Translations under genes and position numbers: made by a program
Notes under the pieces: model-generated
Told to the model about the DNA's origin: nothing
What the model saw: the letters and a program-made list of their open reading frames with translations, nothing else
Database searches by the model: none
Assembly: GCF_003201595.1 (NCBI RefSeq)
Contig: NZ_QJJS01000004.1
Span: 209,862-273,861 of the forward strand
From: Sphaerotilus hippei
GTDB lineage: Bacteria > Pseudomonadota > Gammaproteobacteria > Burkholderiales > Burkholderiaceae_C
DNA length: 64,000 nucleotides
Direction: 5' to 3'
Shown: positions 1 to 64,000 of the stretch, one piece after another
How the letters are laid out: each line of letters starts with the position of its first letter
Position numbering within the stretch: position 1 is the stretch's first letter

Positions 1-145
1 GCCACTCGGCATCAGGGTTTGTGCGGAGACCCCAGATCGGGCGCCCTGCTGTTCCCGACGGCACTCTCCATACAGGAAGCAGGATGGATTCTGGTGCCGC
101 GGTTTTTTGCGGCGATCTGGTGTTATCCCTAGGCGGTGGGTGGGG

Positions 146-168
146 GTGAGGCATTAAAGTGAGGCATT
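146..168. repeat. Direct repeat of GTGAGGCATT upstream of the first gene
   Basis: Two exact 10-bp copies start 13 bp apart, in a 247-bp stretch at the window edge that holds no convincing gene. Their position about 80 bp before the Bug gene would suit a regulator site, but no partner regulator is identifiable. The rest of the stretch shows only a small GCCGC/GCGGC hairpin with T residues in its loop. Confidence 0.3.
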
Positions 169-247
169 GTTGTACGACGACTTATGACGTGCGACCCAAT
201 ATTTCCGGGCGGGACCCTGTTCACCCGACCCCCATCGGAGACTTTCC

Positions 248-1216
248 ATGCAACGTCGTTCCCTGATCGCCGGCCTGGCCCTGGCCGCCCTGCTGCCCTG
301 TGTCCAGGCGCAGGACGCCTGGCCCGCCAAGCCCGTCAAGCTCATCGTCCCGTTCGCGCCGGGTGGCACCAGCGACATCCTGGGCCGGCTGATCGGCGAG
401 AGGCTGCAGACCGCGCTCAAGCAGCCGGTGGTGGTCGAGAACCGGGCCGGCGCCGGCGGCGTGCTGGGCGCCGACGTGGTGGCCAAGTCGCCGGCCGACG
501 GCTACACGCTGCTGCTGGGCACCATCGCCAGCCACGCCATCAATCCGGCAATGAAGGCCAGGATGCCCTACGACGCGCTGAAGGACTTCGCGCCCGTGGC
601 CCTGCTGGGCAGCATCTCCAACGTGCTGCTGGTGGGCACCGACCAGCCCTTCAAGACGGTCAAGGAGCTGATCGCCGCGGCCAAGGCCCGACCCGACGGC
701 ATCCCGTTCGGCTCGGCCGGGCTGGGCAGCTCGCAGCACCTGTCGGGCGAGCTGTTCAAGCTGCTGGCCGGTGCTGACCTCGCCCACGTGCCCTACAAGG
801 GCAGCGCCCCGGCCATCCAGGACGTGATCGGCCACCAGATTCCCAGCAGCTTCGAGACCGTGACCGTCGCGCTGCCCCACATCCAGGCGGGCAAGGTGCG
901 CGCGCTGGCCGTCACGTCGGCCCAGCGCAGCGCCGCCCTGCCCGGGGTGCCGACGATGCAGGAAGCCGGCGTGGCCGGATTCGACGTGGCGAGCTGGCAG
1001 GCCCTGTATGCGCCGGCCGGCACGCCCGCGGCCATCGTCACCCGCCTGAACGCCGAGGTGGAGAAGATCCTGGCCCAGCCCGAGGTCAAGACCCGCCTCG
1101 ATGCGCTGGGTCTGGTGCACACGCCGCAGACGCCGGCCCAGTTCGCCGACTACAACCGCAGCGAAGTGGCCAAATGGCAGCGTGTCGCTCGCGACGGCAA
1201 GGTCCAGCTGGACTGA
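248..1216 (+). CDS. Bug/TctC-family periplasmic solute-binding protein
   Basis: Extracytoplasmic binding protein of the tripartite tricarboxylate transporter type. Residues 1-21 form a signal peptide (Arg-Arg, Leu/Ala core, cleavage after VQA). The mature part opens with [16 protein letters not shown] and carries the GGTSD loop and ENRAGAGG, which in this family surround the carboxylate ligand. The 322-residue length is normal. No TctA or TctB membrane subunit lies nearby, so it is an orphan that must borrow a permease or act as a sensor. It is 50 bp upstream of garD on the same strand, so galactarate or a related acid is a reasonable ligand guess (inference). Confidence 0.93.
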
Positions 1217-1266
1217 GCGCCCGCCCGAGCTGCCGCCCTGCCCGCGACCCGATCCGACCCGCCGCC

Positions 1267-2865
1267 ATGACCACCACACCATCCCCGATCACCGCCCGCC
1301 CGCCGCTGACGCTGCGCATGCACCCCGACGACAACGTCGCCATCGTCGCCAACGACGGCGGCCTGCCGGCGGGCACCGTGCTGCCCGAGGGCGTGCCCGG
1401 TGCCGGCCTGGTGCTGATCGACCGGGTGCCGCAAGGCCACAAGGTGGCGCTGGTCGACCTCGCCGAGGGCGAGGTGGTGCGGCGCTACGACGTGCCCATC
1501 GGCTACGCGCTCAAGGCCATCCCGGCCGGCAGCTGGGTGCACGAGCGCCTGCTGCAGATGCCGGCCGCCCGGGCGCTCGAGGGCCTGCCGATGGCCACCG
1601 TGAAGGCCGCCGAGCTGCCCCCGCTCACCGGCCGCACCTTCCAGGGCTACCGCAACGCCGATGGCTCGGTGGGAACACGCAACATCCTGGCCATCACCAC
1701 CACCGTGCAATGCGTGGCCGGCGTGGTGGCCCAGGCGGTGGCGCGCATCAAGGCCGAGCTGCTGCCGCACTACCCGAACGTCGACGACGTGATCGGCCTG
1801 GAGCACAGCTACGGCTGCGGCGTGGCCATCGACGCGCCCGACGCGGTGATCCCGATCCGCACGCTCAAGCACATCTCGCTGAACCCCAACTTCGGCGGCG
1901 AGGTGATGGTGGTGAGCCTGGGCTGCGAGAAGCTGCAACCCGACCGCCTGCTGCCGCCGGGCTCCTTCCCGATCCAGGATGAGCGCGACGCCACGCTCGG
2001 CCCCGAGACCGTGTGCCTGCAGGACGACGAGCACGTGGGCTTCGCGTCGATGCTCGAGCACATCCTGGCCACCGCCCGGCCGCACCTGGCGCGCCTGGAC
2101 GCCCGCCGCCGCGAGACCGTGCCGGCCAGCGAGCTGGTGGTGGGCGTGCAGTGCGGGGGCAGCGATGCCTTCAGCGGCGTCACGGCCAACCCGGCCGTGG
2201 GCTTCTGTGCCGACCTGCTGGTGCGCGCCGGTGCCACCGTGATGTTCAGCGAGAACACCGAGGTGCGTGACGGCGTGGACCAGCTCACCCGCCGCGCCGC
2301 CAGCCCCGAGGTGGCCGAGGCCATCGTGCATGAACTCGGCTGGTACGACCGTTATCTCGACCGCGGGCGGGTCGACCGCAGCGCCAACACCACGCCGGGC
2401 AACAAGGCCGGCGGGCTGAGCAACATCACCGAGAAGGCGATGGGCTCGATCATCAAGAGCGGCTCGTCGGCGATCAGCCATGTGCTGTCGCCAGGCGAGA
2501 AGCTGCGGCGTGACCAGCGCGGCCTGGTGTATGCGGCCACGCCGGCCAGCGACTTCATCTGCGGCACGCTGCAGCTGGCCGCGGGCATGAACCTGCACGT
2601 CTTCACCACCGGCCGCGGCACGCCCTACGGCCTGGCCGAATGCCCGGTGATCAAGGTGGCCACGCGCAGCGACCTGGCGCGCCGCTGGCATGACCTGATG
2701 GACGTGAACGCCGGACGCATCGCCGACGGCGAGCAGACCATCGAGGAGGCCGGCTGGGCGCTGTTCGAGCTGATGCTGGACGTGGCCAGCGGCCGCAAAA
2801 CCTGGGCCGAGCGGCACCAGCTGCACAACGCCCTGGTGCTGTTCAACCCGGCGCCGGTGACCTGA
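1267..2865 (+). CDS. garD: galactarate dehydratase
   Basis: Dehydrates meso-galactarate (mucate) to 5-dehydro-4-deoxyglucarate in the cytosol. The 532-residue protein follows remembered E. coli GarD almost throughout: an N-terminal SAF-like domain with [11 protein letters not shown], then [58 protein letters not shown] and the same NPAPVT C-terminus. I chose the ATG that gives MTTTPSP; an in-frame ATG 93 bp upstream would overlap the Bug gene and adds sequence foreign to the family. The 3' end overlaps the convergent LysR gene by 23 bp. No downstream keto-deoxyglucarate enzyme of the KdgD or GarL type is adjacent. Confidence 0.95.
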
Positions 2866-3778
2866 GCGCGGGCACGGCGGCCATCGTGGCCGCCTGGGCG
2901 ATGATCTTCTCGCGCAGCCACTGGCTGCCCGGGTCCAGGTCACGGTAGCGGTGCCATTGCAGCGTCTCGACCAGGCGCGGCACCTCGAAATCGAGCTGCA
3001 CCATGCGCACCGGCCACTGGGCGCAGGCCTGCTGCGCCATGCGCGTGTGCAGCGTGGCCACGCGCCGCGTGCCCAGCACCAGCGGGGGCAGCAGCGCGAA
3101 GCTGTTGACCGTCACCTCGGTGCGCGGCAGGCCGCCGTGCTCGCTGAGGAACCAGGTCTCGAACTGCGGCCGGCCGTTGTTCTCCAGCGTGACGTGGCGG
3201 GCCGCCTGGTACTGCGCCAGCGTCAGCCGATCGCCGATGTCGCCGTGCGCCCGGTCGACCACCGCGTGGTAGCTGTCCTCGAACAGCACGGTCGAGGACT
3301 GGTTGGGCGAGATGAAACGGGCTGGGTTGATGACGAAGTCGACCTCGCCGTTCTCCAGGTCGATGCCGGCGGTGTTGCTGGGCTGGCGGAACTCGATGCT
3401 CACGCCGGGCGCCTCGTGGTGCACCTGGCGCAGCACGTCGAGCAGCAGCACATGGGTCACGTAGTCCGAGGCGACGATCGAGAACTGCCGCCGGGAGGTG
3501 GCGGGATCGAAGCCCGGGCGCGTCGCCAGCGTGGCGTCCAGCCTCAGCATCAGGTCGTTGACCCGCTCGGTCAGCGTCTCGGCCAGCGGCGTCAGCTCCA
3601 TGCGCCGGCCCACGGGCACGATCAGCGCATCGTCGAAGTACTCGCGCAGCCGCGCCAGCATGCCGCTCATCGCCGACTGCGACACGTGCAGCGACTCGCC
3701 CGCCCGGGTCACGTTGCGTTCGGTCAGCAGGGCGCGCAGGGCGGTCAGCAAATTGAGATCGAGCCGCTGGTAGCGCAT
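2843..3778 (-). CDS. LysR-family transcriptional regulator (galactarate/lactonase block)
   Basis: LysR-type regulator of 311 residues. The N-terminal winged helix-turn-helix (about residues 5-65, [21 protein letters not shown]) resembles the NodD/NahR branch, and the rest is the periplasmic-binding-like effector domain. An in-frame ATG 40 codons upstream exists, but [11 protein letters not shown] is the canonical LysR start, and the extra segment would cross the divergent promoter region. It lies convergent to garD and divergent from the lactonase operon at 3985, which it probably controls. The effector is unknown; a sugar acid or lactone is inferred from neighbours. Confidence 0.92.
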
Positions 3779-3813
3779 GGAGGGGGCGTGGACGTCGTGG
3801 GCGGGAAGCAGCG

Positions 3814-3830
3814 GCGATTCTAGGCAGGCC
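3814..3830 (-). promoter_or_regulatory. candidate -10 region of the LysR gene
   Basis: On the minus strand it reads CTGCCTAGAATCGC, containing TAGAAT about 40 bp before the LysR start. A near copy with TAGGAT lies in mirror orientation before the divergent lactonase gene: 15 of 17 positions match. That symmetry suggests two sigma-70 type -10 elements in a shared divergent control region. Confidence 0.4.
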
Positions 3831-3880
3831 GCTGCCGCCTGCGTGGCGTTCCGAGGGTAATCCCATGTATGCGAGTTCGT

Positions 3881-3893
3881 GATGCCGGGCATC
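3881..3893. promoter_or_regulatory. palindrome GATGCC-G-GGCATC, candidate LysR operator
   Basis: A perfect 6-bp inverted repeat around one central base sits between the two mirrored -10 elements of the LysR/lactonase divergent region. The position suits an activator site for the adjacent LysR protein. No second copy was found in the window. Confidence 0.4.
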
Positions 3894-3920
3894 GCCACAT
3901 TCGATTTCCCCTCGGCGCCG

Positions 3921-3937
3921 GGGCTGCCTAGGATCGC
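3921..3937 (+). promoter_or_regulatory. candidate -10 region of the lactonase/ABM/MFS/SDR operon
   Basis: CTGCCTAGGATCGC contains TAGGAT about 50 bp before the lactonase start and matches the element before the divergent LysR gene. The expected -35 position holds only TTCCCC, so the promoter would need an activator. Confidence 0.4.
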
Positions 3938-3984
3938 GCCACTTCCAACAGAACCGCCTGCGCCCCGCGGGGCAGGCCCAGCAC

Positions 3985-5001
3985 ATGAGCACGAACAATC
4001 CGCTGAAGGGATGGCAGGTCGACCGGTCGCAGATCCGCACGCTGGGGGTCGGCCTGCAGCGTCCCGAGTGCATCCTGGCCGAGGCCGACGGCACGATCTG
4101 GACGGCCGACGCCCGTGGCGTGATGCGCATCGCCGCCGACGGCACGCAGACGCTGATCCGCCAGCAGCAGGCAGGGGTCGAACGCCAGCTCGACGCGCAG
4201 TCGCTGATTCTGGGCGGCAGCCTGCCCAACGGCATCGCCTTCAACCGCGACGGCGACGTGCTGATCGCCAACTTCGGCACCGACGCGATCGAGCTGATGA
4301 CCCGCGACGGCCGCTCCCGCACGCTGCACGACCACATCGACGGCCAGCCGCTGGGCAAGACCAACTTCGTGCTGACCGACTCGAGGGGCCGCATCTGGTT
4401 CACCGTCACCACGCGCCAGCAGCCCTGGACCCGCTCGATCAACGAGAAGACCGCCGACGGTTATGTCGGCCTGATCGACGAGCACGGCATCCGCATCGTC
4501 GCCGACGGCTTCGTCGGCACCAACGAGATCCGGCTCGACGCGAAGGAGGAGTGGCTCTACGTGGTCGAGTCCAACGCCCGGCGCATCTCGCGCCTGCGGG
4601 TGGCCGACGACGGCGCCTGCAGCGGGCGCGAGGTGTTCGGTCCGGCCGACCTCGGGGGCATCCCCGACGGTTTTGCCTTCGATGCCTTCGGCAACCTGTG
4701 GATCACGCTGATCATGGCCGAGCGCCTGGTCGCGCTGACGCCCGAGGGGGAGCTGCTGACGCTGCTCGACGACGGCCGGCCCGAGGCGATCCGGGTGTTC
4801 GACGAGCACTTCCACGCCGGCACGATGACCCCCGAGATCATGGCCACCTGCAAGGGCGAGCTGGCGCCCTGGATGGCCAGCCTGACCTTCGGCGGCCCGG
4901 ACCTGCGCACCGTCTACCTCGGCAGCCTGATGGGCACGACCCTGCCCTGCTTCCGCTCGCCGGTGGCCGGCCTGCCGATGTCGCACTGGCGGCCCCGCTG
5001 A
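3985..5001 (+). CDS. SMP-30/gluconolactonase-family lactonase
   Basis: Six-bladed beta-propeller lactonase of the SMP-30/gluconolactonase/LRE family, 338 residues. Visible landmarks are RPECILAEADGTIWTAD near the N-terminus (metal-binding Glu), PNGIAFNRDGDVLIANFG, TDSRGRIWFTVTT, TNEIRLDAKEEWLYVVES and IPDGFAFDAFGNLWI. There is no signal peptide. It is the first gene of a four-gene run with an ABM protein (15-bp gap), an MFS transporter and an SDR. It is 21% longer than a typical 280-residue sugar lactonase, with a C-terminal extension. Likely substrate is an aldaro- or aldonolactone, given garD nearby (inference). Confidence 0.85.
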   Translation: MSTNNPLKGWQVDRSQIRTLGVGLQRPECILAEADGTIWTADARGVMRIAADGTQTLIRQQQAGVERQLDAQSLILGGSLPNGIAFNRDGDVLIANFGTDAIELMTRDGRSRTLHDHIDGQPLGKTNFVLTDSRGRIWFTVTTRQQPWTRSINEKTADGYVGLIDEHGIRIVADGFVGTNEIRLDAKEEWLYVVESNARRISRLRVADDGACSGREVFGPADLGGIPDGFAFDAFGNLWITLIMAERLVALTPEGELLTLLDDGRPEAIRVFDEHFHAGTMTPEIMATCKGELAPWMASLTFGGPDLRTVYLGSLMGTTLPCFRSPVAGLPMSHWRPR

Positions 5002-5016
5002 TCCGCGGGGTGTCCG

Positions 5017-5334
5017 ATGATCCTCGAAGTCGCCTCCCTGATGATCCGCCCCGGAGGCCAGGCGGCGTTCGAGGCGGCCTTCGAGAAGGCGCAGCGCCTG
5101 ATCGTCGGCATCGACGGCTACCTGTCGCACGAGCTGCAGCACTCCATCGAGCATGAGCACCATTACACGCTGCTGATCGAGTGGCGCTCGCTGGAGGCCC
5201 CCACCCTGGGCTTTCGCAAGTCCCCCGGTTTCCTGCGCTGGCGCGAGCTGCTGCAGGAGCATCTCGAGGTGCCGCCGAGCATCGAGCATTTCCAGGCCGT
5301 GGCGGCGCCGGCGCGCGCCTTCCGGCCCGATTGA
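5017..5334 (+). CDS. antibiotic biosynthesis monooxygenase (ABM) domain protein
   Basis: A small 105-residue single-domain protein of the dimeric alpha-beta barrel ABM superfamily. Visible signs are the N-terminal VASLMIRPGGQAAFEAAFEKA strand-helix, the central GYLSHELQHSIEHEHHYTLLIEWRSLE with the family's E(W)xS region, and a helix ending in FLRWRELLQEHLE. Members act as cofactor-free oxygenases, isomerases or stress proteins, so the reaction cannot be named. Gene spacing (15 bp after the lactonase, 67 bp before the MFS gene) indicates co-transcription. Confidence 0.8.
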   Translation: MILEVASLMIRPGGQAAFEAAFEKAQRLIVGIDGYLSHELQHSIEHEHHYTLLIEWRSLEAPTLGFRKSPGFLRWRELLQEHLEVPPSIEHFQAVAAPARAFRPD

Positions 5335-5401
5335 CGGACCGGCGGCCCGCCGGCCGCCGGTCGCCACCACAAGATCCCGAGATCCCAAGAGGAGACAACG
5401 C

Positions 5402-6631
5402 ATGTCCAGCACGTCCACCCTGCCCCCCCAGGCCTCGCAGCCACCGCTGCGCCTGACCGAGCCCCGCCTCATCCATGCCTTCATCCTGCTGGTGACCAGC
5501 GGCCTGACGGTGCTGGTCACCGCCATCCTGGGCCCGAGCCTGCCGGCCATGCAGGCGCACTTCAGGGACGTGCCCGGCGCTGACTACCTCGTGCCGCTGA
5601 CGATGACCGCGCCGATGCTGATGATGGCCTGCCTGAGCGTGTTCGCCGGCGAGCTGTCGGACCGGCTGGGCCGCAAGCGCCTGCTGGTGGTCTCCACGGT
5701 GCTGTACGCCGCGGTCGGCACCGCGCCGCTCTACCTCGAGTCGCTGGGCGCCATCATCGCCAGCCGCTTCGCGCTCGGCATCCTGGAGGCGGTGCTGATG
5801 ACCGTCAGCACGACGATGATCGGCGACTACTACAGCGGCACGCGGCGCGAGCGGTTCATGTCGCTGCAGACCACGGTGTCGGCCACCTCGGCCTTCCTGC
5901 TCAACACCGTGGGCGGGGTCATCGCCGAACACGGCTGGCGCGCGCCGTATGCGGTGTTTGCCTGCAGCCTGCTGCTGGCCCCGCTGATGGTGATCTACCT
6001 GTGGGAGCCCAAGGGCCGCTCGAGCATGACCCCGGAGCAGTACGCCCAGGACAGCCGCTCCTTCCGCGCCGGCATGCTGGCCTTCAACTGCGCGCTGACC
6101 GTGCCGCTGGGCATGATGTTCCTGACCGTGCCGGTGCATTTCGGCTACCTGCACGGCGCGATCGGCGTGCAGTCGCCCGCGCAGATCGGCATCGCCTACG
6201 GCATCAACAGCCTGGGCGTGATCACCGGCACGCTGCTGTTCGGCTGGGTGCTGGCCTCGCGCCTGAAAGTGCCTTTCCAGCTGACGATCGGCGCGCTGAT
6301 CGCCGGGGTCGGCTTCGTGCTGATGCAGTCGGCCACCGACTACACGCTGCTGACCGTGGCCGGCCTGGTCAACGGCCTGGGCGCGGGCATCCTGCTGCCC
6401 ACGATGGTGACCTGGAACATGCGTGACCTGCCGGTCTCGCGCCGTGGCCTGGGCACCGGGGCCTTCCAGTCCTGCTTCTGCCTGGGCATGTTCGTCAACC
6501 CGCTGCTGATCGTGGGCATGGAGAAGCACCTGGAGATCGCCCGGGCGCACGCCATCGGTCTGGTCGGTCAGGTGATGCTGGGCCTGGCGGTGGTGGCGCT
6601 GCTGGTGGGCCTGCTGCGGCGTGGCCGCTGA
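5402..6631 (+). CDS. MFS transporter
   Basis: Major facilitator protein of 409 residues with about twelve hydrophobic segments. The loop between TM2 and TM3 carries the superfamily signature in the form GELSDRLGRKRLL. A good ribosome site (AGAGGAGAC) precedes the ATG. It is third in the lactonase operon, so uptake or export of the sugar acid/lactone substrate is likely; direction and substrate cannot be read from sequence. The stop lies 16 bp before the start chosen for the SDR gene. Confidence 0.9.
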   Translation: MSSTSTLPPQASQPPLRLTEPRLIHAFILLVTSGLTVLVTAILGPSLPAMQAHFRDVPGADYLVPLTMTAPMLMMACLSVFAGELSDRLGRKRLLVVSTVLYAAVGTAPLYLESLGAIIASRFALGILEAVLMTVSTTMIGDYYSGTRRERFMSLQTTVSATSAFLLNTVGGVIAEHGWRAPYAVFACSLLLAPLMVIYLWEPKGRSSMTPEQYAQDSRSFRAGMLAFNCALTVPLGMMFLTVPVHFGYLHGAIGVQSPAQIGIAYGINSLGVITGTLLFGWVLASRLKVPFQLTIGALIAGVGFVLMQSATDYTLLTVAGLVNGLGAGILLPTMVTWNMRDLPVSRRGLGTGAFQSCFCLGMFVNPLLIVGMEKHLEIARAHAIGLVGQVMLGLAVVALLVGLLRRGR

Positions 6632-6647
6632 AGCGGGGCCGGCGGGC

Positions 6648-7454
6648 ATGACCTCCGTCTTCAAGCCGGCCCTGCCGGGCCGCCGGGGCGACCGGCTGGC
6701 GGGCAAGGTGGCCGTGGTGACCGGCATCGCCGCGGGCATCGGGCGCACCCTGGCGCTGATGTTCGCCCAGCAGGGCGCACGGGTGGTCGGGGCCGACCTC
6801 GATGCGGCGGGGGCCCAGGCCACGCTCGACGAGGCCGCGGCCCAGGGCCTGCTGCTGCACAGCCTGCACCCGCTGGACCTGACCCGTCCCGACGCGGTGC
6901 AGCGCCTGGTCGAGCACGCCGTCGCGCTGCATGGCGGGCTGGACCTGCTGGTCAACGCCGCCGCCTTCGGCGCCTTCGCCTGGATCGAGTCGATGGACTA
7001 CGAGCAGCAGTGGCGCCGCACGCTGACCGGCGAGGTCGACATCGTCTTCCTCGCCTGCCAGGCCGCGTGGCCGCACCTGAAGGCCCGTGGTGGTGGCGCG
7101 GTGATCAATTTCGCGTCGGCCAACGCGCACATGGCCCTGCCGCTGCTGCCCGCCGTCGCCCACTGCGCCGGCAAGGGGGCGGTGCTGGCCATGAGCCGCC
7201 AGCTGGCGATGGAAGGCGGGCCGCACGGCATCCGGGTCAACACGATCTCGCCCGCGCTCGTGGTGACGGCGGCGACCCGGCAACCGCTGGAGCAGCTGCC
7301 GGGTTTCGAGGCCCAGGTGCTGGGCAAGTTCATGGTCAGGCGCCTGGGCCAGCCCGAGGACATCGGCTGGGCGGCGATCTACCTGGCCTCGGACGAATCG
7401 AGCTGGGTGACCGGCGCCGACTTCCACATCGACGCCGGGGCCACCGCCTGGTGA
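6648..7454 (+). CDS. SDR-family oxidoreductase
   Basis: Classical short-chain dehydrogenase of 268 residues. The cofactor-binding motif is TGIAAGIGRT, NAAAFG stands in the NNAG position, and the substrate region has NFASANAHMALP. The usual catalytic YxxxK is not intact: the aligned segment reads HCAGKGAVLA, with His for Tyr, while Lys is kept. Such a change may alter or abolish dehydrogenase activity. The ATG giving MTSVFKP avoids overlap with the MFS gene; an earlier in-frame ATG at 6621 is possible. Its 3' end overlaps the convergent esterase gene by 76 bp. Confidence 0.85.
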   Translation: MTSVFKPALPGRRGDRLAGKVAVVTGIAAGIGRTLALMFAQQGARVVGADLDAAGAQATLDEAAAQGLLLHSLHPLDLTRPDAVQRLVEHAVALHGGLDLLVNAAAFGAFAWIESMDYEQQWRRTLTGEVDIVFLACQAAWPHLKARGGGAVINFASANAHMALPLLPAVAHCAGKGAVLAMSRQLAMEGGPHGIRVNTISPALVVTAATRQPLEQLPGFEAQVLGKFMVRRLGQPEDIGWAAIYLASDESSWVTGADFHIDAGATAW

Positions 7455-8371
7455 GACCCGGTGCAGTGCCGCACGAAGGCGGCCAGCGGACCGGCCAGGC
7501 TGGTGTCGGTGGTGCCCAGGCTGAAGCCGCCCGAGAAGTGGTTGTGCTCGGCCAGCCGGCACAGCGCGGGCTGGTAGCCGTGGCGCGAGACCAGCCGGGC
7601 GAACAGCTCGCCGGCCTGCACCTGCATCTGCAGCAGGTCCCGCTCGGCCGTGCCGATCCACAGCGGGAACGGGGCGGCGTCGACGTGGTCGACGATGCTG
7701 GCCGCATCCCACGCGGCGGGATCGGTGCCGAAATAGGCCTCGTTGCGCGGGTCGGGCGTGGCCACGCCGAACTGCGCCCGCGCCAGGCCCTCGAGCCGCG
7801 CGTTGTAGGGACCCGACATCAGCGCAGCCCCGGCGATGTGCCAGTCGTGCGGCTGGAAGCGCCGCATCAGCGTGGCCGCGGCCACGTGGGCCGCCCCGGC
7901 GGATTCGCCCGCCAGCACGATCCGCGCCGGATCCCCGCCGAAGCGGGCCGCGTGCTCCTGCAGCCATCGCCAGACGGCCACGACGTCCTCGGGGCCGCTG
8001 GGCCAGCCGCTCTGCGGCGCGAGCCGGTAGTCGGGCAGCACGGTGACCCAGCCTTCGCGGGCGCCCCACCAGCCCACGTTGGCGCGCTGCACCCGGCTGC
8101 CGCGGATGAAGCCCCCGCCATGCAGCCAGACCAGCACCGGATGGGGGCCCGGGCGCTCGGGCGCGCAGACGTCCAGCCGGTGGCGCTCGTGCGGGCCGTA
8201 GTGCAGGTCGCCGTGCGTCACGGTGCCGTCGCGCGGCTGCTCGGCCAGCAGCGGCGCATACAGCGCCTGGACCTCGGGCAGGTTGAAGCCGCTGCCGAGC
8301 TGGCGCAGTGCCCGCGCCAGCGGGTCGGAGATCGGCGCGGGGCGGGTCGTCGCGGGGGTCGGGGCGTTCAT
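7379..8371 (-). CDS. alpha/beta hydrolase (HSL-type carboxylesterase)
   Basis: Esterase of the hormone-sensitive-lipase family, 330 residues. The oxyanion motif HGGGF is at residues 84-88, the nucleophile elbow GESAG puts Ser157 at the active site, and HNHFSGG near residue 285 supplies the His. No signal peptide is seen. The start ATG overlaps the stop of the amidohydrolase (ATGA), so the two are translationally coupled. As last gene of the six-gene aromatic operon it probably releases or processes an ester (or formamide, since arylformamidases share this fold). The C-terminus reads into the convergent SDR gene. Confidence 0.87.
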   Translation of the reverse strand: MNAPTPATTRPAPISDPLARALRQLGSGFNLPEVQALYAPLLAEQPRDGTVTHGDLHYGPHERHRLDVCAPERPGPHPVLVWLHGGGFIRGSRVQRANVGWWGAREGWVTVLPDYRLAPQSGWPSGPEDVVAVWRWLQEHAARFGGDPARIVLAGESAGAAHVAAATLMRRFQPHDWHIAGAALMSGPYNARLEGLARAQFGVATPDPRNEAYFGTDPAAWDAASIVDHVDAAPFPLWIGTAERDLLQMQVQAGELFARLVSRHGYQPALCRLAEHNHFSGGFSLGTTDTSLAGPLAAFVRHCTGSHQAVAPASMWKSAPVTQLDSSEAR

Positions 8372-9615
8372 GCGGGGCTCACCGGCTGCTTGTGGAAGCG
8401 GCCATTCTTCATGATGGCGCGCAGGACCTGCGGATCCTGCAGCATCGCGACGTCCCGGGTCGGGTCGCCGTCGACCAGCAGCAGGTCGGCGAGCCAGCCC
8501 TCCCGCACCAGGCCGAGCTCGTCGCCCTGCCCCATGATCTGGCCACCCAGCATCGTCGCCGCGCTCAGGGCCTCGGCGGCGGTGTAGCCGAAGTGGCGCA
8601 CCCAGAGCTCCAGGTCCCGGGCGTTGCGGCCGTTGGGGTTGAAGGGGAAACCGTAGTCCCCGCCGGGCAGCAGCTTCACGCCGCGTCGCCTGAGTTCGGG
8701 CACCAGCCGCTGCTGCCGCTCCAGCACGAGGGCGGCGTCCTCCTTCATGTGGCGCATGTCGACGTGGGGCGGCGGGCTGGCGTCCAGCGTGGCCTGCACG
8801 ATGCCGATGCTGGGCGCCACGAAGATCCGGTCCCGCGCGGCGGCCAGCATCTCGACGGCCTCGTCGTCGGCGTAGGTGCAGTGGTAGAGCACCCGGAATC
8901 CGGCCCGCACGCCCAGCTTGACCGCCTCGGCCGCATGCGCGTGGCCGGTCAGCCACAGATCGTGCTCGCGGGCCGCCTCGCCGGCGGCCATCAGCTCGGC
9001 CTCGCTGTAGAGCAGCTGCTGCGAGGCGCCCGGCTTCAGCGCGCTCTCGCCCGAGATCAGGAACTTGACCGCCTTGGCGCCGAGGTCCCGGCAGCCCTTG
9101 ACGAAGGCCGCCACGCCGGCCGGGCCGCTGCCGTGCTCGTCGACATGGCCCGGGTCCAGCGTGCTGTCGTTGGGCGGTTCACGCTCGACGGACGAGGCGA
9201 TCAGGCGCGGGCCGGGCAGGCCGCCGTCGTCGATGTGCGCCTTGAGCGTGACCTCCAGCGTCTTGCTGAGCGCGCCGGCCGAGTAGGCGCTGGTGAAGCC
9301 GTGGTCCAGCAGGATGCGGGCGTTGCGCGCGGCGGTCAGGGCCAGCGCCTCGGGGGGCAGGTACATGCCGGGCACGAAGCGCTCGACCGAGCTGGGCCAG
9401 GTCAGGTGGGCGTGGGCCTCGGTCATGCCCGGCATCAGCACGCCGCCGCCGCCGTCGATGACCCGGGCGCCGTCACGCGGCAGCCGGGCGCCGTCGCGGC
9501 CGATGGCGCTGATGCGCGAGCCCTCGACGCGGACCTCGCCGGCAAAGGGCGCGCTGCCCGTGCCGTCGAAGATCATCACGTCGGTGAACAGGGTGGCGGG
9601 CTTGTCGTTCTTCAT
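8368..9615 (-). CDS. amidohydrolase-family metal-dependent hydrolase
   Basis: TIM-barrel amidohydrolase of the imidazolonepropionase-like group, 415 residues. Metal-site residues are visible in order: HAHL after MPGMTEA (HxH), the Lys of AKAVKFLISG, GHAHAAEAV, LYHCTYAD and the late Asp of GGDYGF. The flanking beta-sandwich is split between the N-terminus and the C-terminus, as is normal. A strong AAGAGGAGAC ribosome site precedes the ATG. It is coupled to the esterase by a 4-bp overlap. Amide, carbamate or cyclic-imide cleavage are all possible; the operon suggests an aromatic-derived substrate. Confidence 0.88.
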   Translation of the reverse strand: MKNDKPATLFTDVMIFDGTGSAPFAGEVRVEGSRISAIGRDGARLPRDGARVIDGGGGVLMPGMTEAHAHLTWPSSVERFVPGMYLPPEALALTAARNARILLDHGFTSAYSAGALSKTLEVTLKAHIDDGGLPGPRLIASSVEREPPNDSTLDPGHVDEHGSGPAGVAAFVKGCRDLGAKAVKFLISGESALKPGASQQLLYSEAELMAAGEAAREHDLWLTGHAHAAEAVKLGVRAGFRVLYHCTYADDEAVEMLAAARDRIFVAPSIGIVQATLDASPPPHVDMRHMKEDAALVLERQQRLVPELRRRGVKLLPGGDYGFPFNPNGRNARDLELWVRHFGYTAAEALSAATMLGGQIMGQGDELGLVREGWLADLLLVDGDPTRDVAMLQDPQVLRAIMKNGRFHKQPVSPA

Positions 9616-9653
9616 GGTTTGTCTCCTCTTGATCTCGACCCGTTGCGCCGGCT

Positions 9654-11246
9654 TCAGCGCCGCTGCCAGGCGTCCAGCAGCCGGTCCAGGCCGGCACGAT
9701 CGGCGGCGGTGCCGTAGGTGTAATGGTCCGGCCGGACCAGGGCCGCGTGCACGCCGTGCCGGTGCAGCCAGGTGGCGACCACGGCGTCGGCCTCGGGCTC
9801 GTGCACCAGGTCGATCAGCGCCAGGCCCGGCAGGGCATCGGCCGGCAGCCGGCCGTCGCTCACCAGGCGCCAGCCGCAGCCGTGGCGCCGGTCCATCAGC
9901 GTGCCGTCGGCCAGCCGCGGCTGCGGGAACAGCGTGCCGGCGCCGGGCGTCGGGTGGATCAGCCCGGTCTCCAGTGGCGGGAGCACGTCCTGGCGCGGCG
10001 TGTCCCTGACCACGCCGCCACATTCGGCCAGCAGCCGGGCGTCGCGCGCGCGGGCCCGGACCGGGTCGCGCTCGCAGATCACCGCGCCCACGGCCTTGAT
10101 GCGGGTGGTCAGCTCGCGCACATGGGCCTGGCGCTCGGCGCCGTAGCTGTCGAGCAGGCGCTCGGCGGCCTTGCCCTGCACCTCGCCCCGGGCCACGCTG
10201 ATGAGCTTCCAGCACAGGTTGGCCACGTCGCGCACGCCCTGGCACATGCCCTGGCCCAAAAAGGGCGGCTGCATGTGGGCCGCGTCGCCCGCGATGAAGG
10301 CCCGGCCCGCGCGCCAGCGCTCGGCCACCAGCGCATGGAAGCGGTAGCTGGACTGGCGCCACAGCGTGCCGTCCTCGGGCGTGAGCCAGCGCGACAGCAG
10401 CGCCCAGGTGCGCTCGGGCGTGGCGGCCTCCCTGGGGTCTTCACCGTCCTTGAGCGAGATCTCCCAGCGGCGGTGGTTGGCCGGGCCGATCACGTAGGTG
10501 CAGGGGCGCTCGGGCTCGCAGTACTGCACGCTGGTGGCGGGCAGCTTGGCCAGGCCTTGTTCGTTGGCCAGCACGTCGACCACCAGCCAGGGCTCGTCGA
10601 AGTCCAGGTCGACCAGGCCGATGCCCAGCTGGCCACGCAGGCCGCTGGCGCCACCGTCACAGGCCAGCGCCCAGCGGGCCCGCACCCGGGCGGGGCTGCC
10701 GTCGCTGCAGCTGATGTCCAGGGTCACGCCGTCGGCATCCTGCCGCAGCTGGCGCACCTCGGTGGACAGCGCCACGGTGACCGAGGGCAGCTCGGCCACG
10801 CGGGCCCGCAGCGCGCGCTCCACCGGCGGCTGGGTGAACACCAGCGACGGCGTGTAGCCCTGCGGATACGGCGGCGCCACCATGGTCATGCGGCGGATCA
10901 GCTGGCCGTCCACGCCGAAGTACTCGGAGTTGGTGAAGGGCTCGAAGTACGGGGCGATGGCGTCGATCACGCCGATCTGCTGGAACACCCGCATGATCTC
11001 GTGGTCCAGCGCAATCGCGCGCGGGATCTCGTGCACGTCGGGCAGGCGGTCGCCCACCCAGACCTTCAGCCCGGCCTGGCCCAGCAGGGCCGCGGCCACC
11101 GCACCCGCCGGGCCGAAGCCGGTGATCGCCACGTCGAACAGCTCAGCCCCTCGGCCGTCGGGTACGACGCCCGATCCCCCGAGGGGATGCGGGGCCGCTT
11201 GGGAGCGGCCCGGCGCCGGCCCCGCACTGGTTGGGTCCGTCGCCAT
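9654..11246 (-). CDS. FAD-dependent aromatic monooxygenase (MhpA-like)
   Basis: Class A flavoprotein hydroxylase, 530 residues, the size of 3-(3-hydroxyphenyl)propionate hydroxylase MhpA. FAD/NAD(P)H motifs are in order: GFGPAG (GxGxxG), ACDGGASGLRGQLG (DG motif) and AGDAAHMQPPFLGQGMCQG (GD motif), with an MhpA-like C-terminal thioredoxin-fold tail. The first 35 residues are low-complexity and unmatched, so a later start is conceivable, but the ATG follows the upstream gene's stop by 3 bp. Expected role is to ortho-hydroxylate a phenolic acid to the catechol substrate of the extradiol enzyme two genes upstream. Confidence 0.9.
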   Translation of the reverse strand: MATDPTSAGPAPGRSQAAPHPLGGSGVVPDGRGAELFDVAITGFGPAGAVAAALLGQAGLKVWVGDRLPDVHEIPRAIALDHEIMRVFQQIGVIDAIAPYFEPFTNSEYFGVDGQLIRRMTMVAPPYPQGYTPSLVFTQPPVERALRARVAELPSVTVALSTEVRQLRQDADGVTLDISCSDGSPARVRARWALACDGGASGLRGQLGIGLVDLDFDEPWLVVDVLANEQGLAKLPATSVQYCEPERPCTYVIGPANHRRWEISLKDGEDPREAATPERTWALLSRWLTPEDGTLWRQSSYRFHALVAERWRAGRAFIAGDAAHMQPPFLGQGMCQGVRDVANLCWKLISVARGEVQGKAAERLLDSYGAERQAHVRELTTRIKAVGAVICERDPVRARARDARLLAECGGVVRDTPRQDVLPPLETGLIHPTPGAGTLFPQPRLADGTLMDRRHGCGWRLVSDGRLPADALPGLALIDLVHEPEADAVVATWLHRHGVHAALVRPDHYTYGTAADRAGLDRLLDAWQRR

Positions 11247-11249
11247 CGC

Positions 11250-12113
11250 TCAGGCCTCCTGCACGATGGGGTTGACCAGGGTGCCGATGCGCTCGATCTC
11301 GATCTCGATGGTGTCGCCGGCTTTCATCCACACCGGCGGGGTGCGGGCCTGGCCCACGCCGGCCGGCGTGCCCATGACGATCACGTCGCCGGCCTCCAGC
11401 GTCATGCAGTCCGACAGCAGGGCGATGGTCTCGGCCACGCTCCAGATCATGTCGGTGGTGCTGGCGTCCTGCATCACCTGGCCGTTCAGGCGGCTCCGGA
11501 TGCGCAGGCCGGTGGCGCCGGGGGCCAGCTCGTCGGCCGTCACCAGCACCGGGCCGAAGCCGCCGGTGGCGTCGAAGTTCTTGCCGATGGTCCACTGCGG
11601 CGTGCGCTTCTGGTAGTCGCGCACCGACATGTCGTTGAAGCAGGTGTAGCCGAACACATGGTCCAGCGCGTCGGCCTGGCGGACGTGGCGCGGCACGTCG
11701 CGGCCGATCACCAGGGCCAGCTCGGCCTCGTAGTCGAACTTCTCCGACACCCGGGGCAGCACGCCGGCCGCGCCGTGGCCGATCAGCGAGCTCTTGCCGC
11801 GGAAGAACAGCCAGGGGTAGTCGGGCTTGTCTCTGCCGCCTTCCCTGGCGTGGTCGAAGTAGTTCAGGCCCAGGCAGATGACCTTGCCGGGCTCGGGCAC
11901 CAGCGGGGCCAGCGTCAGGCGGGCCAGGCTCAGGCGCGGGGCATCGCTGGTCAGCGCCGCCTGCGCGGCGGCGGCCAGGTCCGTGCCGGCGGCCAGCGCG
12001 GCGCGCAGGTCGGCCGGCACCTGGGGCTGGGCGTCGTTCAGGTCGATGACCTGGTCGCCATGGACCAGGCCCAGGCGGGTCTGGCCGGCGCGGAGGTAGG
12101 TGGTGAAGCGCAT
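11250..12113 (-). CDS. fumarylacetoacetate hydrolase-family protein
   Basis: FAH-fold hydrolase or decarboxylase, 287 residues. Metal-binding motifs of the family are present: GLNYFDHARE, then DYEAELALVIG, where the Glu residues bind Mg, then DALDHVFGYTCFNDMSVRDYQ, TGGFGPVLVT and GTPAGVG. It may hydrolyse the ring-fission product or act as an oxaloacetate/acylpyruvate hydrolase, since members of this family differ mainly in pocket residues. It lies in the operon between extradiol dioxygenase and flavin monooxygenase, which favours the ring-fission role. A 99-bp upstream spacer contains a 7-bp hairpin (CTGCGGC/GCCGCAG). Confidence 0.9.
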   Translation of the reverse strand: MRFTTYLRAGQTRLGLVHGDQVIDLNDAQPQVPADLRAALAAGTDLAAAAQAALTSDAPRLSLARLTLAPLVPEPGKVICLGLNYFDHAREGGRDKPDYPWLFFRGKSSLIGHGAAGVLPRVSEKFDYEAELALVIGRDVPRHVRQADALDHVFGYTCFNDMSVRDYQKRTPQWTIGKNFDATGGFGPVLVTADELAPGATGLRIRSRLNGQVMQDASTTDMIWSVAETIALLSDCMTLEAGDVIVMGTPAGVGQARTPPVWMKAGDTIEIEIERIGTLVNPIVQEA

Positions 12114-12212
12114 GGTGTCGGAAGGGTGGGTCGGGTGGGTGCGATGGACGCGGGAATGCGGAACGGGCTCGGGCAGGGTGGCTGCGGCGCTGCGGCCGCA
12201 GGTCCCGGGGGC

Positions 12213-13106
12213 TCAGGCCGGCGCGAAGAACGTGCAGCGCTGGGCGGCCTTGAGCTCGGGGCGTGGCGGGCCGATGCCCCACTGGTCGACCCGCCCGGGT
12301 GGCCAGGTCCAGTCGCCGGGGGCCCCGGCCACGTGACCGTCATCGATCTGCTCGACCTCGGTCGTGTACTCGATGACCTCGCCGAAGGGGCCGATGAAGT
12401 AGTTGAAGACGTTGTCGCCCGGGCCGTGGCGGCCGGGGCCCCATGCGATCGGATAGCCCGCGTCGCCCATGCGGCCGCCGCCGCGCATCACGTCGTCGAT
12501 GGCCGGCATCAGGAAGGCGATGTGGTTCAGCGCGTCGTTGTCGGTGTCGCCCAGCGCGATCGTGTGGTGGTCGCGGTCGCAGTTCATGAATGCCATGATC
12601 CGCGTGCGGTCGGCCAGCCGGAAGCCCAGCGCCTGCTCCATGAAACGCTGCGTGGCGGCCACGTCGTGGCTGTTGAACACCGCGTGCGCCAGGCGCTGGG
12701 GCACGTCCGGCCGGTCGGTGGTGTCGGCGTGGCCGGCGTCGCCATGCACGATGTGGAAGACGCGGCCGTGCGGGTCGGCGATGCGCAGGGCCTGGCCGCC
12801 GGCCGGGTCCCTGGAGGCGCGGGTTTCGTGCAGCACCCGCCCGCCCGCCGCCCGCGTGGCCTGGGCGATGGCGGCGAGCGCCTCGGCATGGCGGGCGCGC
12901 AGCGTGGCGTGGCGGATGCCCAGCGCCGCTGCGGCGTGCAGCGACAGCAGGTGGTGGTCGGCGCCGCTGCCCCGCAGGTAGAGCGATTCGGCGTCGCGCG
13001 AGACCACGCGCAGCCGCCAGATGTCGGTGTAGAAGGCTTCGGCGCGGGCCAGGTCGGGCACGTTCAGCGCCACGCTGCGCAGCGCCTGGATCCAGGGTGA
13101 ACTCAT
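12213..13106 (-). CDS. type I extradiol ring-cleavage dioxygenase (VOC family)
   Basis: Two-domain vicinal-oxygen-chelate dioxygenase of 297 residues. The Fe(II) ligands expected of type I extradiol enzymes are in the C-terminal domain: His141 (LAHAVFNS), His195 (LNHIAF) and Glu246 (GEVIEYTTE). The N-terminal half is the metal-free repeat. It differs clearly from the catechol 2,3-dioxygenase at 44769, so it serves a separate pathway. The substrate is probably a substituted catechol made by the monooxygenase of the same operon. Cleavage would give a product for the FAH-type hydrolase. Confidence 0.88.
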   Translation of the reverse strand: MSSPWIQALRSVALNVPDLARAEAFYTDIWRLRVVSRDAESLYLRGSGADHHLLSLHAAAALGIRHATLRARHAEALAAIAQATRAAGGRVLHETRASRDPAGGQALRIADPHGRVFHIVHGDAGHADTTDRPDVPQRLAHAVFNSHDVAATQRFMEQALGFRLADRTRIMAFMNCDRDHHTIALGDTDNDALNHIAFLMPAIDDVMRGGGRMGDAGYPIAWGPGRHGPGDNVFNYFIGPFGEVIEYTTEVEQIDDGHVAGAPGDWTWPPGRVDQWGIGPPRPELKAAQRCTFFAPA

Positions 13107-13162
13107 CGGAGGGTCCTTGTCGTCAAGAGGGGCCGCGGGGCGCGGCGACGGGGCCGTGCGGC

Positions 13163-13594
13163 TCAGCCGGGCTGCAGGCCGGCGGCCAGGACGCCGGCGA
13201 TGCAGATGGCCTCGTCCTCGTCGCCGCTGCCGCCGGAGGCGCCCACCGCGCCCAGCACGTGGCCATCGCCATCGGCCGACCGGATCAGCACCGCGCCGGT
13301 CTGCGGCAGGAAGCGACCCTGGGCGGTGGCGGCCAGCGTGGTGAAGAAGTTCGGATTCACCCGGGCCCGTTCGGCCAGCACCCGGCTGCTGGCCCCCAGG
13401 CCCACCGCCGCCCAGGCCTTGCCGGTGGCGATATCGGTGCGGAACATGCTGGCGCCGTCCTCGCGCTGGGCGGCCTTGAGGTGGCCGGCTTCGTCGAGCA
13501 CCACCACCGCCATCGGGCGGTGGCCCGCCTGGCGCGAAGCGTTCAGTGCGGCGGCCAGGATGGCATTGGCCTGGGCCAGGGTCAGCGGGGTCAT
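13163..13594 (-). CDS. GlcG/HbpS-family protein (DUF336)
   Basis: Small 143-residue protein of the GlcG/HbpS family, with MTPLTLAQANAIL, VVVLDEAGHLKAAQRED, TGKAWAAVGLG, GAVGASGGSGDEDEAI at the expected places. Members bind heme or cobalamin-like ligands or accompany oxygenases in catabolic operons; a precise activity is unknown. The ATG was chosen for its GGAGA ribosome site; an in-frame ATG 18 codons upstream lies in the divergent promoter. It is the first gene of the six-gene operon and faces the LysR gene at 13757. Confidence 0.88.
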   Translation of the reverse strand: MTPLTLAQANAILAAALNASRQAGHRPMAVVVLDEAGHLKAAQREDGASMFRTDIATGKAWAAVGLGASSRVLAERARVNPNFFTTLAATAQGRFLPQTGAVLIRSADGDGHVLGAVGASGGSGDEDEAICIAGVLAAGLQPG

Positions 13595-13688
13595 GGGTCG
13601 GTCTCCGGTCGGTGTTCCCGTGCACCTGTCGGGGCCGGGACGCTTCATTTGCCGTCGAGTCTAGAGAGACCGATGGAATCCATCCATA

Positions 13689-13712
13689 GGATGAAGCGTA
13701 TTCGCTGAATCC
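13689..13712. promoter_or_regulatory. dyad-symmetric candidate operator for the LysR at 13757
   Basis: Arms GGAT-NN-AGCG and CGCT-NN-ATCC face each other across TATT in the divergent region between the GlcG-like gene and the LysR gene. Two neighbouring small palindromes share its half-site: ATGGA-A-TCCAT at 13673-13683 and ATCCA-N5-TGGAT at 13709-13723. Such an array fits the multi-site binding of LysR regulators. Confidence 0.45.
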
Positions 13713-13756
13713 ATCTGGTGGATGATCGGGGCCCCGTCATCCGAAGGACCCGATCC

Positions 13757-14677
13757 ATGGACATCCGCACCGTCGACCTGAACCTGCTGCTGGCCTTCGA
13801 CGCGATGCTGGAGCAGCGCAGCGTCACCCGGGCCGGCGAGGCCATCGGGCTGAGCCAGCCGGCCATGAGCGCCGCGGTGGCGCGGCTGCGCACCCTGTTC
13901 GACGACCCGCTGTTCGTCAAGACCGGCGCCCAGATGCAGCCCACCGCGCGGGCGCAGGCCCTGGCCGAGCCGGTGCGGCGGGTGGTGCAGACCATCCGCA
14001 GCGAGATCCTGCGCCCTGGCGGCTTCGACCCTGCCCGCAGCGAGCGCACCTTCACGCTGATCACGCCGGACATCGGCGAGATGCAGTTCGTGCCGCCGCT
14101 GCTGGCGCGCCTGGCCGCGCAGGCGCCCGGGGTGCGGCTGAACGTGGTCTCGCGCCCTCGCACCGCCGCGGCCGACGCGCTGGCCAGCGGCGCCGCCGAT
14201 CTGGCGATCGGCTATTTCCCCGACCTGAAGGGCGCGGGCTTCTTCCAGCAGAAGCTGTTCGACAACCGCCATGTCTGCATCGTGCGGCGTGACCATCCCC
14301 GGGCCGGCGACGGCACGATCCACCTGGACGACTACCTGGCGCTGGGCCATGTGGTGGTGCGCCCCGACGGCCGCGAGCATGTCTACGAGCAGCACCTGGA
14401 ACGCCGGGGCATCGACCGCAAGGTGGTGCTGCAGCTGTCCCACTTCATGAGCCTGCTGCCGGTGATCGAGGGCAGCGACCTGCTCGCCACCGTGCCGATG
14501 GACCTCGCGCAGATCTGCCAGCGTTATGCGCAGGTCTGCATCCTCGAGTCGCCCATCAGCGCGCCGGCCATCCCGGTGCACCAGTTCTGGCACCGCCGGG
14601 CGCACAAGGACGCGGCGGGGGTCTGGCTGCGCGCCCAGGTGGCGACGCTGTTCGGGCGAGCGTCGGCAGATTCTTAA
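13757..14677 (+). CDS. LysR-family regulator of the 7.4-13.6 kb aromatic operon
   Basis: 306-residue LysR regulator of the NodD/NahR/PcpR branch: MDIRTVDLNLLLAFDAMLEQRSV-type opening, helix-turn-helix about residues 18-45 (RAGEAIGLSQPAMSAAVARL), then an effector domain. An AAGGA ribosome site sets the ATG. It is divergent from the GlcG-like gene and therefore probably controls that operon. Transcription continues toward ttdA across a 180-bp AT-richer gap, so a tartrate role is a weaker alternative. Confidence 0.92.
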   Translation: MDIRTVDLNLLLAFDAMLEQRSVTRAGEAIGLSQPAMSAAVARLRTLFDDPLFVKTGAQMQPTARAQALAEPVRRVVQTIRSEILRPGGFDPARSERTFTLITPDIGEMQFVPPLLARLAAQAPGVRLNVVSRPRTAAADALASGAADLAIGYFPDLKGAGFFQQKLFDNRHVCIVRRDHPRAGDGTIHLDDYLALGHVVVRPDGREHVYEQHLERRGIDRKVVLQLSHFMSLLPVIEGSDLLATVPMDLAQICQRYAQVCILESPISAPAIPVHQFWHRRAHKDAAGVWLRAQVATLFGRASADS

Positions 14678-14705
14678 CTTGCATCTAATTGTTGATTAAC
14701 TTTCC

Positions 14706-14732
14706 TGGTGAATATTGATTTCCTGTTCACCA
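14706..14732. promoter_or_regulatory. inverted repeat TGGTGAA-N13-TTCACCA upstream of ttdA
   Basis: Perfect 7-bp arms in an unusually AT-rich stretch (about 14678-14738), 126 bp before the ttdA start. The core half-site GTGAA/TTCAC recurs in the inverted repeat between the other tartrate LysR gene and ttuC (17408-17424), so one regulator could act at both. Confidence 0.45.
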
Positions 14733-14857
14733 TAAAGTCGCCTGCGCTGCGGTGGTCACCGTGACCGCCGCGGCCCGATGAGACGCCGCCGCCATGCCAG
14801 GGCGGTGGTCGTCGCCCCGTTCATCGCGCGAACCCAGACACCATCCAGGAGTGTTGA

Positions 14858-15757
14858 GTGAACAGAGAAGCCGCCGTCGCCGACCTGACGCAGGTCATGT
14901 CGAAATTCACCTCGTACATCGGCAAGCGCCTGCCGACCGACGTGACCCAGAAGCTGGGCGAGTTGCGCGAGAAGGAGGTGAACTTCCTGGCCAAGGAAGT
15001 CTACGAGTCGATGCGCCAGAACCAGATCGCCGCGCATGAGCTCGACCGCCCGAGCTGTCAGGACACCGGCGTGATCCAGTACTTCCTGACCGCGGGCGCG
15101 AAGTTCCCGCTGCTGGGCGAACTGGAAGACATCCTGCGCAACGCCACCCTGGGCGCCACCCGGGACGGCCCGCTGCGCCATAACGCGGTCGAGACCTTCG
15201 TCGAGAAGAACACCGGCACCAACACCGGCAGCAAGATCCCGTGGCTGGACTGGGAGATCGTGCCCGACGACGACAGCGTGACCATCGACGTCTACATGGC
15301 CGGCGGCGGCTGCACGCTGCCGGGTGCCGCCAAGGTGCTGATGCCGGGCCAGGGCTACGAGGGCGTGGCCGAGTTCGTGTTTGACGTGATCACCTCGCGC
15401 GGGGTGAACGCCTGCCCCCCGCTGCTGGTGGGCGTGGGCGTGTCGACCTCGGCCGAGACGGCGGCGCGCCTGTCCAAGAAGGCCATCCTGCGCCCTGTCA
15501 CCTCGCGCCACACGAACGACAGCGCCGCGCTGATGGAAGAGCTGCTGGCGGATGGCCTGAACGAGCTCGGCCTGGGCCCGCAGGGCCTGACCGGCAATGC
15601 CAGCGTGATGGGCGTGAACATCGAGTCGTCCGCCCGCCACCCCTCCACCATCGGCGTGGCCGTGTCCACCGGCTGTTGGGCCCACCGTCGCGGCAAGATC
15701 AAGATCAACGCCGATCTCTCCTACGAAGTCATCTCGCACGAAGGATTCACGCTGTGA
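14858..15757 (+). CDS. ttdA: L(+)-tartrate dehydratase, alpha subunit
   Basis: Catalytic iron-sulfur subunit of L(+)-tartrate dehydratase, converting L-tartrate to oxaloacetate. The 299 residues follow E. coli TtdA: the [4Fe-4S] cysteines are Cys67 (PSCQDTG), Cys186 (NACPP) and Cys273 ([10 protein letters not shown]), with [14 protein letters not shown] and GPQGLTGN in between. The closely related class I fumarases share the fold, so fumarate is an alternative substrate, but tartrate genes downstream decide for TtdA. A GTG start 5 bp after AGGAG is used. The stop overlaps the ttdB start. Confidence 0.93.
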
Positions 15758-16362
15758 TCAAGATCCTCACCACCCCCATCAAGGACGAAGACCTGGAAGC
15801 GCTGAACATCGGCGACGTGGTCTACCTGACTGGCACGCTGGTGACCTGCCGCGACGTGGCGCATCGCCGCCTGATCGAGCTCGGCCGCGAGCTGCCGGTC
15901 GACCTCAAGGGCGGCGCGATCTTCCACGCCGGCCCGATCGTGCGCCAGAAGGCCGACGGCGAGTACGAGATGGTCTCGATCGGCCCGACCACCAGCATGC
16001 GCATGGAGAAGTTCGAGAAGGACTTCATCGCGCAGACCGGCGTGAAGCTGATCGTCGGCAAGGGCGGCATGGGCCCGGAGACGCAGGCCGGCTGCGTCGA
16101 GAACAAGGCCGTGCATGCGATCTTCCCTGGCGGCTGCGCGGTGCTGGCGGCCACCAAGGTCGAGAAGATCGAGGCCGCCGAGTGGACCGATCTGGGCATG
16201 CCCGAGACCCTGTGGGTCAACCGCGTCAAGGAGTTCGGCCCGCTGATCATCTCGATCGACACCAAGGGCAAGAACCTGATCGAGGAGAACAAGGCCGTGT
16301 TCAACGCGAAGAAGCAGCCCATCCTGGAGCGCATCAACGCGCAGGTGCGCTTCATCAAGTGA
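15754..16362 (+). CDS. ttdB: L(+)-tartrate dehydratase, beta subunit
   Basis: Swivelling C-terminal-domain partner of TtdA, 202 residues, matching E. coli Ttd[68 protein letters not shown] and [12 protein letters not shown]. The GTG start sits inside the ttdA stop (GTGA, 4-bp overlap), a sign of coupled translation. In-frame ATGs upstream would run through ttdA and are rejected. A strong terminator follows. Confidence 0.94.
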
Positions 16363-16399
16363 GCCGCTCGCTCATGCCTTGAGCGGACCCACGCCGAGC

Positions 16400-16424
16400 A
16401 GGCCACCCCAGCGGTGGCCTTTTT
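16400..16424 (+). terminator. rho-independent terminator after ttdAB
   Basis: AGGCCACC and GGTGGCCT form an 8-bp stem around CCAGC, followed by a run of five T. It ends the ttdAB transcript just before the convergent LysR gene, on whose strand the T-run is absent. Confidence 0.85.
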
Positions 16425-16454
16425 CATGGGCGCCGTCGTGGCGGCGCGCCGGCC

Positions 16455-17384
16455 TCAGCCCTGTGCAGAGGGCGCCCGGCTGGCCAGCGACAGCTCCACG
16501 AAGTCCACGAAAGCGCGCACGCGCGCGGCCAGCTGGTGGCGCTGCGGGTACACCGCATGGATGTCGGCGTCGGGCGTGAAGTAGCCGGGCAGCACCTGCA
16601 CCAGCTTGCCGCTCTTGAGCAGGCGCTCGATGTCCCACTCGGCACGCATCAGGATGCCGTGGCCGTCGAGCGCCCAGTTCACCGCGATCTCGCCATCGTT
16701 GGTGGTGAGGTTGCCGCGTGTCTTGATGGCCTCCTGCGTGGCGTTGCGGCCCCGGCCATGGGTGAGGCGCCACAGGCCGTAAGCCTCTTCGCCTTGGCGG
16801 ATGCCGATGCAGTTGTGCTGGGCCAGGTCGTTGGGCACCTTGGGCGTGCCATGGCGCGCCAGGTAGGCCGGTGAGGCACACAGCAGCCGCCGGTTGGGGG
16901 CGATGCGCCGGGCGATCACCCGCGCGTCGGGCGGCTCGCCAAAACGGATGCAGACGTCGAACGCGTCTTCGGTCAGCGGCGGCGGGTGGACCGAGAGCTG
17001 CAGCTGCACTTCCACCTTCGGATGGGTGCGCACGAAGCGCGAGATCAGCGGCGCGATGTGGCTGCGGCCGAAGCCGAGCGTCGCGTTGACGCGCAGCAGC
17101 CCGGTGGGCGTGGAGCGTGTGGTGCCCAGCAGCTGCTCCATGTCGTGGATCTCGCCGAGGATGCGCCGCGCGTGCTCGAGGTAGGTCTCGCCTTCGGGCG
17201 TGAGGCTCATGCGCCGGGTGGTCCGGTTCACCAGCGACACGCCCAGCCGCGACTCCATCAGCGCGAGGTGCTTGCTCACGGCGGGGGTGGTGATGCCCAG
17301 TTCACGCGCGGCGGCGCTGAGGCTGCCGGCGCTGGCCAGCGCCGAGAAGAAGCCCAGGTCGGCGGGTTGGATGCCAGGGGTCAT
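16455..17384 (-). CDS. LysR-family regulator of tartrate genes
   Basis: 309-residue LysR regulator of the CrgA/AaeR branch: ADLGFFSALASAGSLSAAAREL and the helix-turn-helix TTPAVSKHLALMESRLGV, then VNRTTRRMSLTPEG and the effector domain. The gene is divergent from ttuC with 135 bp between starts and convergent with ttdAB. This is the typical place of a tartrate regulator (TtdR/DmlR/TtuA function inferred, not proved). Confidence 0.9.
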   Translation of the reverse strand: MTPGIQPADLGFFSALASAGSLSAAARELGITTPAVSKHLALMESRLGVSLVNRTTRRMSLTPEGETYLEHARRILGEIHDMEQLLGTTRSTPTGLLRVNATLGFGRSHIAPLISRFVRTHPKVEVQLQLSVHPPPLTEDAFDVCIRFGEPPDARVIARRIAPNRRLLCASPAYLARHGTPKVPNDLAQHNCIGIRQGEEAYGLWRLTHGRGRNATQEAIKTRGNLTTNDGEIAVNWALDGHGILMRAEWDIERLLKSGKLVQVLPGYFTPDADIHAVYPQRHQLAARVRAFVDFVELSLASRAPSAQG

Positions 17385-17407
17385 GGCTGCTTGATTGTTG
17401 ACTTCAG

Positions 17408-17424
17408 GTGAAGGATGGCTTCAC
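17408..17424. promoter_or_regulatory. inverted repeat GTGAAG-GATGG-CTTCAC, candidate LysR operator
   Basis: Perfect 6-bp arms around 5 bp lie close to the LysR start in the ttuC divergent region. A further CTTCA half-site precedes it at 17402-17406, so CTTCA/TGAAG elements are repeated three times. Shared half-site with the ttdA upstream repeat. Confidence 0.5.
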
Positions 17425-17519
17425 TTTAGCGGTGCGCCAGCGGGCTGTCCACTTTCTACAGTGCGCTCATCGATTCACACCCTGAGGCGCCACCGTTCGC
17501 CTCGCCACGGAGACAGACC

Positions 17520-18587
17520 ATGAAGACCTACTCGATCGCGACCATTCCCGGTGACGGCATTGGCAAGGAAGTGGTGCCGGCCGGCCGCCAGGTGCTGGAG
17601 GCCCTGGCCCGCGACAGCCGGACCTTCGCCTTCAGCTTCGAGGACTTCGACTGGGGCGGCGACTACCACCGCCAGCACGGCGTGATGATGCCCGCCGACG
17701 GCCTCGACCTGCTGCGCGGCAAGGACGCGATCCTGTTCGGCTCGGCCGGCGACCCGGACATCCCCGACCACATCACGCTGTGGGGCCTGCGCCTGAAGAT
17801 CTGCCAGGGCTTCGACCAGTACGCCAACGTGCGCCCGACGCGCATCCTGCCCGGCATCGACGCGCCGCTCAAGCGCTGCAAGCCCGAGGACCTGGACTGG
17901 GTCATCGTGCGCGAGAACTCCGAAGGGGAATACTCCGGCGTCGGCGGCCGGGTGCACCAGGGCCACCCGATCGAGGCGGCCTGCGACGTCAGCATGATGA
18001 CCCGCGCGGGCGTCGAGCGTGTCATCCGCTTCGCCTTCACGCTGGCCCGCTCGCGCCCCCGCAAGCAGCTGACCGTGGTCACCAAGAGCAACGCGCAGCG
18101 CCATGCGATGGTGATGTGGGACGAGATCGCGCTGCAGGTCAGCCGGGACTTCCCGGACGTGACGTGGGACAAGGAGATCGTCGACGCGGCCACCGCGCGC
18201 ATGGTCAACCGGCCGGCCACGCTGGACACCATCGTCGCCACCAACCTGCATGCCGACATCCTGAGCGACCTGGCCGCCGCGCTGGCCGGCAGCCTGGGCA
18301 TCGCGCCCACCGCCAACCTCGACCCGGAGCGCCGCTACCCGTCGATGTTCGAGCCCATCCACGGCTCGGCCTTCGACATCATGGGCAAGGGCCTGGCCAA
18401 CCCGGTGGGCACCTTCTGGAGCTGCGTGATGCTGCTCGAGCACCTCGGTGAGCACGAGGCCGCCCGCCGGCTGATGGCCGCCATCGAGCAGGTCACGGCC
18501 GACCCGGCGCTGCACACCGGCGACCTCGGCGGCCAGGCCACCACGGCGGCCGTGACCCGGGCGGTCTGCGACCTGCTGGCCGGCTGA
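17520..18587 (+). CDS. ttuC: tartrate dehydrogenase/decarboxylase
   Basis: NAD-dependent decarboxylating dehydrogenase of the isopropylmalate/isocitrate family, 355 residues, closest to TtuC/DmlA. It oxidises tartrate to oxaloglycolate or decarboxylates it toward D-glycerate, and can act on D-malate. Landmarks: [14 protein letters not shown], the substrate Arg/Lys region [26 protein letters not shown], the metal-binding Asp in NLHADILSD, and [14 protein letters not shown]. It is preceded by CGGAGAC and followed in order by a C4-dicarboxylate carrier, glycerate kinase and pyruvate kinase, reproducing the Agrobacterium vitis ttu gene logic. Confidence 0.93.
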
Positions 18588-18765
18588 GCAGCCGTCTTCC
18601 GAGCGGCCGGCCGGATGCACCCGGCACCGGCCCCGCGCCCGGCCCACGCGGGGCGGCTGCCGCCGCCGCACCACGCCGGATCTGCGACGGGTGCGGCCAC
18701 CACCGGCCGCGGCGTGCCTGCGCGTGTCCCACAACCACAACCAAAACGACAGACAGGAGATCTCC

Positions 18766-20115
18766 ATGCGCCACTGGTTTGGCAAGCTCTACGTCCAGGT
18801 GCTGATCGGCGTGTTCGCCGGCGTGGCCCTGGGCTTCCTCAAGCCCGACCTGGGCAGTGAATTCAAGCCGCTGGGCGACGTCTTCATCAAGCTGATCAAG
18901 ATGGTGTTCGCGCCCGTCATCTTCGCCACCGTGGTGCTGGGCATCGCGCGCATGGAGAACATGAAGGAGCTGGGCCGGGTCGGTGCCCGTGCGCTGATCT
19001 ATTTCGAGGTGCTGTCGACCTTCGCGCTGGCCATCGGGCTGGTGGTGGTCAACCTGGTCGGACCCGGCGAGGGCATGAACGTCGATGCCACCCAGCTCGA
19101 CACCCGCGCCATCGCCAGCTACACCGCGACGGCGGCCAAGCCCGCGACCTTCGTCGACTTCGCCCTGAACCTGGTCCCCAGCAGCGTCGTGGACGCGCTG
19201 GCGAAGAACGACATCCTGCAGATCCTGGTCTTCGCGACGCTCTTCGGGGTCGCGCTGGCCCGCATCGGCCCCCGCGCGAAGCCGGTGGTCGAGTTCCTGG
19301 AGTCCTTCACCGACGGCATCTTCGCCGTGGTGGGCATGATCATGCGGCTGGCACCGCTCGCGGCCTTCGGCGCGATGTCCTTCACCATCGGCAAGTACGG
19401 CCTGGGCTCGCTGCTGTCGCTGGGCAAGCTGATGGGCACGATGTACATCACCTGCTTCCTGTTCGTCACCATCGTGCTGGGCGGCATCGCGCGGCTGTGC
19501 GGCTTCAGCCTGTGGAAGTTCCTGAAGTACATCCGGGACGAGCTCTTCACGGTGCTGGGCACCAGCTCGTCGGAGTCGGTGGTGCCGCAGCTGATGCGCA
19601 AGCTCGAGCATGCGGGCGTGTCCCGGCCGGTGGTGGGCCTGGTCGTGCCTTCGGGCCTGACCTTCAACCCCGACGGCCAGTGCATCTACTACACGATGGC
19701 GGCCATCTTCATCGCCCAGGCCACCAACACGCCGCTGACGCTGACCGACCAGCTGGTGGTGCTCGGGGTGCTGGCCCTGACGTCCAAGGGCTCGGCGGGT
19801 GTCACCGGCTCGGGTTTCATCACGCTGGCGGCCACGCTGGCCTCGATGGGCAAGATCCCGGTGGCCGGCATGGTGCTGCTGTTGGGCGTGGACCGTTTCA
19901 TGTCGGAGGCGCGTGCCATCACCAACACCATCGGCAACGCGGTGGCCACCGTGGCCATCGCCCGCTGGGTGGGCTCGGTGGACCGCGAGCGCCTGGCCCG
20001 CGTGCTCGACGGCCAGGTGGAGCCCCCGGTGGCGCCCCCGTCCCCGTCCCTCGCGTCGGAGGCCGGCGTCGCGGCCGGTGCCGCCCCGTCGCTGCGCTCC
20101 GTGCAGACGGCCTGA
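18766..20115 (+). CDS. dctA: C4-dicarboxylate:cation symporter DctA
   Basis: Inner-membrane symporter of the DAACS (glutamate transporter) family, 449 residues. Family motifs are visible: [21 protein letters not shown], the serine-rich re-entrant loop [30 protein letters not shown] and [10 protein letters not shown]. Known substrates are succinate, malate and fumarate; here tartrate is inferred from position. The ATG after AGGAGATCTCC was chosen over an in-frame ATG 75 bp upstream. In A. vitis the equivalent slot is taken by an unrelated MFS carrier (TtuB). Confidence 0.94.
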
Positions 20116-20136
20116 TCATCCCGGAAGGATCACGTC

Positions 20137-21444
20137 ATGAGCCAGTCTGCCGAGCACGCGGGCGTGCAGGACCTGCTGCGCAGGATGTTCGATGCGGCCG
20201 TCGCCGCCGCCCAGCCGGCGCTGTGCGTGCCGCGCCACCTGCCCGATCCCCCCAGGGGCCGGCTGGTGGTGATCGGTGCGGGCAAGGCCTCGGCGGCCAT
20301 GGCCCGGGCGGTGGAGACCTGCTGGACCGGCCCGCTGTCGGGGCTGGTGGTGACACGCTACGGCCATGCCGTGCCCTGCGAGCGCATCGAGATCATCGAG
20401 GCGGCCCATCCGGTGCCCGATGCCGCCGGCGAGACCGCGGCCCGCCGGCTGCTGCAGCAGGTGCAGGGCCTGGGCCCCGACGACCTGGTGCTGTGCCTGA
20501 TCTCCGGCGGGGGCTCCGCCCTGCTGCCGCTGGCCCTGGCCGGCCTGACGCTGGCCGACAAGCAGGCGCTGAACAAGGGCCTGCTGGCCAGCGGCGCGAC
20601 CATCAGCGAGATGAACTGCGTGCGCCGCCACCTGTCGGCCATCAAGGGCGGTCGGCTGGCGGCGGCCTGTCACCCGGCGCGGGTGGTGAACCTGCTGCTC
20701 TCCGACGTGCCGGGGGACGACGCGATCGACATCGCCTCGGGCCCCACGGTGGCCGACCCCACCACCTGCGTCGATGCGCTGGCCATCCTGCGGCGCCACC
20801 GCATCGACGTGCCCGCGGCGGCCCTGGCCCTGCTGGAGAGCGGCGAGGGCGAGACCCTCAAGCCCGGCGACCCGCGCCTGCCCGACATCGAGACGCGCTT
20901 CATCGCCACGCCGCGCATGGCGCTGGAGGCGGCGGCCCGGGTGGCACGCCAGGCGGGTTACCCGGCCCACATCCTCGGTGACGCGATCGAGGGCGAGGCC
21001 CGCGACGTCGCCCGGACCCTGGCCGGCATCACGCTGCCGAGCGCCCGCCATGGCCAGCCCTTCCGGCCGCCCTGCGTGCTGCTCTCGGGGGGCGAGACCA
21101 CGGTCACGCTGCGTGGCCAGGGCCGGGGCGGGCGCAACGTCGAGTTCCTGCTGGCCCTGGGCGTGGCGCTGGGCGGTGCCGCCGGCGTGCATGCGCTGGC
21201 CGGTGACACCGACGGGGTCGACGGCCAGGAGGAGATCGCCGGTGCGCTGCTGGCGCCCGACACGCTGGCGCGGGCCTGGGCGCTGGGCATGAACCCGCGC
21301 GAGCGGCTGGACGACAACGACGCGCACGGCTTCTTCGCGGCGCTGGGCGACTCGGTGATCACCGGGCCGACGCTGACCAATGTGAACGACTTCCGGGCCA
21401 TCGTCATCGATGCGCCCGCTGCCCAACCCCACGGAACCTGCTGA
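20137..21444 (+). CDS. ttuD: glycerate 2-kinase / TtuD-type (MOFRL family)
   Basis: 435-residue member of the glycerate kinase type-2 (MOFRL) family, called hydroxypyruvate reductase TtuD in older tartrate literature; homologues phosphorylate D-glycerate to 2-phosphoglycerate. Motifs: VVIGAGKASAAMA, LCLISGGGSALLP, NCVRRHLSAIKGGRL, SDVPGDD, IASGPTVADPT, LSGGETTVTLRGQGRGGRN and AGDTDGVDG. It ends directly against the pyruvate kinase start (TGAATG), so co-translation is likely. Product feeds enolase and the next enzyme. Confidence 0.92.
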   Translation: MSQSAEHAGVQDLLRRMFDAAVAAAQPALCVPRHLPDPPRGRLVVIGAGKASAAMARAVETCWTGPLSGLVVTRYGHAVPCERIEIIEAAHPVPDAAGETAARRLLQQVQGLGPDDLVLCLISGGGSALLPLALAGLTLADKQALNKGLLASGATISEMNCVRRHLSAIKGGRLAAACHPARVVNLLLSDVPGDDAIDIASGPTVADPTTCVDALAILRRHRIDVPAAALALLESGEGETLKPGDPRLPDIETRFIATPRMALEAAARVARQAGYPAHILGDAIEGEARDVARTLAGITLPSARHGQPFRPPCVLLSGGETTVTLRGQGRGGRNVEFLLALGVALGGAAGVHALAGDTDGVDGQEEIAGALLAPDTLARAWALGMNPRERLDDNDAHGFFAALGDSVITGPTLTNVNDFRAIVIDAPAAQPHGTC

Positions 21445-22917
21445 ATGCAACATCCCTGCAATGCCAAGATCGTCGCCACGCTCGGCCCGGCCAGCGCCGA
21501 CCGCGCGACCATCGAGGCGCTCGTGCATGCTGGCGCGGACGTGTTCCGCCTGAACTTCAGCCACGGCACCCATGCCGACCACCGCCAGCGCCTGGACCTG
21601 ATCCGGGCCATCGAGGCCGAGCTGGGCCGCCCGATCGGCGTGCTGCTCGACCTCCAGGGCCCGAAGCTGCGCGTGGGCACGTTCGCCGACGGGGCGGTGG
21701 ATCTGGTCGAGGGCGCGGCTTTCCGCCTGGACCTCGACCGCGGGCGCGCCGGCGACGTGCACCGGGTCGTGATGCCGCACCCGGAGATCTTCGCCGCGCT
21801 GCAGCCGGGCGCCGACCTGCTGCTCGACGACGGCCGGCTGCGCCTGCGGGTGCTGGACTGCGGGGCCGACTTCGCCGACACGCAGGTCATCAACGGCGGC
21901 CGGCTGTCCGACCGCAAGGGCGTGAACGTGCCGGGGGTCATGCTGCCCATCTCCGCGCTGACGGCCAAGGACCACGCCGACCTCGATTTCGGCCTGACGC
22001 TGGGGGTCGACTGGATCGCGCTGTCCTTCGTGCAGCGCGCGGCCGACATCAGCGAGATCAAGGCCATCGTGCAGGGCCGTGCGGGCATCGTGGCCAAGCT
22101 GGAGAAGCCGGCGGCGATCGAGCGGCTCGACGAGATCCTGGCCGAGACCGATGCGGTCATGGTCGCGCGCGGCGACCTCGGCGTCGAGATGCCCGCCGAG
22201 CAGGTGCCGGCCATCCAGAAGCGCATCGTGCGGGCCTGTCGCCGGCTGGGCAAGCCGGTGATCGTGGCCACCCAGATGCTCGAGTCGATGGTCGGCGCGC
22301 CCGTGCCGACCCGGGCCGAAGCCTCCGACGTGGCCACCGCGATCTACGACGGCGCGGACGCGGTGATGCTGTCGGCCGAGTCGGCCTCGGGTCGTTTCCC
22401 GGTCGAGTCGGTGGCGATGATGGACCGCATCATCGCCCGCACCGAGGCCGATCCGCAGCATCGCCAGGCGCTCGACGCGTCCCACACCCCGCCGCAGGCC
22501 GACACGGCCGACGCGATCGGCTGGGCCGCCCGCTCGGTGGCCGGTCTGCTGGACGTGGCCGCGATGGTCGCCTACACCAGCTCCGGCGCATCGGCCCTGC
22601 GCATGGCGCGCGAGCGCCCCCGCGCCAGGATCCTGGGCATGACGCCGCAGGTGAGGACGGCCCGCCGCCTGGCGCTGGTCTGGGGCGTGCATCCGGTGCT
22701 CTGCGAGGACGTGGCCAGCGTGGACGAGATGACGGCGCTGGCCCTGCGCACCGCCGTGCAGCGCCGGTTCGCCCGGCCCGGCCAGACGCTGGTGATCGCC
22801 GCGGGCATGCCCTTCGGCAGCCCGGGCACGACCAACCTGCTGCGCATCGCCCAGGTCGAGGGCGAGGTCGAGCCGCCGCCCGCCCCCGAGTCGACGATGG
22901 ACAGCCCCGCGAGCTGA
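21445..22917 (+). CDS. pyk: pyruvate kinase (tartrate cluster copy)
   Basis: Complete 490-residue pyruvate kinase making pyruvate and ATP from phosphoenolpyruvate. Motifs: KIVATLGPAS, RLNFSHGTH, LLDLQGPKLRVG, ISALTAKDHADLDF, IVAKLEKPAAIE, MVARGDLGVEMP, QMLESMV and the C-terminal allosteric domain ending with VIAAGMPFG. Zero-base spacing after ttuD. In A. vitis the corresponding gene is ttuE, so this is probably a pathway-dedicated isozyme with the housekeeping enzyme elsewhere. Confidence 0.95.
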   Translation: MQHPCNAKIVATLGPASADRATIEALVHAGADVFRLNFSHGTHADHRQRLDLIRAIEAELGRPIGVLLDLQGPKLRVGTFADGAVDLVEGAAFRLDLDRGRAGDVHRVVMPHPEIFAALQPGADLLLDDGRLRLRVLDCGADFADTQVINGGRLSDRKGVNVPGVMLPISALTAKDHADLDFGLTLGVDWIALSFVQRAADISEIKAIVQGRAGIVAKLEKPAAIERLDEILAETDAVMVARGDLGVEMPAEQVPAIQKRIVRACRRLGKPVIVATQMLESMVGAPVPTRAEASDVATAIYDGADAVMLSAESASGRFPVESVAMMDRIIARTEADPQHRQALDASHTPPQADTADAIGWAARSVAGLLDVAAMVAYTSSGASALRMARERPRARILGMTPQVRTARRLALVWGVHPVLCEDVASVDEMTALALRTAVQRRFARPGQTLVIAAGMPFGSPGTTNLLRIAQVEGEVEPPPAPESTMDSPAS

Positions 22918-22984
22918 TCCCGCCACCCCGGCCGGCTCCTGGAGCCCGGCCATTACAGCGCCCCGAGCGCATCAGGAGACCCGC

Positions 22985-23983
22985 ATGAACCCCGTCCACC
23001 CCCTCAGCCGCCGCCGTCTGGTGCGCACCCTGGCCCTGCTCGCCGCGCCGGCCCTGGCCCTGCCCTGCGGCGGCGCCCTGGCCCAGGCCTGGCCCGCCCG
23101 GCCCGTGTCGCTGATCGTGCCCTTCGCCGCCGGCGGCACGACCGACGTGCTCGCCCGGGCGCTGGGCGAGAAGCTCTCGCAGAGCCTGGGCCAGGCCGTG
23201 ATCGTGGAGAACAAGCCGGGTGCCGGCGCCACGCTGGGTGCGGACTACGTCGCCAAGTCCCGGCCTGACGGCTACACCCTGCTGATGGGCGCGGTGCACC
23301 ACACCATCGCCCCGGCGGTGTACCGCAAGCTGGCCTACGACCTGCAGAAGGATTTCGTGCCGCTGACCACGGTCGCGCTGGTGCCCAATGTGCTGGTGGT
23401 CAACGCCGCGGCCACGCCGGCGAAGTCGGTGACCGAGCTGGTCGCGCTGGCCAAGGCGCAAGGTGGCTACACCTACGGCTCCAACGGCAACGGCACAGCC
23501 CAGCACCTGATCGGCACCCAGTTCGAGAACATGACCGGCACCGAGCTGACCCACGTGCCCTACAAGGGCAGCGGCCCGCTGACCACCGACCTGCTGGGCG
23601 GCCAGATCAACCTGTCCTTCGACACCGTGACGCCGGTGCTGCAGCACATCCGCAGCGGCAAGTTGCGCGCCCTGGCGGTGAGCACCAGCAGGCGCTCCTC
23701 CGCGCTTCCCGACGTGCCGACGATGGAAGAGGCTGGCCTGAAGGGCTTCAACATCGGCACCTGGTTCGGCGTGCTGGCTCCGGCGGCCACGCCCCGCGAC
23801 ATCACCCAGCGCCTGAGCGCGGAGATGATCCGCATCATCCAGTCGCCGGACTTCCGCAAGCGCATGGCCGAGATCGGTGCCGAGCCGGTGGGCAACACGC
23901 CCGAGCAGATGGCCGCGCAGATCAAGGCCGAGACCGAGAAGTTCGCCCACCTGGTGAAGGCTGCCAAGGTCACGATCGAGTGA
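22985..23983 (+). CDS. Bug/TctC-family periplasmic solute-binding protein
   Basis: 332 residues with a long signal peptide (Arg-rich SRRRLVRTLALLAAP start, cleavage after ALAQ-type site near residue 34), then WPARPVSLIVPFAAGGTTD and ENKPGAGATLGADYVA. AGGAGACCC precedes the ATG. It follows the pyruvate kinase gene by 67 bp across a GC-rich hairpin without T-run, so it may be the last gene of the tartrate operon; tartrate or malate is the inferred ligand. No membrane subunits nearby. Confidence 0.92.
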   Translation: MNPVHPLSRRRLVRTLALLAAPALALPCGGALAQAWPARPVSLIVPFAAGGTTDVLARALGEKLSQSLGQAVIVENKPGAGATLGADYVAKSRPDGYTLLMGAVHHTIAPAVYRKLAYDLQKDFVPLTTVALVPNVLVVNAAATPAKSVTELVALAKAQGGYTYGSNGNGTAQHLIGTQFENMTGTELTHVPYKGSGPLTTDLLGGQINLSFDTVTPVLQHIRSGKLRALAVSTSRRSSALPDVPTMEEAGLKGFNIGTWFGVLAPAATPRDITQRLSAEMIRIIQSPDFRKRMAEIGAEPVGNTPEQMAAQIKAETEKFAHLVKAAKVTIE

Positions 23984-23994
23984 AGGGCCGGGCT

Positions 23995-25053
23995 TCAGAC
24001 CCCGCAACCCGCCCGCACCGCCGCACCCGCCGACGGGTGCTCGAGTTGCTGCTTGCCCGCGGCGATCGGCGTCGGGGTGAGCGCCGCCACGCCGTTCTTC
24101 ACCGCCACCACCTCGGCCATGATCGACAGCGCGATCTCGGCCGGGGTCTTGCTGCCGATGTAGAGGCCCGCGGGGCCGTGCAGCGTGTCCAGCGTGGCCT
24201 CGGACAGGTCGAAGTGCTCGTGCAGGCGCGCCCGGCGCAGCGCGCTGTTGCGGCGCGAGCCGATGGCCCCGACGTAGAAGGCGTCGGACTGCAGCGCGTC
24301 GATCAGGGCCAGGTCGTCGAGCTTGGGGTCGTGCGTCAGCGCGACCACAGCGGTGCGTGCATCGGGCTGCAGGCGCAGGATCAGGTCGTCGGGCATCTCG
24401 TGGCTGAGCGTGACGCCGTCGAGCTGCCAGCTGGCGCGCTGCTCGGCGCGCGGGTCGCAGACGATGACCTCGAAGCCCAGGCTCAGCGCCATCTGGCTCA
24501 TGAAACGCGACAGGTCCCCCGCACCGATCAGGATCAGGCGGTTCTGCGGGCCCAGGTAGGTGCTCAGGGTGCGGTCGTCGAGCCGCGGCACCCCGTCGCC
24601 CCGGGCCCCGCGGGGCACCGGGCGCAGGTCGACCTCGCCGGTGCGCAGGTCCAGCACCCGCTCGGTGCTGTGCCGTTGCTGGCAGGCCTGCAGCAGCGGG
24701 GCGAGCCGGCTGCGGGCCTCGACCCGCTCGAGCACCAGCTCCACCGTGCCGCCGCAGGGCAGGCCGAAACGGTGCGCCTGGTCGGCCGAGATGCCGTAGC
24801 GCAGCACGGTGGGCGCGGCGCTGGCGCAGGCCGCCTGCACGCCACCGTCGCGGATGCGCTGGATCAGGTCGTCCTCGATGCAGCCGCCCGAGACCGAGCC
24901 CGTCGTCTCGCCGCGGCCGTTGATGGCCATCAGCGAGCCCGGCGGGCGCGGCGACGAGCCCCAGGTGCGAGCCACGGTGACCAGCACCACCGGCAGGCCG
25001 GTGTCGTGCCAGCCCAGCGCGGTGCGCAGCACCCGGGTGTCGAGGTCTTCCAT
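23995..25053 (-). CDS. xdhC: XdhC-family molybdenum-enzyme maturation factor
   Basis: 352-residue XdhC/CoxI protein that inserts sulfurated molybdenum cofactor into hydroxylases of the xanthine dehydrogenase family. N-terminal XdhC_CoxI domain has GSSPRPPGSLMAI and SGGCIEDDL; the C-terminal Rossmann domain has LILIGAGDLSRFM, VVALTHDPKLDD and YVGAIGSRR. It is downstream of the molybdopterin subunit (14-bp gap) and completes a three-gene unit. Its end lies 11 bp from the convergent Bug gene. Confidence 0.93.
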   Translation of the reverse strand: MEDLDTRVLRTALGWHDTGLPVVLVTVARTWGSSPRPPGSLMAINGRGETTGSVSGGCIEDDLIQRIRDGGVQAACASAAPTVLRYGISADQAHRFGLPCGGTVELVLERVEARSRLAPLLQACQQRHSTERVLDLRTGEVDLRPVPRGARGDGVPRLDDRTLSTYLGPQNRLILIGAGDLSRFMSQMALSLGFEVIVCDPRAEQRASWQLDGVTLSHEMPDDLILRLQPDARTAVVALTHDPKLDDLALIDALQSDAFYVGAIGSRRNSALRRARLHEHFDLSEATLDTLHGPAGLYIGSKTPAEIALSIMAEVVAVKNGVAALTPTPIAAGKQQLEHPSAGAAVRAGCGV

Positions 25054-25067
25054 GCGCGGCTCCGGGC

Positions 25068-27320
25068 TCAGGCCAGCTGGAAGGGCAGCTGGCGTTGCGG
25101 CTTGCCGGTCAGCCGGGCGATGGCGTTGGCGAAGGCCGGTGCCAGCGCAGGCAGGCCGGGTTCGCCCATGCCGGTGGGCGGGTCGGCGCTGGGCACGGTG
25201 TGCACGGCGATCTCGGGCATGTCGGTGATGCGCGGCACGACGAAGTCGCCGAAGTTGCTCTGCTGCACCTCGCCGTCCTTCAGCGTGATGGCCGCACCGG
25301 GCAGGCACATCGACAGGCCCATCAGCGCGGCGCCCTGCACCTGGGCCTCCACCGTGCGCGGGTTGACCACCAGGTTGCAGTGCACGCCCGCCGTCACGCG
25401 GTGCAGCACGGCCTGGCCCTTTTTCACCGAGGCCTCGACCACATAGGCCACCACCGATTCGAAGGACTCGTGCACGGCCACGCCCCAGGCGCGGCCCGCG
25501 GGCAGGCGCTTCTTGCCGTAGCCGCTCCGGTCGACCGCCAGCTGCAGGGCCTCGCGGTGGCGCGGGTGCTGGTCGCCGAACAGCTTCATGCGGTAGGCGA
25601 CCGGGTCCTGCCTGGTCTGGCGAGCGATCTCGTCGATCAGCGTCTCCATCACGAAGGCCGTGTGCGTGGAGCCCACGCTGCGCCACCACAGCACCGGCAC
25701 GTTCAGCTTGGGGTGGTGCACCGTCAGGCGCATGGGCAGATCGTAGGGATCGCGCATGCCTTCCACGGCGGTGTTGTCCACGCCGTTCTTGATCATCACG
25801 CCGGCGAAGGGCGAGCCCTCGGTGATCGACTGGCCGACCAGCACGTGGTCCCAGGCCAGCACCTGGCCCCGGTCGTCGAAGCCGATGCGGGCATGGTGCA
25901 GGTGCATGGGGCGGTAGTAGCCGCCCTGGATGTCGTCCTCGCGGCGCCACACCAGGCGCACCGGGGCGCTGAGGCCGGCCGTGCGGGCGGCCTTGGCCAC
26001 CTCGCAGGCCTCGACCACGTAGTCGCTGCTGAACAGGCCGCGGCGGCCGAAGCCGCCACCGGCCATCTGCACGTTCACGCGCACCTGCTCGGGCTTGAGG
26101 CCCAGCACGCGGGCGGCGGCCAGGCCGTCCACGCCGGGGAACTGGCTGCCCACGTGGAGCTCGGCGCCGCTGTCGGTGAGCTGCACGGTGCAGTTCAGCG
26201 GCTCCATGGGCGCGTGCGCCAGGTAGGGGAAGACGAACTCGGCCTCGATGCGGCGCGGGGCCTTGGCCAGCGGGGCCATGTCGGCCTCGAAATGGCGCGG
26301 GCCTTCCTGCTTGACCAGCGCGCGGTACTGCGCCAGCTGGCGGGTGCTGTCGACCTTCTCGACCGCGGCCGTGTCCCACTCCAGCTTGAGCGCCTCGCGG
26401 CCCTGCTTGGCCGGCCAGTAGCCATCGGCCACCACGGCCACGCCCTCGGCACCGCGGTCCAGCGGCACGCGCAGCACGGCCTTCACGCCCTTGATGGCGC
26501 GCGCGGCGCCGTCATCGACCGACTTGAGCCTGGCGCCGAACACTGGCGGGTGGGCGACCACGGCGGTGAGCTGACCGGGCAGCCGCATGTCGATGCCGAA
26601 GGCCTGGCGGCCGCTGCTCTTGGCCTTGGCGTCGATGCGGGTGGTCGGCTGGCCGATGAGGCGGAAGTCCTTCGCTTCCTTGAGCTTGACCGTGGTCGGC
26701 ACGGGCAGGGCCATCGCGGCCTCGGCCAGCTCGCCGTAGCCCAGCCGGCGGCCATCGGCGGCGATCACCTGGCCGGCCTGCGTGCGCAGCGTGGCCACGT
26801 CGACGCTCCAGCGCGTGGCCGCGGCCGACAGCAGCATGGCGCGGGCCCGGGCACCCAGCTCGCGGTACTGCGTGTAGCTGTGCTTGATGGTGTTGGAGCC
26901 ACCGGTCAGGTGCATGCCGAAGCGCGGGTCGACGTAGGCGCCGTCGTTGCTGCCCATGCGGCTGCGCACCAGGGACCAGTCGGCGTCCAGCTCCTCGGCC
27001 AGGATCATGGGCAGGGCGGTCTGCACGCCCTGGCCGAACTCCAGCCGGTTGATGGTGACGGTGACCTCGCCATCGGGCGCGATCCGCACGAAGGACAGGG
27101 GCTGCTCGGTGGGCTTGAGCGCCGCCGGGGCGGTCGAAGCCGCGGCGCCCTGGGCCGCGGCCAGGCCCGGGAAGGTGCCCAGGACCAGGCCACCCAGGCC
27201 GGCCACCTTCAGGAAGTGGCGGCGCGGCAGGGGCGCGGGCGGGGCGTCGGCCGCCCGCTCACGCTCGATCAGGTGTTGCAGGGCGCGGGGCAGTTCGCCC
27301 TGGAAGGTGGATGGCAGCAT
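25068..27320 (-). CDS. molybdopterin-binding subunit of an aldehyde/isoquinoline-type oxidoreductase
   Basis: 750-residue catalytic subunit resembling IorB and periplasmic aldehyde oxidoreductases. A Tat signal is visible (RRHFLKVAGLGGL, residues about 34-47), so the folded enzyme is exported. Cofactor and active-site motifs include GFGRRGLFSSDYVVEA, RMKLFGDQHPRHR and the catalytic Glu in GMGEPGLPALAPAF. ATG chosen for AAGGAGCC upstream; 11 extra codons are possible. Partner iron-sulfur subunit starts the operon. Electrons in this class go to a cytochrome, but none is encoded here. The substrate is unknown. Confidence 0.92.
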   Translation of the reverse strand: MLPSTFQGELPRALQHLIERERAADAPPAPLPRRHFLKVAGLGGLVLGTFPGLAAAQGAAASTAPAALKPTEQPLSFVRIAPDGEVTVTINRLEFGQGVQTALPMILAEELDADWSLVRSRMGSNDGAYVDPRFGMHLTGGSNTIKHSYTQYRELGARARAMLLSAAATRWSVDVATLRTQAGQVIAADGRRLGYGELAEAAMALPVPTTVKLKEAKDFRLIGQPTTRIDAKAKSSGRQAFGIDMRLPGQLTAVVAHPPVFGARLKSVDDGAARAIKGVKAVLRVPLDRGAEGVAVVADGYWPAKQGREALKLEWDTAAVEKVDSTRQLAQYRALVKQEGPRHFEADMAPLAKAPRRIEAEFVFPYLAHAPMEPLNCTVQLTDSGAELHVGSQFPGVDGLAAARVLGLKPEQVRVNVQMAGGGFGRRGLFSSDYVVEACEVAKAARTAGLSAPVRLVWRREDDIQGGYYRPMHLHHARIGFDDRGQVLAWDHVLVGQSITEGSPFAGVMIKNGVDNTAVEGMRDPYDLPMRLTVHHPKLNVPVLWWRSVGSTHTAFVMETLIDEIARQTRQDPVAYRMKLFGDQHPRHREALQLAVDRSGYGKKRLPAGRAWGVAVHESFESVVAYVVEASVKKGQAVLHRVTAGVHCNLVVNPRTVEAQVQGAALMGLSMCLPGAAITLKDGEVQQSNFGDFVVPRITDMPEIAVHTVPSADPPTGMGEPGLPALAPAFANAIARLTGKPQRQLPFQLA

Positions 27321-27330
27321 GGGGGCTCCT

Positions 27331-27804
27331 TCAGGCGAGGGCGCGCGCGGCATCGGCCACGGCGGCGCGGATGCGGGCGTAGGTGCCGCAGCGGCAGATG
27401 TTGCCGGCCATGGCCGTGTCGATCTCGGCCGGCGTGGGCTGCCTGCCCTGGGGCAGCGACTTCAGGAAGGCCGTGGCGCTCATGATCTGGCCGCTCTGGC
27501 AGTAGCCGCACTGGGCCACGTCGTGCTTGACCCAGGCCGCGTGCACGGCCGCGCCCACGCGGTCGCTGCCGTCGGTGGTGGCCTCGATGGTGGTGAGGCG
27601 CTTGCCCTCTGCCACCGAGATGGGCGTGACGCAGGAGCGGATGGCCTGGCCGTCGAGGTGCACGGTGCAGGCGCCGCACAGGGCCGCGCCGCAGCCGAAC
27701 TTGGTGCCGGTCAGGCCCAGGTGGTCGCGCAGGGCCCAGAGGATGGGGGTGGCGGGGTCGGCGTCGACCGTGTGCGCCTGGCCGTTGACGTTGAGCGTGC
27801 TCAT
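27331..27804 (-). CDS. [2Fe-2S] subunit of the molybdenum hydroxylase
   Basis: 157-residue electron-transfer subunit with two 2Fe-2S clusters. The plant-ferredoxin-like N-terminal cluster uses FGCGAALCGACTVHLDG plus a later Cys in RSCVTP; the C-terminal helical cluster uses CGYCQSGQIM and NICRCGTY. It has no signal peptide and would be co-exported with the Tat-bearing large subunit, as in IorAB. It is first in the operon, 10 bp before the large subunit. Confidence 0.94.
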   Translation of the reverse strand: MSTLNVNGQAHTVDADPATPILWALRDHLGLTGTKFGCGAALCGACTVHLDGQAIRSCVTPISVAEGKRLTTIEATTDGSDRVGAAVHAAWVKHDVAQCGYCQSGQIMSATAFLKSLPQGRQPTPAEIDTAMAGNICRCGTYARIRAAVADAARALA

Positions 27805-28081
27805 GGTGGGGCGGTTCTCCTGAGGTGGATGAAGGGCGCGGACGCCAGGCCGAGGCGGCTTGCCGGGCTCATTCCCGAGGGGGCAGTGTGCCGCTCCGCC
27901 CGGCTGCGGATTTGTCGTTTTCGAGCCTTGTCTTGCCTTTTCCGACGAATGTTCATGGACGGGCGCGCTGGCGCAGGCGGTGACGCTACAGTCGGCGCAC
28001 GGCGCGGACCCTGGATGTGCATCGATCAACTGCTGAATGCACAGGGTTTGTGCGGAGTTCGTGCCTTCCTGAAAGACCGCC

Positions 28082-28990
28082 ATGCCCATTGACACCCTGG
28101 CACGTGAGATCGGCCGGATTGCCCAAAATGACGGCCCGCACCAGACCCCCATCGAAGCGCTGTCCTTCTACCGCAGCAGCGAGCGCACGCCGCCCATGCC
28201 CTGCGTCTACGGGCTGGGCCTGGCCGTCGCGGCGCAGGGCGGCAAGCAGGTCACTCTCGGCGACCAGGTGATCGACTACGGGCCGGGCCAGTCCCTGCTG
28301 ACGACGGTGGACCTGCCGGTGGTGGCCCGTGTCACCCGGGCCGATCTGGCCACGCCGTTCCTCGGCCTGCTGCTCAGGCTCGACGCCCGCTCGCTCGTGC
28401 AGCGGGCCGCGGAGATGGACCTGCCGCCGCTGTCGCGCGAGTCGCCCCCGAGCGCGATCTCGCGCATCCCGCTGGATCCGCCGCTGCTGGACGCCGTGAT
28501 CCGGCTGGTTCGGCTGCTGGACGAGCCGGGACTGACCGCCCACATGGCGCCGCTGATCCAGCAGGAGATCACCGTGCGGCTGCTGGCGGGGGCCCATGGC
28601 CCCTACCTGCGCTACCTGGTGTCGGCGGGCTCGCCCGGCCACCAGGTGGCGCGCGCGATGGCCTGGCTCAAGCAGAACTTCAGCCGCGACGTCCGCATGG
28701 ACGAACTGGCGACCAGCGTGCACATGAGTCCCTCGACCTTCCGCCAGCACTTCCGTCACCTGGCCGGCATGAGCCCGCTGCAGTACCAGAAGCAGCTGCG
28801 CCTGCAGGAGGCGCGCCAGCTGATGCTGAACCAGTCCCTGGACGCCGGCAGCGCCGCCGCCCGGGTGGGCTACGAGAGTGCGCCCCAGTTCAGCCGCGAG
28901 TACAGCCGGCTGTTCGGCGCGCCACCCCAGCGTGACATCCGGCGCCTGCGCGAGCGGGTGGACGGCGGGGTGGCGGTGTCGGTGTCCTGA
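28082..28990 (+). CDS. AraC-family regulator (AraC_N type)
   Basis: 302 residues: N-terminal AraC_N domain (about 20-165, with YRSSERTPPMPCVYGLGLAVAAQG and the metal-like YGPGQSLLT strand) and two C-terminal helix-turn-helices (MDELATSVHMSPSTFRQHF and AARVGYESAPQFSREYSRLFG). YqhC, a relative of this domain arrangement, responds to aldehydes, which would fit the divergent molybdenum hydroxylase. The 277-bp shared upstream region holds no gene; a repeated TCGTTTTCGA/TTTTCCGACGA-like element near 27915-27955 may be its site. Confidence 0.9.
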   Translation: MPIDTLAREIGRIAQNDGPHQTPIEALSFYRSSERTPPMPCVYGLGLAVAAQGGKQVTLGDQVIDYGPGQSLLTTVDLPVVARVTRADLATPFLGLLLRLDARSLVQRAAEMDLPPLSRESPPSAISRIPLDPPLLDAVIRLVRLLDEPGLTAHMAPLIQQEITVRLLAGAHGPYLRYLVSAGSPGHQVARAMAWLKQNFSRDVRMDELATSVHMSPSTFRQHFRHLAGMSPLQYQKQLRLQEARQLMLNQSLDAGSAAARVGYESAPQFSREYSRLFGAPPQRDIRRLRERVDGGVAVSVS

Positions 28991-29038
28991 GTCCGTCGAG
29001 CGGCCCAGGGAAAACCCAGAGCGGCCTTTTCGGAGGCA

Positions 29039-29061
29039 ACTGGTATGCTTGACCAACCAGT
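29039..29061. promoter_or_regulatory. GntR operator copy 1: ACTGGT-N11-ACCAGT
   Basis: Perfect 6-bp arms with an 11-bp spacer lie 20 bp before the GTG start of the GntR gene, followed by another ACCAG. The same arms and spacer recur at 29940-29962 before the Bug operon. The first position implies autoregulation. Confidence 0.75.
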
Positions 29062-29081
29062 AAACCAGAACTGCACACACC

Positions 29082-29810
29082 GTGGACATCCTCCATCACC
29101 GCGTTCCAGGCGCCGGATCCCGTGAGATCACCAAGCGCACCGTCAAGGACCAGGTGGCCGACAAGATCGCCTCGATGATCCAGACCGGCCTGCTGCAGGC
29201 CGGTGACGAACTGCCGTCCGAGCGCGAGCTGGCGGCCACGCTGTCGGTGTCGCGCGAATCGGTGCGCGGCGCGATCTCGGTGCTGGCCGGGCGTCGCATG
29301 ATCGGGGTCTCGCAGGGCTCGCGCACCAAGGTGCTGGGCACGGCCGGGCAGACCTTCCAGGACACGGTGTCCTCGTTCGGCCTGTTCAAGGGCAAGTCGA
29401 TCGAGGAGGTCACCGAGGCGCGCGCGCTGGTGGAGGTGGAGGTGATGCGCCTGGCCGCGGCCCGCATGAAACCCGCCACGCTGGACCGGCTGGAGGCCCT
29501 GGTGGCCGAGCAGGCCTCGATGCTCAACGATCCGGTGCGCTTCCAGATCTCCGACCGCGAGTTCCACACCGTGATGTACGAGGCCTGCGGCAACGACCTG
29601 CTGGCCAGCTTCGTGGTCGATCTCTACGCGTTCGCGCTCGACGCCCGACGCAAGGCGCTCAAGCGCAAGGACGCCATCGCCCGCAGCGTGGAGGATCACC
29701 GCAGCATCGTCGCGGCGCTGCGCGCCCGGCATCCGGAGCATGCGGCCCAGGCCGTGCGCCATCACCTGGACAGCGTCTACACGACCACCCTGTCCGAACT
29801 CGGGAAGTAG
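29082..29810 (+). CDS. GntR-family (FadR subfamily) regulator
   Basis: 242-residue regulator. The winged helix (about 20-85: VKDQVADKIASMIQTGLLQAGDELPSERELAATLSVSRESVRGAI in outline) is followed by the all-helical FCD effector domain with metal-binding residues DREFHTVMYEACGN and a late SVEDHRSIVAAL His. The GTG start lies directly after the operator; no better start exists. FCD regulators often bind sugar acids, matching the aldonate genes downstream. The gene ends 3 bp before a lactonase remnant. Confidence 0.93.
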   Translation: MDILHHRVPGAGSREITKRTVKDQVADKIASMIQTGLLQAGDELPSERELAATLSVSRESVRGAISVLAGRRMIGVSQGSRTKVLGTAGQTFQDTVSSFGLFKGKSIEEVTEARALVEVEVMRLAAARMKPATLDRLEALVAEQASMLNDPVRFQISDREFHTVMYEACGNDLLASFVVDLYAFALDARRKALKRKDAIARSVEDHRSIVAALRARHPEHAAQAVRHHLDSVYTTTLSELGK

Positions 29811-29813
29811 GCC

Positions 29814-29966
29814 ATGGCCATCGATGTCCTTGACGCCCGCTTCGAGCGGGTGATCCGCCCGGGTGCGCTACTCGAGCGCCTGTGCACTGGTGCCGCTTGG
29901 CGCGCGTCGGCGGCATTCATCGATCTTTTGTTCGTGACAACTGGTCTGGTTCAAATACCAGTTTGA
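29814..29966 (+). pseudogene. remnant of an SMP-30/gluconolactonase gene (N-terminus only)
   Basis: A 50-codon open frame begins 3 bp after the GntR stop. Its first 29 residues (MAIDVLDARFERVI, then ERLCTGAAW) have the typical N-terminus of bacterial gluconolactonases; compare AIEVLHPDFL and VERLATGLRWAEGP in the intact copy at 39246. Homology stops exactly where the conserved WxEGPVW should follow, and the frame then runs into the GntR operator and ends. I read it as a deletion scar: the lactonase body has been lost, leaving the start and its coupling to gntR. Confidence 0.65.
29940..29962. promoter_or_regulatory. GntR operator copy 2: ACTGGT-N11-ACCAGT
   Basis: Same arms and spacing as the copy before the GntR gene, located about 120 bp before the Bug gene that opens the aldonate operon. 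The site overlaps the end of the lactonase remnant frame. It marks the operon as a target of the adjacent GntR protein. Confidence 0.75.
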
Positions 29967-30080
29967 CTCCGGATGCATCCGTGGGCCTCCGCTGGAGGGG
30001 GCTGCATCACCTTCCTTCAAAGCCGTGAGACCAACGGCTGTTCGCGATCCCCGTCCTTCAACGAAACCATGGAGACAAAC

Positions 30081-31052
30081 ATGCCCCGACTCTTCTCCCG
30101 CCGTCACCTGCTGGCCCTGGCCGCTCTTGCCTCCACCCTGGGTGCCGCTCATGCCCAGACCTGGCCCAGCCAGCCCTTGCGCATGCTGGTCGGCTCCAGC
30201 CCTGGAGGCGGTACCGACGCGATGGCCCGTGCGGTGGCCGACAAGCTCGGCCCGGCCCTGAAGACGACGGTGGTGGTGGAGAACCGCCCCGGTGCGTCCA
30301 ACACCCTGGCAGTGGATGTGGTGGTCAAGTCGACCGACGGTCACACGATGGTGATGGGCGTGTCGACCGCGCATGCGATCGCGCCTCACCTGATCAAGCT
30401 GGCCTACGACAACGACCATGACCTGGTACCCGTGGCCTACGTGGGTGCGGTGCCCAATGTGCTGGTGGTGAGCGCCACCTCGCCCTACAAGACCGTGGCC
30501 GATCTGGTGGCCGCGGCGCGCAAGCAGCCGGGCGTGATCAATTACGCCTCGTCGGGGAACGGCAGCACGCAGCACATCGCGGGCGAGCTGTTCGAGGACG
30601 CCACTGGCGTGGCCACCGTGCACATCCCCTACCGCGGCTCGGGCCCGGCGCTGGTGGACCTGATGGCGGGCCAGGTGCAGATGAGCTTCGACACGCTGGC
30701 CTCGGTGATGCCGCACATCAAGAACGGCAAGCTGCGTGCGCTGGCCGTCTGCGCCACCGCGCGCAACCCCGAGCTGCCCACGGTGCCGACGCTGGCCGAA
30801 TCGGGTGTGAAGGGCGTGGAGATGAGCGCCTGGTACGGCATCTACATGCCATCGGCCACGCCCAAGGCGGTGCAGCAGCGCGTGGCCGAGGAGGTCAGCA
30901 AGCTCCTGACCCTGCCCGACACCAAGGCACGCCTGGCCAACATCGGCGCCGACCTGACGCCGATGAGCCCGCCCCAATTCCAGGCCTTCCATGTGGCCGA
31001 GAACAAGCGCTATGCCGAGCTGATCAAGAAGCGCGGCATCAAGGCCGATTGA
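30081..31052 (+). CDS. Bug/TctC-family periplasmic solute-binding protein
   Basis: 323 residues; signal peptide RRHLLALAALASTLGAAHAQ, then WPSQPLRMLVGSSPGGGTD, ENRPGASN and HIPYRGSGPALVDLMAGQV. Two ATGs are possible; the second was chosen because GGAGA, embedded in the first (ATGGAGACAAAC), is at ribosome-site distance. First gene of an operon with PdxA-like, dehydratase and keto-deoxy-acid dehydratase genes under GntR control, so an aldonate is the probable ligand. Confidence 0.93.
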   Translation: MPRLFSRRHLLALAALASTLGAAHAQTWPSQPLRMLVGSSPGGGTDAMARAVADKLGPALKTTVVVENRPGASNTLAVDVVVKSTDGHTMVMGVSTAHAIAPHLIKLAYDNDHDLVPVAYVGAVPNVLVVSATSPYKTVADLVAAARKQPGVINYASSGNGSTQHIAGELFEDATGVATVHIPYRGSGPALVDLMAGQVQMSFDTLASVMPHIKNGKLRALAVCATARNPELPTVPTLAESGVKGVEMSAWYGIYMPSATPKAVQQRVAEEVSKLLTLPDTKARLANIGADLTPMSPPQFQAFHVAENKRYAELIKKRGIKAD

Positions 31053-31095
31053 GGGCCGTCGCGGCTCGCCTTTCAACCTTTCAGAGAGGACTGAC

Positions 31096-32166
31096 ATGAA
31101 CGACATGCAAGCGCCCGTGGTGGCCTTGACCCTGGGCGACCCGGCCGGCATCGGCGCCGAGCTGATCGCCCGCCTGCTGGCACGCGCCGACCTGGTGGCG
31201 CAAGCCAATGTGGTGCTGGTGGGCGACCCCTGGCTGTGGGCCGAGGGCCAGCGCATTGCCGGCTTGAGCGTGACCACCATCCCGGTGGCCTCGCTGGCCG
31301 AGGTGCGTGGCCGCGCCAACGCGGGCACGCCTGCCTTCCTGGCGGTGGACACGGTGGCGCCCGAGCAGGTGCACCGTGGCCAGGCCGAAGCGGCCGGTGG
31401 CCGCTCGGTGCTGGCCGTGCTCGACCGCTGCATGGACGCGGCCAGCCGCCGCGAGATCGATGCCATCTGCTTCGCGCCGCTCAACAAGTTCGCGATGAAA
31501 CAAGGCGGCCTGAAGCACGAAGACGAGCTGCACCACTTTGCCGAACACCTGGGTGTGACGAGCTACTTCTGCGAGTTCAACACCCTGGGTGATCTGTGGA
31601 CCTCGCGCGTGTCGTCGCACGTGCCGCTCAAAGAGGCCGCGGGCCTGCTGAGCGTGGAGCGCATCGTGGCTGCGGCGCGCCTGATCTACCACTCGCTGCA
31701 GGCCAATGGCGTGACCGCACCGCGTGTGGCCGTGGCCGGCTTCAACCCGCACAACGGCGACGGCGGCACCTGCGGCCGCGAAGAGATCGACATCATCGCG
31801 CCCGCCGTGGCGCAGCTGGTGGCCGAAGGCCTGCCGGTGGTGGGCCCCTACCCCGCCGACACCATCTTCCTGAAGGCCCGCGATGGCGAGCTCGATGCGG
31901 TGGTGACCATGTACCACGACCAGGGCCAGATCGCGATCAAGCTGCTCGGCTTCTCCAAGGGCGTGACGGTGCAAGGCGGCCTGCCCATCCCCATCACCAC
32001 GCCGGCGCACGGCACGGCCTACGACATCGCGGGCCAGGGCAAAGCCAACGTCGACGCCACCGCCAACGCCTTCCAGATCGCCTGCCGCATGGGCCGCACC
32101 TACCGCTCGGGCGACAGCCTGTTCGGCGCGCCCACATCCACCACCCCGACTTCGTCCCTGTCCTGA
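31096..32166 (+). CDS. PdxA-family dehydrogenase (PdxA2-like)
   Basis: 356-residue metal- and NAD-dependent dehydrogenase of the 4-hydroxythreonine-4-phosphate dehydrogenase family. Visible: [29 protein letters not shown], the metal His residues in SSHVPLKEA and [26 protein letters not shown] and [12 protein letters not shown]. The location in a sugar-acid operon, not with ksgA/surA, argues against vitamin B6 synthesis; PdxA2 homologues oxidise four-carbon aldonate phosphates such as D-threonate 4-phosphate. The usual DUF1537 kinase partner is absent, so the substrate may be unphosphorylated. GAGAGGA ribosome site. Confidence 0.85.
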
Positions 32167-32179
32167 GGAGCCACCCACC

Positions 32180-33376
32180 ATGAAAATCAAATCCGTCCGC
32201 GCCCGTGTCTTCGAATGGAAGGGCAAGACCGTGCCGCCGCAAGGCAACTTCTGCTCCAACGCGATGGACCTGGTGTACGACAACCGCGCCAACGCTCATG
32301 CTGCCGGCACCGACACCATGAACACCTTCCGCTTCCACGGCTGGACCGTGGTCGAGGTGGAGACCGATGACGGCATCGTCGGCCTGGGCAATGTGGCCCT
32401 GGCACCGAAGATCGCGAAGGCCATCATCGACGAGTACCTGGCGCCGCTGGTGATCGGCCAGGACCCCTGGGACTACGAGTACCTGAACCAGCGCATGTAC
32501 CGCGCCACGCACGCCTGGGGCCGCAAGGGCGTGGGCATGGCCGCGATCTCGGCGATCGACATCGCCATCTGGGACATCCTGGGCAAGAGCGTCAACAAGC
32601 CGGTGTTCAAGCTGCTGGGCGGCCGCACCAAAGAGAAGATCCCCTGCTACTACAGCAAGCTCTACCGCACGGACCTCAAGGAGATGCAGGCCGAGGCACA
32701 GAAGTTCGTCGACCAGGGCTTCCGCGCCTTCAAGATGCGCTTCGGCTACGGTCCGCAGCACGGCCAGCAAGGCGTGGTGGAGAACCTGAAGTCGGTCGAG
32801 GCCGTGCGCGAGGTCATCGGCTACGACAACGACCTGATGCTCGAGTGCTACATGGGTTGGAACCTGGAGTACGCCAAGCGCATGCTGCCCAAGCTGGAGA
32901 AGTACCAGCCGCGTTGGCTGGAAGAACCGGTGATTGCCGACGACATCGACGGTTACGCCGAACTCAACCAGCTCACCAGCATCCCCATCTCGGGCGGCGA
33001 ACACGAGTTCAGCCTCTACGGCTTCAAGCAGCTGCTCGACCGCAAGGCGGTGAGCGTGGTGCAGTACGACACCAACCGCGTCGGCGGCATCACCATGGCG
33101 CACAAGATCAACGCGCTGTGCGAGGCCTACAGCGTGCCGGTGATCCCGCACGCCGGCCAGATGCACAACTACCACCTCACCATGAGCAGCCTGAACTGCC
33201 CGATGAGCGAGTACTTCCCGATGTTCGACGTGGAAGTGGGCAACGAGCTGTTCTATTACATCTTCGACGGCGAGCCGGTGGCCGAGAACGGTTTCCTGCA
33301 ACTGCGCGACGACGTGCCGGGCCTGGGCTTGACGATGAAGACCGAGTTCCTCGATCAGTTCCACATCACCGAGTGA
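32180..33376 (+). CDS. enolase-superfamily acid-sugar dehydratase (RhmD-like)
   Basis: 398-residue mandelate racemase/muconate lactonizing enzyme-family protein resembling L-rhamnonate dehydratase and related aldonate dehydratases. N-terminal capping domain has [20 protein letters not shown]; barrel motifs are [12 protein letters not shown], the metal ligands in [15 protein letters not shown] and SGGEHE, and [12 protein letters not shown] with the probable catalytic His. Product would be a 2-keto-3-deoxy aldonate for the next gene. Candidate substrates are rhamnonate, lyxonate or fuconate; sequence reading alone does not decide. Confidence 0.88.
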
Positions 33377-33384
33377 GCCCGACC

Positions 33385-34302
33385 ATGAAACGGCCCTACA
33401 AGGGGGTGTTCCCCGTCGTCCCCACGACGTTCACCGAGACCGGCGAGCTGGACCTGGACAGCCAGAAACGCTGCCTCGACTTCATGATCGATGCAGGCTC
33501 CACCGGCCTGTGCATCCTGGCCAACTTCTCCGAGCAGTTCGCGCTGTCCGACGATGAGCGCGAGGTGCTGACCCGCACCGCGCTGGAGCACGTGGCCGGT
33601 CGTGTGCCGGTGATCGTCACCACCACGCACTATGGCTCGCAGGTCTGCGCCGCCCGCAGCCGACGCGCGCAGGACATGGGGGCCGCCATGGTGATGGTGA
33701 TGCCGCCCTACCACGGCGCCACCTTCCGGGTCGCCGAGCCGGGCATCGAGGGCTTCTACCGTCATGTCTCCGAGGCCATCGACATTCCGATCATGATCCA
33801 GGATGCGCCGGCCAGTGGCACGGTGCTGTCGGCGCCCTTCCTGGCCCGGCTGGCCCGAGAGATCGAGCAGGTCTCGTATTTCAAGATCGAGACCGCGGGT
33901 GCCGCCAGCAAGCTGCGTGAGCTGATCGCGCTGGGCGGTGATGCGATCGAGGGACCCTGGGATGGCGAGGAGGCCATCACCCTGCTGGCCGATCTGGACG
34001 CCGGGGCCACGGGCGCGATGACCGGAGGGGCCTTCCCCGACGGCATCCGCCGCATCGTCGATGCCCATCTGGCCGGTGACCGCGAAACCGCGGTCACCGA
34101 GTACGGCCGCTGGCTGCCGCTGATCAACTACGAGAACCGCCAGGGCGGCATCCTGACGGCCAAGGCGCTGATGAAAGAAGGTGGCGTGATCGCCTGCGAT
34201 GCCCCGCGCCATCCTTTCCCCGCGATGCATCCGGCCATCCGGGCCGGCCTGCTGGATGCGGCCCGCCGCCTGGATCCCCTGGTCCTGCGCTGGGCGCGCT
34301 GA
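33385..34302 (+). CDS. DHDPS-family 2-keto-3-deoxy-aldonate dehydratase (L-KDA dehydratase-like)
   Basis: 305-residue class I aldolase-fold protein (dihydrodipicolinate synthase superfamily). The Schiff-base residue is Lys167 in SYFKIETAG. The YNxP tyrosine of true DHDPS is replaced by IQDAPASGT. That pattern, with GVFPVVPTTF and PPYHGATFRV, recalls L-2-keto-3-deoxyarabonate dehydratases, which form 2-oxoglutarate semialdehyde. It starts 8 bp after the acid-sugar dehydratase stop. No 2-oxoglutarate semialdehyde dehydrogenase is in the window. Aldolase activity is the main alternative. Confidence 0.82.
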   Translation: MKRPYKGVFPVVPTTFTETGELDLDSQKRCLDFMIDAGSTGLCILANFSEQFALSDDEREVLTRTALEHVAGRVPVIVTTTHYGSQVCAARSRRAQDMGAAMVMVMPPYHGATFRVAEPGIEGFYRHVSEAIDIPIMIQDAPASGTVLSAPFLARLAREIEQVSYFKIETAGAASKLRELIALGGDAIEGPWDGEEAITLLADLDAGATGAMTGGAFPDGIRRIVDAHLAGDRETAVTEYGRWLPLINYENRQGGILTAKALMKEGGVIACDAPRHPFPAMHPAIRAGLLDAARRLDPLVLRWAR

Positions 34303-34377
34303 CGCCAGGTGGGTTGAAGCCCCGGCCAGGCGGGCCGCGGCGCGCCCGATCGACCGGGGCCTGCCGCCGCGGCGGCC

Positions 34378-35409
34378 TCACGCCATGCGCCGGGCCGCGG
34401 TGGAGCCTCGCGCGATCACGCGCGAGGCCAGGGTCTCGTGGCCGGTGGGCAGGGGCGTGTCGGGGTCGGCCTGGATGCGTTCGATCAGCCGCTGCATCGC
34501 CACCTCGCCGGTGAGTTCGCTGGCCATGTCCACGGTGGTCAGGGCCGGGCTGGTGTAGCGACCGTAGAGGATGTTGTCGAAGCCGGCGATGGACACGTCT
34601 TCGGGCACGCGCAGGCCCAGGGCCTGGGCCTGTCCCAGCAGGCCCAGGGCCAGCAGGTCGTTGTAGGCGACCACCACGTCGGGTGGCTGCGCCGACAGCA
34701 GCAGGGACGACGCCACGCGCTCGCCCTCCTCGGCCACGGGCGCGGCGACGTCGTGCAGCGTCAGGGCGGCCTCGCTGCCTTCGAAGGCCTGCTGCAGGCC
34801 CTGCCAGCGGTCGGCGCTCCAGCGTGCGCCGCTGAAGCCGACGTAGTGCACGCGACGGTGTCCCTGGTCGCGCAGATAGCGCCCCAGCATCAGGGCGGCG
34901 GTCTTGCTGTCCGCGCCCACGCCGTAGCCACCGGCCAGCGACTGCTGGCCGCCGTAGTAGACCGTCGGCACCCCGCTGTGCTGCAGCCAGTCGGTGGCGA
35001 TCTCCGACAGCCGGGCGCTCACGATCAGGCCGTCGACGCGCCGGCTGAGGTCCTGCAGCATGGCCAGCACCGGGGTCTGTCCTTCCGTGGCATCGGCGAA
35101 CAGCAGGTTCAGCCCCGCTCGCATCGCCACCCGCGAGGCGCCCTTGACCAGGCTGGTGAAGTGCGGGTTGAGGATGTCGAGGATGACCAGGCCGACATTG
35201 CCCGTGCGGCCGGTGATCATGCCCCGGGCCAGCGGGTTGGAGCGGTAGCCGAGATCACGGATCGCCTGCGTGACACGCTCCTCGACCTCGCGGGTGAAGC
35301 GCTGTCCGCCGTTGATGAACTTGGAGACCGTGGCGGTGGACACGCTGGCGGCCTGGGCCACGTCGTGGATGGTGGCGGCCTTGCGTCTGCGGGGCGAAGT
35401 GTCTGGCAT
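34378..35409 (-). CDS. LacI-family regulator of the uronate/TRAP operon
   Basis: 343-residue LacI/GalR regulator: helix-turn-helix TIHDVAQAASVSTATVSKFIN with the hinge helix NPLARGMITGRTGNVGLVI, then the sugar-binding-protein-like effector domain ending IAGFDNILYGRYTSPALTTV. Start at MPDTSPRRRK; an upstream GTG would place the operator inside the gene. It is divergent from the TRAP operon; both sides carry a TAAACGTTTA palindrome, so it probably represses both. Effector inferred to be a uronate or aldarate. Confidence 0.93.
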   Translation of the reverse strand: MPDTSPRRRKAATIHDVAQAASVSTATVSKFINGGQRFTREVEERVTQAIRDLGYRSNPLARGMITGRTGNVGLVILDILNPHFTSLVKGASRVAMRAGLNLLFADATEGQTPVLAMLQDLSRRVDGLIVSARLSEIATDWLQHSGVPTVYYGGQQSLAGGYGVGADSKTAALMLGRYLRDQGHRRVHYVGFSGARWSADRWQGLQQAFEGSEAALTLHDVAAPVAEEGERVASSLLLSAQPPDVVVAYNDLLALGLLGQAQALGLRVPEDVSIAGFDNILYGRYTSPALTTVDMASELTGEVAMQRLIERIQADPDTPLPTGHETLASRVIARGSTAARRMA

Positions 35410-35429
35410 GGGATCGAGTTTAGCCGGCA

Positions 35430-35441
35430 GTAAACGTTTAC
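35430..35441. promoter_or_regulatory. LacI operator GTAAACGTTTAC
   Basis: Perfect 12-bp palindrome with the CG centre typical of LacI/GalR operators, 20 bp before the LacI start: autoregulatory site. Core TAAACGTTTA is identical to the site on the TRAP promoter. Confidence 0.8.
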
Positions 35442-35464
35442 CTCCAGACATCGACAAGAGGCGC

Positions 35465-35483
35465 ACTGGTGCTTACCACTAGT
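35465..35483. promoter_or_regulatory. inverted repeat ACTGGTG-N5-CACTAGT between the LacI and TRAP genes
   Basis: Seven-base arms with one mismatch lie between the two LacI operators, just upstream of the TRAP -35. Half-site ACTGGT equals that of the GntR operators but the spacing differs (7 instead of 11 between the 6-bp arms), so a second regulator or GntR cross-talk is possible. Confidence 0.35.
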
Positions 35484-35492
35484 TGTCGTACC

Positions 35493-35521
35493 TTGACCTT
35501 GTCTCAAGTTAAACGTTTAAT
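35493..35521 (+). promoter_or_regulatory. promoter of the TRAP/uronate operon with LacI operator on the -10
   Basis: TTGACC and TTTAAT are separated by 17 bp, a good sigma-70 match. The perfect palindrome TTAAACGTTTAA (35509-35520) covers the -10, so bound LacI would block polymerase directly. The start codon of the first gene is about 68 bp downstream. Confidence 0.75.
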
Positions 35522-35588
35522 TTGCGACAGCAGGACCAGCCCGCGTGGCGGCTTGTCGATCCCTGATCCAGAACCCGAGGAGACTTCC

Positions 35589-36557
35589 ATGCCCGTTATC
35601 ACCCCCGTCCGCCTGGCCCCGTTGCTCGCTCTCGCGCTGGGAAGCGCCCATGCGGTCGAGTTCCGCTCGGCGGACATCCACAACTCCGACGACTACCCGA
35701 CGGTGGTGGCGGTCAAGCACATGAGCCAGCTGCTGGAACAGAAGAGCGGCGGCAAGCACCGCATCAAGGTGTTCAACAAGGGCGCCCTGGGCAACGAGAA
35801 GGAGACCATCGACCAGCTCAAGATCGGCGCCCTCGACATCGCCCGCGTCAACATCAGCCCGATGAACGGCATCTGCCAGAAGACGCAGGTGCCGACCATG
35901 CCCTTCCTGTTCCACTCGGTCGAGCACATGCGCCGTTCGCTGGACGGCCCGGCGGGCGAGGAGATCCTGAAATCCTGCGAGGAACAGGGCTTCATCGGCC
36001 TGGCCTTCTACGACTCGGGCGCGCGCTCGATGTACGCGAAGAAGCCCATCCGGTCGGTCGCCGACGTCAAGGGCATGAAGGTGCGTGTCCAGCAGTCGGA
36101 CCTGTGGGTGGCGCTGGTCGGCGCGATGGGCGGCAACGCCACGCCGATGCCCTTCGGCGAGGTCTACACCGGCCTGAAGACGGGCCTGATCGACGCGGCC
36201 GAGAACAACATCCCGTCCTACGACAGCGTCAAGCACTACGAGTCGGCCAAGTACTACTCGAAGACCGAGCACTCGATGGCCCCCGAGATGCTGCTGATGT
36301 CCAAGCTCATCTGGGACAAGCTGCCCAAGGCCGAGCAGGACATGGTGCGGGCGGCGGCCAGGGAGTCGGTGGCCTTCCAGCGCCGCAAGTGGGACGAGCA
36401 GGAGTCCAAGTCGCTGGCCGCCGTCAAGGCCGGCGGCGCCGAGATCGCCGAGGTCGACAAGAAGTCCTTCCAGGCGGTGATGGGTCCGGTCTACGACAAG
36501 TTCATGACCACGCCCGACCTCAAGCGCCTGGTCAAGACCATCCAGGACACCAAGTAA
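35589..36557 (+). CDS. TRAP transporter solute-binding protein (DctP family)
   Basis: 322-residue periplasmic receptor. Signal peptide ends at AHA, residue about 20. The mature part has the DctP pattern: [55 protein letters not shown] with the ligand-binding Arg, and [28 protein letters not shown] ribosome site. Forms a transporter with the two membrane genes that follow; glucuronate or galacturonate is inferred from the uronate dehydrogenase in the same operon. Confidence 0.94.
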
Positions 36558-36579
36558 GCCTGCAGCCGGGACCGCAACC

Positions 36580-37068
36580 ATGTACACCAAGTTCTGCGCC
36601 GGGCTGTCCCGGCTCAGCCTGATGCTGGCGGTGGCCGGCCTGATCGCGGTGGTGCTGTGCGTGCAGTACCAGGTGATCGGCCGCTACATCTTCAACGACA
36701 CGCCGACCTGGGCCGAGGCGCTGGCGATGCTGCTGGTGCTCTTCGTCACCTCGTTCGGGTTGGCCGTGGGCGTGCGGGACGCCGGCCACATCGGGCTGGA
36801 ATCGATGGTCGCGCTGCTGCCACCGGCCTGGCAGCGCCGCATCGAGGTGCTCATCCACGCGCTGGTGGCGCTGTTCGGTGCGCTGATGGCACAGGGCGGA
36901 TGGCGCTGGATGATCGCCAAGTGGGGCGAGAAGAAGCCGATGCTGCCGGTTCCCGACGGCATCGACTACCTGCCGGTGGTGATCGCCGGCGTGCTGATCG
37001 TGCTGTTCTCGATCGAACACATCGCTGCCAATTTGCGCGGCGAGGAAGTGGTGCCGGCATGGAACTGA
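36580..37068 (+). CDS. TRAP transporter small membrane subunit (DctQ family)
   Basis: 162 residues with four hydrophobic segments; second helix region carries QYQVIGRYIFNDTPTWAEALA and the third LFVTSFGLAVGVRDAGHIGLE, both typical of DctQ. The last 10 bp overlap the DctM start, implying coupled translation. Confidence 0.92.
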   Translation: MYTKFCAGLSRLSLMLAVAGLIAVVLCVQYQVIGRYIFNDTPTWAEALAMLLVLFVTSFGLAVGVRDAGHIGLESMVALLPPAWQRRIEVLIHALVALFGALMAQGGWRWMIAKWGEKKPMLPVPDGIDYLPVVIAGVLIVLFSIEHIAANLRGEEVVPAWN

Positions 37069-38351
37069 GCATCCTGGCGGTGAGTTTCACCGTGCTGCTG
37101 CTGCTGGGCGTGCCCGTGGCGTTCGCGATCGGGCTGTCGTCGGTGGCCACGATCATCGCCGCGGGGCTGCCCGTGGCCATCGTCTTCCAGAAGATGGTCG
37201 GAGGCATGCAGGTCTTCAGCTTCCTGGCCATCCCGTTCTTCGTCTTCGCCGGCGAGCTGATGCTCTATGGCGGCATCGCCGAGCGCATCGTGCGCTTCGC
37301 CAACAGCCTGGTCGGCCACGTCAAGGGCGGCCTGGGCATGAGCAACGTGCTGGGCTGCACCATCTTCGGCGGCGTGGCCGGCTCGCCGCTGGCCGACGTC
37401 TCGGCGATCGGCTCGGTGATGATCCCGTTGATGAAGAAGGATGGCTACGACGCCGACTACGCGGTCAACGTCACCACCCACGCGGCCCTGGTCGGCGCCA
37501 TCATGCCGACCTCGCACAACCTGATCATCTTCACGCTGGCGACCTCGGGCATCGCCTCGGTCAGCGTGCTCAGCCTGATGCTGGCCGGGCTGATCCCGGC
37601 GCTGATCCTGACGCTGTGCAACCTGGCCGCGGCCTACTGGGTGGCCGTCAAGCGCGGTTATCCGGTGCGCCCGGGCGGCTTCGGGGGCTGGAAGGCGGTA
37701 CTGACGGCGTTCCTGGCCTCGCTGCCCGGTCTGCTGGTGGTGGTCATCATCCTCGGGGGCATCCTCTCCGGTGCGTTCACCGCCACCGAGTCGGCGTCCA
37801 TCGCGGTCGCCTGGGCCTTGCTGATCACGGTGTTCGTCTACCGCACGCTGAGCTGGTCGAACTTCCTGAAGGCCTGTGCCAAGGCCTGCAAGACCACCGG
37901 CGTGGTGCTGCTGCTGATCGGCATCTCGGCGGCCTTCGGCTACTTCATGGCGCTCTACGAGGTGCCGCAGAAGACCGGCGAGCTGATGAAGTCCATCTCC
38001 AGCGAGCCCTGGGTGATCTTCCTGATGATCAACGTGCTGCTGTTCATCCTGGGCACCTTCCTGGACATGGCCGCCACGATCCTGATCTGCACGCCCATCT
38101 TCCTGCCCATCGCGATGCAGTTCGGCATGGACCCGGTGCAGTTCGGCATCATCATGCTGATCAACTGCGCGCTGGGGCTGAACACGCCCCCGGTCGGCTC
38201 GGTGCAGTTCGTCGGTTGCGCGATCGGCGGCATCTCGGTCGGCCAGGTGATGCGCACGATCGGGCCGTTCTACGGGGCCCTGGGTGCCTGCCTGCTGCTG
38301 GTGACCTACGTGCCCTCCTTCTCGCTGTGGCTGCCCAGCCTGTTCAAGTGA
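37059..38351 (+). CDS. TRAP transporter large membrane subunit (DctM family)
   Basis: 430-residue, about 12-helix permease that uses a sodium gradient in characterised members. Landmarks: GVPVAFAIGLSS, FVFAGELMLYGGIAERIVRFA, GGVAGSPLADVSAIGSVMIP, GAIMPTSHNLI, GAFTATESASIAVAWAL and GLNTPPVGSVQFVG. A strong hairpin follows the gene before uronate dehydrogenase. Confidence 0.94.
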   Translation: MELSILAVSFTVLLLLGVPVAFAIGLSSVATIIAAGLPVAIVFQKMVGGMQVFSFLAIPFFVFAGELMLYGGIAERIVRFANSLVGHVKGGLGMSNVLGCTIFGGVAGSPLADVSAIGSVMIPLMKKDGYDADYAVNVTTHAALVGAIMPTSHNLIIFTLATSGIASVSVLSLMLAGLIPALILTLCNLAAAYWVAVKRGYPVRPGGFGGWKAVLTAFLASLPGLLVVVIILGGILSGAFTATESASIAVAWALLITVFVYRTLSWSNFLKACAKACKTTGVVLLLIGISAAFGYFMALYEVPQKTGELMKSISSEPWVIFLMINVLLFILGTFLDMAATILICTPIFLPIAMQFGMDPVQFGIIMLINCALGLNTPPVGSVQFVGCAIGGISVGQVMRTIGPFYGALGACLLLVTYVPSFSLWLPSLFK

Positions 38352-38357
38352 CACCGT

Positions 38358-38387
38358 GCCCGGCCCGCGGTGCGGGCCGGGCTGTTT
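38358..38387 (+). terminator. 11-bp GC hairpin with short T-run between dctM and udh
   Basis: GCCCGGCCCGC pairs perfectly with GCGGGCCGGGC across a GGT loop, followed by TGTTT. The T-run is short and the next gene lacks its own obvious promoter, so partial termination or 3'-end protection of the transporter mRNA is more likely than full termination. Confidence 0.6.
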
Positions 38388-38404
38388 CCCGGAGACCCTT
38401 TCCC

Positions 38405-39241
38405 ATGCTCGACCGCCCCGCCACTTCCATCCGATTCCGCCGCCTGCTGCTGACTGGCGCGGCCGGCAACCTGGGCAGCGAACTGCGCCCGCGCCTGAAG
38501 GCCTACTGCGACACGCTGCGTGTCTCGCACCGCAGCGACGACATCGCCCCGGCCGGTCCCGGCGAGGAGATCGCCGTGGCCGACCTGGCCGACAAGGCCG
38601 CGGTGATGGCGATGGTCGAGGGGGTCGATGCCATCGTCCACCTCGGCGGCGTGTCCACCGAGCAGAGCTGGGAGGCCATCCGCGACGCCAACATCAGCGG
38701 CATGGTCCACCTCTACGAGGCCGCCCGGCTGCACGGCGTGCGGCGCATCGTCTTCGCCAGTTCCAACCACGTGACCGGCTTCTACCGCCAGGATCAGGTC
38801 GTGAGCTCGCGCGACCCGGTGCGCCCGGACGGCTTCTACGGCCTGAGCAAGGCCTTTGGCGAGAACCTCGCGCAGCTGTACTGGGACCGCCATGGCCTCG
38901 AGACGGTCAGCGTGCGCATCGGCTCGTCGTTCGCCGCGCCCCGGGACCGCCGCATGCTGGCGACCTGGATGAGCTACGACGACACCGAACGCCTGGTGGC
39001 CGCCGCGCTGGGCGCGCCGGTGGTGGGCCACAGCATCATCTACGGCATGAGCGACAACGCCACCACCTGGTGGGACAACACGCCGGCACGCCACATCGGC
39101 TACCGGCCGCAGGACAGCTCGGAGGTGTTCCGGGCCGAGGTCGAGGCGCGCCAGCAGCACGTCGACCGCGGCGATCCGGCCACGCTGCACCAGGGCGGCA
39201 TGTTCGTGCGCACCGGGCCCTTCTTCGACGAAGCGGTCTGA
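38405..39241 (+). CDS. udh: uronate dehydrogenase
   Basis: 278-residue extended-SDR enzyme oxidising D-galacturonate or D-glucuronate at C1 to the aldarolactone with NAD. Motifs: LLTGAAGNLGSELRPRL, DLADKAAV, IVHLGGVSTE, FASSNHVTGFY and the catalytic YGLSK, matching Agrobacterium/Pseudomonas Udh. CGGAGACCC ribosome site. The TRAP genes before it and the lactonase 4 bp after it make a compact uptake-oxidation-hydrolysis operon whose product galactarate can be used by GarD at the left end of the window. Confidence 0.92.
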   Translation: MLDRPATSIRFRRLLLTGAAGNLGSELRPRLKAYCDTLRVSHRSDDIAPAGPGEEIAVADLADKAAVMAMVEGVDAIVHLGGVSTEQSWEAIRDANISGMVHLYEAARLHGVRRIVFASSNHVTGFYRQDQVVSSRDPVRPDGFYGLSKAFGENLAQLYWDRHGLETVSVRIGSSFAAPRDRRMLATWMSYDDTERLVAAALGAPVVGHSIIYGMSDNATTWWDNTPARHIGYRPQDSSEVFRAEVEARQQHVDRGDPATLHQGGMFVRTGPFFDEAV

Positions 39242-39245
39242 GCCC

Positions 39246-40208
39246 ATGAACGAGCCCCTGTCGATGCGTTATCCGGATCCGGCGATCGAGGTGCTGCACC
39301 CCGATTTCCTGAAGCTGCGCCTGTTCAGCGCGTCGGTCGAGCGCCTGGCCACCGGCCTGCGCTGGGCCGAGGGGCCGGTGTGGTTCGGTGACGGGCGCTA
39401 CCTGCTGCTGTCGGACATCCCCAACGACCGCATCCTGCGCTGGGACGACTGCTCCGGAGCGGTGAGCGTGTTCCGTCAGCCCTCGAACAACGCCAATGGC
39501 CACGCCCGTGATGCGCAGGGGCGGCTGCTCACCTGCGAGCACCTGACACGCCGGGTGACGCGCACCGAGCACGACGGGTGCGTCACCGTGCTGGCCGATC
39601 GGTACGAGGGGGCGCGGTTGAACTCGCCCAACGACATCACGCTGTGCCGACGCGACGGCGCGGTCTGGTTCACCGACCCGGATTTCGGGCTGCACGGCCA
39701 CTGGGAAGGCGAGCCCGGCACGCCGGAGCGGCCGCACGGGGTCTACCGGATCGATGCGGCGACCGGGCGGCTCGACTGCGCGCTCGACGACCTCGACGGC
39801 CCCAACGGCCTGGCGTTCTCGCCCGACGAGCAGGTGCTCTACGTGATCGAGAGCCGCGCCCGGCCGCACCGGCGCATCTGGGCGTATGACCACGCCGCCG
39901 ATGGCACGCTGTCCAACAGGCGCCTGCACGTCGATGCCGACGGCCCGGGGGCGCTGGACGGCATGGCCTGCGACGTGGCGGGCAATCTCTGGTGCGGCTT
40001 CGGCACCAACGGTGCGCCGGGGACCGACGCCGCCGCCCTGGACGGTGTGCGCGTCTACAACCCGGCGGGCCAGCCGATCGGCCACATCCACCTGCCCGAG
40101 CGCTGCGCCAACGTCTGCTTCGGCGGGGCCAAGGGCAACCGGCTGTTCATGGCGTCCAGCCATTCGCTGTACGCGCTGTACGTCAACACGACCGGCGCGG
40201 TGCGCTGA
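39246..40208 (+). CDS. SMP-30/gluconolactonase-family aldarolactonase
   Basis: 320-residue beta-propeller lactonase: LRWAEGPVWFGDGRYLLLSDIPNDRILRWD (outline), NNANGHARDAQGRLLTCEH, RLNSPNDITL, WFTDPDFG, LDGPNGLAFSPDEQVLYVIES and DGMACDVAGNLW, with the metal ligands Glu, Asn and Asp of the family. It follows udh by 4 bp and should open the galactaro- or glucarolactone produced by that enzyme. Confidence 0.92.
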   Translation: MNEPLSMRYPDPAIEVLHPDFLKLRLFSASVERLATGLRWAEGPVWFGDGRYLLLSDIPNDRILRWDDCSGAVSVFRQPSNNANGHARDAQGRLLTCEHLTRRVTRTEHDGCVTVLADRYEGARLNSPNDITLCRRDGAVWFTDPDFGLHGHWEGEPGTPERPHGVYRIDAATGRLDCALDDLDGPNGLAFSPDEQVLYVIESRARPHRRIWAYDHAADGTLSNRRLHVDADGPGALDGMACDVAGNLWCGFGTNGAPGTDAAALDGVRVYNPAGQPIGHIHLPERCANVCFGGAKGNRLFMASSHSLYALYVNTTGAVR

Positions 40209-40225
40209 AGAGGCCGGCCGGCGAG

Positions 40226-40834
40226 TCAGGCCAGGCCGAGCCGGTCCAGCCAGGCCTCGACCGGCTCGCCGCTGCCCATGTCGGGGGCGACCAGCCCGTC
40301 GATCATGAAGGTCGGCGTGACGTGGATGCCGTTCTGGCGCGCGTACTTCGCCTGCCACTTCAGGTCGACCTGCAGCGCCGGGCGCGCGAAGGCCTCGGTC
40401 AGGGCCACCCCGCTGTGCTGCTCGATCAGCGCCAGGAGGGCGCGTGCGCTGCAGTCGAGCAGCGGACCGGCGCAGTGGTCGGTCGGCTCGAAACGGTCGC
40501 GCTGCGCGAACACCGCGGCCATCACCGCCCTGGCGGCGGTCTTGCCCCCCTCGGTGGTGGAGGCCGCCAGGATGGCGCGCGTGATCACCGGCGAGAACAG
40601 GTGCCAGGGCTGCGACAGCAGCCGCAGCTTCAGCGTCAGCCGGTCCTCGCCGGCCCGCGCCAGCAGGTCGTCGAACTTGGCGAAGGCCCGGGCCGAGAAC
40701 GGGCAGGTCGGCTCGAGGAAGACCTCGAGCGTCTTCGGCCCCCGGCCCCAGACCAGCGGGTCGGCGGCTCGGGTGGCGGGTGCGGGGGAGGAGGTGGTGG
40801 TGCTCACGTGATGGGTCCGCGTCAAGGGGCTCAC
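40226..40834 (-). CDS. DsbA-like thioredoxin-fold protein with a single active-site cysteine
   Basis: About 202 residues, thioredoxin fold of the Thioredoxin_4/DsbA group: LEVFLEPTCPFSARAFAKF, long helical insert, and the cis-Pro strand HVTPTFMIDGLV. The CxxC motif is CPFS, so only one cysteine remains. No convincing signal peptide. Two GTG starts compete (40834 or 40807), neither with a good ribosome site. The gene begins 10 bp after the aldolase stop, as the seventh gene of the meta-cleavage operon; a glutathione-dependent isomerase or reductase role is conceivable but unproved. Confidence 0.8.
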   Translation of the reverse strand: MSPLTRTHHVSTTTSSPAPATRAADPLVWGRGPKTLEVFLEPTCPFSARAFAKFDDLLARAGEDRLTLKLRLLSQPWHLFSPVITRAILAASTTEGGKTAARAVMAAVFAQRDRFEPTDHCAGPLLDCSARALLALIEQHSGVALTEAFARPALQVDLKWQAKYARQNGIHVTPTFMIDGLVAPDMGSGEPVEAWLDRLGLA

Positions 40835-40844
40835 ATTGTCCAGC

Positions 40845-41882
40845 TCAAACGCCAGCCTGTGCGGCGCGCTGGCGGGCCATGGTGAGGGCCGTGTCCTCGA
40901 TCATGTCCTCCTGGCCGCCGACCATCCGGCGTCGGCCCAGCTCGACCAGCAGGTCGCGCGCCGGAATGCCGTACCGTGCGCCCGCCCGCTTGGCGAACAG
41001 CAGGAACGAGCCGTAGACGCCGGCGTAGCCCAGCGTGAGCGCGTCCCGGTCGATGCGGATCGGGAAGTCCATGATCGGCACCACCCGGTCCTCGGCGACG
41101 TCCTGGATCTTCCAGACGTCCACGCCGGTCTCGAGGCCCATGCGGTCGAGCACGGCGACGAGCACTTCCATCGGCGTGTTGCCCGCCCCGGCGCCGAGGC
41201 CCGCGGCGGCCGCGTCGATGCGGGTGGCGCCGGCCTCGATGGCGGCGACCGAGTTGGCCACGCCCATCGCCAGATTGTGGTGACCGTGGAAGCCCAGCTC
41301 GGTCTCGGGCTTGAGCGCGTCGCGCACCGCCGAGAGCCGTTCCCTGACGCCATCGGGCAGCAGGTAGCCGGCCGAGTCGGTCACGTAGACGCAGTGGGCG
41401 CCATAACCCTCCATCAGCCGGGCCTGGGTGACCAGCTGCTCCGCGCTGGCCATGTGGCTCATCATCAGGAAGCCCACCGTGTCCATGCCGAGCTTGCGGG
41501 CCTGCGTGATGTGCTGCTCCGACACGTCGGCCTCGGTGCAGTGGGTGGCCACGCGGATGGTGCCCACGCCCAGTTCATGGGCCATCTTCAGGTGGTCGAC
41601 CGTGCCGATGCCCGGCAGCAGCAGCGCCGAGACCCTGGCCTGCTTCATCAGCGGCACCACGGTGCCCAGGTATTGCTCGTCGGTGTGGGCGGGGAAACCG
41701 TAGTTGACCGAGCTGCCGCCCAGGCCGTCGCCGTGCGTGACCTCGATCAGCGGCACCCCCGCCTGATCCAGCCCTTGAGCGATCGAGCTCATCTGCTCGA
41801 GCGTCATCAGGTGGCGCTTGGGGTGCATGCCATCACGCAGCGTCATGTCGTGGAGGGTGATCTTCTTGCCTTGCAGTGTCAT
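40845..41882 (-). CDS. dmpG: 4-hydroxy-2-oxovalerate aldolase
   Basis: 345-residue class II aldolase of the DmpG/MhpE family that splits 4-hydroxy-2-oxovalerate to pyruvate and acetaldehyde. Metal and active-site residues are in [30 protein letters not shown] and [15 protein letters not shown], with the communication domain C-terminal ([13 protein letters not shown]). It forms a channelling complex with the acetaldehyde dehydrogenase encoded 18 bp upstream. Confidence 0.96.
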
Positions 41883-41900
41883 GGCTTTGCTCCGTGCGGG

Positions 41901-42836
41901 TCAGGCGGTCACCGGCTCGGCGGCCGCGGCGCGGGCCTGCAGCGTCAGCCGGCCAGCCAGGATCTCTTCGGCGAACATCTCGGCCGTGCGCGCCGCCGCC
42001 GCGGTCATGATGTCGAGGTTGCCGGCGTACCTGGGCAGGTAGTCCCCCAGGCCTTCCACCTCCAGGAAGATCGATACCCGCTGGCCGTCGAACACCGGGC
42101 CGTTGACCAGGCGGTAGCCGGGAACGTACTTCTGCACCTCGGCCAGCATGGCGTGCACGCTGGCGGTGATGGCCGCCTGGTCGGGCTCGCCCTCGACCAG
42201 GCAGTGCACGGTGTCGCGCATCATCAGCGGCGGCTCGGCCGGGTTGACGATGATGATGGCCTTGCCGCGCCGGGCGCCGCCGACCTGCTCGACCGCGCCG
42301 GCCGTGGTGCGGGTGAACTCGTCGATGTTCTTGCGCGTGCCCGGGCCGACCGAGCGGCTGGACACCGTGGCGACGATCTCGCCGTAGGCCACCGGCTGCA
42401 CGCGGCTGACCGCCGCCACCATCGGGATGGTGGCCTGGCCGCCGCAGGTCACCATGTTGACGTTCATCTCGCCCGAGCCGACGTGCTGCTTCAGGTTGAC
42501 CGGTGGCACGCAGAACGGGCCGATGGCCGCCGGCGTCAGGTCGATCATCAGCGCCCCTTCGGCATTGACCTTGCGCGAGTTCTCGGCGTGCACGTAGGCG
42601 CTGGTGGCGTCGAAGACGATCTGCACGCCATCGGCCCGCAGGTGGGGAACCAGTCCGTCGACACCGTCGGCGGTGGTCTTCAGGCCCAGTTCGCGGGCGC
42701 GTTGAAGCCCGTCGGAGGCCGGGTCGATGCCCACCATCCAGACCGGCTCGAGCACCGGGCTGCGCTGCAGCTTGGCCAGCAGGTCGGTGCCGATGTTGCC
42801 GGGCCCGATCAGGGCGCACTTGATCCTGTTGTTCAT
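41901..42836 (-). CDS. dmpF: acetaldehyde dehydrogenase (acylating)
   Basis: 311 residues, DmpF/MhpF family: [17 protein letters not shown] Rossmann motif, the catalytic Cys131 in [13 protein letters not shown], and [19 protein letters not shown]. Converts acetaldehyde from DmpG to acetyl-CoA with NAD. Starts 13 bp after the tautomerase stop. Confidence 0.96.
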
Positions 42837-42849
42837 GCTCGGCTCCCGG

Positions 42850-43041
42850 TCAGCGGCCCAGGTCCTTGGCGGTCTGGCCGGCGATGCCCCAGTTCGTCCG
42901 GGGCACCTCCTGGATCCAGACGCGGATGGCTTCCCTGGGCGCACCGGTGGCCTCGACCAGGGCGGTGCTGACCTTCTCGATGACGGCGCGCTTCTGGTCC
43001 TCGGTGCGGCCTTCGATCATGTAGATCTGTGCAAACGGCAT
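42850..43041 (-). CDS. dmpI: 4-oxalocrotonate tautomerase family protein
   Basis: 63 residues beginning Met-Pro-Phe, so Pro1 is the catalytic amine after Met removal; Arg residues near 11 and 39 ([25 protein letters not shown]) fit the family. AAGGAGAG precedes the ATG. Isomerises 2-hydroxymuconate to 2-oxo-3-hexenedioate in the oxalocrotonate branch. Too short for many gene callers, but context is firm. Confidence 0.94.
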
Positions 43042-43072
43042 GATGAACTCTCCTTGAATGCGGGATGGGGAT

Positions 43073-43861
43073 TCAGACGAAACGCAGGCTGGTGCTGCCC
43101 ATGCCCTGGACATGCAGGCAGACGTGGTCGCCGGCCCGGACCGGCACGGCCTCGGTGATGCCGCCTGACAGGATCAGCGTGCCGGCCGGGATCTCCTGAC
43201 CCCGGCGGCCCAGGTGGTTGGCAAGTTCGGCGATCGCGGTGGCCGGGTGGCCCAGCACGGCCGCACCGGCGCCGAAGGCCACCGGCTCGCCGTTCTTCTC
43301 CAGCACGACGCCGACGGTGCGCAGGTCGACCGCGTCGACCCGGGCCGGCTGGCCGCCCACCACGAAGCGGGCCGCCGAGGTGTTGTCGGCGACGACGCTC
43401 TTGAGGTCGAACTTGAAGTCCTTGTAGCGGCTGTCGATCACCTCGATGCCGGGCAGCACGAAGTCGGTGGCCTCCAGCACCGCGGCGATGTGGCAGCCCG
43501 GACCGCGCAGGGGCTTCTTCAGCACGAAGGCGATTTCCGGCTCCACCCGGGGGTGGATCAGCTCGGCGGTCCGGACCTCGCCGCCGTGCGGCACGGTGTA
43601 GTCGTCGGTCATCCAGCCGAACACGGGGCTGGTCACGCCCATCTGCTTCATCTTGGCCATCGAGGTCAGGCCGGCCTTGAGACCGGCGAGCCGGCGGCCG
43701 CGCGCCAGCTTGCGCGCCAGGATGGCGGCCTGCACGGCGTAGGCGTCTTCCCAGTCCATGCCGGGAAAGTCGTCGGTGATCCGGTGCGTGTCGCGCACCT
43801 GCAGCTGGCAGCTTTCCAGCCGTTCGGCCAGGGTTTCGATGGTGAGGTCGTCGAGGGTCAT
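43073..43861 (-). CDS. dmpH: 2-oxo-3-hexenedioate (4-oxalocrotonate) decarboxylase
   Basis: 262 residues of the MhpD/DmpH superfamily: LAGLKAGLTSMAKMKQMGV, HPRVEPEIAFVLKKPLRGPG with metal-binding Glu pair, VIDSRYKDFKFDLKSVVADN. The KxDLKSVVADN region distinguishes decarboxylase from the hydratase encoded just upstream, which is its paralogue. Mg-dependent; forms a complex with the hydratase in characterised systems. Confidence 0.92.
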   Translation of the reverse strand: MTLDDLTIETLAERLESCQLQVRDTHRITDDFPGMDWEDAYAVQAAILARKLARGRRLAGLKAGLTSMAKMKQMGVTSPVFGWMTDDYTVPHGGEVRTAELIHPRVEPEIAFVLKKPLRGPGCHIAAVLEATDFVLPGIEVIDSRYKDFKFDLKSVVADNTSAARFVVGGQPARVDAVDLRTVGVVLEKNGEPVAFGAGAAVLGHPATAIAELANHLGRRGQEIPAGTLILSGGITEAVPVRAGDHVCLHVQGMGSTSLRFV

Positions 43862-43912
43862 CGGGTGGACTCGGTGAAGGTTGAACCAGGGGTGGATCGC
43901 GCAGCCGCGTGA

Positions 43913-44725
43913 TCAGGCAAAGCGCACCGAGCATTCGCCCAGCCCGCCGATGGCGACGCGGAAGTGGTCACCGCGCTGGGCCGGCACCATCGCGCCCAGG
44001 GCGCCGGAGAGGATCACCTCGCCCGCCTTCAGGCCCATGCCCAGCCGGCCCAGCGTGTTGGCCAGCCAGGCCACCGCGTTCAGCGGCGAGCCCAGCGCGG
44101 CCGCACCGGCCCCCGTCACCACCACCTCGCCGTTCTTCTCCAGCACCATGCCGCAGGTGTGCAGGTCGATCGCCAGCGGGCTCACGGCCTGGCTGCCGAG
44201 CACGAACACGCCGCAGGAGGCGTTGTCCGCCACGGTGTCGGCGATCCTGATCTTCCAGTCGCGGATGCGCGAATCGACGATCTCGAAGCAGGGCATCACA
44301 CATTCGGTGGCGGCCAGCACGTCGGCCACGCTCACGCCCGGGCCCGTCAGGTCGCGCTTGAGCAGGAAGGCGATCTCGCCCTCGGCCTTGGGCTGGATCA
44401 GCGTGGCCATGTCGATGCTGTCGCCCTGGTGCACGATCATCGTGTCGGTCAGCATGCCGAAGTCGGGCTGGTGCACGCCCAGCAGGTCCATCACGGCCCT
44501 GGAGGTGACGCCGATCTTCTTGCCGACGAGGCGCTCGCCGTCCGCCAGCCGGCGCTGGATCAGGCGCTGCTGGATGCGGTAGGCCTGCTCGATGCCCAGC
44601 TCGGGGTGGCGACGGGTCAGCGGGTCGATCGGGGTGGCGCTGCGCAGCGCGGCGTGCAGCTCGTCGCCGAGCGCCTCGAGGTGGAGGTCGGCGGGCGTGG
44701 CGTGGAAGGGATCGTGGGCGTTCAT
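43913..44725 (-). CDS. dmpE: 2-oxopent-4-enoate hydratase
   Basis: 270 residues, MhpD/DmpE family: KKIGVTSRAVMDLLGV, QPKAEGEIAFLLKRDLTGPG and VDSRIRDWKIRIADTVADNAS. Adds water to 2-hydroxypenta-2,4-dienoate to give 4-hydroxy-2-oxovalerate, the DmpG substrate. A small upstream gap (43 bp) separates it from the dioxygenase; no clear ribosome site. Confidence 0.94.
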   Translation of the reverse strand: MNAHDPFHATPADLHLEALGDELHAALRSATPIDPLTRRHPELGIEQAYRIQQRLIQRRLADGERLVGKKIGVTSRAVMDLLGVHQPDFGMLTDTMIVHQGDSIDMATLIQPKAEGEIAFLLKRDLTGPGVSVADVLAATECVMPCFEIVDSRIRDWKIRIADTVADNASCGVFVLGSQAVSPLAIDLHTCGMVLEKNGEVVVTGAGAAALGSPLNAVAWLANTLGRLGMGLKAGEVILSGALGAMVPAQRGDHFRVAIGGLGECSVRFA

Positions 44726-44768
44726 GGTGTGTGTCGGAAGGCGGATCGATGGAGGCTCGGGCGCTCGT

Positions 44769-45695
44769 TCAGGTCACGACGCTCAGGAAGCGTTCGTTGA
44801 GCTCGCGGGTGTGATAGAAGACGCCGCGCCCCATCTCCTCCCAGGTCCAGACGGTGGGCTGCATGTCCGGGTAGAAGTCGTAGCCGCCGCAGAAGGTCTC
44901 GAAGCGGTTGCCGGACGGGTCGAAGGCGTAGATCGTGGTGCCCTTGGTGATGCCGTGGCGCATCGGGCCCATGTCCATCGCCACGCGGTGGATGGTGATC
45001 ACGTCGGCGGCCTTGAGCACCTGCTCCCAGGTGCCGAGCAGGAAGGAGGCGTGGTGCAGCGTGTCGTCACGGGCATCACGCACGAAGGCGATGTCGTGCG
45101 CCTTGTTCGAGCAGCTCATCCACACCGCCATGTCGGTCCGGCCATCGGCCATCAGCGCCCGTTCGGCCACGGTGAAGCCCAGCACCTTGCAGAACAGGTC
45201 GCGGCTGCCATCGAGGTCGTTGCCGTGGATCTGCCAGTGGTCCAGGCGGATCGGCGAGATGCCCTTGCGGCCGTCGATGATGGCCTCGGGGTTCAGGTAG
45301 CCCATCTCGTTGCCCACGTCCGTCTTGTGCGCGTACAGCTCGAAGACATGGCCGGTGGGCACCCGGAAGCGCACGCGCTCGCCGGTCTCCAGCAGCTCGC
45401 CGGCAGGGATGCGCTCGGTGGCCACGCCATAGGCCCTCAGGTCCTCTTCCAGGCGATCGAGCGCGGCGACGTCGCTGACCTTGAAGGCATAAAAATCCAT
45501 GCCGGCCCGATCGGCCTGGCGCAGGATCAGGCTGTGGTGGTCACGCTCGTCCAGGCACTTGAAGTAGGCGCGTCCCGAGGCATCACGCCCCATCGGCTTG
45601 AGTCCCATCACGTGGGTGTAAAAATGGATCGATCGCTCCAGGTCCAGAACCCGCAGCTGGCAATGTCCGGGACGGATCACACCAGTGAGTGCCAT
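44769..45695 (-). CDS. dmpB: catechol 2,3-dioxygenase
   Basis: 308-residue type I extradiol dioxygenase matching XylE/DmpB in length and pattern. Fe(II) ligands: His153 (LDHWQIHGND), His214 or 215 (TLHHASFLLG) and Glu266 (NRFETFCGG); catalytic His near 200 and HGITKGTTIYAFDPSGNR are also in place. AAGGAGAC ribosome site. First gene of the operon; a composite operator lies upstream. It cleaves catechol to 2-hydroxymuconic semialdehyde. Confidence 0.96.
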   Translation of the reverse strand: MALTGVIRPGHCQLRVLDLERSIHFYTHVMGLKPMGRDASGRAYFKCLDERDHHSLILRQADRAGMDFYAFKVSDVAALDRLEEDLRAYGVATERIPAGELLETGERVRFRVPTGHVFELYAHKTDVGNEMGYLNPEAIIDGRKGISPIRLDHWQIHGNDLDGSRDLFCKVLGFTVAERALMADGRTDMAVWMSCSNKAHDIAFVRDARDDTLHHASFLLGTWEQVLKAADVITIHRVAMDMGPMRHGITKGTTIYAFDPSGNRFETFCGGYDFYPDMQPTVWTWEEMGRGVFYHTRELNERFLSVVT

Positions 45696-45791
45696 GTCTT
45701 GTCTCCTTCGTCTCTTGTCTGATCAGGCGCTTCGTTCACATCCCCCGTCCGCTTCAGGACAGGTTCGATGCCGGGCCATGTCGGCATGATT

Positions 45792-45853
45792 CATCGGGCC
45801 GGGCCGGCCGTCCAATATCGTTGCCGTCCGGTGGCATACCTGCAGGGTATGCC
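45792..45853. promoter_or_regulatory. composite LysR-type control element of the meta-cleavage operon
   Basis: Contains CATCGGG, 11 bp, GTCCAATATCG, 15 bp, then ATACC-TGCAG-GGTAT. The last part lies inside a perfect 8-bp inverted repeat (GGCATACC/GGTATGCC, 45833-45853) and fits the ATAC-N7-GTAT consensus of CatM/BenM. Read toward the dioxygenase, CGATATTGGAC gives a TTGGAC -35-like box. The same arrangement with identical spacing occurs at 51503-51561. Confidence 0.8.
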
Positions 45854-45992
45854 GCACCGGATCCGGTGCCATCGTGGTCGATGCCGATCACGGCCGGTGA
45901 TCGCGCCCGTCATTGCGTGATCACCCGGGTGCGCCGGGGGCGCAATAGACTGGGCACCCTTCACATTCCGGGGCGGCGACGCCCTCACCTCC

Positions 45993-46703
45993 ATGCACAC
46001 CGAATGGATCAGCGTGCCCACCTCCGGCGGCACCATGGATGCCTTTTTCGTCCGCCCTCCCGCCGGCCACGGCCCGGGCCTGCTGCTGCTGCAGGAGATC
46101 TTCGGCGTGAATGCCCACGTGCGGGCGGTGGCCGAGCAGTGCGCGCTGGCCGGCTTCAGCGTGCTCGTGCCGGACCTGTTCTGGCGCGAGGCACCTCGCA
46201 TCGAGCTGGACTACGTGGGCGAGGACCGCGACCGGGCCCTGGCGCTGATGCGCACCCTGACCCGCGAGCAGGCGGTGGCCGACATGCAGGCCAGCCTCGC
46301 GGCCCTGAGGGCGCGCCCTGAATGCAGCGGCCGCGTCGGCGCGGTCGGCTACTGCATGGGCGGGCGGCTGGCCTTCCTGGCGGCGGCGCTGTGCGGGGTG
46401 GATGCGGCGGTCTGCTACTACGGCGGCGGCATCGCCGCGCAGCCGGATCTGGCCGCGCTGGCCGAGCGCATCACCGTGCCGGTGCAGTTCCACCACGCCG
46501 GCCACGACCCGAGCATCCCGCCCGAGGCGGTGGCCGCGGTGCGCACGGCGATGGCCACCGCGCCCGCCGCTGCGCAGGCCGAGTTCCACGACTACCCGCA
46601 GGCGCAGCACGGCTTCAACTGCTGGGCCCGCGCCGCGCACGACCCGGCCAGCGCGGTGCTGGCGCAGGGGCGCAGCCTGGTGTTCCTGTCTCAGCTGTTC
46701 TGA
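45993..46703 (+). CDS. dienelactone hydrolase family protein
   Basis: 236-residue alpha/beta hydrolase of the carboxymethylenebutenolidase type with the full triad: Cys121 in GYCMGGRL, Asp172 in HAGHDPSIP, His206 in QAQHGFNCW; Glu35 (LQEIFGVN) keeps the family's activating role. Divergent from the catechol dioxygenase and sharing its control region. In ortho pathways it opens dienelactone; with a meta operon the substrate is unclear. Confidence 0.92.
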   Translation: MHTEWISVPTSGGTMDAFFVRPPAGHGPGLLLLQEIFGVNAHVRAVAEQCALAGFSVLVPDLFWREAPRIELDYVGEDRDRALALMRTLTREQAVADMQASLAALRARPECSGRVGAVGYCMGGRLAFLAAALCGVDAAVCYYGGGIAAQPDLAALAERITVPVQFHHAGHDPSIPPEAVAAVRTAMATAPAAAQAEFHDYPQAQHGFNCWARAAHDPASAVLAQGRSLVFLSQLF

Positions 46704-47779
46704 GCGCAGGGTGGCGACAGGGCGGTGGGTGCAGCGCTGCCCGCGCGCTCGGCGGCCGGGCCGCGTGCGGCGCTGGCCGACGGCGCCGAGACCACCAGCA
46801 CCCGCTGCGTCGGGAACAGCGAGCTGCCGATCCAGCCCTGCACCACGCCCCACAGGCCCTGGCGGAAGAACAGCGTCACGGCGATGGCCAGCAGCCCCAG
46901 GCCCATCTGATACCAGGTGCCGTAGTCGGCGAGGAACTTGTTCATCAGCCAGAACAGCACGGCGCCGACCATCGGCCCCTCGATGCGGCCGATGCCGCCG
47001 ATGACGACGATGAAGATCGCGAAGGCGGTCCAGTTCACGCCGAAGGCCGCGTCCGGGCTGATGCGCAGGTTGCCGACGAAGTAGAGCGCACCCGCCAGGC
47101 CGCAGCCGGCGGCCGCGACCATGTAGACCCTCAGCTTCATGCGGCCGACGGCGATGCCCTGGCTCTCGGCGGCGACCGGGTTGTCGCGGATCGCCTGCAG
47201 CGCCAGGCCCTGCTTGCTGCGCAGGAAGAGGTAGATGCCGACGATGCACGCCACCACGCAGGCCACCGCGATCCAGTAGGTGGTCTGCTGGCGCACCAGC
47301 CGCGACAGGCCGCGCAGCGCGGTCAGGCTCGTGCCCGAGCCGCCGCCGACCGCCGCGATGTTGGCCACCGTCAGCCGCAGGACCTCGGCGATCACCCAGG
47401 TGCCGATGGCGAAGTAGCCGCCCTGCAGCCGGAAGGCGATCCACGACAGCGGCACGGCCATCACGCCGGCGCCCAGTGCCGCCAGCGGGATCGCGACGAA
47501 GGGGTTGATGCCGCCCAGATCGCTCAGCGCGAGCATCAGGTAGCCGCCCAGCCCGAAGAAGGCCTGCTGGCCGACCGAGACCATGCCGCCGTAGCCGGCC
47601 AGCAGGTTCCACATCATCGCGAAGATGAAGTAGCAGGAGAACTCGACCATCTCCCGCATCCATGAGGCCTCGCCCCAGAATGGCAGCGTCGTGGCCATCA
47701 CCAGCCAGGCCGCACCCAGCACCAGCGTGATCCGGCTGGCCGGGCTGCTGCGCTGCACGTTGAAATCCGTCGTCGTCAT
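46691..47779 (-). CDS. branched-chain-type ABC transporter permease (LivM family)
   Basis: 362-residue inner-membrane permease with LivM landmarks: FAMMWNLLAGYGGMVSVGQQAFFGLGGY, LRSKQGLALQAIRDNPVAAESQGI and IVVIGGIGRIEGPMVGAVLF. The second ATG was taken because ATGGAGAC, the first ATG itself, is its ribosome site. The C-terminal 40 residues are low-complexity Ala/Pro/Ser. Last gene of the ABC operon; overlaps the convergent hydrolase by 13 bp. Confidence 0.92.
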   Translation of the reverse strand: MTTTDFNVQRSSPASRITLVLGAAWLVMATTLPFWGEASWMREMVEFSCYFIFAMMWNLLAGYGGMVSVGQQAFFGLGGYLMLALSDLGGINPFVAIPLAALGAGVMAVPLSWIAFRLQGGYFAIGTWVIAEVLRLTVANIAAVGGGSGTSLTALRGLSRLVRQQTTYWIAVACVVACIVGIYLFLRSKQGLALQAIRDNPVAAESQGIAVGRMKLRVYMVAAAGCGLAGALYFVGNLRISPDAAFGVNWTAFAIFIVVIGGIGRIEGPMVGAVLFWLMNKFLADYGTWYQMGLGLLAIAVTLFFRQGLWGVVQGWIGSSLFPTQRVLVVSAPSASAARGPAAERAGSAAPTALSPPCAQNS

Positions 47780-47804
47780 CTTGTGTGTCTCCATCCGCCA
47801 GTCG

Positions 47805-48662
47805 TCATCCGCCGCGGGTTTTCGGGAACAGGCCCTGCGGTCGCACCACCAGCACCGCCAGGAAGACCAGGTGTCCGAACCACAGCCCCCAGCCGGGGTC
47901 GACCTGGAAGCCGACCTGCTGAGCGACCCCGAGCACCAGCGCGCCGGTCAGCGTGCCCCAGAACGAGCCCAATCCGCCGATGATCACCGCCTCGAAGGCG
48001 AAGAGCAGCAGCGTCGGGCCGTCGGTCGGTGCCACCGTGGTGCGCATCGACTGCAGCAGCCCGGCCAGCACGATCAGGGCAAAGGCCAGGCCGGTGGCCA
48101 TCGCGCAGACGCGCCGTGCGTCCAGCCCCATCAGCTCGGCGATGTCACGGTCGTCGGAGACGGCACGGAAAGCCCGGCCGATCGGCGTGTGGCTGAACAA
48201 CGCCTGCAGCCCGGCGGTGCACAGCAGCGCCACACCCAGGATCAGCAGCGGCAGCACGCCGATGCTGATGTCGCCCAGCGCGAGACTGCTCGTGCCCAGC
48301 CCCTCGACGGTCAGCGAGCGAGGGTCGGCCGAGAAGAGCTCCTGCAGTCCGTTCTGGACCACCACCGACAGGCCGAAGGTCACCACCAGCGAGGGCAGCG
48401 GGTCACGGCCGAGCGTGCGGTTGAGCACGCCGGCCTGCAGCGCCCAGCCGGCACCGAAGCCCAGCGGCAGCAGCAGGAGCAGCACCCACAGCGGGTGACC
48501 ACCCAGCAGCGGCGCCAGCGCGATGCCGCCGAAGGCGGCCAGCACGATGAAGTCGCCCTGCGCGATGTTGGTCAGGCGCATCACGCCGAACATCACCGAC
48601 AGGCCCTGGGCGAACAGGGCGTAGAGGCCGCCGAGCAGCAGTCCCTGGATCAGCGTTTCCAT
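47805..48662 (-). CDS. branched-chain-type ABC transporter permease (LivH family)
   Basis: 285 residues: LLLGGLYALFAQGLSVMFGVMRLTNIAQGDFIVLAAFGG, PIGRAFRAVSDDRDIAELMGLD and EAVIIGGLGSFWGTLTGALVLG, all typical LivH elements. Partner of the LivM-type permease; the operon also encodes two ATPases and a Tat-exported receptor. Confidence 0.93.
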   Translation of the reverse strand: METLIQGLLLGGLYALFAQGLSVMFGVMRLTNIAQGDFIVLAAFGGIALAPLLGGHPLWVLLLLLPLGFGAGWALQAGVLNRTLGRDPLPSLVVTFGLSVVVQNGLQELFSADPRSLTVEGLGTSSLALGDISIGVLPLLILGVALLCTAGLQALFSHTPIGRAFRAVSDDRDIAELMGLDARRVCAMATGLAFALIVLAGLLQSMRTTVAPTDGPTLLLFAFEAVIIGGLGSFWGTLTGALVLGVAQQVGFQVDPGWGLWFGHLVFLAVLVVRPQGLFPKTRGG

Positions 48663-48692
48663 GAGAGGGGGTCCTGAAAGAATGGGGCCGGT

Positions 48693-49418
48693 TCAGAGGC
48701 CGAAGTAGGCTTGGCTGATCTGCTCGCGGCTCAGCGCGCTGCTGTCGCCCTCGAGCGAGACGCGGCCTTCCTGGAAGCAGTAGACGCGGCGCGAGACCTG
48801 CTGCGCCAGCGTCACGTCCTGCTCGACGATGACCACGCTCATGCCGTCGGCGGTGATCGTGGGCATCGCCTCGTAGATCTCGCGGATGACGATCGGTGCC
48901 AGGCCCAGCGAGAGCTCGTCGCACAGCAGGATGTCGGGGTTGCTCATCAGGGCGCGGCCGATGGCCACCATCTGCTGCTGTCCGCCCGACAGTGCGCCGG
49001 ACGGATGGCGGCGCTTCTCCTTCAGGATCGGGAACATCGTGTAGAGCCGCTCCAGCGTCCACCGGCCCGGCCGGCGCGCGAAGGCGCCCATGCGCAGGTT
49101 CTCCTCGACGCTGAGGCTGGGGAAGAGCCGCCGCCCCTCCGGCACCATCGCCAGGCCGCGGCGCACGATCTCGCCGGGTGCCCGCCCGCCGATGGCCTCG
49201 CCACGCAGCCGCACCGCCCCCGGATCGACCTGGACCAGGCCCGTCAGCGATTTCAGGAAGGTGCTCTTGCCCGCGCCGTTGGCGCCGATGATCGCCACCA
49301 CCTCGCCGGCGTCGAGCCGGAAATCGATGCCGAACAGCGCCTGCGCGTCGCCGTAGCGCGCCTGCAGGCCACGGGTCTGCAGCAGCGGCGTCGCCGCTGC
49401 CCTCGTCGTCGTGTCCAT
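48693..49418 (-). CDS. ABC transporter ATP-binding protein (LivF family)
   Basis: 241 residues with Walker A GANGAGKST, Q-loop before LVQVDPG, signature LSGGQQQMVAIGRAL and Walker B ILLCDE. The residue after DE is Leu where most LivF proteins have Pro. Starts 1 bp after the LivG-type gene's stop. Confidence 0.94.
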   Translation of the reverse strand: MDTTTRAAATPLLQTRGLQARYGDAQALFGIDFRLDAGEVVAIIGANGAGKSTFLKSLTGLVQVDPGAVRLRGEAIGGRAPGEIVRRGLAMVPEGRRLFPSLSVEENLRMGAFARRPGRWTLERLYTMFPILKEKRRHPSGALSGGQQQMVAIGRALMSNPDILLCDELSLGLAPIVIREIYEAMPTITADGMSVVIVEQDVTLAQQVSRRVYCFQEGRVSLEGDSSALSREQISQAYFGL

Positions 49419-49419
49419 C

Positions 49420-50154
49420 TCAGGCCTCCATGCCCATGTAGACCCGGCGCACCTCGGGGTCGTTCATCACCGCCTGCGGCTCGCCTTCGGCCAGCTTCGC
49501 GCCGAAGTTGATGACGAAGAGCCGGTCGGCGATCGACAGCAGCGCGTGCACCACATGCTCGATCCAGACCATGGTCACGCCCGCGGCCTTGATGCGGCGC
49601 AGTTCGTCGACCAGCTCGCGCGCCTCGTGCTCGGTCAGGCCGCCGGCGATCTCGTCGAGCAGCAGCAGGTCGGGCCGGGTCGCCAGCGCACGCGCCAGCT
49701 CCAGTCGCTTGCGGTCGAGCAGCGACAGGCTGCCGGCGGCCTGGTTGGCCCTGGCCTTCAGGCCGGTCTGATCGAGGATCTCGACCGCGGTCTGCCAGGC
49801 CCGCTGCTCGGACTGGCCGCCGCCGAAGCAGGCGGCGGTGACCAGGTTCTCGAAGACCGTCATGTGGCCGAAGGGCTGCGGCACCTGGTAGCTGCGGCCG
49901 ATGCCGCGGCGGCAGCGCTGGTGCGGGGCCAGCGCGGTGACATCCCGGCCGTCGTACTCGATGCGGCCGCTGTCGGCCCGCACGTCGCCCGAGATCAGGT
50001 TGAACAGCGTGGTCTTGCCGGCGCCGTTGGGCCCGAGGATGCCGAGCGTCTCGCCACGCCTCACGTCCAGCGTGATGTCGCTGGTGACGACCAGCGCGCC
50101 GTAGCGTTTGCCGACCGCGTGCAGGCGCAGCAGGGGAGTGGGGGCGGCCACCAT
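49420..50154 (-). CDS. ABC transporter ATP-binding protein (LivG family)
   Basis: 244 residues: Walker A GPNGAGKTT, the Tyr-containing RSYQVPQPFGHMTVFENL Q-loop typical of LivG, Walker B LLLLDE and IEHVVHALLSIADRLFVI. The ABC signature is degenerate (LSLLDRKRLELARAL in place of LxxGxxR). Its ATG shares one base with the receptor gene's stop (TGATG), so the two are coupled. Confidence 0.94.
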   Translation of the reverse strand: MVAAPTPLLRLHAVGKRYGALVVTSDITLDVRRGETLGILGPNGAGKTTLFNLISGDVRADSGRIEYDGRDVTALAPHQRCRRGIGRSYQVPQPFGHMTVFENLVTAACFGGGQSEQRAWQTAVEILDQTGLKARANQAAGSLSLLDRKRLELARALATRPDLLLLDEIAGGLTEHEARELVDELRRIKAAGVTMVWIEHVVHALLSIADRLFVINFGAKLAEGEPQAVMNDPEVRRVYMGMEA

Positions 50155-51431
50155 CAGGCGTACCGGATCGGCTCGAGCGCGGCCTGCTTCGGGATGTTTG
50201 ACGCGAGCGTGTTGTCGACGATCATCAGCTCGAGCGCCTTCTTCGTGCTGCGCTTCCACTGCCCGACGACCAGCGGTGTCTTGCTGACATTGGGCACCGG
50301 GCCGGTGCGGAAGTTGACCGGCCCGACGGTGGTGGCGAGGTTCGTCTCCCGGATCGCGTCGCGGATGGCTTCGGGGCTGCGATCGGTCGAGCGCCTCAGC
50401 ACGTCGAGGGCGACCTCGAACAGCGCCTGCTTGAAGCCCAGCGTGACGATCCACGGTCGGCCCGTGGCGCCCTGGTAGGCATCGGCCAGCTCGCGCGAGC
50501 TCTGGCTGGTCATCGATGACTTGAAGGGATGGCCCGGGCTCCACATCAGCTCGACCGTCAGTCCCTCGGCACGATCGCCGAAGGCGGCCACCGCCGCGGG
50601 GAACTCGGTCGCCTTGGCCACCGTCACGATCTTCGGCCGGAAGCCCTGCTGACCGGTCTGGTTCCAGAAGTTGGCGAAGTCGGGCGGCGGCAGCACGCCG
50701 GTGACGATCTCGACCTGCTGTTTCTTGAACTCGGAAATGAAGGACGAAAAATCGTTGATCGGCGACTGGAAACGGCCGCGGTCCACCACCTTGAAGCCCC
50801 TGGTCGCCAGCGTGGAGGGGAATCCGATCCTGCCGTCACCCCAGGCGTTGCCGTCCTCGTCGTTGGGCCACAGCGCGCCGACGGCCTTGCTGGTCGGCAT
50901 CTGGCCCCACAGGCCGGCGAAGGCACCGATCACGTCCTCCAGGCCCCAGAAGAAGTGGTAGGTCCACTCGAAGCCCTTCTTCGGATCGCCCTTGCGGCCG
51001 AAGAAGTACGGCTGCCACGGCGCGTCGTTGGTGATGCAGGGCACGCCGTTGAGCTCGCACTGGTCGGCCACCGGGTTGCAGGTGCCGGGCGTGGCTGAAG
51101 CCAGCACCAGATCGACCTGGTCACGCAGGATGAGTTCGGCGGCGGCCGATCCGGCCTTGTTGGAACTGGATTGAGAATCCTTGTAGAAAATCTCCACGGC
51201 GTATTTCCGCCCACCGATGCTGATGCCGCCAGATACTGCCTTGCGGACCTGCTCCAGCGTGAATCGATCCGGTTCGGAAAATGCGGCCAGCGGCCCGGTC
51301 TGCGGGCTGACATAACCGATCCTGATGGTATTGGCGCTGCGGGCGCGGACCGGGCTTGAATTCAGCGCCGAGGCCAGCGTGCCGGCCGAAGCCACCTTCA
51401 GCAAGGTGCGCCGTGAAATTTCCTGATTCAT
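50154..51431 (-). CDS. ABC transporter substrate-binding protein (LivK-like, Tat-exported)
   Basis: 425-residue type I periplasmic receptor. Twin-arginine signal SRRTLLKVASAGTL ends near residue 35. The mature part has IRIGYVSPQTGPLAAFSE, DLVLASATPGTCNPVADQCEL and SSFISEFKKQQVEIV. CAGGAGAC precedes the chosen ATG. Length and Tat export resemble receptors for aromatic or other non-amino-acid ligands; shared control with catechol dioxygenase suggests an aromatic acid. Confidence 0.9.
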   Translation of the reverse strand: MNQEISRRTLLKVASAGTLASALNSSPVRARSANTIRIGYVSPQTGPLAAFSEPDRFTLEQVRKAVSGGISIGGRKYAVEIFYKDSQSSSNKAGSAAAELILRDQVDLVLASATPGTCNPVADQCELNGVPCITNDAPWQPYFFGRKGDPKKGFEWTYHFFWGLEDVIGAFAGLWGQMPTSKAVGALWPNDEDGNAWGDGRIGFPSTLATRGFKVVDRGRFQSPINDFSSFISEFKKQQVEIVTGVLPPPDFANFWNQTGQQGFRPKIVTVAKATEFPAAVAAFGDRAEGLTVELMWSPGHPFKSSMTSQSSRELADAYQGATGRPWIVTLGFKQALFEVALDVLRRSTDRSPEAIRDAIRETNLATTVGPVNFRTGPVPNVSKTPLVVGQWKRSTKKALELMIVDNTLASNIPKQAALEPIRYA

Positions 51432-51502
51432 CTGTCTGTCTCCTGTCATGATGGCCGGGGAACTCTTGTGGCGGGTTCACTTCCGACTGCGGCAGATCTT
51501 CC

Positions 51503-51561
51503 CATCGGGCATTTGCCGGTGTCCAATATCGATGGACTCTTCTGTCATACCTCGGGGGTAT
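51503..51561. promoter_or_regulatory. second composite LysR-type control element (ABC operon/LysR)
   Basis: CATCGGG-N11-GTCCAATATCG-N15-ATACC-TCGGG-GGTAT, the same parts and spacing as before the meta-cleavage operon. Here it sits between the ABC operon (minus) and the LysR gene (plus). Its ATAC-N7-GTAT box ends 2 bp before the LysR start codon and covers the ribosome-binding area, which would let the regulator repress itself. Confidence 0.8.
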
Positions 51562-51563
51562 TG

Positions 51564-52463
51564 TTGGAACTCAGACATCTGCGTTATTTCGAGGCGCTGG
51601 CCAGTACGCTCAATTTCACCCGGGCGGCGGAACAGCTGCACATCGCCCAGCCACCGCTGTCGCGCCAGATCCAGCAGCTCGAGGAAGAGCTCGGCGTCAT
51701 GCTGATCGACCGGTCGGTGCGGCCGCTGGCCCTGACCCGGGCCGGGGCGTTCTTCTACGAGCAGTCGACCCAGGTGCTGGGCCGCATCGAGGAGGTGATC
51801 CAGGCCACCCGGCGGCTGGGCGCGGGGCAGCGGCGCTGGCTCGGCATCGGGTTCGTGCCCTCGATGCTCTACGGCAGCCTGCCCAACACCATCCGCGGCT
51901 TCATGGACGAGCATCCGGACATCGATGTCGTGCTGTCCGAGCTGACCTCGGTGCAGCAGGCCCAGGCGCTGCAGGCCGGGCGCATCGACGTGGGGTTCGG
52001 GCGTGTCGCCATCGATGCGGAGGGGCTGCTCCACGCCCTGATCGAGGAGGAGCCGCTGATCGCCGTGCTGCCGGTCGACAGTGTGCTGGCGGACGCGCCG
52101 TCCGTGTCACTGCAGGCGCTGGCGCAGCAGCAGGTGATTCTCTATCCGTCCCAGCCCCGGCCCAGCTTCGCCGATCAGGTCGCGGCGCAGTTCCGCGTCC
52201 GGGGGTGTCCGATCGTGCGGACCTTCGAGACCAACGGCCTGCAGACCGCCATCGGCCTGGTGGCCGCAGGCATCGGGGTTTCGCTGGTGCCGCGCTCGGT
52301 GCAGCGGCTGCGGCGCGACGATGTCACCTACCGGCCGATCAGCGACCTGGGCGTCAGCTCGCCCATCCTGATGAGCACCCGCGCCTCGGACATCTCGCCG
52401 GACCTGAAGACGTTGTGCCAGACGGTGAGGGACAGCTTCTCGGGCGCAGCACGGGCGGTCTGA
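51564..52463 (+). CDS. LysR-family regulator, CatR/BenM-like
   Basis: 299 residues from a TTG start that gives the canonical M-ELRHLRYFEALASTLNFTRAAEQL opening; helix-turn-helix IAQPPLSRQIQQLEEELG is the CatM/BenM form. A longer in-frame reading from 51468 would add 32 unmatched residues and cover the operator, so it is rejected. GGGGG lies 5 bp upstream as a weak ribosome site. Likely controls the ABC operon, itself and the meta-cleavage operon through the shared ATAC-N7-GTAT boxes. Confidence 0.9.
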   Translation: MELRHLRYFEALASTLNFTRAAEQLHIAQPPLSRQIQQLEEELGVMLIDRSVRPLALTRAGAFFYEQSTQVLGRIEEVIQATRRLGAGQRRWLGIGFVPSMLYGSLPNTIRGFMDEHPDIDVVLSELTSVQQAQALQAGRIDVGFGRVAIDAEGLLHALIEEEPLIAVLPVDSVLADAPSVSLQALAQQQVILYPSQPRPSFADQVAAQFRVRGCPIVRTFETNGLQTAIGLVAAGIGVSLVPRSVQRLRRDDVTYRPISDLGVSSPILMSTRASDISPDLKTLCQTVRDSFSGAARAV

Positions 52464-52504
52464 GGCCGCCGATCCCACCCGGGTCACCCCGTCCGCCCCG
52501 CGCT

Positions 52505-53278
52505 TCAGTCCTCCAGATGCGCGTGGTGCGCCGCGGCGCCGCGCTTCCAGTAGGCCGCGGCGCGGATCGCGTGACGGTTCACGCCCTGCTCTTCCACCAG
52601 CACGTGCCGCAGCGCCGCCATGGTCCGTGCCTCGCCGGCGCACCAGACATGACCCTCGCCGGCGGGCAGCGTCAGCTGGCGGGCGGCGGCCAGCGTGGCG
52701 GCCTCGCCGTCCACCCATTGCAGCTGCACCCGGGCCGCGCTGGCGAGCTCGCGGCGATCGCCCTCGGGCACGTCGGCGATGACCAGCACCCGGGCGGTGG
52801 CGGGCAGCTCCTCGAGTCGCCGGGCGATCGCGGGCAAGGCCGACAGGTCGCCCACCAGCAGGTGCCAGTCGAAGTCGGTGGGGATGATGAAGGAGCCGCG
52901 CGGGCCGCCGATCATCAGCGTCTGGCCCGGGGCGGCCTGCGCGGCCCAGGCGGCGGCCGGGCCGTGGCCGTGCAGCGCGAACTCGATGTCCAGTTCACCG
53001 GCGACGGGGTCGAAGCGGCGTGGCGTGTAGTCGCGCCGCACCGGCTCGACCCCTTCGGGCGCCGGCCACATCAGCTTGACGTGGTCGTCGAAGGACGCGC
53101 TGACGAAGTCGCCCAGCTCGTCGCCGGCAAAGGTGATGCGGCGCACCTGCGGGCTGAGGTCGGCGACACGACGGACCACCAGGTGGCGGCGCTTGAGTTC
53201 GTGGCGCACCCGCTCCACGCGGCGCAGGCTGGCGGGGGGGCTTGCAGGCAGGGGCTCGGGCTCGGTGCGGGTGTTCAT
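52505..53278 (-). CDS. siderophore-interacting protein (FAD-dependent ferric reductase family)
   Basis: 257-residue flavoprotein of the SIP/ViuB family. FAD-binding RDYTPRRFD (RxYTxR) and GHGPAAAWAAQAAPGQTL occupy the N-terminal barrel; the C-terminal NAD(P)H half has LLVGDLSALPAIARRLEEL and VWCAGEARTMAALRHVL. Such proteins reduce ferric siderophores in the cytosol. Divergent from the MarR gene, whose twin operators lie between the starts. Confidence 0.9.
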   Translation of the reverse strand: MNTRTEPEPLPASPPASLRRVERVRHELKRRHLVVRRVADLSPQVRRITFAGDELGDFVSASFDDHVKLMWPAPEGVEPVRRDYTPRRFDPVAGELDIEFALHGHGPAAAWAAQAAPGQTLMIGGPRGSFIIPTDFDWHLLVGDLSALPAIARRLEELPATARVLVIADVPEGDRRELASAARVQLQWVDGEAATLAAARQLTLPAGEGHVWCAGEARTMAALRHVLVEEQGVNRHAIRAAAYWKRGAAAHHAHLED

Positions 53279-53303
53279 GGTCTTGTGTCGCTTCGTTGAT
53301 TGA

Positions 53304-53316
53304 TTGACAATGTCAC
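53304..53316. promoter_or_regulatory. MarR operator copy 1: TTGACA-A-TGTCAC
   Basis: Near-perfect 13-bp palindrome (one mismatch at the end) 26 bp from the flavoprotein start. A second, perfect copy follows 31 bp downstream, centre to centre. Confidence 0.7.
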
Positions 53317-53321
53317 CAATC

Positions 53322-53804
53322 ATGCGACACACAATTGACAATGTCAACAAAAAGGGCGGATGCGGCAGCGACGACGATCCGGATGCCGTGCTCGACCTGG
53401 TCCACACCCTGATGCACCAGGTGCGCGCCCAGCAGTACCAGGCGCTGCAAGGCGGTGACGCCCCCCTGACCCACATGGAGGCCAAGGTGCTGGGCTTCTT
53501 CGGCCGTCACCCGGGGGGCACGCAGAGCGATCTGGCGCTGCACAGCGGACGGGACAAGGCCCAGCTGGCCCGCCTGGTCAAGGGGCTGCGCGAACGGGGC
53601 CTGCTCGACGGCGAGGCCGATCCCGCCGACAAGCGCAACCTGCGCCTGCGCGTGAGCGAGGCGGGCCAGGCCCTGCTGCAGGCGCTCAACGCCGCCAGCC
53701 ACGAGGTCAGCCAGCGGGCCATGGCCGGCTTCAGCGCGGCCGAGCTGGCGCAGCTTCAGGCCCTGCTGCGGCGGGTGCGGGCCAACCTCGACGGCGCCGC
53801 CTGA
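53322..53804 (+). CDS. MarR-family regulator
   Basis: About 160 residues, with the MarR winged helix: LTHMEAKVLGFFGRHPGGTQSDLALHSGRDKAQLARLVKGL in outline, and the wing ADPADKRNLRLRVSEAG. The start is uncertain: the ATG used here has no ribosome site and places the second operator inside the coding region; a GTG near codon 22 (VLDLVHTL) would put both operators upstream. The flavoprotein gene is the obvious target. Confidence 0.88.
   Translation: MRHTIDNVNKKGGCGSDDDPDAVLDLVHTLMHQVRAQQYQALQGGDAPLTHMEAKVLGFFGRHPGGTQSDLALHSGRDKAQLARLVKGLRERGLLDGEADPADKRNLRLRVSEAGQALLQALNAASHEVSQRAMAGFSAAELAQLQALLRRVRANLDGAA
53335..53347. promoter_or_regulatory. MarR operator copy 2: TTGACA-A-TGTCAA
   Basis: Perfect inverted repeat around a central A. 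It overlaps the first codons of the MarR frame as called, which argues either for a later translation start or for a roadblock type of autoregulation. Confidence 0.7.
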
Positions 53805-53869
53805 GCCCCGCTGCCCGCGCCCCTCAGCGCTGGCGGGCCGGATACGGCCGGTGCAGCCGTCTTTCCGGA

Positions 53870-55174
53870 TCAGGCGGCCGGACCGGCCGGCTGCGCATTC
53901 CAGTCCAGCTTGCCCGCGTCCTTGCCGGCCACCGAATACAGCGCGCCCGGCGCGTTGCGCGTCTTCTGGAAATCTTCGAGCGTCTGGCCGCGCATCGCGG
54001 CGTAGATGTGCAGGTTCGACACGCCCACCACCGCGCCCAGCTTCTCGAGCATGAAGAAGATCACGCCGTAGTGGATCAGCCCGCGCCAGTCGCGCCGGCG
54101 CACCAGCTCACGTTCCTCGTCGGTCAGGTCGGCCTCGCGCATGCAGGCGGCCTCGTCCGTCAGGAAGTGCTCGCGCCGGGCCGGCTCGATCAGGTCGTGC
54201 AGGAAGCGGTTCAGGCGGAAGGCCTTGACGCTGCGCTCGAAGTTGAACGGGTAGGTGCCCTGCAGGCGCTCGGCGCCGGCCAGCTGCGTGGCCATGGCCT
54301 GGCGATGGCGCTCGACCTCGCCGGCGATCACCGGGCCGGCCTGGTTCTCGTAGACCGCCGCGGCGATGCCGGTCATCGATGGCAGGTAGTAGGCCTGGTG
54401 CACCTTCTTCACCTGCGAGGACAGCGCACCGCGCATCGTCAGCCACATCATCACCTCGGCGCCTTCGGCACCGCCCAGCTCGACCAGCTCGGCATGGGTC
54501 AGCGAGGCCAGGCGCTCCGGGTCCTTCTCGAACAGCTCGAGGAACTGCATGTCCCACGGCGTGTTGTTGAAGCCGGCGCGCTCGCCGTGCACCTGGTGCG
54601 ACAGCCCGCCGGTGGCGACGATGACCACCCGCAGGTCCTCGGGATAGCTCTCGATGGCGCGGCGCAGCGCCTGGCCGAGCTTCCAGAAGCGCCGTGCCGA
54701 AGGCACCGGGAACTGCAGCACGCCCATCTGCAGCGGCACGATGCGCACCGGCCAGCCGGCCTCGTGCTCCCACAGCACCGACATCGGCGAGAACGCGCCG
54801 TGGTCGAGCGGCTTGCCCTGGAAGAAGGACATGTCGAACTCGTCGCACACCAGCGACTGGCCGATGTGCGCGGCCAGGCCCGGATGGCCCTGGACCGCGG
54901 GCAGGTCACGCGCACCACCCCCCTCGTCGGCCGACTCGTAGCGCTCGCCGATGCCCAGCGCGAAGGCCGAGTAGTGGTCGAAGAAGAAGGAGGTGACGTG
55001 GTCGTTGTAGGTGACGATGGCGACGTCGGGCTTGCGCTCGGCCAGCCACTGCTTGACCGGCTCGAAGGCCGCGAAGATCGGGGCCCAGACCGGGTCGTCG
55101 TGCTTCTTCTGGTCGAACGCGAAGCCGATGGTGGGCGTGTGGGAGACGGCGACGCCGCCGATGATGGTGGCCAT
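53870..55174 (-). CDS. galA: gallate dioxygenase
   Basis: 434-residue type II extradiol enzyme with LigB-like N-terminal and LigA-like C-terminal parts fused, the size and layout of GalA/DesB. Fe(II) ligands His12 (SHTPTIGF), His59 (YNDHVTSFFFDHY) and Glu240 (GGAEGAEVMMW), catalytic His near 193-196 (GGLSHQVHGER). The C-terminal RDWRGLIHYGVIFFMLEKLGAV matches remembered GalA closely. Converts gallate to 4-oxalomesaconate. The following enzymes GalB, GalC and GalD are not in the window. It is the last gene of a TRAP transporter operon. Confidence 0.93.
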   Translation of the reverse strand: MATIIGGVAVSHTPTIGFAFDQKKHDDPVWAPIFAAFEPVKQWLAERKPDVAIVTYNDHVTSFFFDHYSAFALGIGERYESADEGGGARDLPAVQGHPGLAAHIGQSLVCDEFDMSFFQGKPLDHGAFSPMSVLWEHEAGWPVRIVPLQMGVLQFPVPSARRFWKLGQALRRAIESYPEDLRVVIVATGGLSHQVHGERAGFNNTPWDMQFLELFEKDPERLASLTHAELVELGGAEGAEVMMWLTMRGALSSQVKKVHQAYYLPSMTGIAAAVYENQAGPVIAGEVERHRQAMATQLAGAERLQGTYPFNFERSVKAFRLNRFLHDLIEPARREHFLTDEAACMREADLTDEERELVRRRDWRGLIHYGVIFFMLEKLGAVVGVSNLHIYAAMRGQTLEDFQKTRNAPGALYSVAGKDAGKLDWNAQPAGPAA

Positions 55175-55222
55175 GGAGGTTCTTTCTGCTGCGGAAGGAA
55201 GTGCGGTTCGGGGCGCGGCGGT

Positions 55223-56254
55223 TCAGCGCGGCGTGGCGTGCTGCGTGATCAGGCTGCGGGCGGCGCCCAGCATCTGCGCGCCGGGCTGGCCCTTGCCGTT
55301 CATGTCGCTGACCCAGCTGTCGGCCAGGTTCTGGCCCAGCTTCTTCCAGGACGCCAGCTCGGCCGCCGGGATGACGTTGGTGGTGTTGCGGGTCGTCAGC
55401 TTCTTGCCTTCGGCATCGGCCTGCAGGAAGGCCTTGCCGATCAGGCCCGACAGGGCCTGGCCCGAGTTGTTGTCGATCACCTTCTTCAGGTCGGCCGGCA
55501 GCGATTCGTACTTCGCCTTGTTCATCGCGAAGACGAAGGTCGAGGTGTAGAAGGCCGGCTCGGTCGGGTCGGTCTCGGAGTGGTACTTGACCAGTTCCTG
55601 GATCTTCACCGACGGCACGACCTCGTAGGGCACGACCGCCCCGTCGATCACGCCCTTGGACAGCGCGTCGCCCACCTGCGGCACCGGCATGCCCACCGGC
55701 GTGGCGCCCAGCATGGCCAGGAAGCGGTTGGTCATGCGCGTGGGGGCCCGCAGCTTCAGGCCCTTCAGGTCGGCCATCGTCTTGATCGGCTTGGCGCTCA
55801 TGTGGAACACGCCGTCGCCGTGCACGTGGAAGGCCAGCGGCTTGACGTCCTTGAACTCGGCCTGGCTGTACTTCTGGGTGTAGTCCCACAGCGCCTTGCT
55901 GGTGGCCTCGGGGTTCTGCATCATGAAGGGCAGCTCGAACACCTCGATGCTGGGGAAACGCCCGGCGGTGTAGCCCGGCAGCGTCCAGACCACGTCGGCC
56001 ACGCCGTCGCGGGCCTGCTCGAACAGCTGCGGCGGCGTGCCCCCCAGCTGCATCGACGGGAAGATCTGGCACTTCAGCCTTTGGGCGCTCTCCTTGGCGA
56101 TGCGCTCGCACCAGGGCGTGATGAACAGGGTGTTGGCCAGGCTGGTGGCGGGCAGGAAGAAGTGCACCTTGAGCGTCACCTCCTCGGCCATCGCGGCGGG
56201 GCTGATCACGGCGGCCAGAGCGGCGGCGGCCAGGGTCTTGAGCATCTTGTTCAT
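55223..56254 (-). CDS. TRAP transporter solute-binding protein (DctP family)
   Basis: 343 residues; signal peptide ends at AMA near residue 23. Mature part: VTLKVHFFLPATSLAN, WCERIAKESAQRLKCQIFPSMQLGG, and LKGLKLRAPTRMTN with the ligand-binding Arg. This branch resembles receptors for aromatic and hydroxy acids. GAGGAGACACG before ATG. 48 bp upstream of gallate dioxygenase, so gallate is the best guess for the ligand. Confidence 0.93.
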   Translation of the reverse strand: MNKMLKTLAAAALAAVISPAAMAEEVTLKVHFFLPATSLANTLFITPWCERIAKESAQRLKCQIFPSMQLGGTPPQLFEQARDGVADVVWTLPGYTAGRFPSIEVFELPFMMQNPEATSKALWDYTQKYSQAEFKDVKPLAFHVHGDGVFHMSAKPIKTMADLKGLKLRAPTRMTNRFLAMLGATPVGMPVPQVGDALSKGVIDGAVVPYEVVPSVKIQELVKYHSETDPTEPAFYTSTFVFAMNKAKYESLPADLKKVIDNNSGQALSGLIGKAFLQADAEGKKLTTRNTTNVIPAAELASWKKLGQNLADSWVSDMNGKGQPGAQMLGAARSLITQHATPR

Positions 56255-56340
56255 CTCGTGTCTCCTCTCGGGTGTGGGTGCCGCTCCGCCTGGAACATGC
56301 GGATGGCTGGAGCGGTCGGTTCAGGCGTGGGACGGGGGGC

Positions 56341-57666
56341 TCATCCAGTGAGCTGATGCACCAGCCACAGGCTGATGGGCGGGAAGGCGATCAGCAGCGA
56401 CAGGCGCATGCCGTCGGTGATCAGGAAGGGCACGACACCCTTGTAGGTCTCGACCATCGGCACGTCGCGCGCCAGGCCGTTCATGATGTAGACGTTGAGC
56501 CCCACCGGCGGGAAGATCATGCCGATCTCGCAGACCGTCAGGATCAGGATGCCGAACCACATCGCCTTGTCCGACGGATCCAGGCCGAAGAAGTCCATGC
56601 CCATGATGACCGGGAACAGCGTGGGCACGGTCAGCAGGATCATGCTCATCTCGTCCATCACGCAGCCCAGCAGCACGTAGAACACCATGATGCCGGCCAT
56701 CACGACGACCGGGGAGATCTGCAGGTGCGAGACCACCGCGGCCAGCTGCGCGGGCAGCTGCGACAGGGCCAGCGCGGCGTTGATCATGTCCGCGCCGATG
56801 AAGATCAGGAAGATCATGCCGCTGGTCTGCGCGGTGGTGCGCATGCACGACAGCAGGCGCTGGCCGGTCATCTCGCCGCGCACGACCGTGATCAGGAAGG
56901 TCAGCACGTTGCCGATCGCCGCGCCTTCGGTGGCGGTGAAGATGCCGCCGTAGATGCCGCCGAAGACCACGATGAAGATGATCATGATCGGCCAGACCTT
57001 GAGCCCGGCGGCCAGCACCTCGCCGGCCGAGGCGGCCTGGGCGGCCGGGGCCTCCTGCGGGCGCAGCCGCACGGTGACCGCGATCGCCGCGAGGTAGCCG
57101 GCGGCCGCGAGCAGCGCCGGCACGTAGGCGGCCAGGAACATCTTGGTGATGTTCTGCTCGGTCAGGATGGCGTAGACCATCAGCGTCACCGAAGGCGGCA
57201 GCAGCACGCCCATCGTGCCGCCGGTGGCCAGCGCCGCCGTGGCCAGGCGCCCGGAGAAGCCGATGCGCCGCATCTCGGGGTAGGCCACCTGGGCGATCGT
57301 GGCGGTGGTGGCCACGGTCGAGCCGGAGATCGAGCCGAAGGCGGCACAGGCCAGCACGCCGGCCATCGCCATGCCGCCGCGGAAGCGCCCGAGCAGCGAG
57401 TTGGCGAAGTCGAACAGCGCCTTGGACAGGCCGCCTTGCACCGCGAACGCGCCCATCAGCATGAACAGCGGGATCACCGACAGGTCGTACACCGACACCC
57501 GCCCGTACACCGCGCCCTTGAGGTGCGCCAGCAGCGGATCCCCGCCCGCCAGCGCGATGTAGCCCATTGCTCCGGGCACGAACATCGCCATCGCGATGGG
57601 CACCCGCACCGCCATCAGCACCAGCATGGCGGCGAACATCGTCAGACCGATCTGCATCGTGCTCAT
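56341..57666 (-). CDS. TRAP transporter large membrane subunit (DctM family)
   Basis: 441 residues, about 12 helices: VPIAMAMFVPGAMGYIAL, IPLFMLMGAFAVQGGLSKALFDFA, FGSISGSTVATTATIAQVAYPEM, GGTMGVLLPPSVTLMVYAILTEQ, GGIFTATEGAAIG and FPPVGLNVYIMNGLA. Its ATG overlaps the small-subunit stop by 4 bp. Confidence 0.94.
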   Translation of the reverse strand: MSTMQIGLTMFAAMLVLMAVRVPIAMAMFVPGAMGYIALAGGDPLLAHLKGAVYGRVSVYDLSVIPLFMLMGAFAVQGGLSKALFDFANSLLGRFRGGMAMAGVLACAAFGSISGSTVATTATIAQVAYPEMRRIGFSGRLATAALATGGTMGVLLPPSVTLMVYAILTEQNITKMFLAAYVPALLAAAGYLAAIAVTVRLRPQEAPAAQAASAGEVLAAGLKVWPIMIIFIVVFGGIYGGIFTATEGAAIGNVLTFLITVVRGEMTGQRLLSCMRTTAQTSGMIFLIFIGADMINAALALSQLPAQLAAVVSHLQISPVVVMAGIMVFYVLLGCVMDEMSMILLTVPTLFPVIMGMDFFGLDPSDKAMWFGILILTVCEIGMIFPPVGLNVYIMNGLARDVPMVETYKGVVPFLITDGMRLSLLIAFPPISLWLVHQLTG

Positions 57667-58193
57667 GACGCGGCTCCCGGCGACGTGCCGCGCAGCAGGC
57701 CCGCGGTCTGGTGCAGCCCGATGAGCACCGACAGGCTCAGGCCGGGCAGCATCAGCGCATAGGGCCACCACAGCGGCAGCTCCATCAGCATCGACGACTC
57801 CTGCGAGGCGTGCATCGCCTGCGCCCCGACCGCGACCCGCCACAGGATCAGGGCCATCGACAGCGTGTAGAGCAGCGTGCCGAAGGCGTCCATCATGCGT
57901 TGCGTGCCGGGTGCGGCATGGGCGGTGAAGAAGTCGACGATCAGGTTGGCGCGCCGGAACTGCGTGTAGGGCAGGAAGGAGGCCACCACCACGGCGCAGC
58001 CCAGCTGCACCAGCTCGACATCGCCGAGGATGGGATGCGAGAAGAACGCCCGCCCGACCACGCTGACCACGGTCATGCCGGCCATCGCGACCAGCACCAG
58101 CCCTCCGACGACCGCGCTCAGGTCACATGCGCGCTCCAGCCAGCGCTCTCTCTTCTGTTCGGCGGTCACGCCGCCGTCTACCCCAAGGGTCAT
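57663..58193 (-). CDS. TRAP transporter small membrane subunit (DctQ family)
   Basis: 176 residues with four hydrophobic segments; VVGRAFFSHPILGDVELVQLG and YTQFRRANLIVDFFT correspond to the DctQ loop motifs. CGGAGAC ribosome site. First gene of the operon (small, large, receptor, dioxygenase), divergent from the LysR gene. Confidence 0.92.
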   Translation of the reverse strand: MTLGVDGGVTAEQKRERWLERACDLSAVVGGLVLVAMAGMTVVSVVGRAFFSHPILGDVELVQLGCAVVVASFLPYTQFRRANLIVDFFTAHAAPGTQRMMDAFGTLLYTLSMALILWRVAVGAQAMHASQESSMLMELPLWWPYALMLPGLSLSVLIGLHQTAGLLRGTSPGAAS

Positions 58194-58304
58194 ACCGTCT
58201 CCGTTTTGTGCTCAGGCTTCAGGAACTCCGTTGACGTGGGTCAACCGGTCCGGGTCGCACTCTAGGGACGTGACCAGGGGTGGAAAAGATGCTGGATCGG
58301 CCTT

Positions 58305-58327
58305 CGCGATAACTGTTGGTTATCGCG
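58305..58327. promoter_or_regulatory. perfect palindrome CGCGATAAC-TGTTG-GTTATCGCG, LysR operator
   Basis: Nine-base arms around 5 bp, containing the T-N11-A core of LysR sites, 38 bp before the LysR start and 112 bp before the TRAP/gallate operon. The most perfect dyad in the window. TTGGTTATC, its right half, recurs at 60234-60242 before the paralogous LysR/Bug pair. Confidence 0.8.
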
Positions 58328-58364
58328 GTTCGGCAGCCCTGCGGGCTCGAATACACTCGCCCGC

Positions 58365-59273
58365 ATGAAACTCACGGCCCTGCAGGCGCTGATCGCCGCC
58401 GTCGAAGAAGGCAGCCTGCGGGCGGCCGCCCGCCGCGTCTCGGTGTCCCAGCCCGCGCTGACGAAGATCGTGCGCGAGCTCGAGCAGGACGTGGCCGCGC
58501 CGCTGCTGGTGCGCTCGACCACGGGGGTGGTCCCGACCGCCCAGGGCCAGGTGCTGTACGAGCGGGCCCGGGTGGCGCTGCGCGAGCTGTCCGGCGCGAT
58601 GGAGGAGATCGCCCAGCTCGGGGGCCACATGGTGGGCGAGCTGCGCATCGGCGCGGTGCCGCTGGCCGTGATGCTGCTGATCCCCGAGACGCTGCGCACC
58701 TTCAGCCGCGAGTTCCGCCAGGTCCATCTGCACATCCGCGAGGAGCTCTACATCGAGCAGCTGATGAACCTGCGCCGCAGCGACGTCGACGTCGCGATCG
58801 GCCCGATCCCCGAGAACCTGCCCCAGGGCGAGTTCCACATCGAGGCGCTGATGCCGGTGTCGATGGTGGTCGTGGTGCGCCGCGGCAGCCCGCTGGCGGG
58901 CGCACGCTCGCTCGAGGAGCTGCGCTCGGCACGCTGGGTCTACACCGGCCTGGCCGGCGTGACCGGTTATGCCCGCCGCCTCTTCGAGCACCACGGCATG
59001 CAGCCGCCTGAGGTGGGGGCCACCGTCAACTCCACCCTGGGCCTGCTGTCGCTGATCGGCAGCGGCGACTTCGTCGGCCTGATGCCCCGCCCGCTGGCCC
59101 TGCATCCGGCGGCCGCGGCCTTCCTCGAGATGCCGCCGATCCGCGAGGGCACGCTCGAGCTGAGCGTGAGCGCCATCACCAAGGCCGATGCGGTGCTCAA
59201 GCCGGCGGTGCGCCATTTCCTGGCCCACCTGCACCGGGCGGCCCACCAGATGCAGCGCGCCGGCCGCGGCTGA
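58365..59273 (+). CDS. LysR-family regulator of the TRAP/gallate dioxygenase operon
   Basis: 302 residues: MKLTALQALIAAVEEGSLRAAARRVSVSQPALTKIVRELEQ opening in outline with the helix-turn-helix at about 18-46, of the GalR/CatM-like aromatic branch. Divergent from the TRAP genes with a 23-bp dyad between. It may activate in response to gallate or an intermediate (inference). Its end is 2 bp from the end of the convergent LysR gene, which is a likely paralogue (both start MKL, share GSLRAAAR). Confidence 0.93.
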   Translation: MKLTALQALIAAVEEGSLRAAARRVSVSQPALTKIVRELEQDVAAPLLVRSTTGVVPTAQGQVLYERARVALRELSGAMEEIAQLGGHMVGELRIGAVPLAVMLLIPETLRTFSREFRQVHLHIREELYIEQLMNLRRSDVDVAIGPIPENLPQGEFHIEALMPVSMVVVVRRGSPLAGARSLEELRSARWVYTGLAGVTGYARRLFEHHGMQPPEVGATVNSTLGLLSLIGSGDFVGLMPRPLALHPAAAAFLEMPPIREGTLELSVSAITKADAVLKPAVRHFLAHLHRAAHQMQRAGRG

Positions 59274-59275
59274 GC

Positions 59276-60175
59276 TCAGGGCGCCGGCCGGGGCGAGGAG
59301 CGCAGCATCAGGTCGACCAGGTGCTCGGCCGCCGGGGTCAGCGGCAGGTCGGGGCGGCGGATCAGCACGATGTCGGGCGCGGGCAGCCGCTCGCGCACCG
59401 GGATGATCTGCAGGCCCTGGGCGGTGAGCGGGAAGTCGCCCCACTGGCGCGGCAGCATGGCCAGCAGGTCGCTGCGCGTCAGCGCCACCATCAGCGACAG
59501 CGCGCTGCTGGCCTGCAGCACGATGCGCGGCTCGCCGAGCTGGTGGCGGGCGAACACCAGGGCCAGGTCCTCGCTGGCGTTGTAGTCGATCGACGGCGTG
59601 GCCCAGTCGGCGTGCAGCAGCTGCTCGAGCGAGCGGGCCTGCGCCAGCGGATGGCCCTGGCGCGCCACCACCACCCGCTCGTTGCCGAACAGCGTCTGCA
59701 CCGTCAGGCCGCTGGTGGGCGGCAGCCGGGGCGCTGCGCCCAGGTAGAAGTCGAGCGTGCCGTCGCGCAGGCGGCCCTCCAGCGCCGGGAACAGGCCCTC
59801 GATCAGCTGCAGCAGCACCTTCGGATAGCGCCGGCGGAAGGCCGGCAGCGCATCGGGCAGCAGGCCGGTGTGCGGCATGATCGACAGCCCCGCCGACACG
59901 GCGCCGCCCTCCTCCCCCAGCGCCTGGCCGAGCTCGTCCTGGGCGCGGCGCAGCTCGTTGATCACCACGCTGGCGCGCAGGTGGAACAGCCGTCCCGAGG
60001 CCGTCAGCGTCATGCCCTGGGCATCCCGCTCGAACAGCGTCACCCCCAGCTCCTTCTCCAGCGCCCGCACGCTGCGGGTCAGCAGCGGCTGGGCCACGTC
60101 CAGGTGGCGGGCGGCGGCCCGCAGGCTGCCGTGTTCGACGATCGCCACCACGTCACGCAGCTGGTTCAACTTCAT
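59276..60175 (-). CDS. LysR-family regulator (Bug/SDR/ligase operon)
   Basis: 299 residues: MKLNQLRDVVAIVEHGSLRAAARHLDV and helix-turn-helix AQPLLTRSVRALEKELGV, FERDAQGMTLTASGR, then an effector domain. Divergent from the Bug gene at 60305 and therefore its probable regulator. Similar in type to the neighbouring regulator at 58365, so the two may derive from one duplication. Confidence 0.92.
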   Translation of the reverse strand: MKLNQLRDVVAIVEHGSLRAAARHLDVAQPLLTRSVRALEKELGVTLFERDAQGMTLTASGRLFHLRASVVINELRRAQDELGQALGEEGGAVSAGLSIMPHTGLLPDALPAFRRRYPKVLLQLIEGLFPALEGRLRDGTLDFYLGAAPRLPPTSGLTVQTLFGNERVVVARQGHPLAQARSLEQLLHADWATPSIDYNASEDLALVFARHQLGEPRIVLQASSALSLMVALTRSDLLAMLPRQWGDFPLTAQGLQIIPVRERLPAPDIVLIRRPDLPLTPAAEHLVDLMLRSSPRPAP

Positions 60176-60304
60176 CTCAGGGTTCCTGCCGGGGATATCA
60201 GACGCGCATCGGGATCACGATTCTGTCATCTTCTTGGTTATCCCTGCCGCGCCTACAGTCCGCATCAACCGCTCGCTGAAGCGGTGCCAACGGAGACAAG
60301 AACC

Positions 60305-61285
60305 ATGAGTTTTCACCGCCGTCGTGTCCTCGCCGCCCTGGGTCTGGCCGGCCTGCTGTCGATGGGCGCGCTGCCCGCCGCCGCCCAGGGCTTTCCGTCC
60401 AAACCGGTGCGCCTGATCGTGCCGGCCGGCGCGGGGGCCGCCCCCGATGTCGTGGCGCGGCTGGTGGCCGACAAGCTCGGCAGCCTGTGGGGCCAGACGC
60501 TGATCGTCGACAACAAGCCCGGCGCGGGCGGCATCCCCGGCATGTCCGCGCTGGCCCGCTCGCCCAACGACGGCTACACCCTGGGCTTCGTTCCGGCGGC
60601 GATGGCCATCGTCACGCCGCTGGTCTACCGCAACCCGCAGTTCAGCACCGACGCCGACCTGGTGCCGGTGGCCACCGTGGCCACCAGCCCGCTGCTGCTG
60701 GTGACCGCGAGCAGCACCGGCATCAAGTCGCTGGCCGACCTGTCGCGCCATGCCCGGGCCCATCCCGGCCAGGTGAACTTCGCCGCGCCGCAGCCCAACT
60801 CGCTGCCCACGCTGGCCGGCCAGATGGTCAGCAAGCTCGGCCAGATGGACCTGTTCACCGTGCCCTATCCGGCCCCGCCGGCGGCCGTCACCGCCGCGCT
60901 GTCGGGGGATGCGGCGCTGACCGCCGACGGCCTGCCCGGCCTGCTGCCGCACATCCGCTCGGGCAAGCTGCGCGCGCTGGCGGTGACCTCCAGCCAGCGC
61001 CTGCCCGGCTTCGAGACCATCCCGACGGTGGCCGAGACCTATCCGGGCTTCGAGGCGATCGGCTGGTTCTCCCTCTTCGCGCCGGTCGGCACGCCCGCGG
61101 CCGTGATCGAGCAGGTCAACCGCGACGTGGCCAAGGTCATGCAGCTGCCCGATCTGGTGGCCCGGCTGGCCGACATGGGCATCTACCCGCGCACCGGCAA
61201 CGTGGTCGCGGCCCGCGAGTTCTACCAGGGCCAGCGCGACACGATGAAGCGCTTCGTCACCGAACTCGGCCTGCAGCCGCAGTAG
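60305..61285 (+). CDS. Bug/TctC-family periplasmic solute-binding protein
   Basis: 326 residues; signal peptide HRRRVLAALGLAGLLSMGALPAAAQ, then FPSKPVRLIVPAGAGAAPD, where the usual PGGxxD loop is altered to AGAAPD, VDNKPGAGG and VPYPAPPAAVTAALSG. The divergent loop suggests a ligand unlike that of the other three copies; an aryl acid is plausible with the ligase downstream. CGGAGAC ribosome site. Confidence 0.92.
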   Translation: MSFHRRRVLAALGLAGLLSMGALPAAAQGFPSKPVRLIVPAGAGAAPDVVARLVADKLGSLWGQTLIVDNKPGAGGIPGMSALARSPNDGYTLGFVPAAMAIVTPLVYRNPQFSTDADLVPVATVATSPLLLVTASSTGIKSLADLSRHARAHPGQVNFAAPQPNSLPTLAGQMVSKLGQMDLFTVPYPAPPAAVTAALSGDAALTADGLPGLLPHIRSGKLRALAVTSSQRLPGFETIPTVAETYPGFEAIGWFSLFAPVGTPAAVIEQVNRDVAKVMQLPDLVARLADMGIYPRTGNVVAAREFYQGQRDTMKRFVTELGLQPQ

Positions 61286-61414
61286 CCCCGCAGCCGCCGG
61301 CCGGCTGCCCCTCCCCTCGCCGAAACGAGAACCCGTGACCGCCGGGTGGAGCCGCCGCATGGGCGGCCCGACCCGGGCACTCCCCCATCCCGCTGTCCAC
61401 ACAGGAATCGACCC

Positions 61415-62176
61415 ATGACCGAACGAAAGAAAGCCCTCGTCACCGGTGCCGCCACCGGCATCGGACGTGCCGCCGTGCTGGCCCTGGCCCGCGCCGGCTT
61501 CGACGTCGCCCTCAACTACGGCTCCAGCGCCCGGGCCGCCGAGGCCACCGCGGCCGAGGCGCAGGCGCTCGGCGCGAAGACGCTGCTGCTGCAGTGCGAC
61601 GTCAGCGACGACGCGGCGGTGCGCCGCATGATGGCGGCCATCGACGAGGCCTGGGGCCACCTCGATGCACTGGTGAGCAACGCCGGCACCACCGCGACCT
61701 GGAAGGTCAAGGACCTCGAGAGCCTGGACATGGCCGAGTGGGACCGCACCTTCGCGGTCAATGTGCGCGGCACCTTCCAGGTCGCGCGTGCGGCCGTGCC
61801 GCTGCTGCGCAAGGGCACGGATCCGGCCATCGTCAACACCGCCAGCATCGTCGGCCTGCGCCCGGGGCCGCAGCCGCTGCCCTATGCGGCCAGCAAGGCC
61901 GCGGTGGTCAACCTGACCAAGACGCTGGCCTGGAACCTCGGCCCCGACATCCGCGTGAACGCGGTGGCGCCGGGCTGGATGGAGGGCGACTGGATGGAAC
62001 GCATGCTGGGCGAGAAGTACGACCAGCTGATGGGCGCCCGCGCCAAGGCCACGCCGCTCAAGCGCTGCGTCACCGCCGACGACGTGGCCGAGGTGATGCT
62101 CAACCTGCTGACGGCCAACCGCTTCGTGACCGGCGAGATCGTCGTCATCGACGGCGGCTTCACCGCCAGCACCTGA
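61415..62176 (+). CDS. SDR-family oxidoreductase (FabG-like)
   Basis: 253-residue classical SDR: TGAATGIGRAAVLAL, CDVSDD, SNAGTT, the catalytic Ser in NTASIVGL and the YAASK pair, ending in the typical DGGFTAST. AGGAA ribosome site; the upstream in-frame ATG is rejected because the added 23 residues are unlike the family. Could act on a ring or side-chain alcohol; not specific enough to name. Confidence 0.92.
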   Translation: MTERKKALVTGAATGIGRAAVLALARAGFDVALNYGSSARAAEATAAEAQALGAKTLLLQCDVSDDAAVRRMMAAIDEAWGHLDALVSNAGTTATWKVKDLESLDMAEWDRTFAVNVRGTFQVARAAVPLLRKGTDPAIVNTASIVGLRPGPQPLPYAASKAAVVNLTKTLAWNLGPDIRVNAVAPGWMEGDWMERMLGEKYDQLMGARAKATPLKRCVTADDVAEVMLNLLTANRFVTGEIVVIDGGFTAST

Positions 62177-62227
62177 GCCCCCGCGCCGTCCCCCTGATTG
62201 CTGCCCTTGCTTGAGTGGAGTTTCAAC

Positions 62228-63886
62228 ATGCTCGATGGCTTCGTGCCTTTCCCCGCCGACTTCGCCCAGCGTTATCGCGAGCGTGGCCACTGGCGTGACC
62301 AGTCGCTGGCGCAGGAGTTCGCCGCGGTGTTCGAGACCTTCGGTCCGCGCACGGCGCTGATCGATGGCGAACGCCGCTGGACCTATGCCCAGCTCGACGC
62401 TGCCAGCGACAACCTGGCGCTCAACCTGCTTGACCTGGGGCTGCAGCCGCAGGACCGCGTGGTGCCGGCGCTGCCCAATGTGGCGGAGTTCGTGGTGCTC
62501 TACTTCGCGCTGCAGAAGCTGGGCGCCATCCCCATCGCCGCGCTGGTGACGCACCGCTACGCCGAGCTCAGCCAGTTCACCCGGCTGGCCCAGGCGCGCT
62601 GCGTGGTCTACCCGGCCGCGGTGCGCGAGCAGGGTGGCGAGTTCCGCTTCGCGCCGGTCATCGAGCGGGTCCAGGCCGAGAACCCCTGCCTGCAGCTGCG
62701 CCTGGTGCTGGGCGAGGCCGGTGCGGGCGAGCACTCGCTCATCGAGCTCATCGAGCGGCCGGCCACACGACCGGTGGCCACGCTGCGCCAGATCGGGATC
62801 GATCCGACCGCCCCGTGCATCTTCCAGCTCTCGGGGGGCACGACCGGCATCCCCAAGCTGATCCCGCGCACCAACAACGACTACGCCTACAACTCGAAGA
62901 TCGCCGCCGAGGTGGCTGGCGTCGAGAGCGACTCGGTGCTGCTGCTGGTGCTGCCGATCGCGCACAACCTGCCGCTGGCCTGCCCGGGCATCCAGGGTTT
63001 CCTGTTCAAGGGCGCGACCGTGGTGCTGCACGCCAACACCCGGCCGGCCGAGATGTTCGCGCTGATCGCGCGGCACCGGGTCACGCACCTGAAGGTGGTG
63101 CCGGCGCTGCTGATCCGCCTGATCAACGATCCGGCCATCACCGGCTTCGACCTGACCTCGGTGCAGCAGATCCAGAGCGGGGGCCAGCGCATGCAGCCCG
63201 AGGTGCGCATCCGCACGCGCCAGCTGTTCGCCAACGCCTTCGTGCAGGAGAACTTCGGCATGAGCGAAGGCCTGCTGATGTTCGTGCGCAAGGGCGACCC
63301 CGAGGAGGTGCTGCTGGAGACCTGCGGCCGCCCGGTCTGCGCCGACGACGAGGTCCGGCTGATCGACGACGACGGCGCCGAGGTGCCCGAGGGCGAGGTC
63401 GGCGAGCTGGCCTGCCGCGGCCCGTACACGCTGCGCGGCTACTACGGCGTGCCCGAGTACAACGCCCGCCAGTTCACGCCCGACGGTTTCTACCGCAGCG
63501 GCGACCTGATGCGCCGCCACCCCTCGGGCAACTACGTCGTCGAGGGCCGCAAGAAGGACCTGATCAACCGCGGCGGCGAGAAGATCAGCGCCGAGGAGGT
63601 CGAGAACCTGATCCTGATGCACCCGGCGGTGCAGAACGTGGCCTGCGTGCCGATGCCCGATGCGGCGATGGGCGAGAAGATGTGCGCCTTCGTGATCCTG
63701 AAGGCCGGCGCGGCGCTGACGCTGCCCGAGCTGGTGGCCTTCCTGCAGACCCACGAGATCGCGCGCTTCAAGCTGCCCGAGCGGCTGGAGGTGCTGGCCG
63801 ACTTCCCGGTGTCGACCTTCGGCAAGGTCTCCAAGAAGGCGCTCGGCGAGCAGATCGCCGCGCAACTGGCGGTGGAAGGGCGCTGA
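62228..63886 (+). CDS. salicylate-type aryl-acid adenylating enzyme (EntE/DhbE family)
   Basis: 552-residue AMP-forming ligase close to EntE/DhbE: LSGGTTGIPKLIPR (P-loop), YRSGDLM, GRKKDLINRGGEKIS and the C-terminal catalytic Lys in FGKVSKKAL. The pocket has Asn247 (AHNLPLAC), which in DhbE (Asn235) binds the ortho-hydroxyl. The two positions that separate 2,3-dihydroxybenzoate from salicylate enzymes read Cys252 and Leu350, the salicylate state. No carrier protein or siderophore gene is near, so a salicylate-CoA ligase for catabolism is the likely role; a dihydroxybenzoate enzyme is the alternative. Confidence 0.85.
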   Translation: MLDGFVPFPADFAQRYRERGHWRDQSLAQEFAAVFETFGPRTALIDGERRWTYAQLDAASDNLALNLLDLGLQPQDRVVPALPNVAEFVVLYFALQKLGAIPIAALVTHRYAELSQFTRLAQARCVVYPAAVREQGGEFRFAPVIERVQAENPCLQLRLVLGEAGAGEHSLIELIERPATRPVATLRQIGIDPTAPCIFQLSGGTTGIPKLIPRTNNDYAYNSKIAAEVAGVESDSVLLLVLPIAHNLPLACPGIQGFLFKGATVVLHANTRPAEMFALIARHRVTHLKVVPALLIRLINDPAITGFDLTSVQQIQSGGQRMQPEVRIRTRQLFANAFVQENFGMSEGLLMFVRKGDPEEVLLETCGRPVCADDEVRLIDDDGAEVPEGEVGELACRGPYTLRGYYGVPEYNARQFTPDGFYRSGDLMRRHPSGNYVVEGRKKDLINRGGEKISAEEVENLILMHPAVQNVACVPMPDAAMGEKMCAFVILKAGAALTLPELVAFLQTHEIARFKLPERLEVLADFPVSTFGKVSKKALGEQIAAQLAVEGR

Positions 63887-64000
63887 CTCCACCCTTCGGC
63901 GCGGTGCGAGGTCCGGCAAGGCCTGGCCGTCCCCGACGGTTGGACCGCGCCACCCGTGCCCCGCATTCATTCAACCGCATACCCGACAACCCAACCAGGA
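63887..64000. other. window edge, spacer leading to a probable next operon gene
   Basis: No gene fits here. The last bases read ACCAGGA, a plausible ribosome-binding site for a gene that starts just beyond the window on the plus strand. Confidence 0.4.

Follow-up and report, generated by a model that had tools for sequence, protein, structure and literature searches.

LysR-type regulators of the CatR, CatM, BenM and ClcR class have operator-promoters in which a recognition dyad is accompanied by a weaker second dyad beside the -35 element, with the lysR gene divergent and adjoining the recognition dyad (PMC6449761, PMC6628147). The consensus recognition dyad is AkACC-N5-GGTAT (PMC6449761), and cis,cis-muconate lengthens the CatRI footprint from 26 to 48 bp (PMC9705993). 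In BenM an arginine binds a muconate carboxylate (PMC9637912), and this residue may be R146. Transport genes also occur in such regulons, as in CatR regulons containing COG3181 proteins (PMC6449761), and in the Comamonadaceae and Rhodocyclales AphT, a LysR of the wider group, acts on aph/dmp genes through a CatR-like site (same source).

Two copies of an operator-promoter of this type were found in the window analysed here (the whole 64-kb stretch of DNA), one ahead of a catechol meta-cleavage operon and the other between an ABC-transporter operon and a LysR gene. As in the COG3181-containing regulons, a CatR-type regulator would have a transport gene in its regulon, but the transporter is a Liv-type ABC system. 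The CatR/CatM/BenM/ClcR class, which has a TTGAAC -35, acts on catBCA or ben genes, whereas here the putative targets are the genes of meta-cleavage and of a Liv-type transporter, and one of the two sites lies ~5.7 kb from the regulator gene. The genes concerned are as follows.

40845-41882, minus strand: dmpG, 4-hydroxy-2-oxovalerate aldolase (TIGR03217, 556.2 bits, cut-off 286)
41901-42836, minus strand: dmpF, acetaldehyde dehydrogenase (PF09290)
42850-43041, minus strand: dmpI-like 4-oxalocrotonate tautomerase, 63 aa (by reading; G095 relative 74.6%)
43073-43861, minus strand: dmpH-like 4-oxalocrotonate decarboxylase (PF01557; named by position and reading; 69% identical to G095 gene)
43913-44725, minus strand: dmpE, 2-oxopent-4-enoate hydratase (TIGR03220, 446.4 bits, cut-off 408.8)
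44769-45695, minus strand: catechol 2,3-dioxygenase (C23O), first gene of the meta-cleavage operon (TIGR03211, 408.6 bits, cut-off 320.2)
45993-46703, plus strand: dienelactone-hydrolase-family gene, divergent from C23O (PF01738)
46691-47794, minus strand: LivM-like permease (UrtC/LivM models, under cut-offs)
47805-48662, minus strand: LivH-like permease (UrtB/LivH models, under cut-offs)
48693-49418, minus strand: LivF-like ATPase (UrtE/LivF models, under cut-offs)
49420-50154, minus strand: LivG-like ATPase (position and reading; similar match in G095)
50154-51431, minus strand: SBP, a periplasmic substrate-binding protein, at the head of the ABC operon (PF13458, 113.9 bits)
51564-52463, plus strand: CatR-lineage LysR regulator, TTG start (domain and profile searches, structure relatives, tree)

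The 28-base composite described in the original prediction, CATCGGG-N11-GTCCAATATCG-N15-ATACC-N5-GGTAT, is exact on the plus strand at 45792-45850 (site 1) and 51503-51561 (site 2), with all fixed bases and gap lengths in agreement and differing gap bases, as had been stated. Its parts were read as follows.

45810-45850, minus strand: site 1 core operator-promoter of the meta-cleavage operon (exact core match)
45836-45850, unstranded: site 1 recognition dyad ATACC-N5-GGTAT, T-N11-A (pattern match and published consensus, PMC6449761)
45815-45829, unstranded: site 1 weaker second dyad, ABS/Site 2-like, ATAT-N7-GTCC (by eye against other operators)
45810-45815, minus strand: site 1 TTGGAC -35 towards C23O (sequence reading)
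51521-51561, minus strand: site 2 core operator-promoter of the ABC-transporter operon (exact core match; 21/21 in congener G257)
51547-51561, unstranded: site 2 recognition dyad (pattern match)
51526-51540, unstranded: site 2 weaker second dyad ATAT-N7-CTCT (sequence reading)
51521-51526, minus strand: site 2 TTGGAC -35 towards the SBP gene (sequence reading)

At both sites the second dyad begins within GTCCAATATCG and extends into the N15 gap; it is degenerate, most so in site 2, and its centre lies 21 bp, or two turns, from that of the recognition dyad. The activation site had been placed about three turns away, which holds for GTCCAATATCG, centred at 28 bp (2.7 turns), and not for the second dyad itself. 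The predicted TTGGAC -35 is supported in silico; that of site 1 points the right way and is separated by ~115 bp from the start codon of C23O, with AATCAT at the -10 position given by an 18-bp spacer (45786-45791), while the -10 of site 2 is weak (GGAAGA at the same spacing, 51497-51502). A generic promoter scan returned no passing sigma-70-like pair at either site. The core of site 2 ends 2 bp ahead of the lysR start codon, and a GGGGG inside its recognition dyad stands at Shine-Dalgarno distance from the TTG.

The two cores are identical at all 21 bases, while only 7/15, 3/11 and 2/5 of the gap bases agree and the 60-bp flanks share 20 bases on the left and 12 on the right; the unlike gaps and flanks rule out recent copying of one promoter. 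The composite had a mean of 0 matches in 100 dinucleotide shuffles. A genome scan for unrelated copies, which the original prediction had named as a possible refutation, found the core GTCCAATATCG-N15-ATACC-N5-GGTAT at two places only in 4.43 Mb, both at 0 and at up to 3 mismatches, with none for a reversed-pattern control at either setting, so that many genomic copies can be ruled out. ATACC-N5-GGTAT alone occurred at three places versus one for its reversed control, the third (C26:35091) being absent from the places matching GTCCAA-N20-ATAC-N7-GTAT with up to 2 mismatches. Perfect matches to that looser pattern numbered three in the genome (controls 0), and the third is the catR/catB promoter. 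Among 399 genomes of the order, the operator pattern at up to 1 mismatch was matched in this genome only.

The CATCGGG portion had been counted as an operator component and is rejected as such on its lack of conservation. It lies where the -35/-10 spacer ends, did not occur in the 26-bp flank of any of 61 other operators ahead of lysR genes or of any of 31 pattern-scan sites, and reads CACCCGG in congener G257. The in-register run at this position is 8 bases between sites 1 and 2, a match that is mildly surprising and may be due to chance, given that among 49,966 random pairs of 26-mers from the window 165 also had runs of at least 7. Such runs were found in 42 of the 1,816 operator-flank pairs left after dropping pairs >70% identical, nearly all within clades (cross-clade pairs: L021/L187, L026/L085 and L039/L123).

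What remains of the composite is, judged by its sequence, a known CatR/BenM/ClcR operator-promoter type: both sites have ATAC-N7-GTAT with T-N11-A, and a second dyad and -35 two turns away, which upholds the proposed CatM/BenM box as one of CatM/BenM/CatR type. With up to 2 mismatches allowed, the geometry was present ahead of 62 of the 124 related lysR genes that had been selected, that of the window among them (21 with 0, 22 with 1 and 19 with 2 mismatches), a share biased as a rate because loci were picked by similarity to the window LysR, by similarity to an AphT-like LysR or by the pattern itself; the reversed pattern preceded 0/124. These rows were limited to start residue ≤5, identity ≥28%, >230 aligned residues and ≥250 aa, with duplicates dropped. 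Many genomes show this geometry in front of cat, ben and C23O genes. The architecture is the usual one for this regulator class and not the novelty first implied. The N15 gap is a rule rather than an absolute, as L059, L060, L062 and L166, counted as misses, carry GTCCAA one base further off (by eye). Among the 29 pattern-scan loci (L011-L039), 12 had no LysR match, and part of this group could be fortuitous.

The regulator encoded at 51564 carries both LysR domains (PF00126, 82.4 bits, HTH; PF03466, 130.3 bits, substrate), and its best solved relatives are BenM (9.8e-64) and CatM (1.4e-53). In a tree built by a quick method, it fell inside a clade of LysRs with cat genes, in a five-row subclade with L015, L021, L034 and L040 (SH-aLRT 96) and within a 73-row CatR/BenM group (SH-aLRT 97), supporting in silico the CatR/BenM-like label first given to it. 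Assignment to BenM or CatM proper is rejected, as its scores are under the NCBIfam curated values (NF040709, 213 bits versus 600; NF040710, 192.3 versus 580); the best NCBIfam model, AlsR, gave 232.5 bits against a cut-off of 430. In the alignment, BenM S99 and R146 correspond to S100 and R147 here, and R160 and Y293 of the BenM benzoate site (PMC6628147) to E161 and F292. The gene is divergent from the SBP-Liv operon and not from catB or catBCA; a catB-like gene (named by reading) adjoins another LysR, at C4:35267.

LysR 51564 is likely to use both composites as CatR/BenM-class operators and to co-induce uptake and ring cleavage, the joint control originally proposed, which is the best in silico reading. 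In its favour are the conservation of site 2 in congener G257, the placing of SBP and Liv genes behind dmp genes on one strand in two other genomes, G095 and G196, although this operator is absent there from the stretches read, and the higher score of site 1 with the operators of this regulator's clade than with those of AphT-like LysRs or the genome's own CatR. We infer binding, activation, autorepression and the role of LysR 51564 at site 1: the protein would hold the strong ATACC-N5-GGTAT dyad with inducer present or absent and, since the site 2 dyad lies 2 bp from the lysR start codon, would there also repress its own gene. With inducer, a tetramer would add the weak dyad 21 bp off, beside the TTGGAC -35, and would then activate two weak minus-strand promoters, those of C23O-dmpEHIFG and SBP-LivGFHM; the inducer would thus turn on uptake and ring cleavage together.

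Site 1 could instead answer to the true CatR (C4:35267) or to an AphT-like LysR (C26:14833, beside a second C23O), both encoded in this genome, leaving only site 2 to LysR 51564. In other genomes AphT-type LysRs lie divergently to C23O genes and show this geometry, and CatR paralogs are able to cross-bind: cross-regulation occurs between CatRI and CatRII of P. putida ND6 (PMC9705993), so the genome's own CatR could cross-bind here. However, the AphT-like LysRs (labelled from their C23O neighbours) form a separate clade, 33-36% identical to the window LysR, with their own operator signature (ATACT or ATACA before GTCCAATAC, and GATA at -10 in 7/8). The window LysR lies outside that clade, site 1 lacks the signature, and the 250 bp ahead of the C26 LysR yielded no composite (8 mismatches at best). 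In operator models whose groups were picked by hand from the tree and are partly circular, some member operators having been found via the pattern itself, site 1 scored 40.0 with window-clade operators versus 17.1 for AphT-like and 17.0 for own-CatR operators. The groups comprised the window clade (three neighbours plus L014 and L040), 8 AphT-like, 10 Pseudomonas/Cupriavidus/Alcaligenaceae and 7 own-CatR operators; L025 (a near copy), L092 (3 mismatches), the Halomonas group and operator-less AphT-like rows were excluded. Leave-one-out calls were correct for 8/8 AphT and 7/7 own-CatR operators and for 23/30 overall, with all five window-clade operators called as the Pseudomonas/Cupriavidus/Alcaligenaceae CatR clade and so indistinguishable from it. 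With all 21 core bases common to both sites as well, control of site 1 by either of these LysRs is unlikely.

A further alternative is that LysR 51564 governs only the divergent ABC operon and that site 1 is an unregulated leftover of rearrangement. In congener G257, genes for an SBP (86% over 356 residues on the contig) and a LysR (73%; ATG start at the same residue as the window TTG) flank the same operator, with 21/21 core and 6/15 gap bases as in site 2 and 9/9 bases kept of ATCTTCCCA in its -10 region. A second G257 site (C250), which has one mismatch to the loose pattern, is flanked by ORFs read as dmpP-like and dmpQ-like, and this 2.8-kb locus contains no C23O; none was found in the 68%-complete genome either, an empty result that carries no weight, and site 1 is consequently left without a phylogenetic footprint of its own. 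This would suit a leftover, but the core kept in full despite differing gaps, and a -35 at the right distance and direction from C23O, make that reading highly improbable. Chance resemblance, which could explain CATCGGG by itself, is refuted for the core by the shuffles and reversed controls and by its geometry before cat, ben and C23O genes elsewhere, leaving it a negligible prospect.

Joint control by LysR 51564 would give a two-operon regulon open to testing, one that hints at which class of ligands the uncharacterised Liv-type transporter handles, and the 41-bp pattern serves as a genome-wide marker of CatR-class promoters. The operator type is well known; its use for a meta-cleavage and Liv-transporter pair looks new, and no report of this two-operon arrangement appeared among the openly licensed papers surveyed. 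The composite with up to 3 mismatches was found at 0/29 other SBP loci, and with up to 2 mismatches was absent from the 19.9 kb (G095) and 16 kb (G196) read, so outside this genome the operator-transporter link is that of one congener. A single 4-mismatch place among the SBP loci (L146) lies within an ATPase-like match.

As the CatR clade otherwise accompanies cat genes, the position of the window LysR suggests an ortho-to-meta rewiring of the regulator, which may have crossed from one cleavage pathway to the other, with operator sharing in place of operon sharing. More tentatively, and with some doubt, this CatR might now read 2-hydroxymuconate, a muconate look-alike, and activate meta-cleavage together with an importer of catechol precursors; its long branch (0.75 versus 0.13-0.43 in four sisters) fits such a change of ligand. 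If the rewiring is true, sharing a duplicated operator has the effect here that gene order has in G095 and G196, with their transporter genes placed behind the dmp genes.

The original prediction had placed two copies of one composite element in the window; both are present with exactly the sequence and positions claimed, and a genome scan for further copies, proposed with it as a check, found their 41-bp core, GTCCAATATCG-N15-ATACC-N5-GGTAT, at these two sites only in the 4.43-Mb genome, at 0 mismatches and at up to 3. The two sites form a genuine regulatory pair, of a type already known, and what is surprising is the choice of targets rather than the operator.

45792-45850: site 1, composite element (core 45810-45850)
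45695, minus strand: start ATG of catechol 2,3-dioxygenase (C23O), predicted target of the site 1 promoter; the genes after site 1 are C23O, dmpE, dmpH-like, dmpI-like, dmpF and dmpG
51503-51561: site 2, composite element (core 51521-51561)
51431, minus strand: start ATG of the periplasmic substrate-binding protein (SBP), predicted target of the site 2 promoter; the SBP-LivGFHM operon lies on this side of site 2
51564-52463, plus strand: lysR, on the other side of site 2

On the minus strand each site reads recognition dyad, gap, weak second dyad and TTGGAC, so the promoters face C23O and the substrate-binding protein. The second dyad is degenerate (ATAT-N7-GTCC or ATAT-N7-CTCT) and lies 21 bp from the recognition dyad, centre to centre. 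With an 18-bp spacer the -10 position holds AATCAT at site 1 and a poor GGAAGA at site 2, and a generic sigma-70 scan found no promoter at either; genes that depend on an activator commonly have weak promoters. C23O was identified by its profile (408.6 bits; cut-off 320.2), and joint control of uptake and meta-cleavage is plausible. A 2-hydroxymuconic semialdehyde dehydrogenase gene was not recognised in the meta operon (40226-45695), despite the dmpH- and dmpI-like genes there.

This architecture is general for the LysR group and matches the literature: PbenA carries its own Site 1, Site 2 and TTGAAC (PMC6628147), CatR/ClcR-type sites read AkACC-N5-GGTAT (PMC6449761), and muconate extends the CatRI footprint from 26 to 48 bp (PMC9705993). 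Among 124 LysR genes filtered from the fetched loci, 62, including that of the window, are preceded by the operator at 2 or fewer mismatches (0 in 21, 1 in 22 and 2 in 19), and the reversed pattern occurs upstream of none of the 124. The 62 are spread over beta-, gamma- and alphaproteobacteria and include cases from cyanobacteria (L104, L110) and Verrucomicrobiota (L117). A core scan of 200 family genomes at up to 3 mismatches gave 32 places, distributed over 24 genomes, where the reversed control gave 3; within the 29 loci fetched from it (L011-L039, up to 3 kb each), a LysR relative was found in 17 and none in 12, C23O in six and a dmpE relative in two.

Two 3-mismatch composites on opposite strands share a single recognition dyad (L017/L037, G012:C50:32144-32210), an arrangement in which a single dimer on the DNA could act at two divergent promoters. 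An exact core match precedes the gene of a TctC/Bug-like protein (338 aa, name from reading; L120, G183:C1:1532064-1532104), which may be a further transport gene controlled by this operator; the 3-kb locus at the same place (L014) has no LysR match. Another exact match lies near 6601-6641 of L124 (G016:C49:32600-32640), where the 3-kb locus L033 has no LysR match and reading of the surroundings recognised no aromatic genes. Within 51547-51564 the recognition dyad of site 2 is also the Shine-Dalgarno sequence of lysR, a double use seen in many genomes (for example ATACCCAGGAGGTAT-GA-ATG in the congener G257); of the 37 operators that lie no more than 10 nt from lysR, the window's included, 19 hold a Shine-Dalgarno-like core, versus one of 25 farther off (Fisher p 6.5e-5, uncorrected for relatedness).

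Across 13 genomes of the genus, the only LysR at E 1e-70 or better outside the window's own genome was in G257 (75%), where the LysR and SBP genes diverge with the operator between them. The SBP there is 86% identical over the 356 residues present on the contig, and the operator matches site 2 at 21/21 core, 6/15 gap and 2/5 inner bases. CATCGGG, originally counted as part of the operator, falls at the end of the -35/-10 spacer and reads CACCCGG in G257, and was dropped from it. No C23O was found in G257, a 68% complete genome in which this does not imply absence.

SBP relatives at E 1e-60 or better occur in 31 of 250 family genomes, the window's own included. In the two closest others, G095 (61%) and G196 (60%), the SBP gene comes after dmp genes that are read in the same direction. 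The order of matches in G095 is C23O, dmpE, dmpF, dmpG, dmpH, dmpI, SBP and Liv genes, with 73 bp from the end of the dmpI match to the start of the SBP match; two gaps between matches, about 3 kb from C23O to dmpE and 1.5 kb from dmpG to dmpH, make a single operon here an inference. In G196, dmpE-F-G-H lie before the SBP gene, and a more distant dioxygenase (42%) is also upstream. Neither locus has the composite at up to 2 mismatches, nor does any of the 29 non-window SBP loci at up to 3, so the transporter-pathway partnership exists elsewhere without this operator: there it is joined by gene order, whereas here it is split into two units with a common operator.

The window LysR is CatR/BenM-like, as originally proposed: its best solved-structure matches are BenM (9.8e-64) and CatM (1.4e-53). 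It falls far below the cut-offs of the curated BenM (213 bits; 600) and CatM (192.3 bits; 580) models, and its top NCBIfam model, AlsR, reaches 232.5 bits of the required 430. A quick maximum-likelihood tree (124 rows) places it with L040, L021, L015 and L034 (support 96), whose cat genes are divergent in three and downstream in L040, within a CatR/BenM group of 73 rows (support 97). LysRs with C23O neighbours (here called AphT-like) form a separate clade. Within the CatR/BenM group, the genome's own CatR (L004) takes a different position from the window LysR. Its gene flanks C4:35223, which with sites 1 and 2 makes up the three perfect genomic matches to the looser GTCCAA-N20-ATAC-N7-GTAT (three further places have 2 mismatches; reversed controls, 0); across the site lie a catB-like gene and, after it, catC-, catA- and benA-like genes, all named by reading of translations.

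Clade-specific operator models, a partly circular test because many operators were found by the pattern, gave for site 1 scores of 40.0 (window clade), 31.2 (Pseudomonas/Cupriavidus/Alcaligenaceae), 17.1 (AphT-like) and 17.0 (own CatR), and for site 2 35.5, 32.5, 16.6 and 17.2, respectively. Leave-one-out assignment was right for 23 of 30 operators (AphT-like 8/8, own-CatR 7/7, Pseudomonas/Cupriavidus/Alcaligenaceae 8/10, window clade 0/5); all five of the window clade were assigned to the neighbouring clade. The operator models thus argue against regulators of the AphT-like and own-CatR types without singling out the window clade.

In alignment with BenM, S100 and R147 of the window LysR correspond to S99 and R146, which we infer to be the Ser and Arg of the ligand pocket that touch ligand carboxylates in RipR and BenM (PMC9637912). 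E161 and F292 stand where BenM has R160 and Y293, which it requires to respond to benzoate (PMC6628147). A dicarboxylate, for instance 2-hydroxymuconate, would be a sensible guess at the ligand.

The genome also encodes a second C23O (55%) on contig C26 (L128), beside an AphT-like LysR (48% to the L032 protein) that has no composite operator upstream; phenol-hydroxylase-like ORFs, named by reading, are close by. Within the window, a gallate dioxygenase (53870-55174, minus strand; NF009904 759 bits, cut-off 412) lies nearby, which gives the window two ring-cleavage systems.
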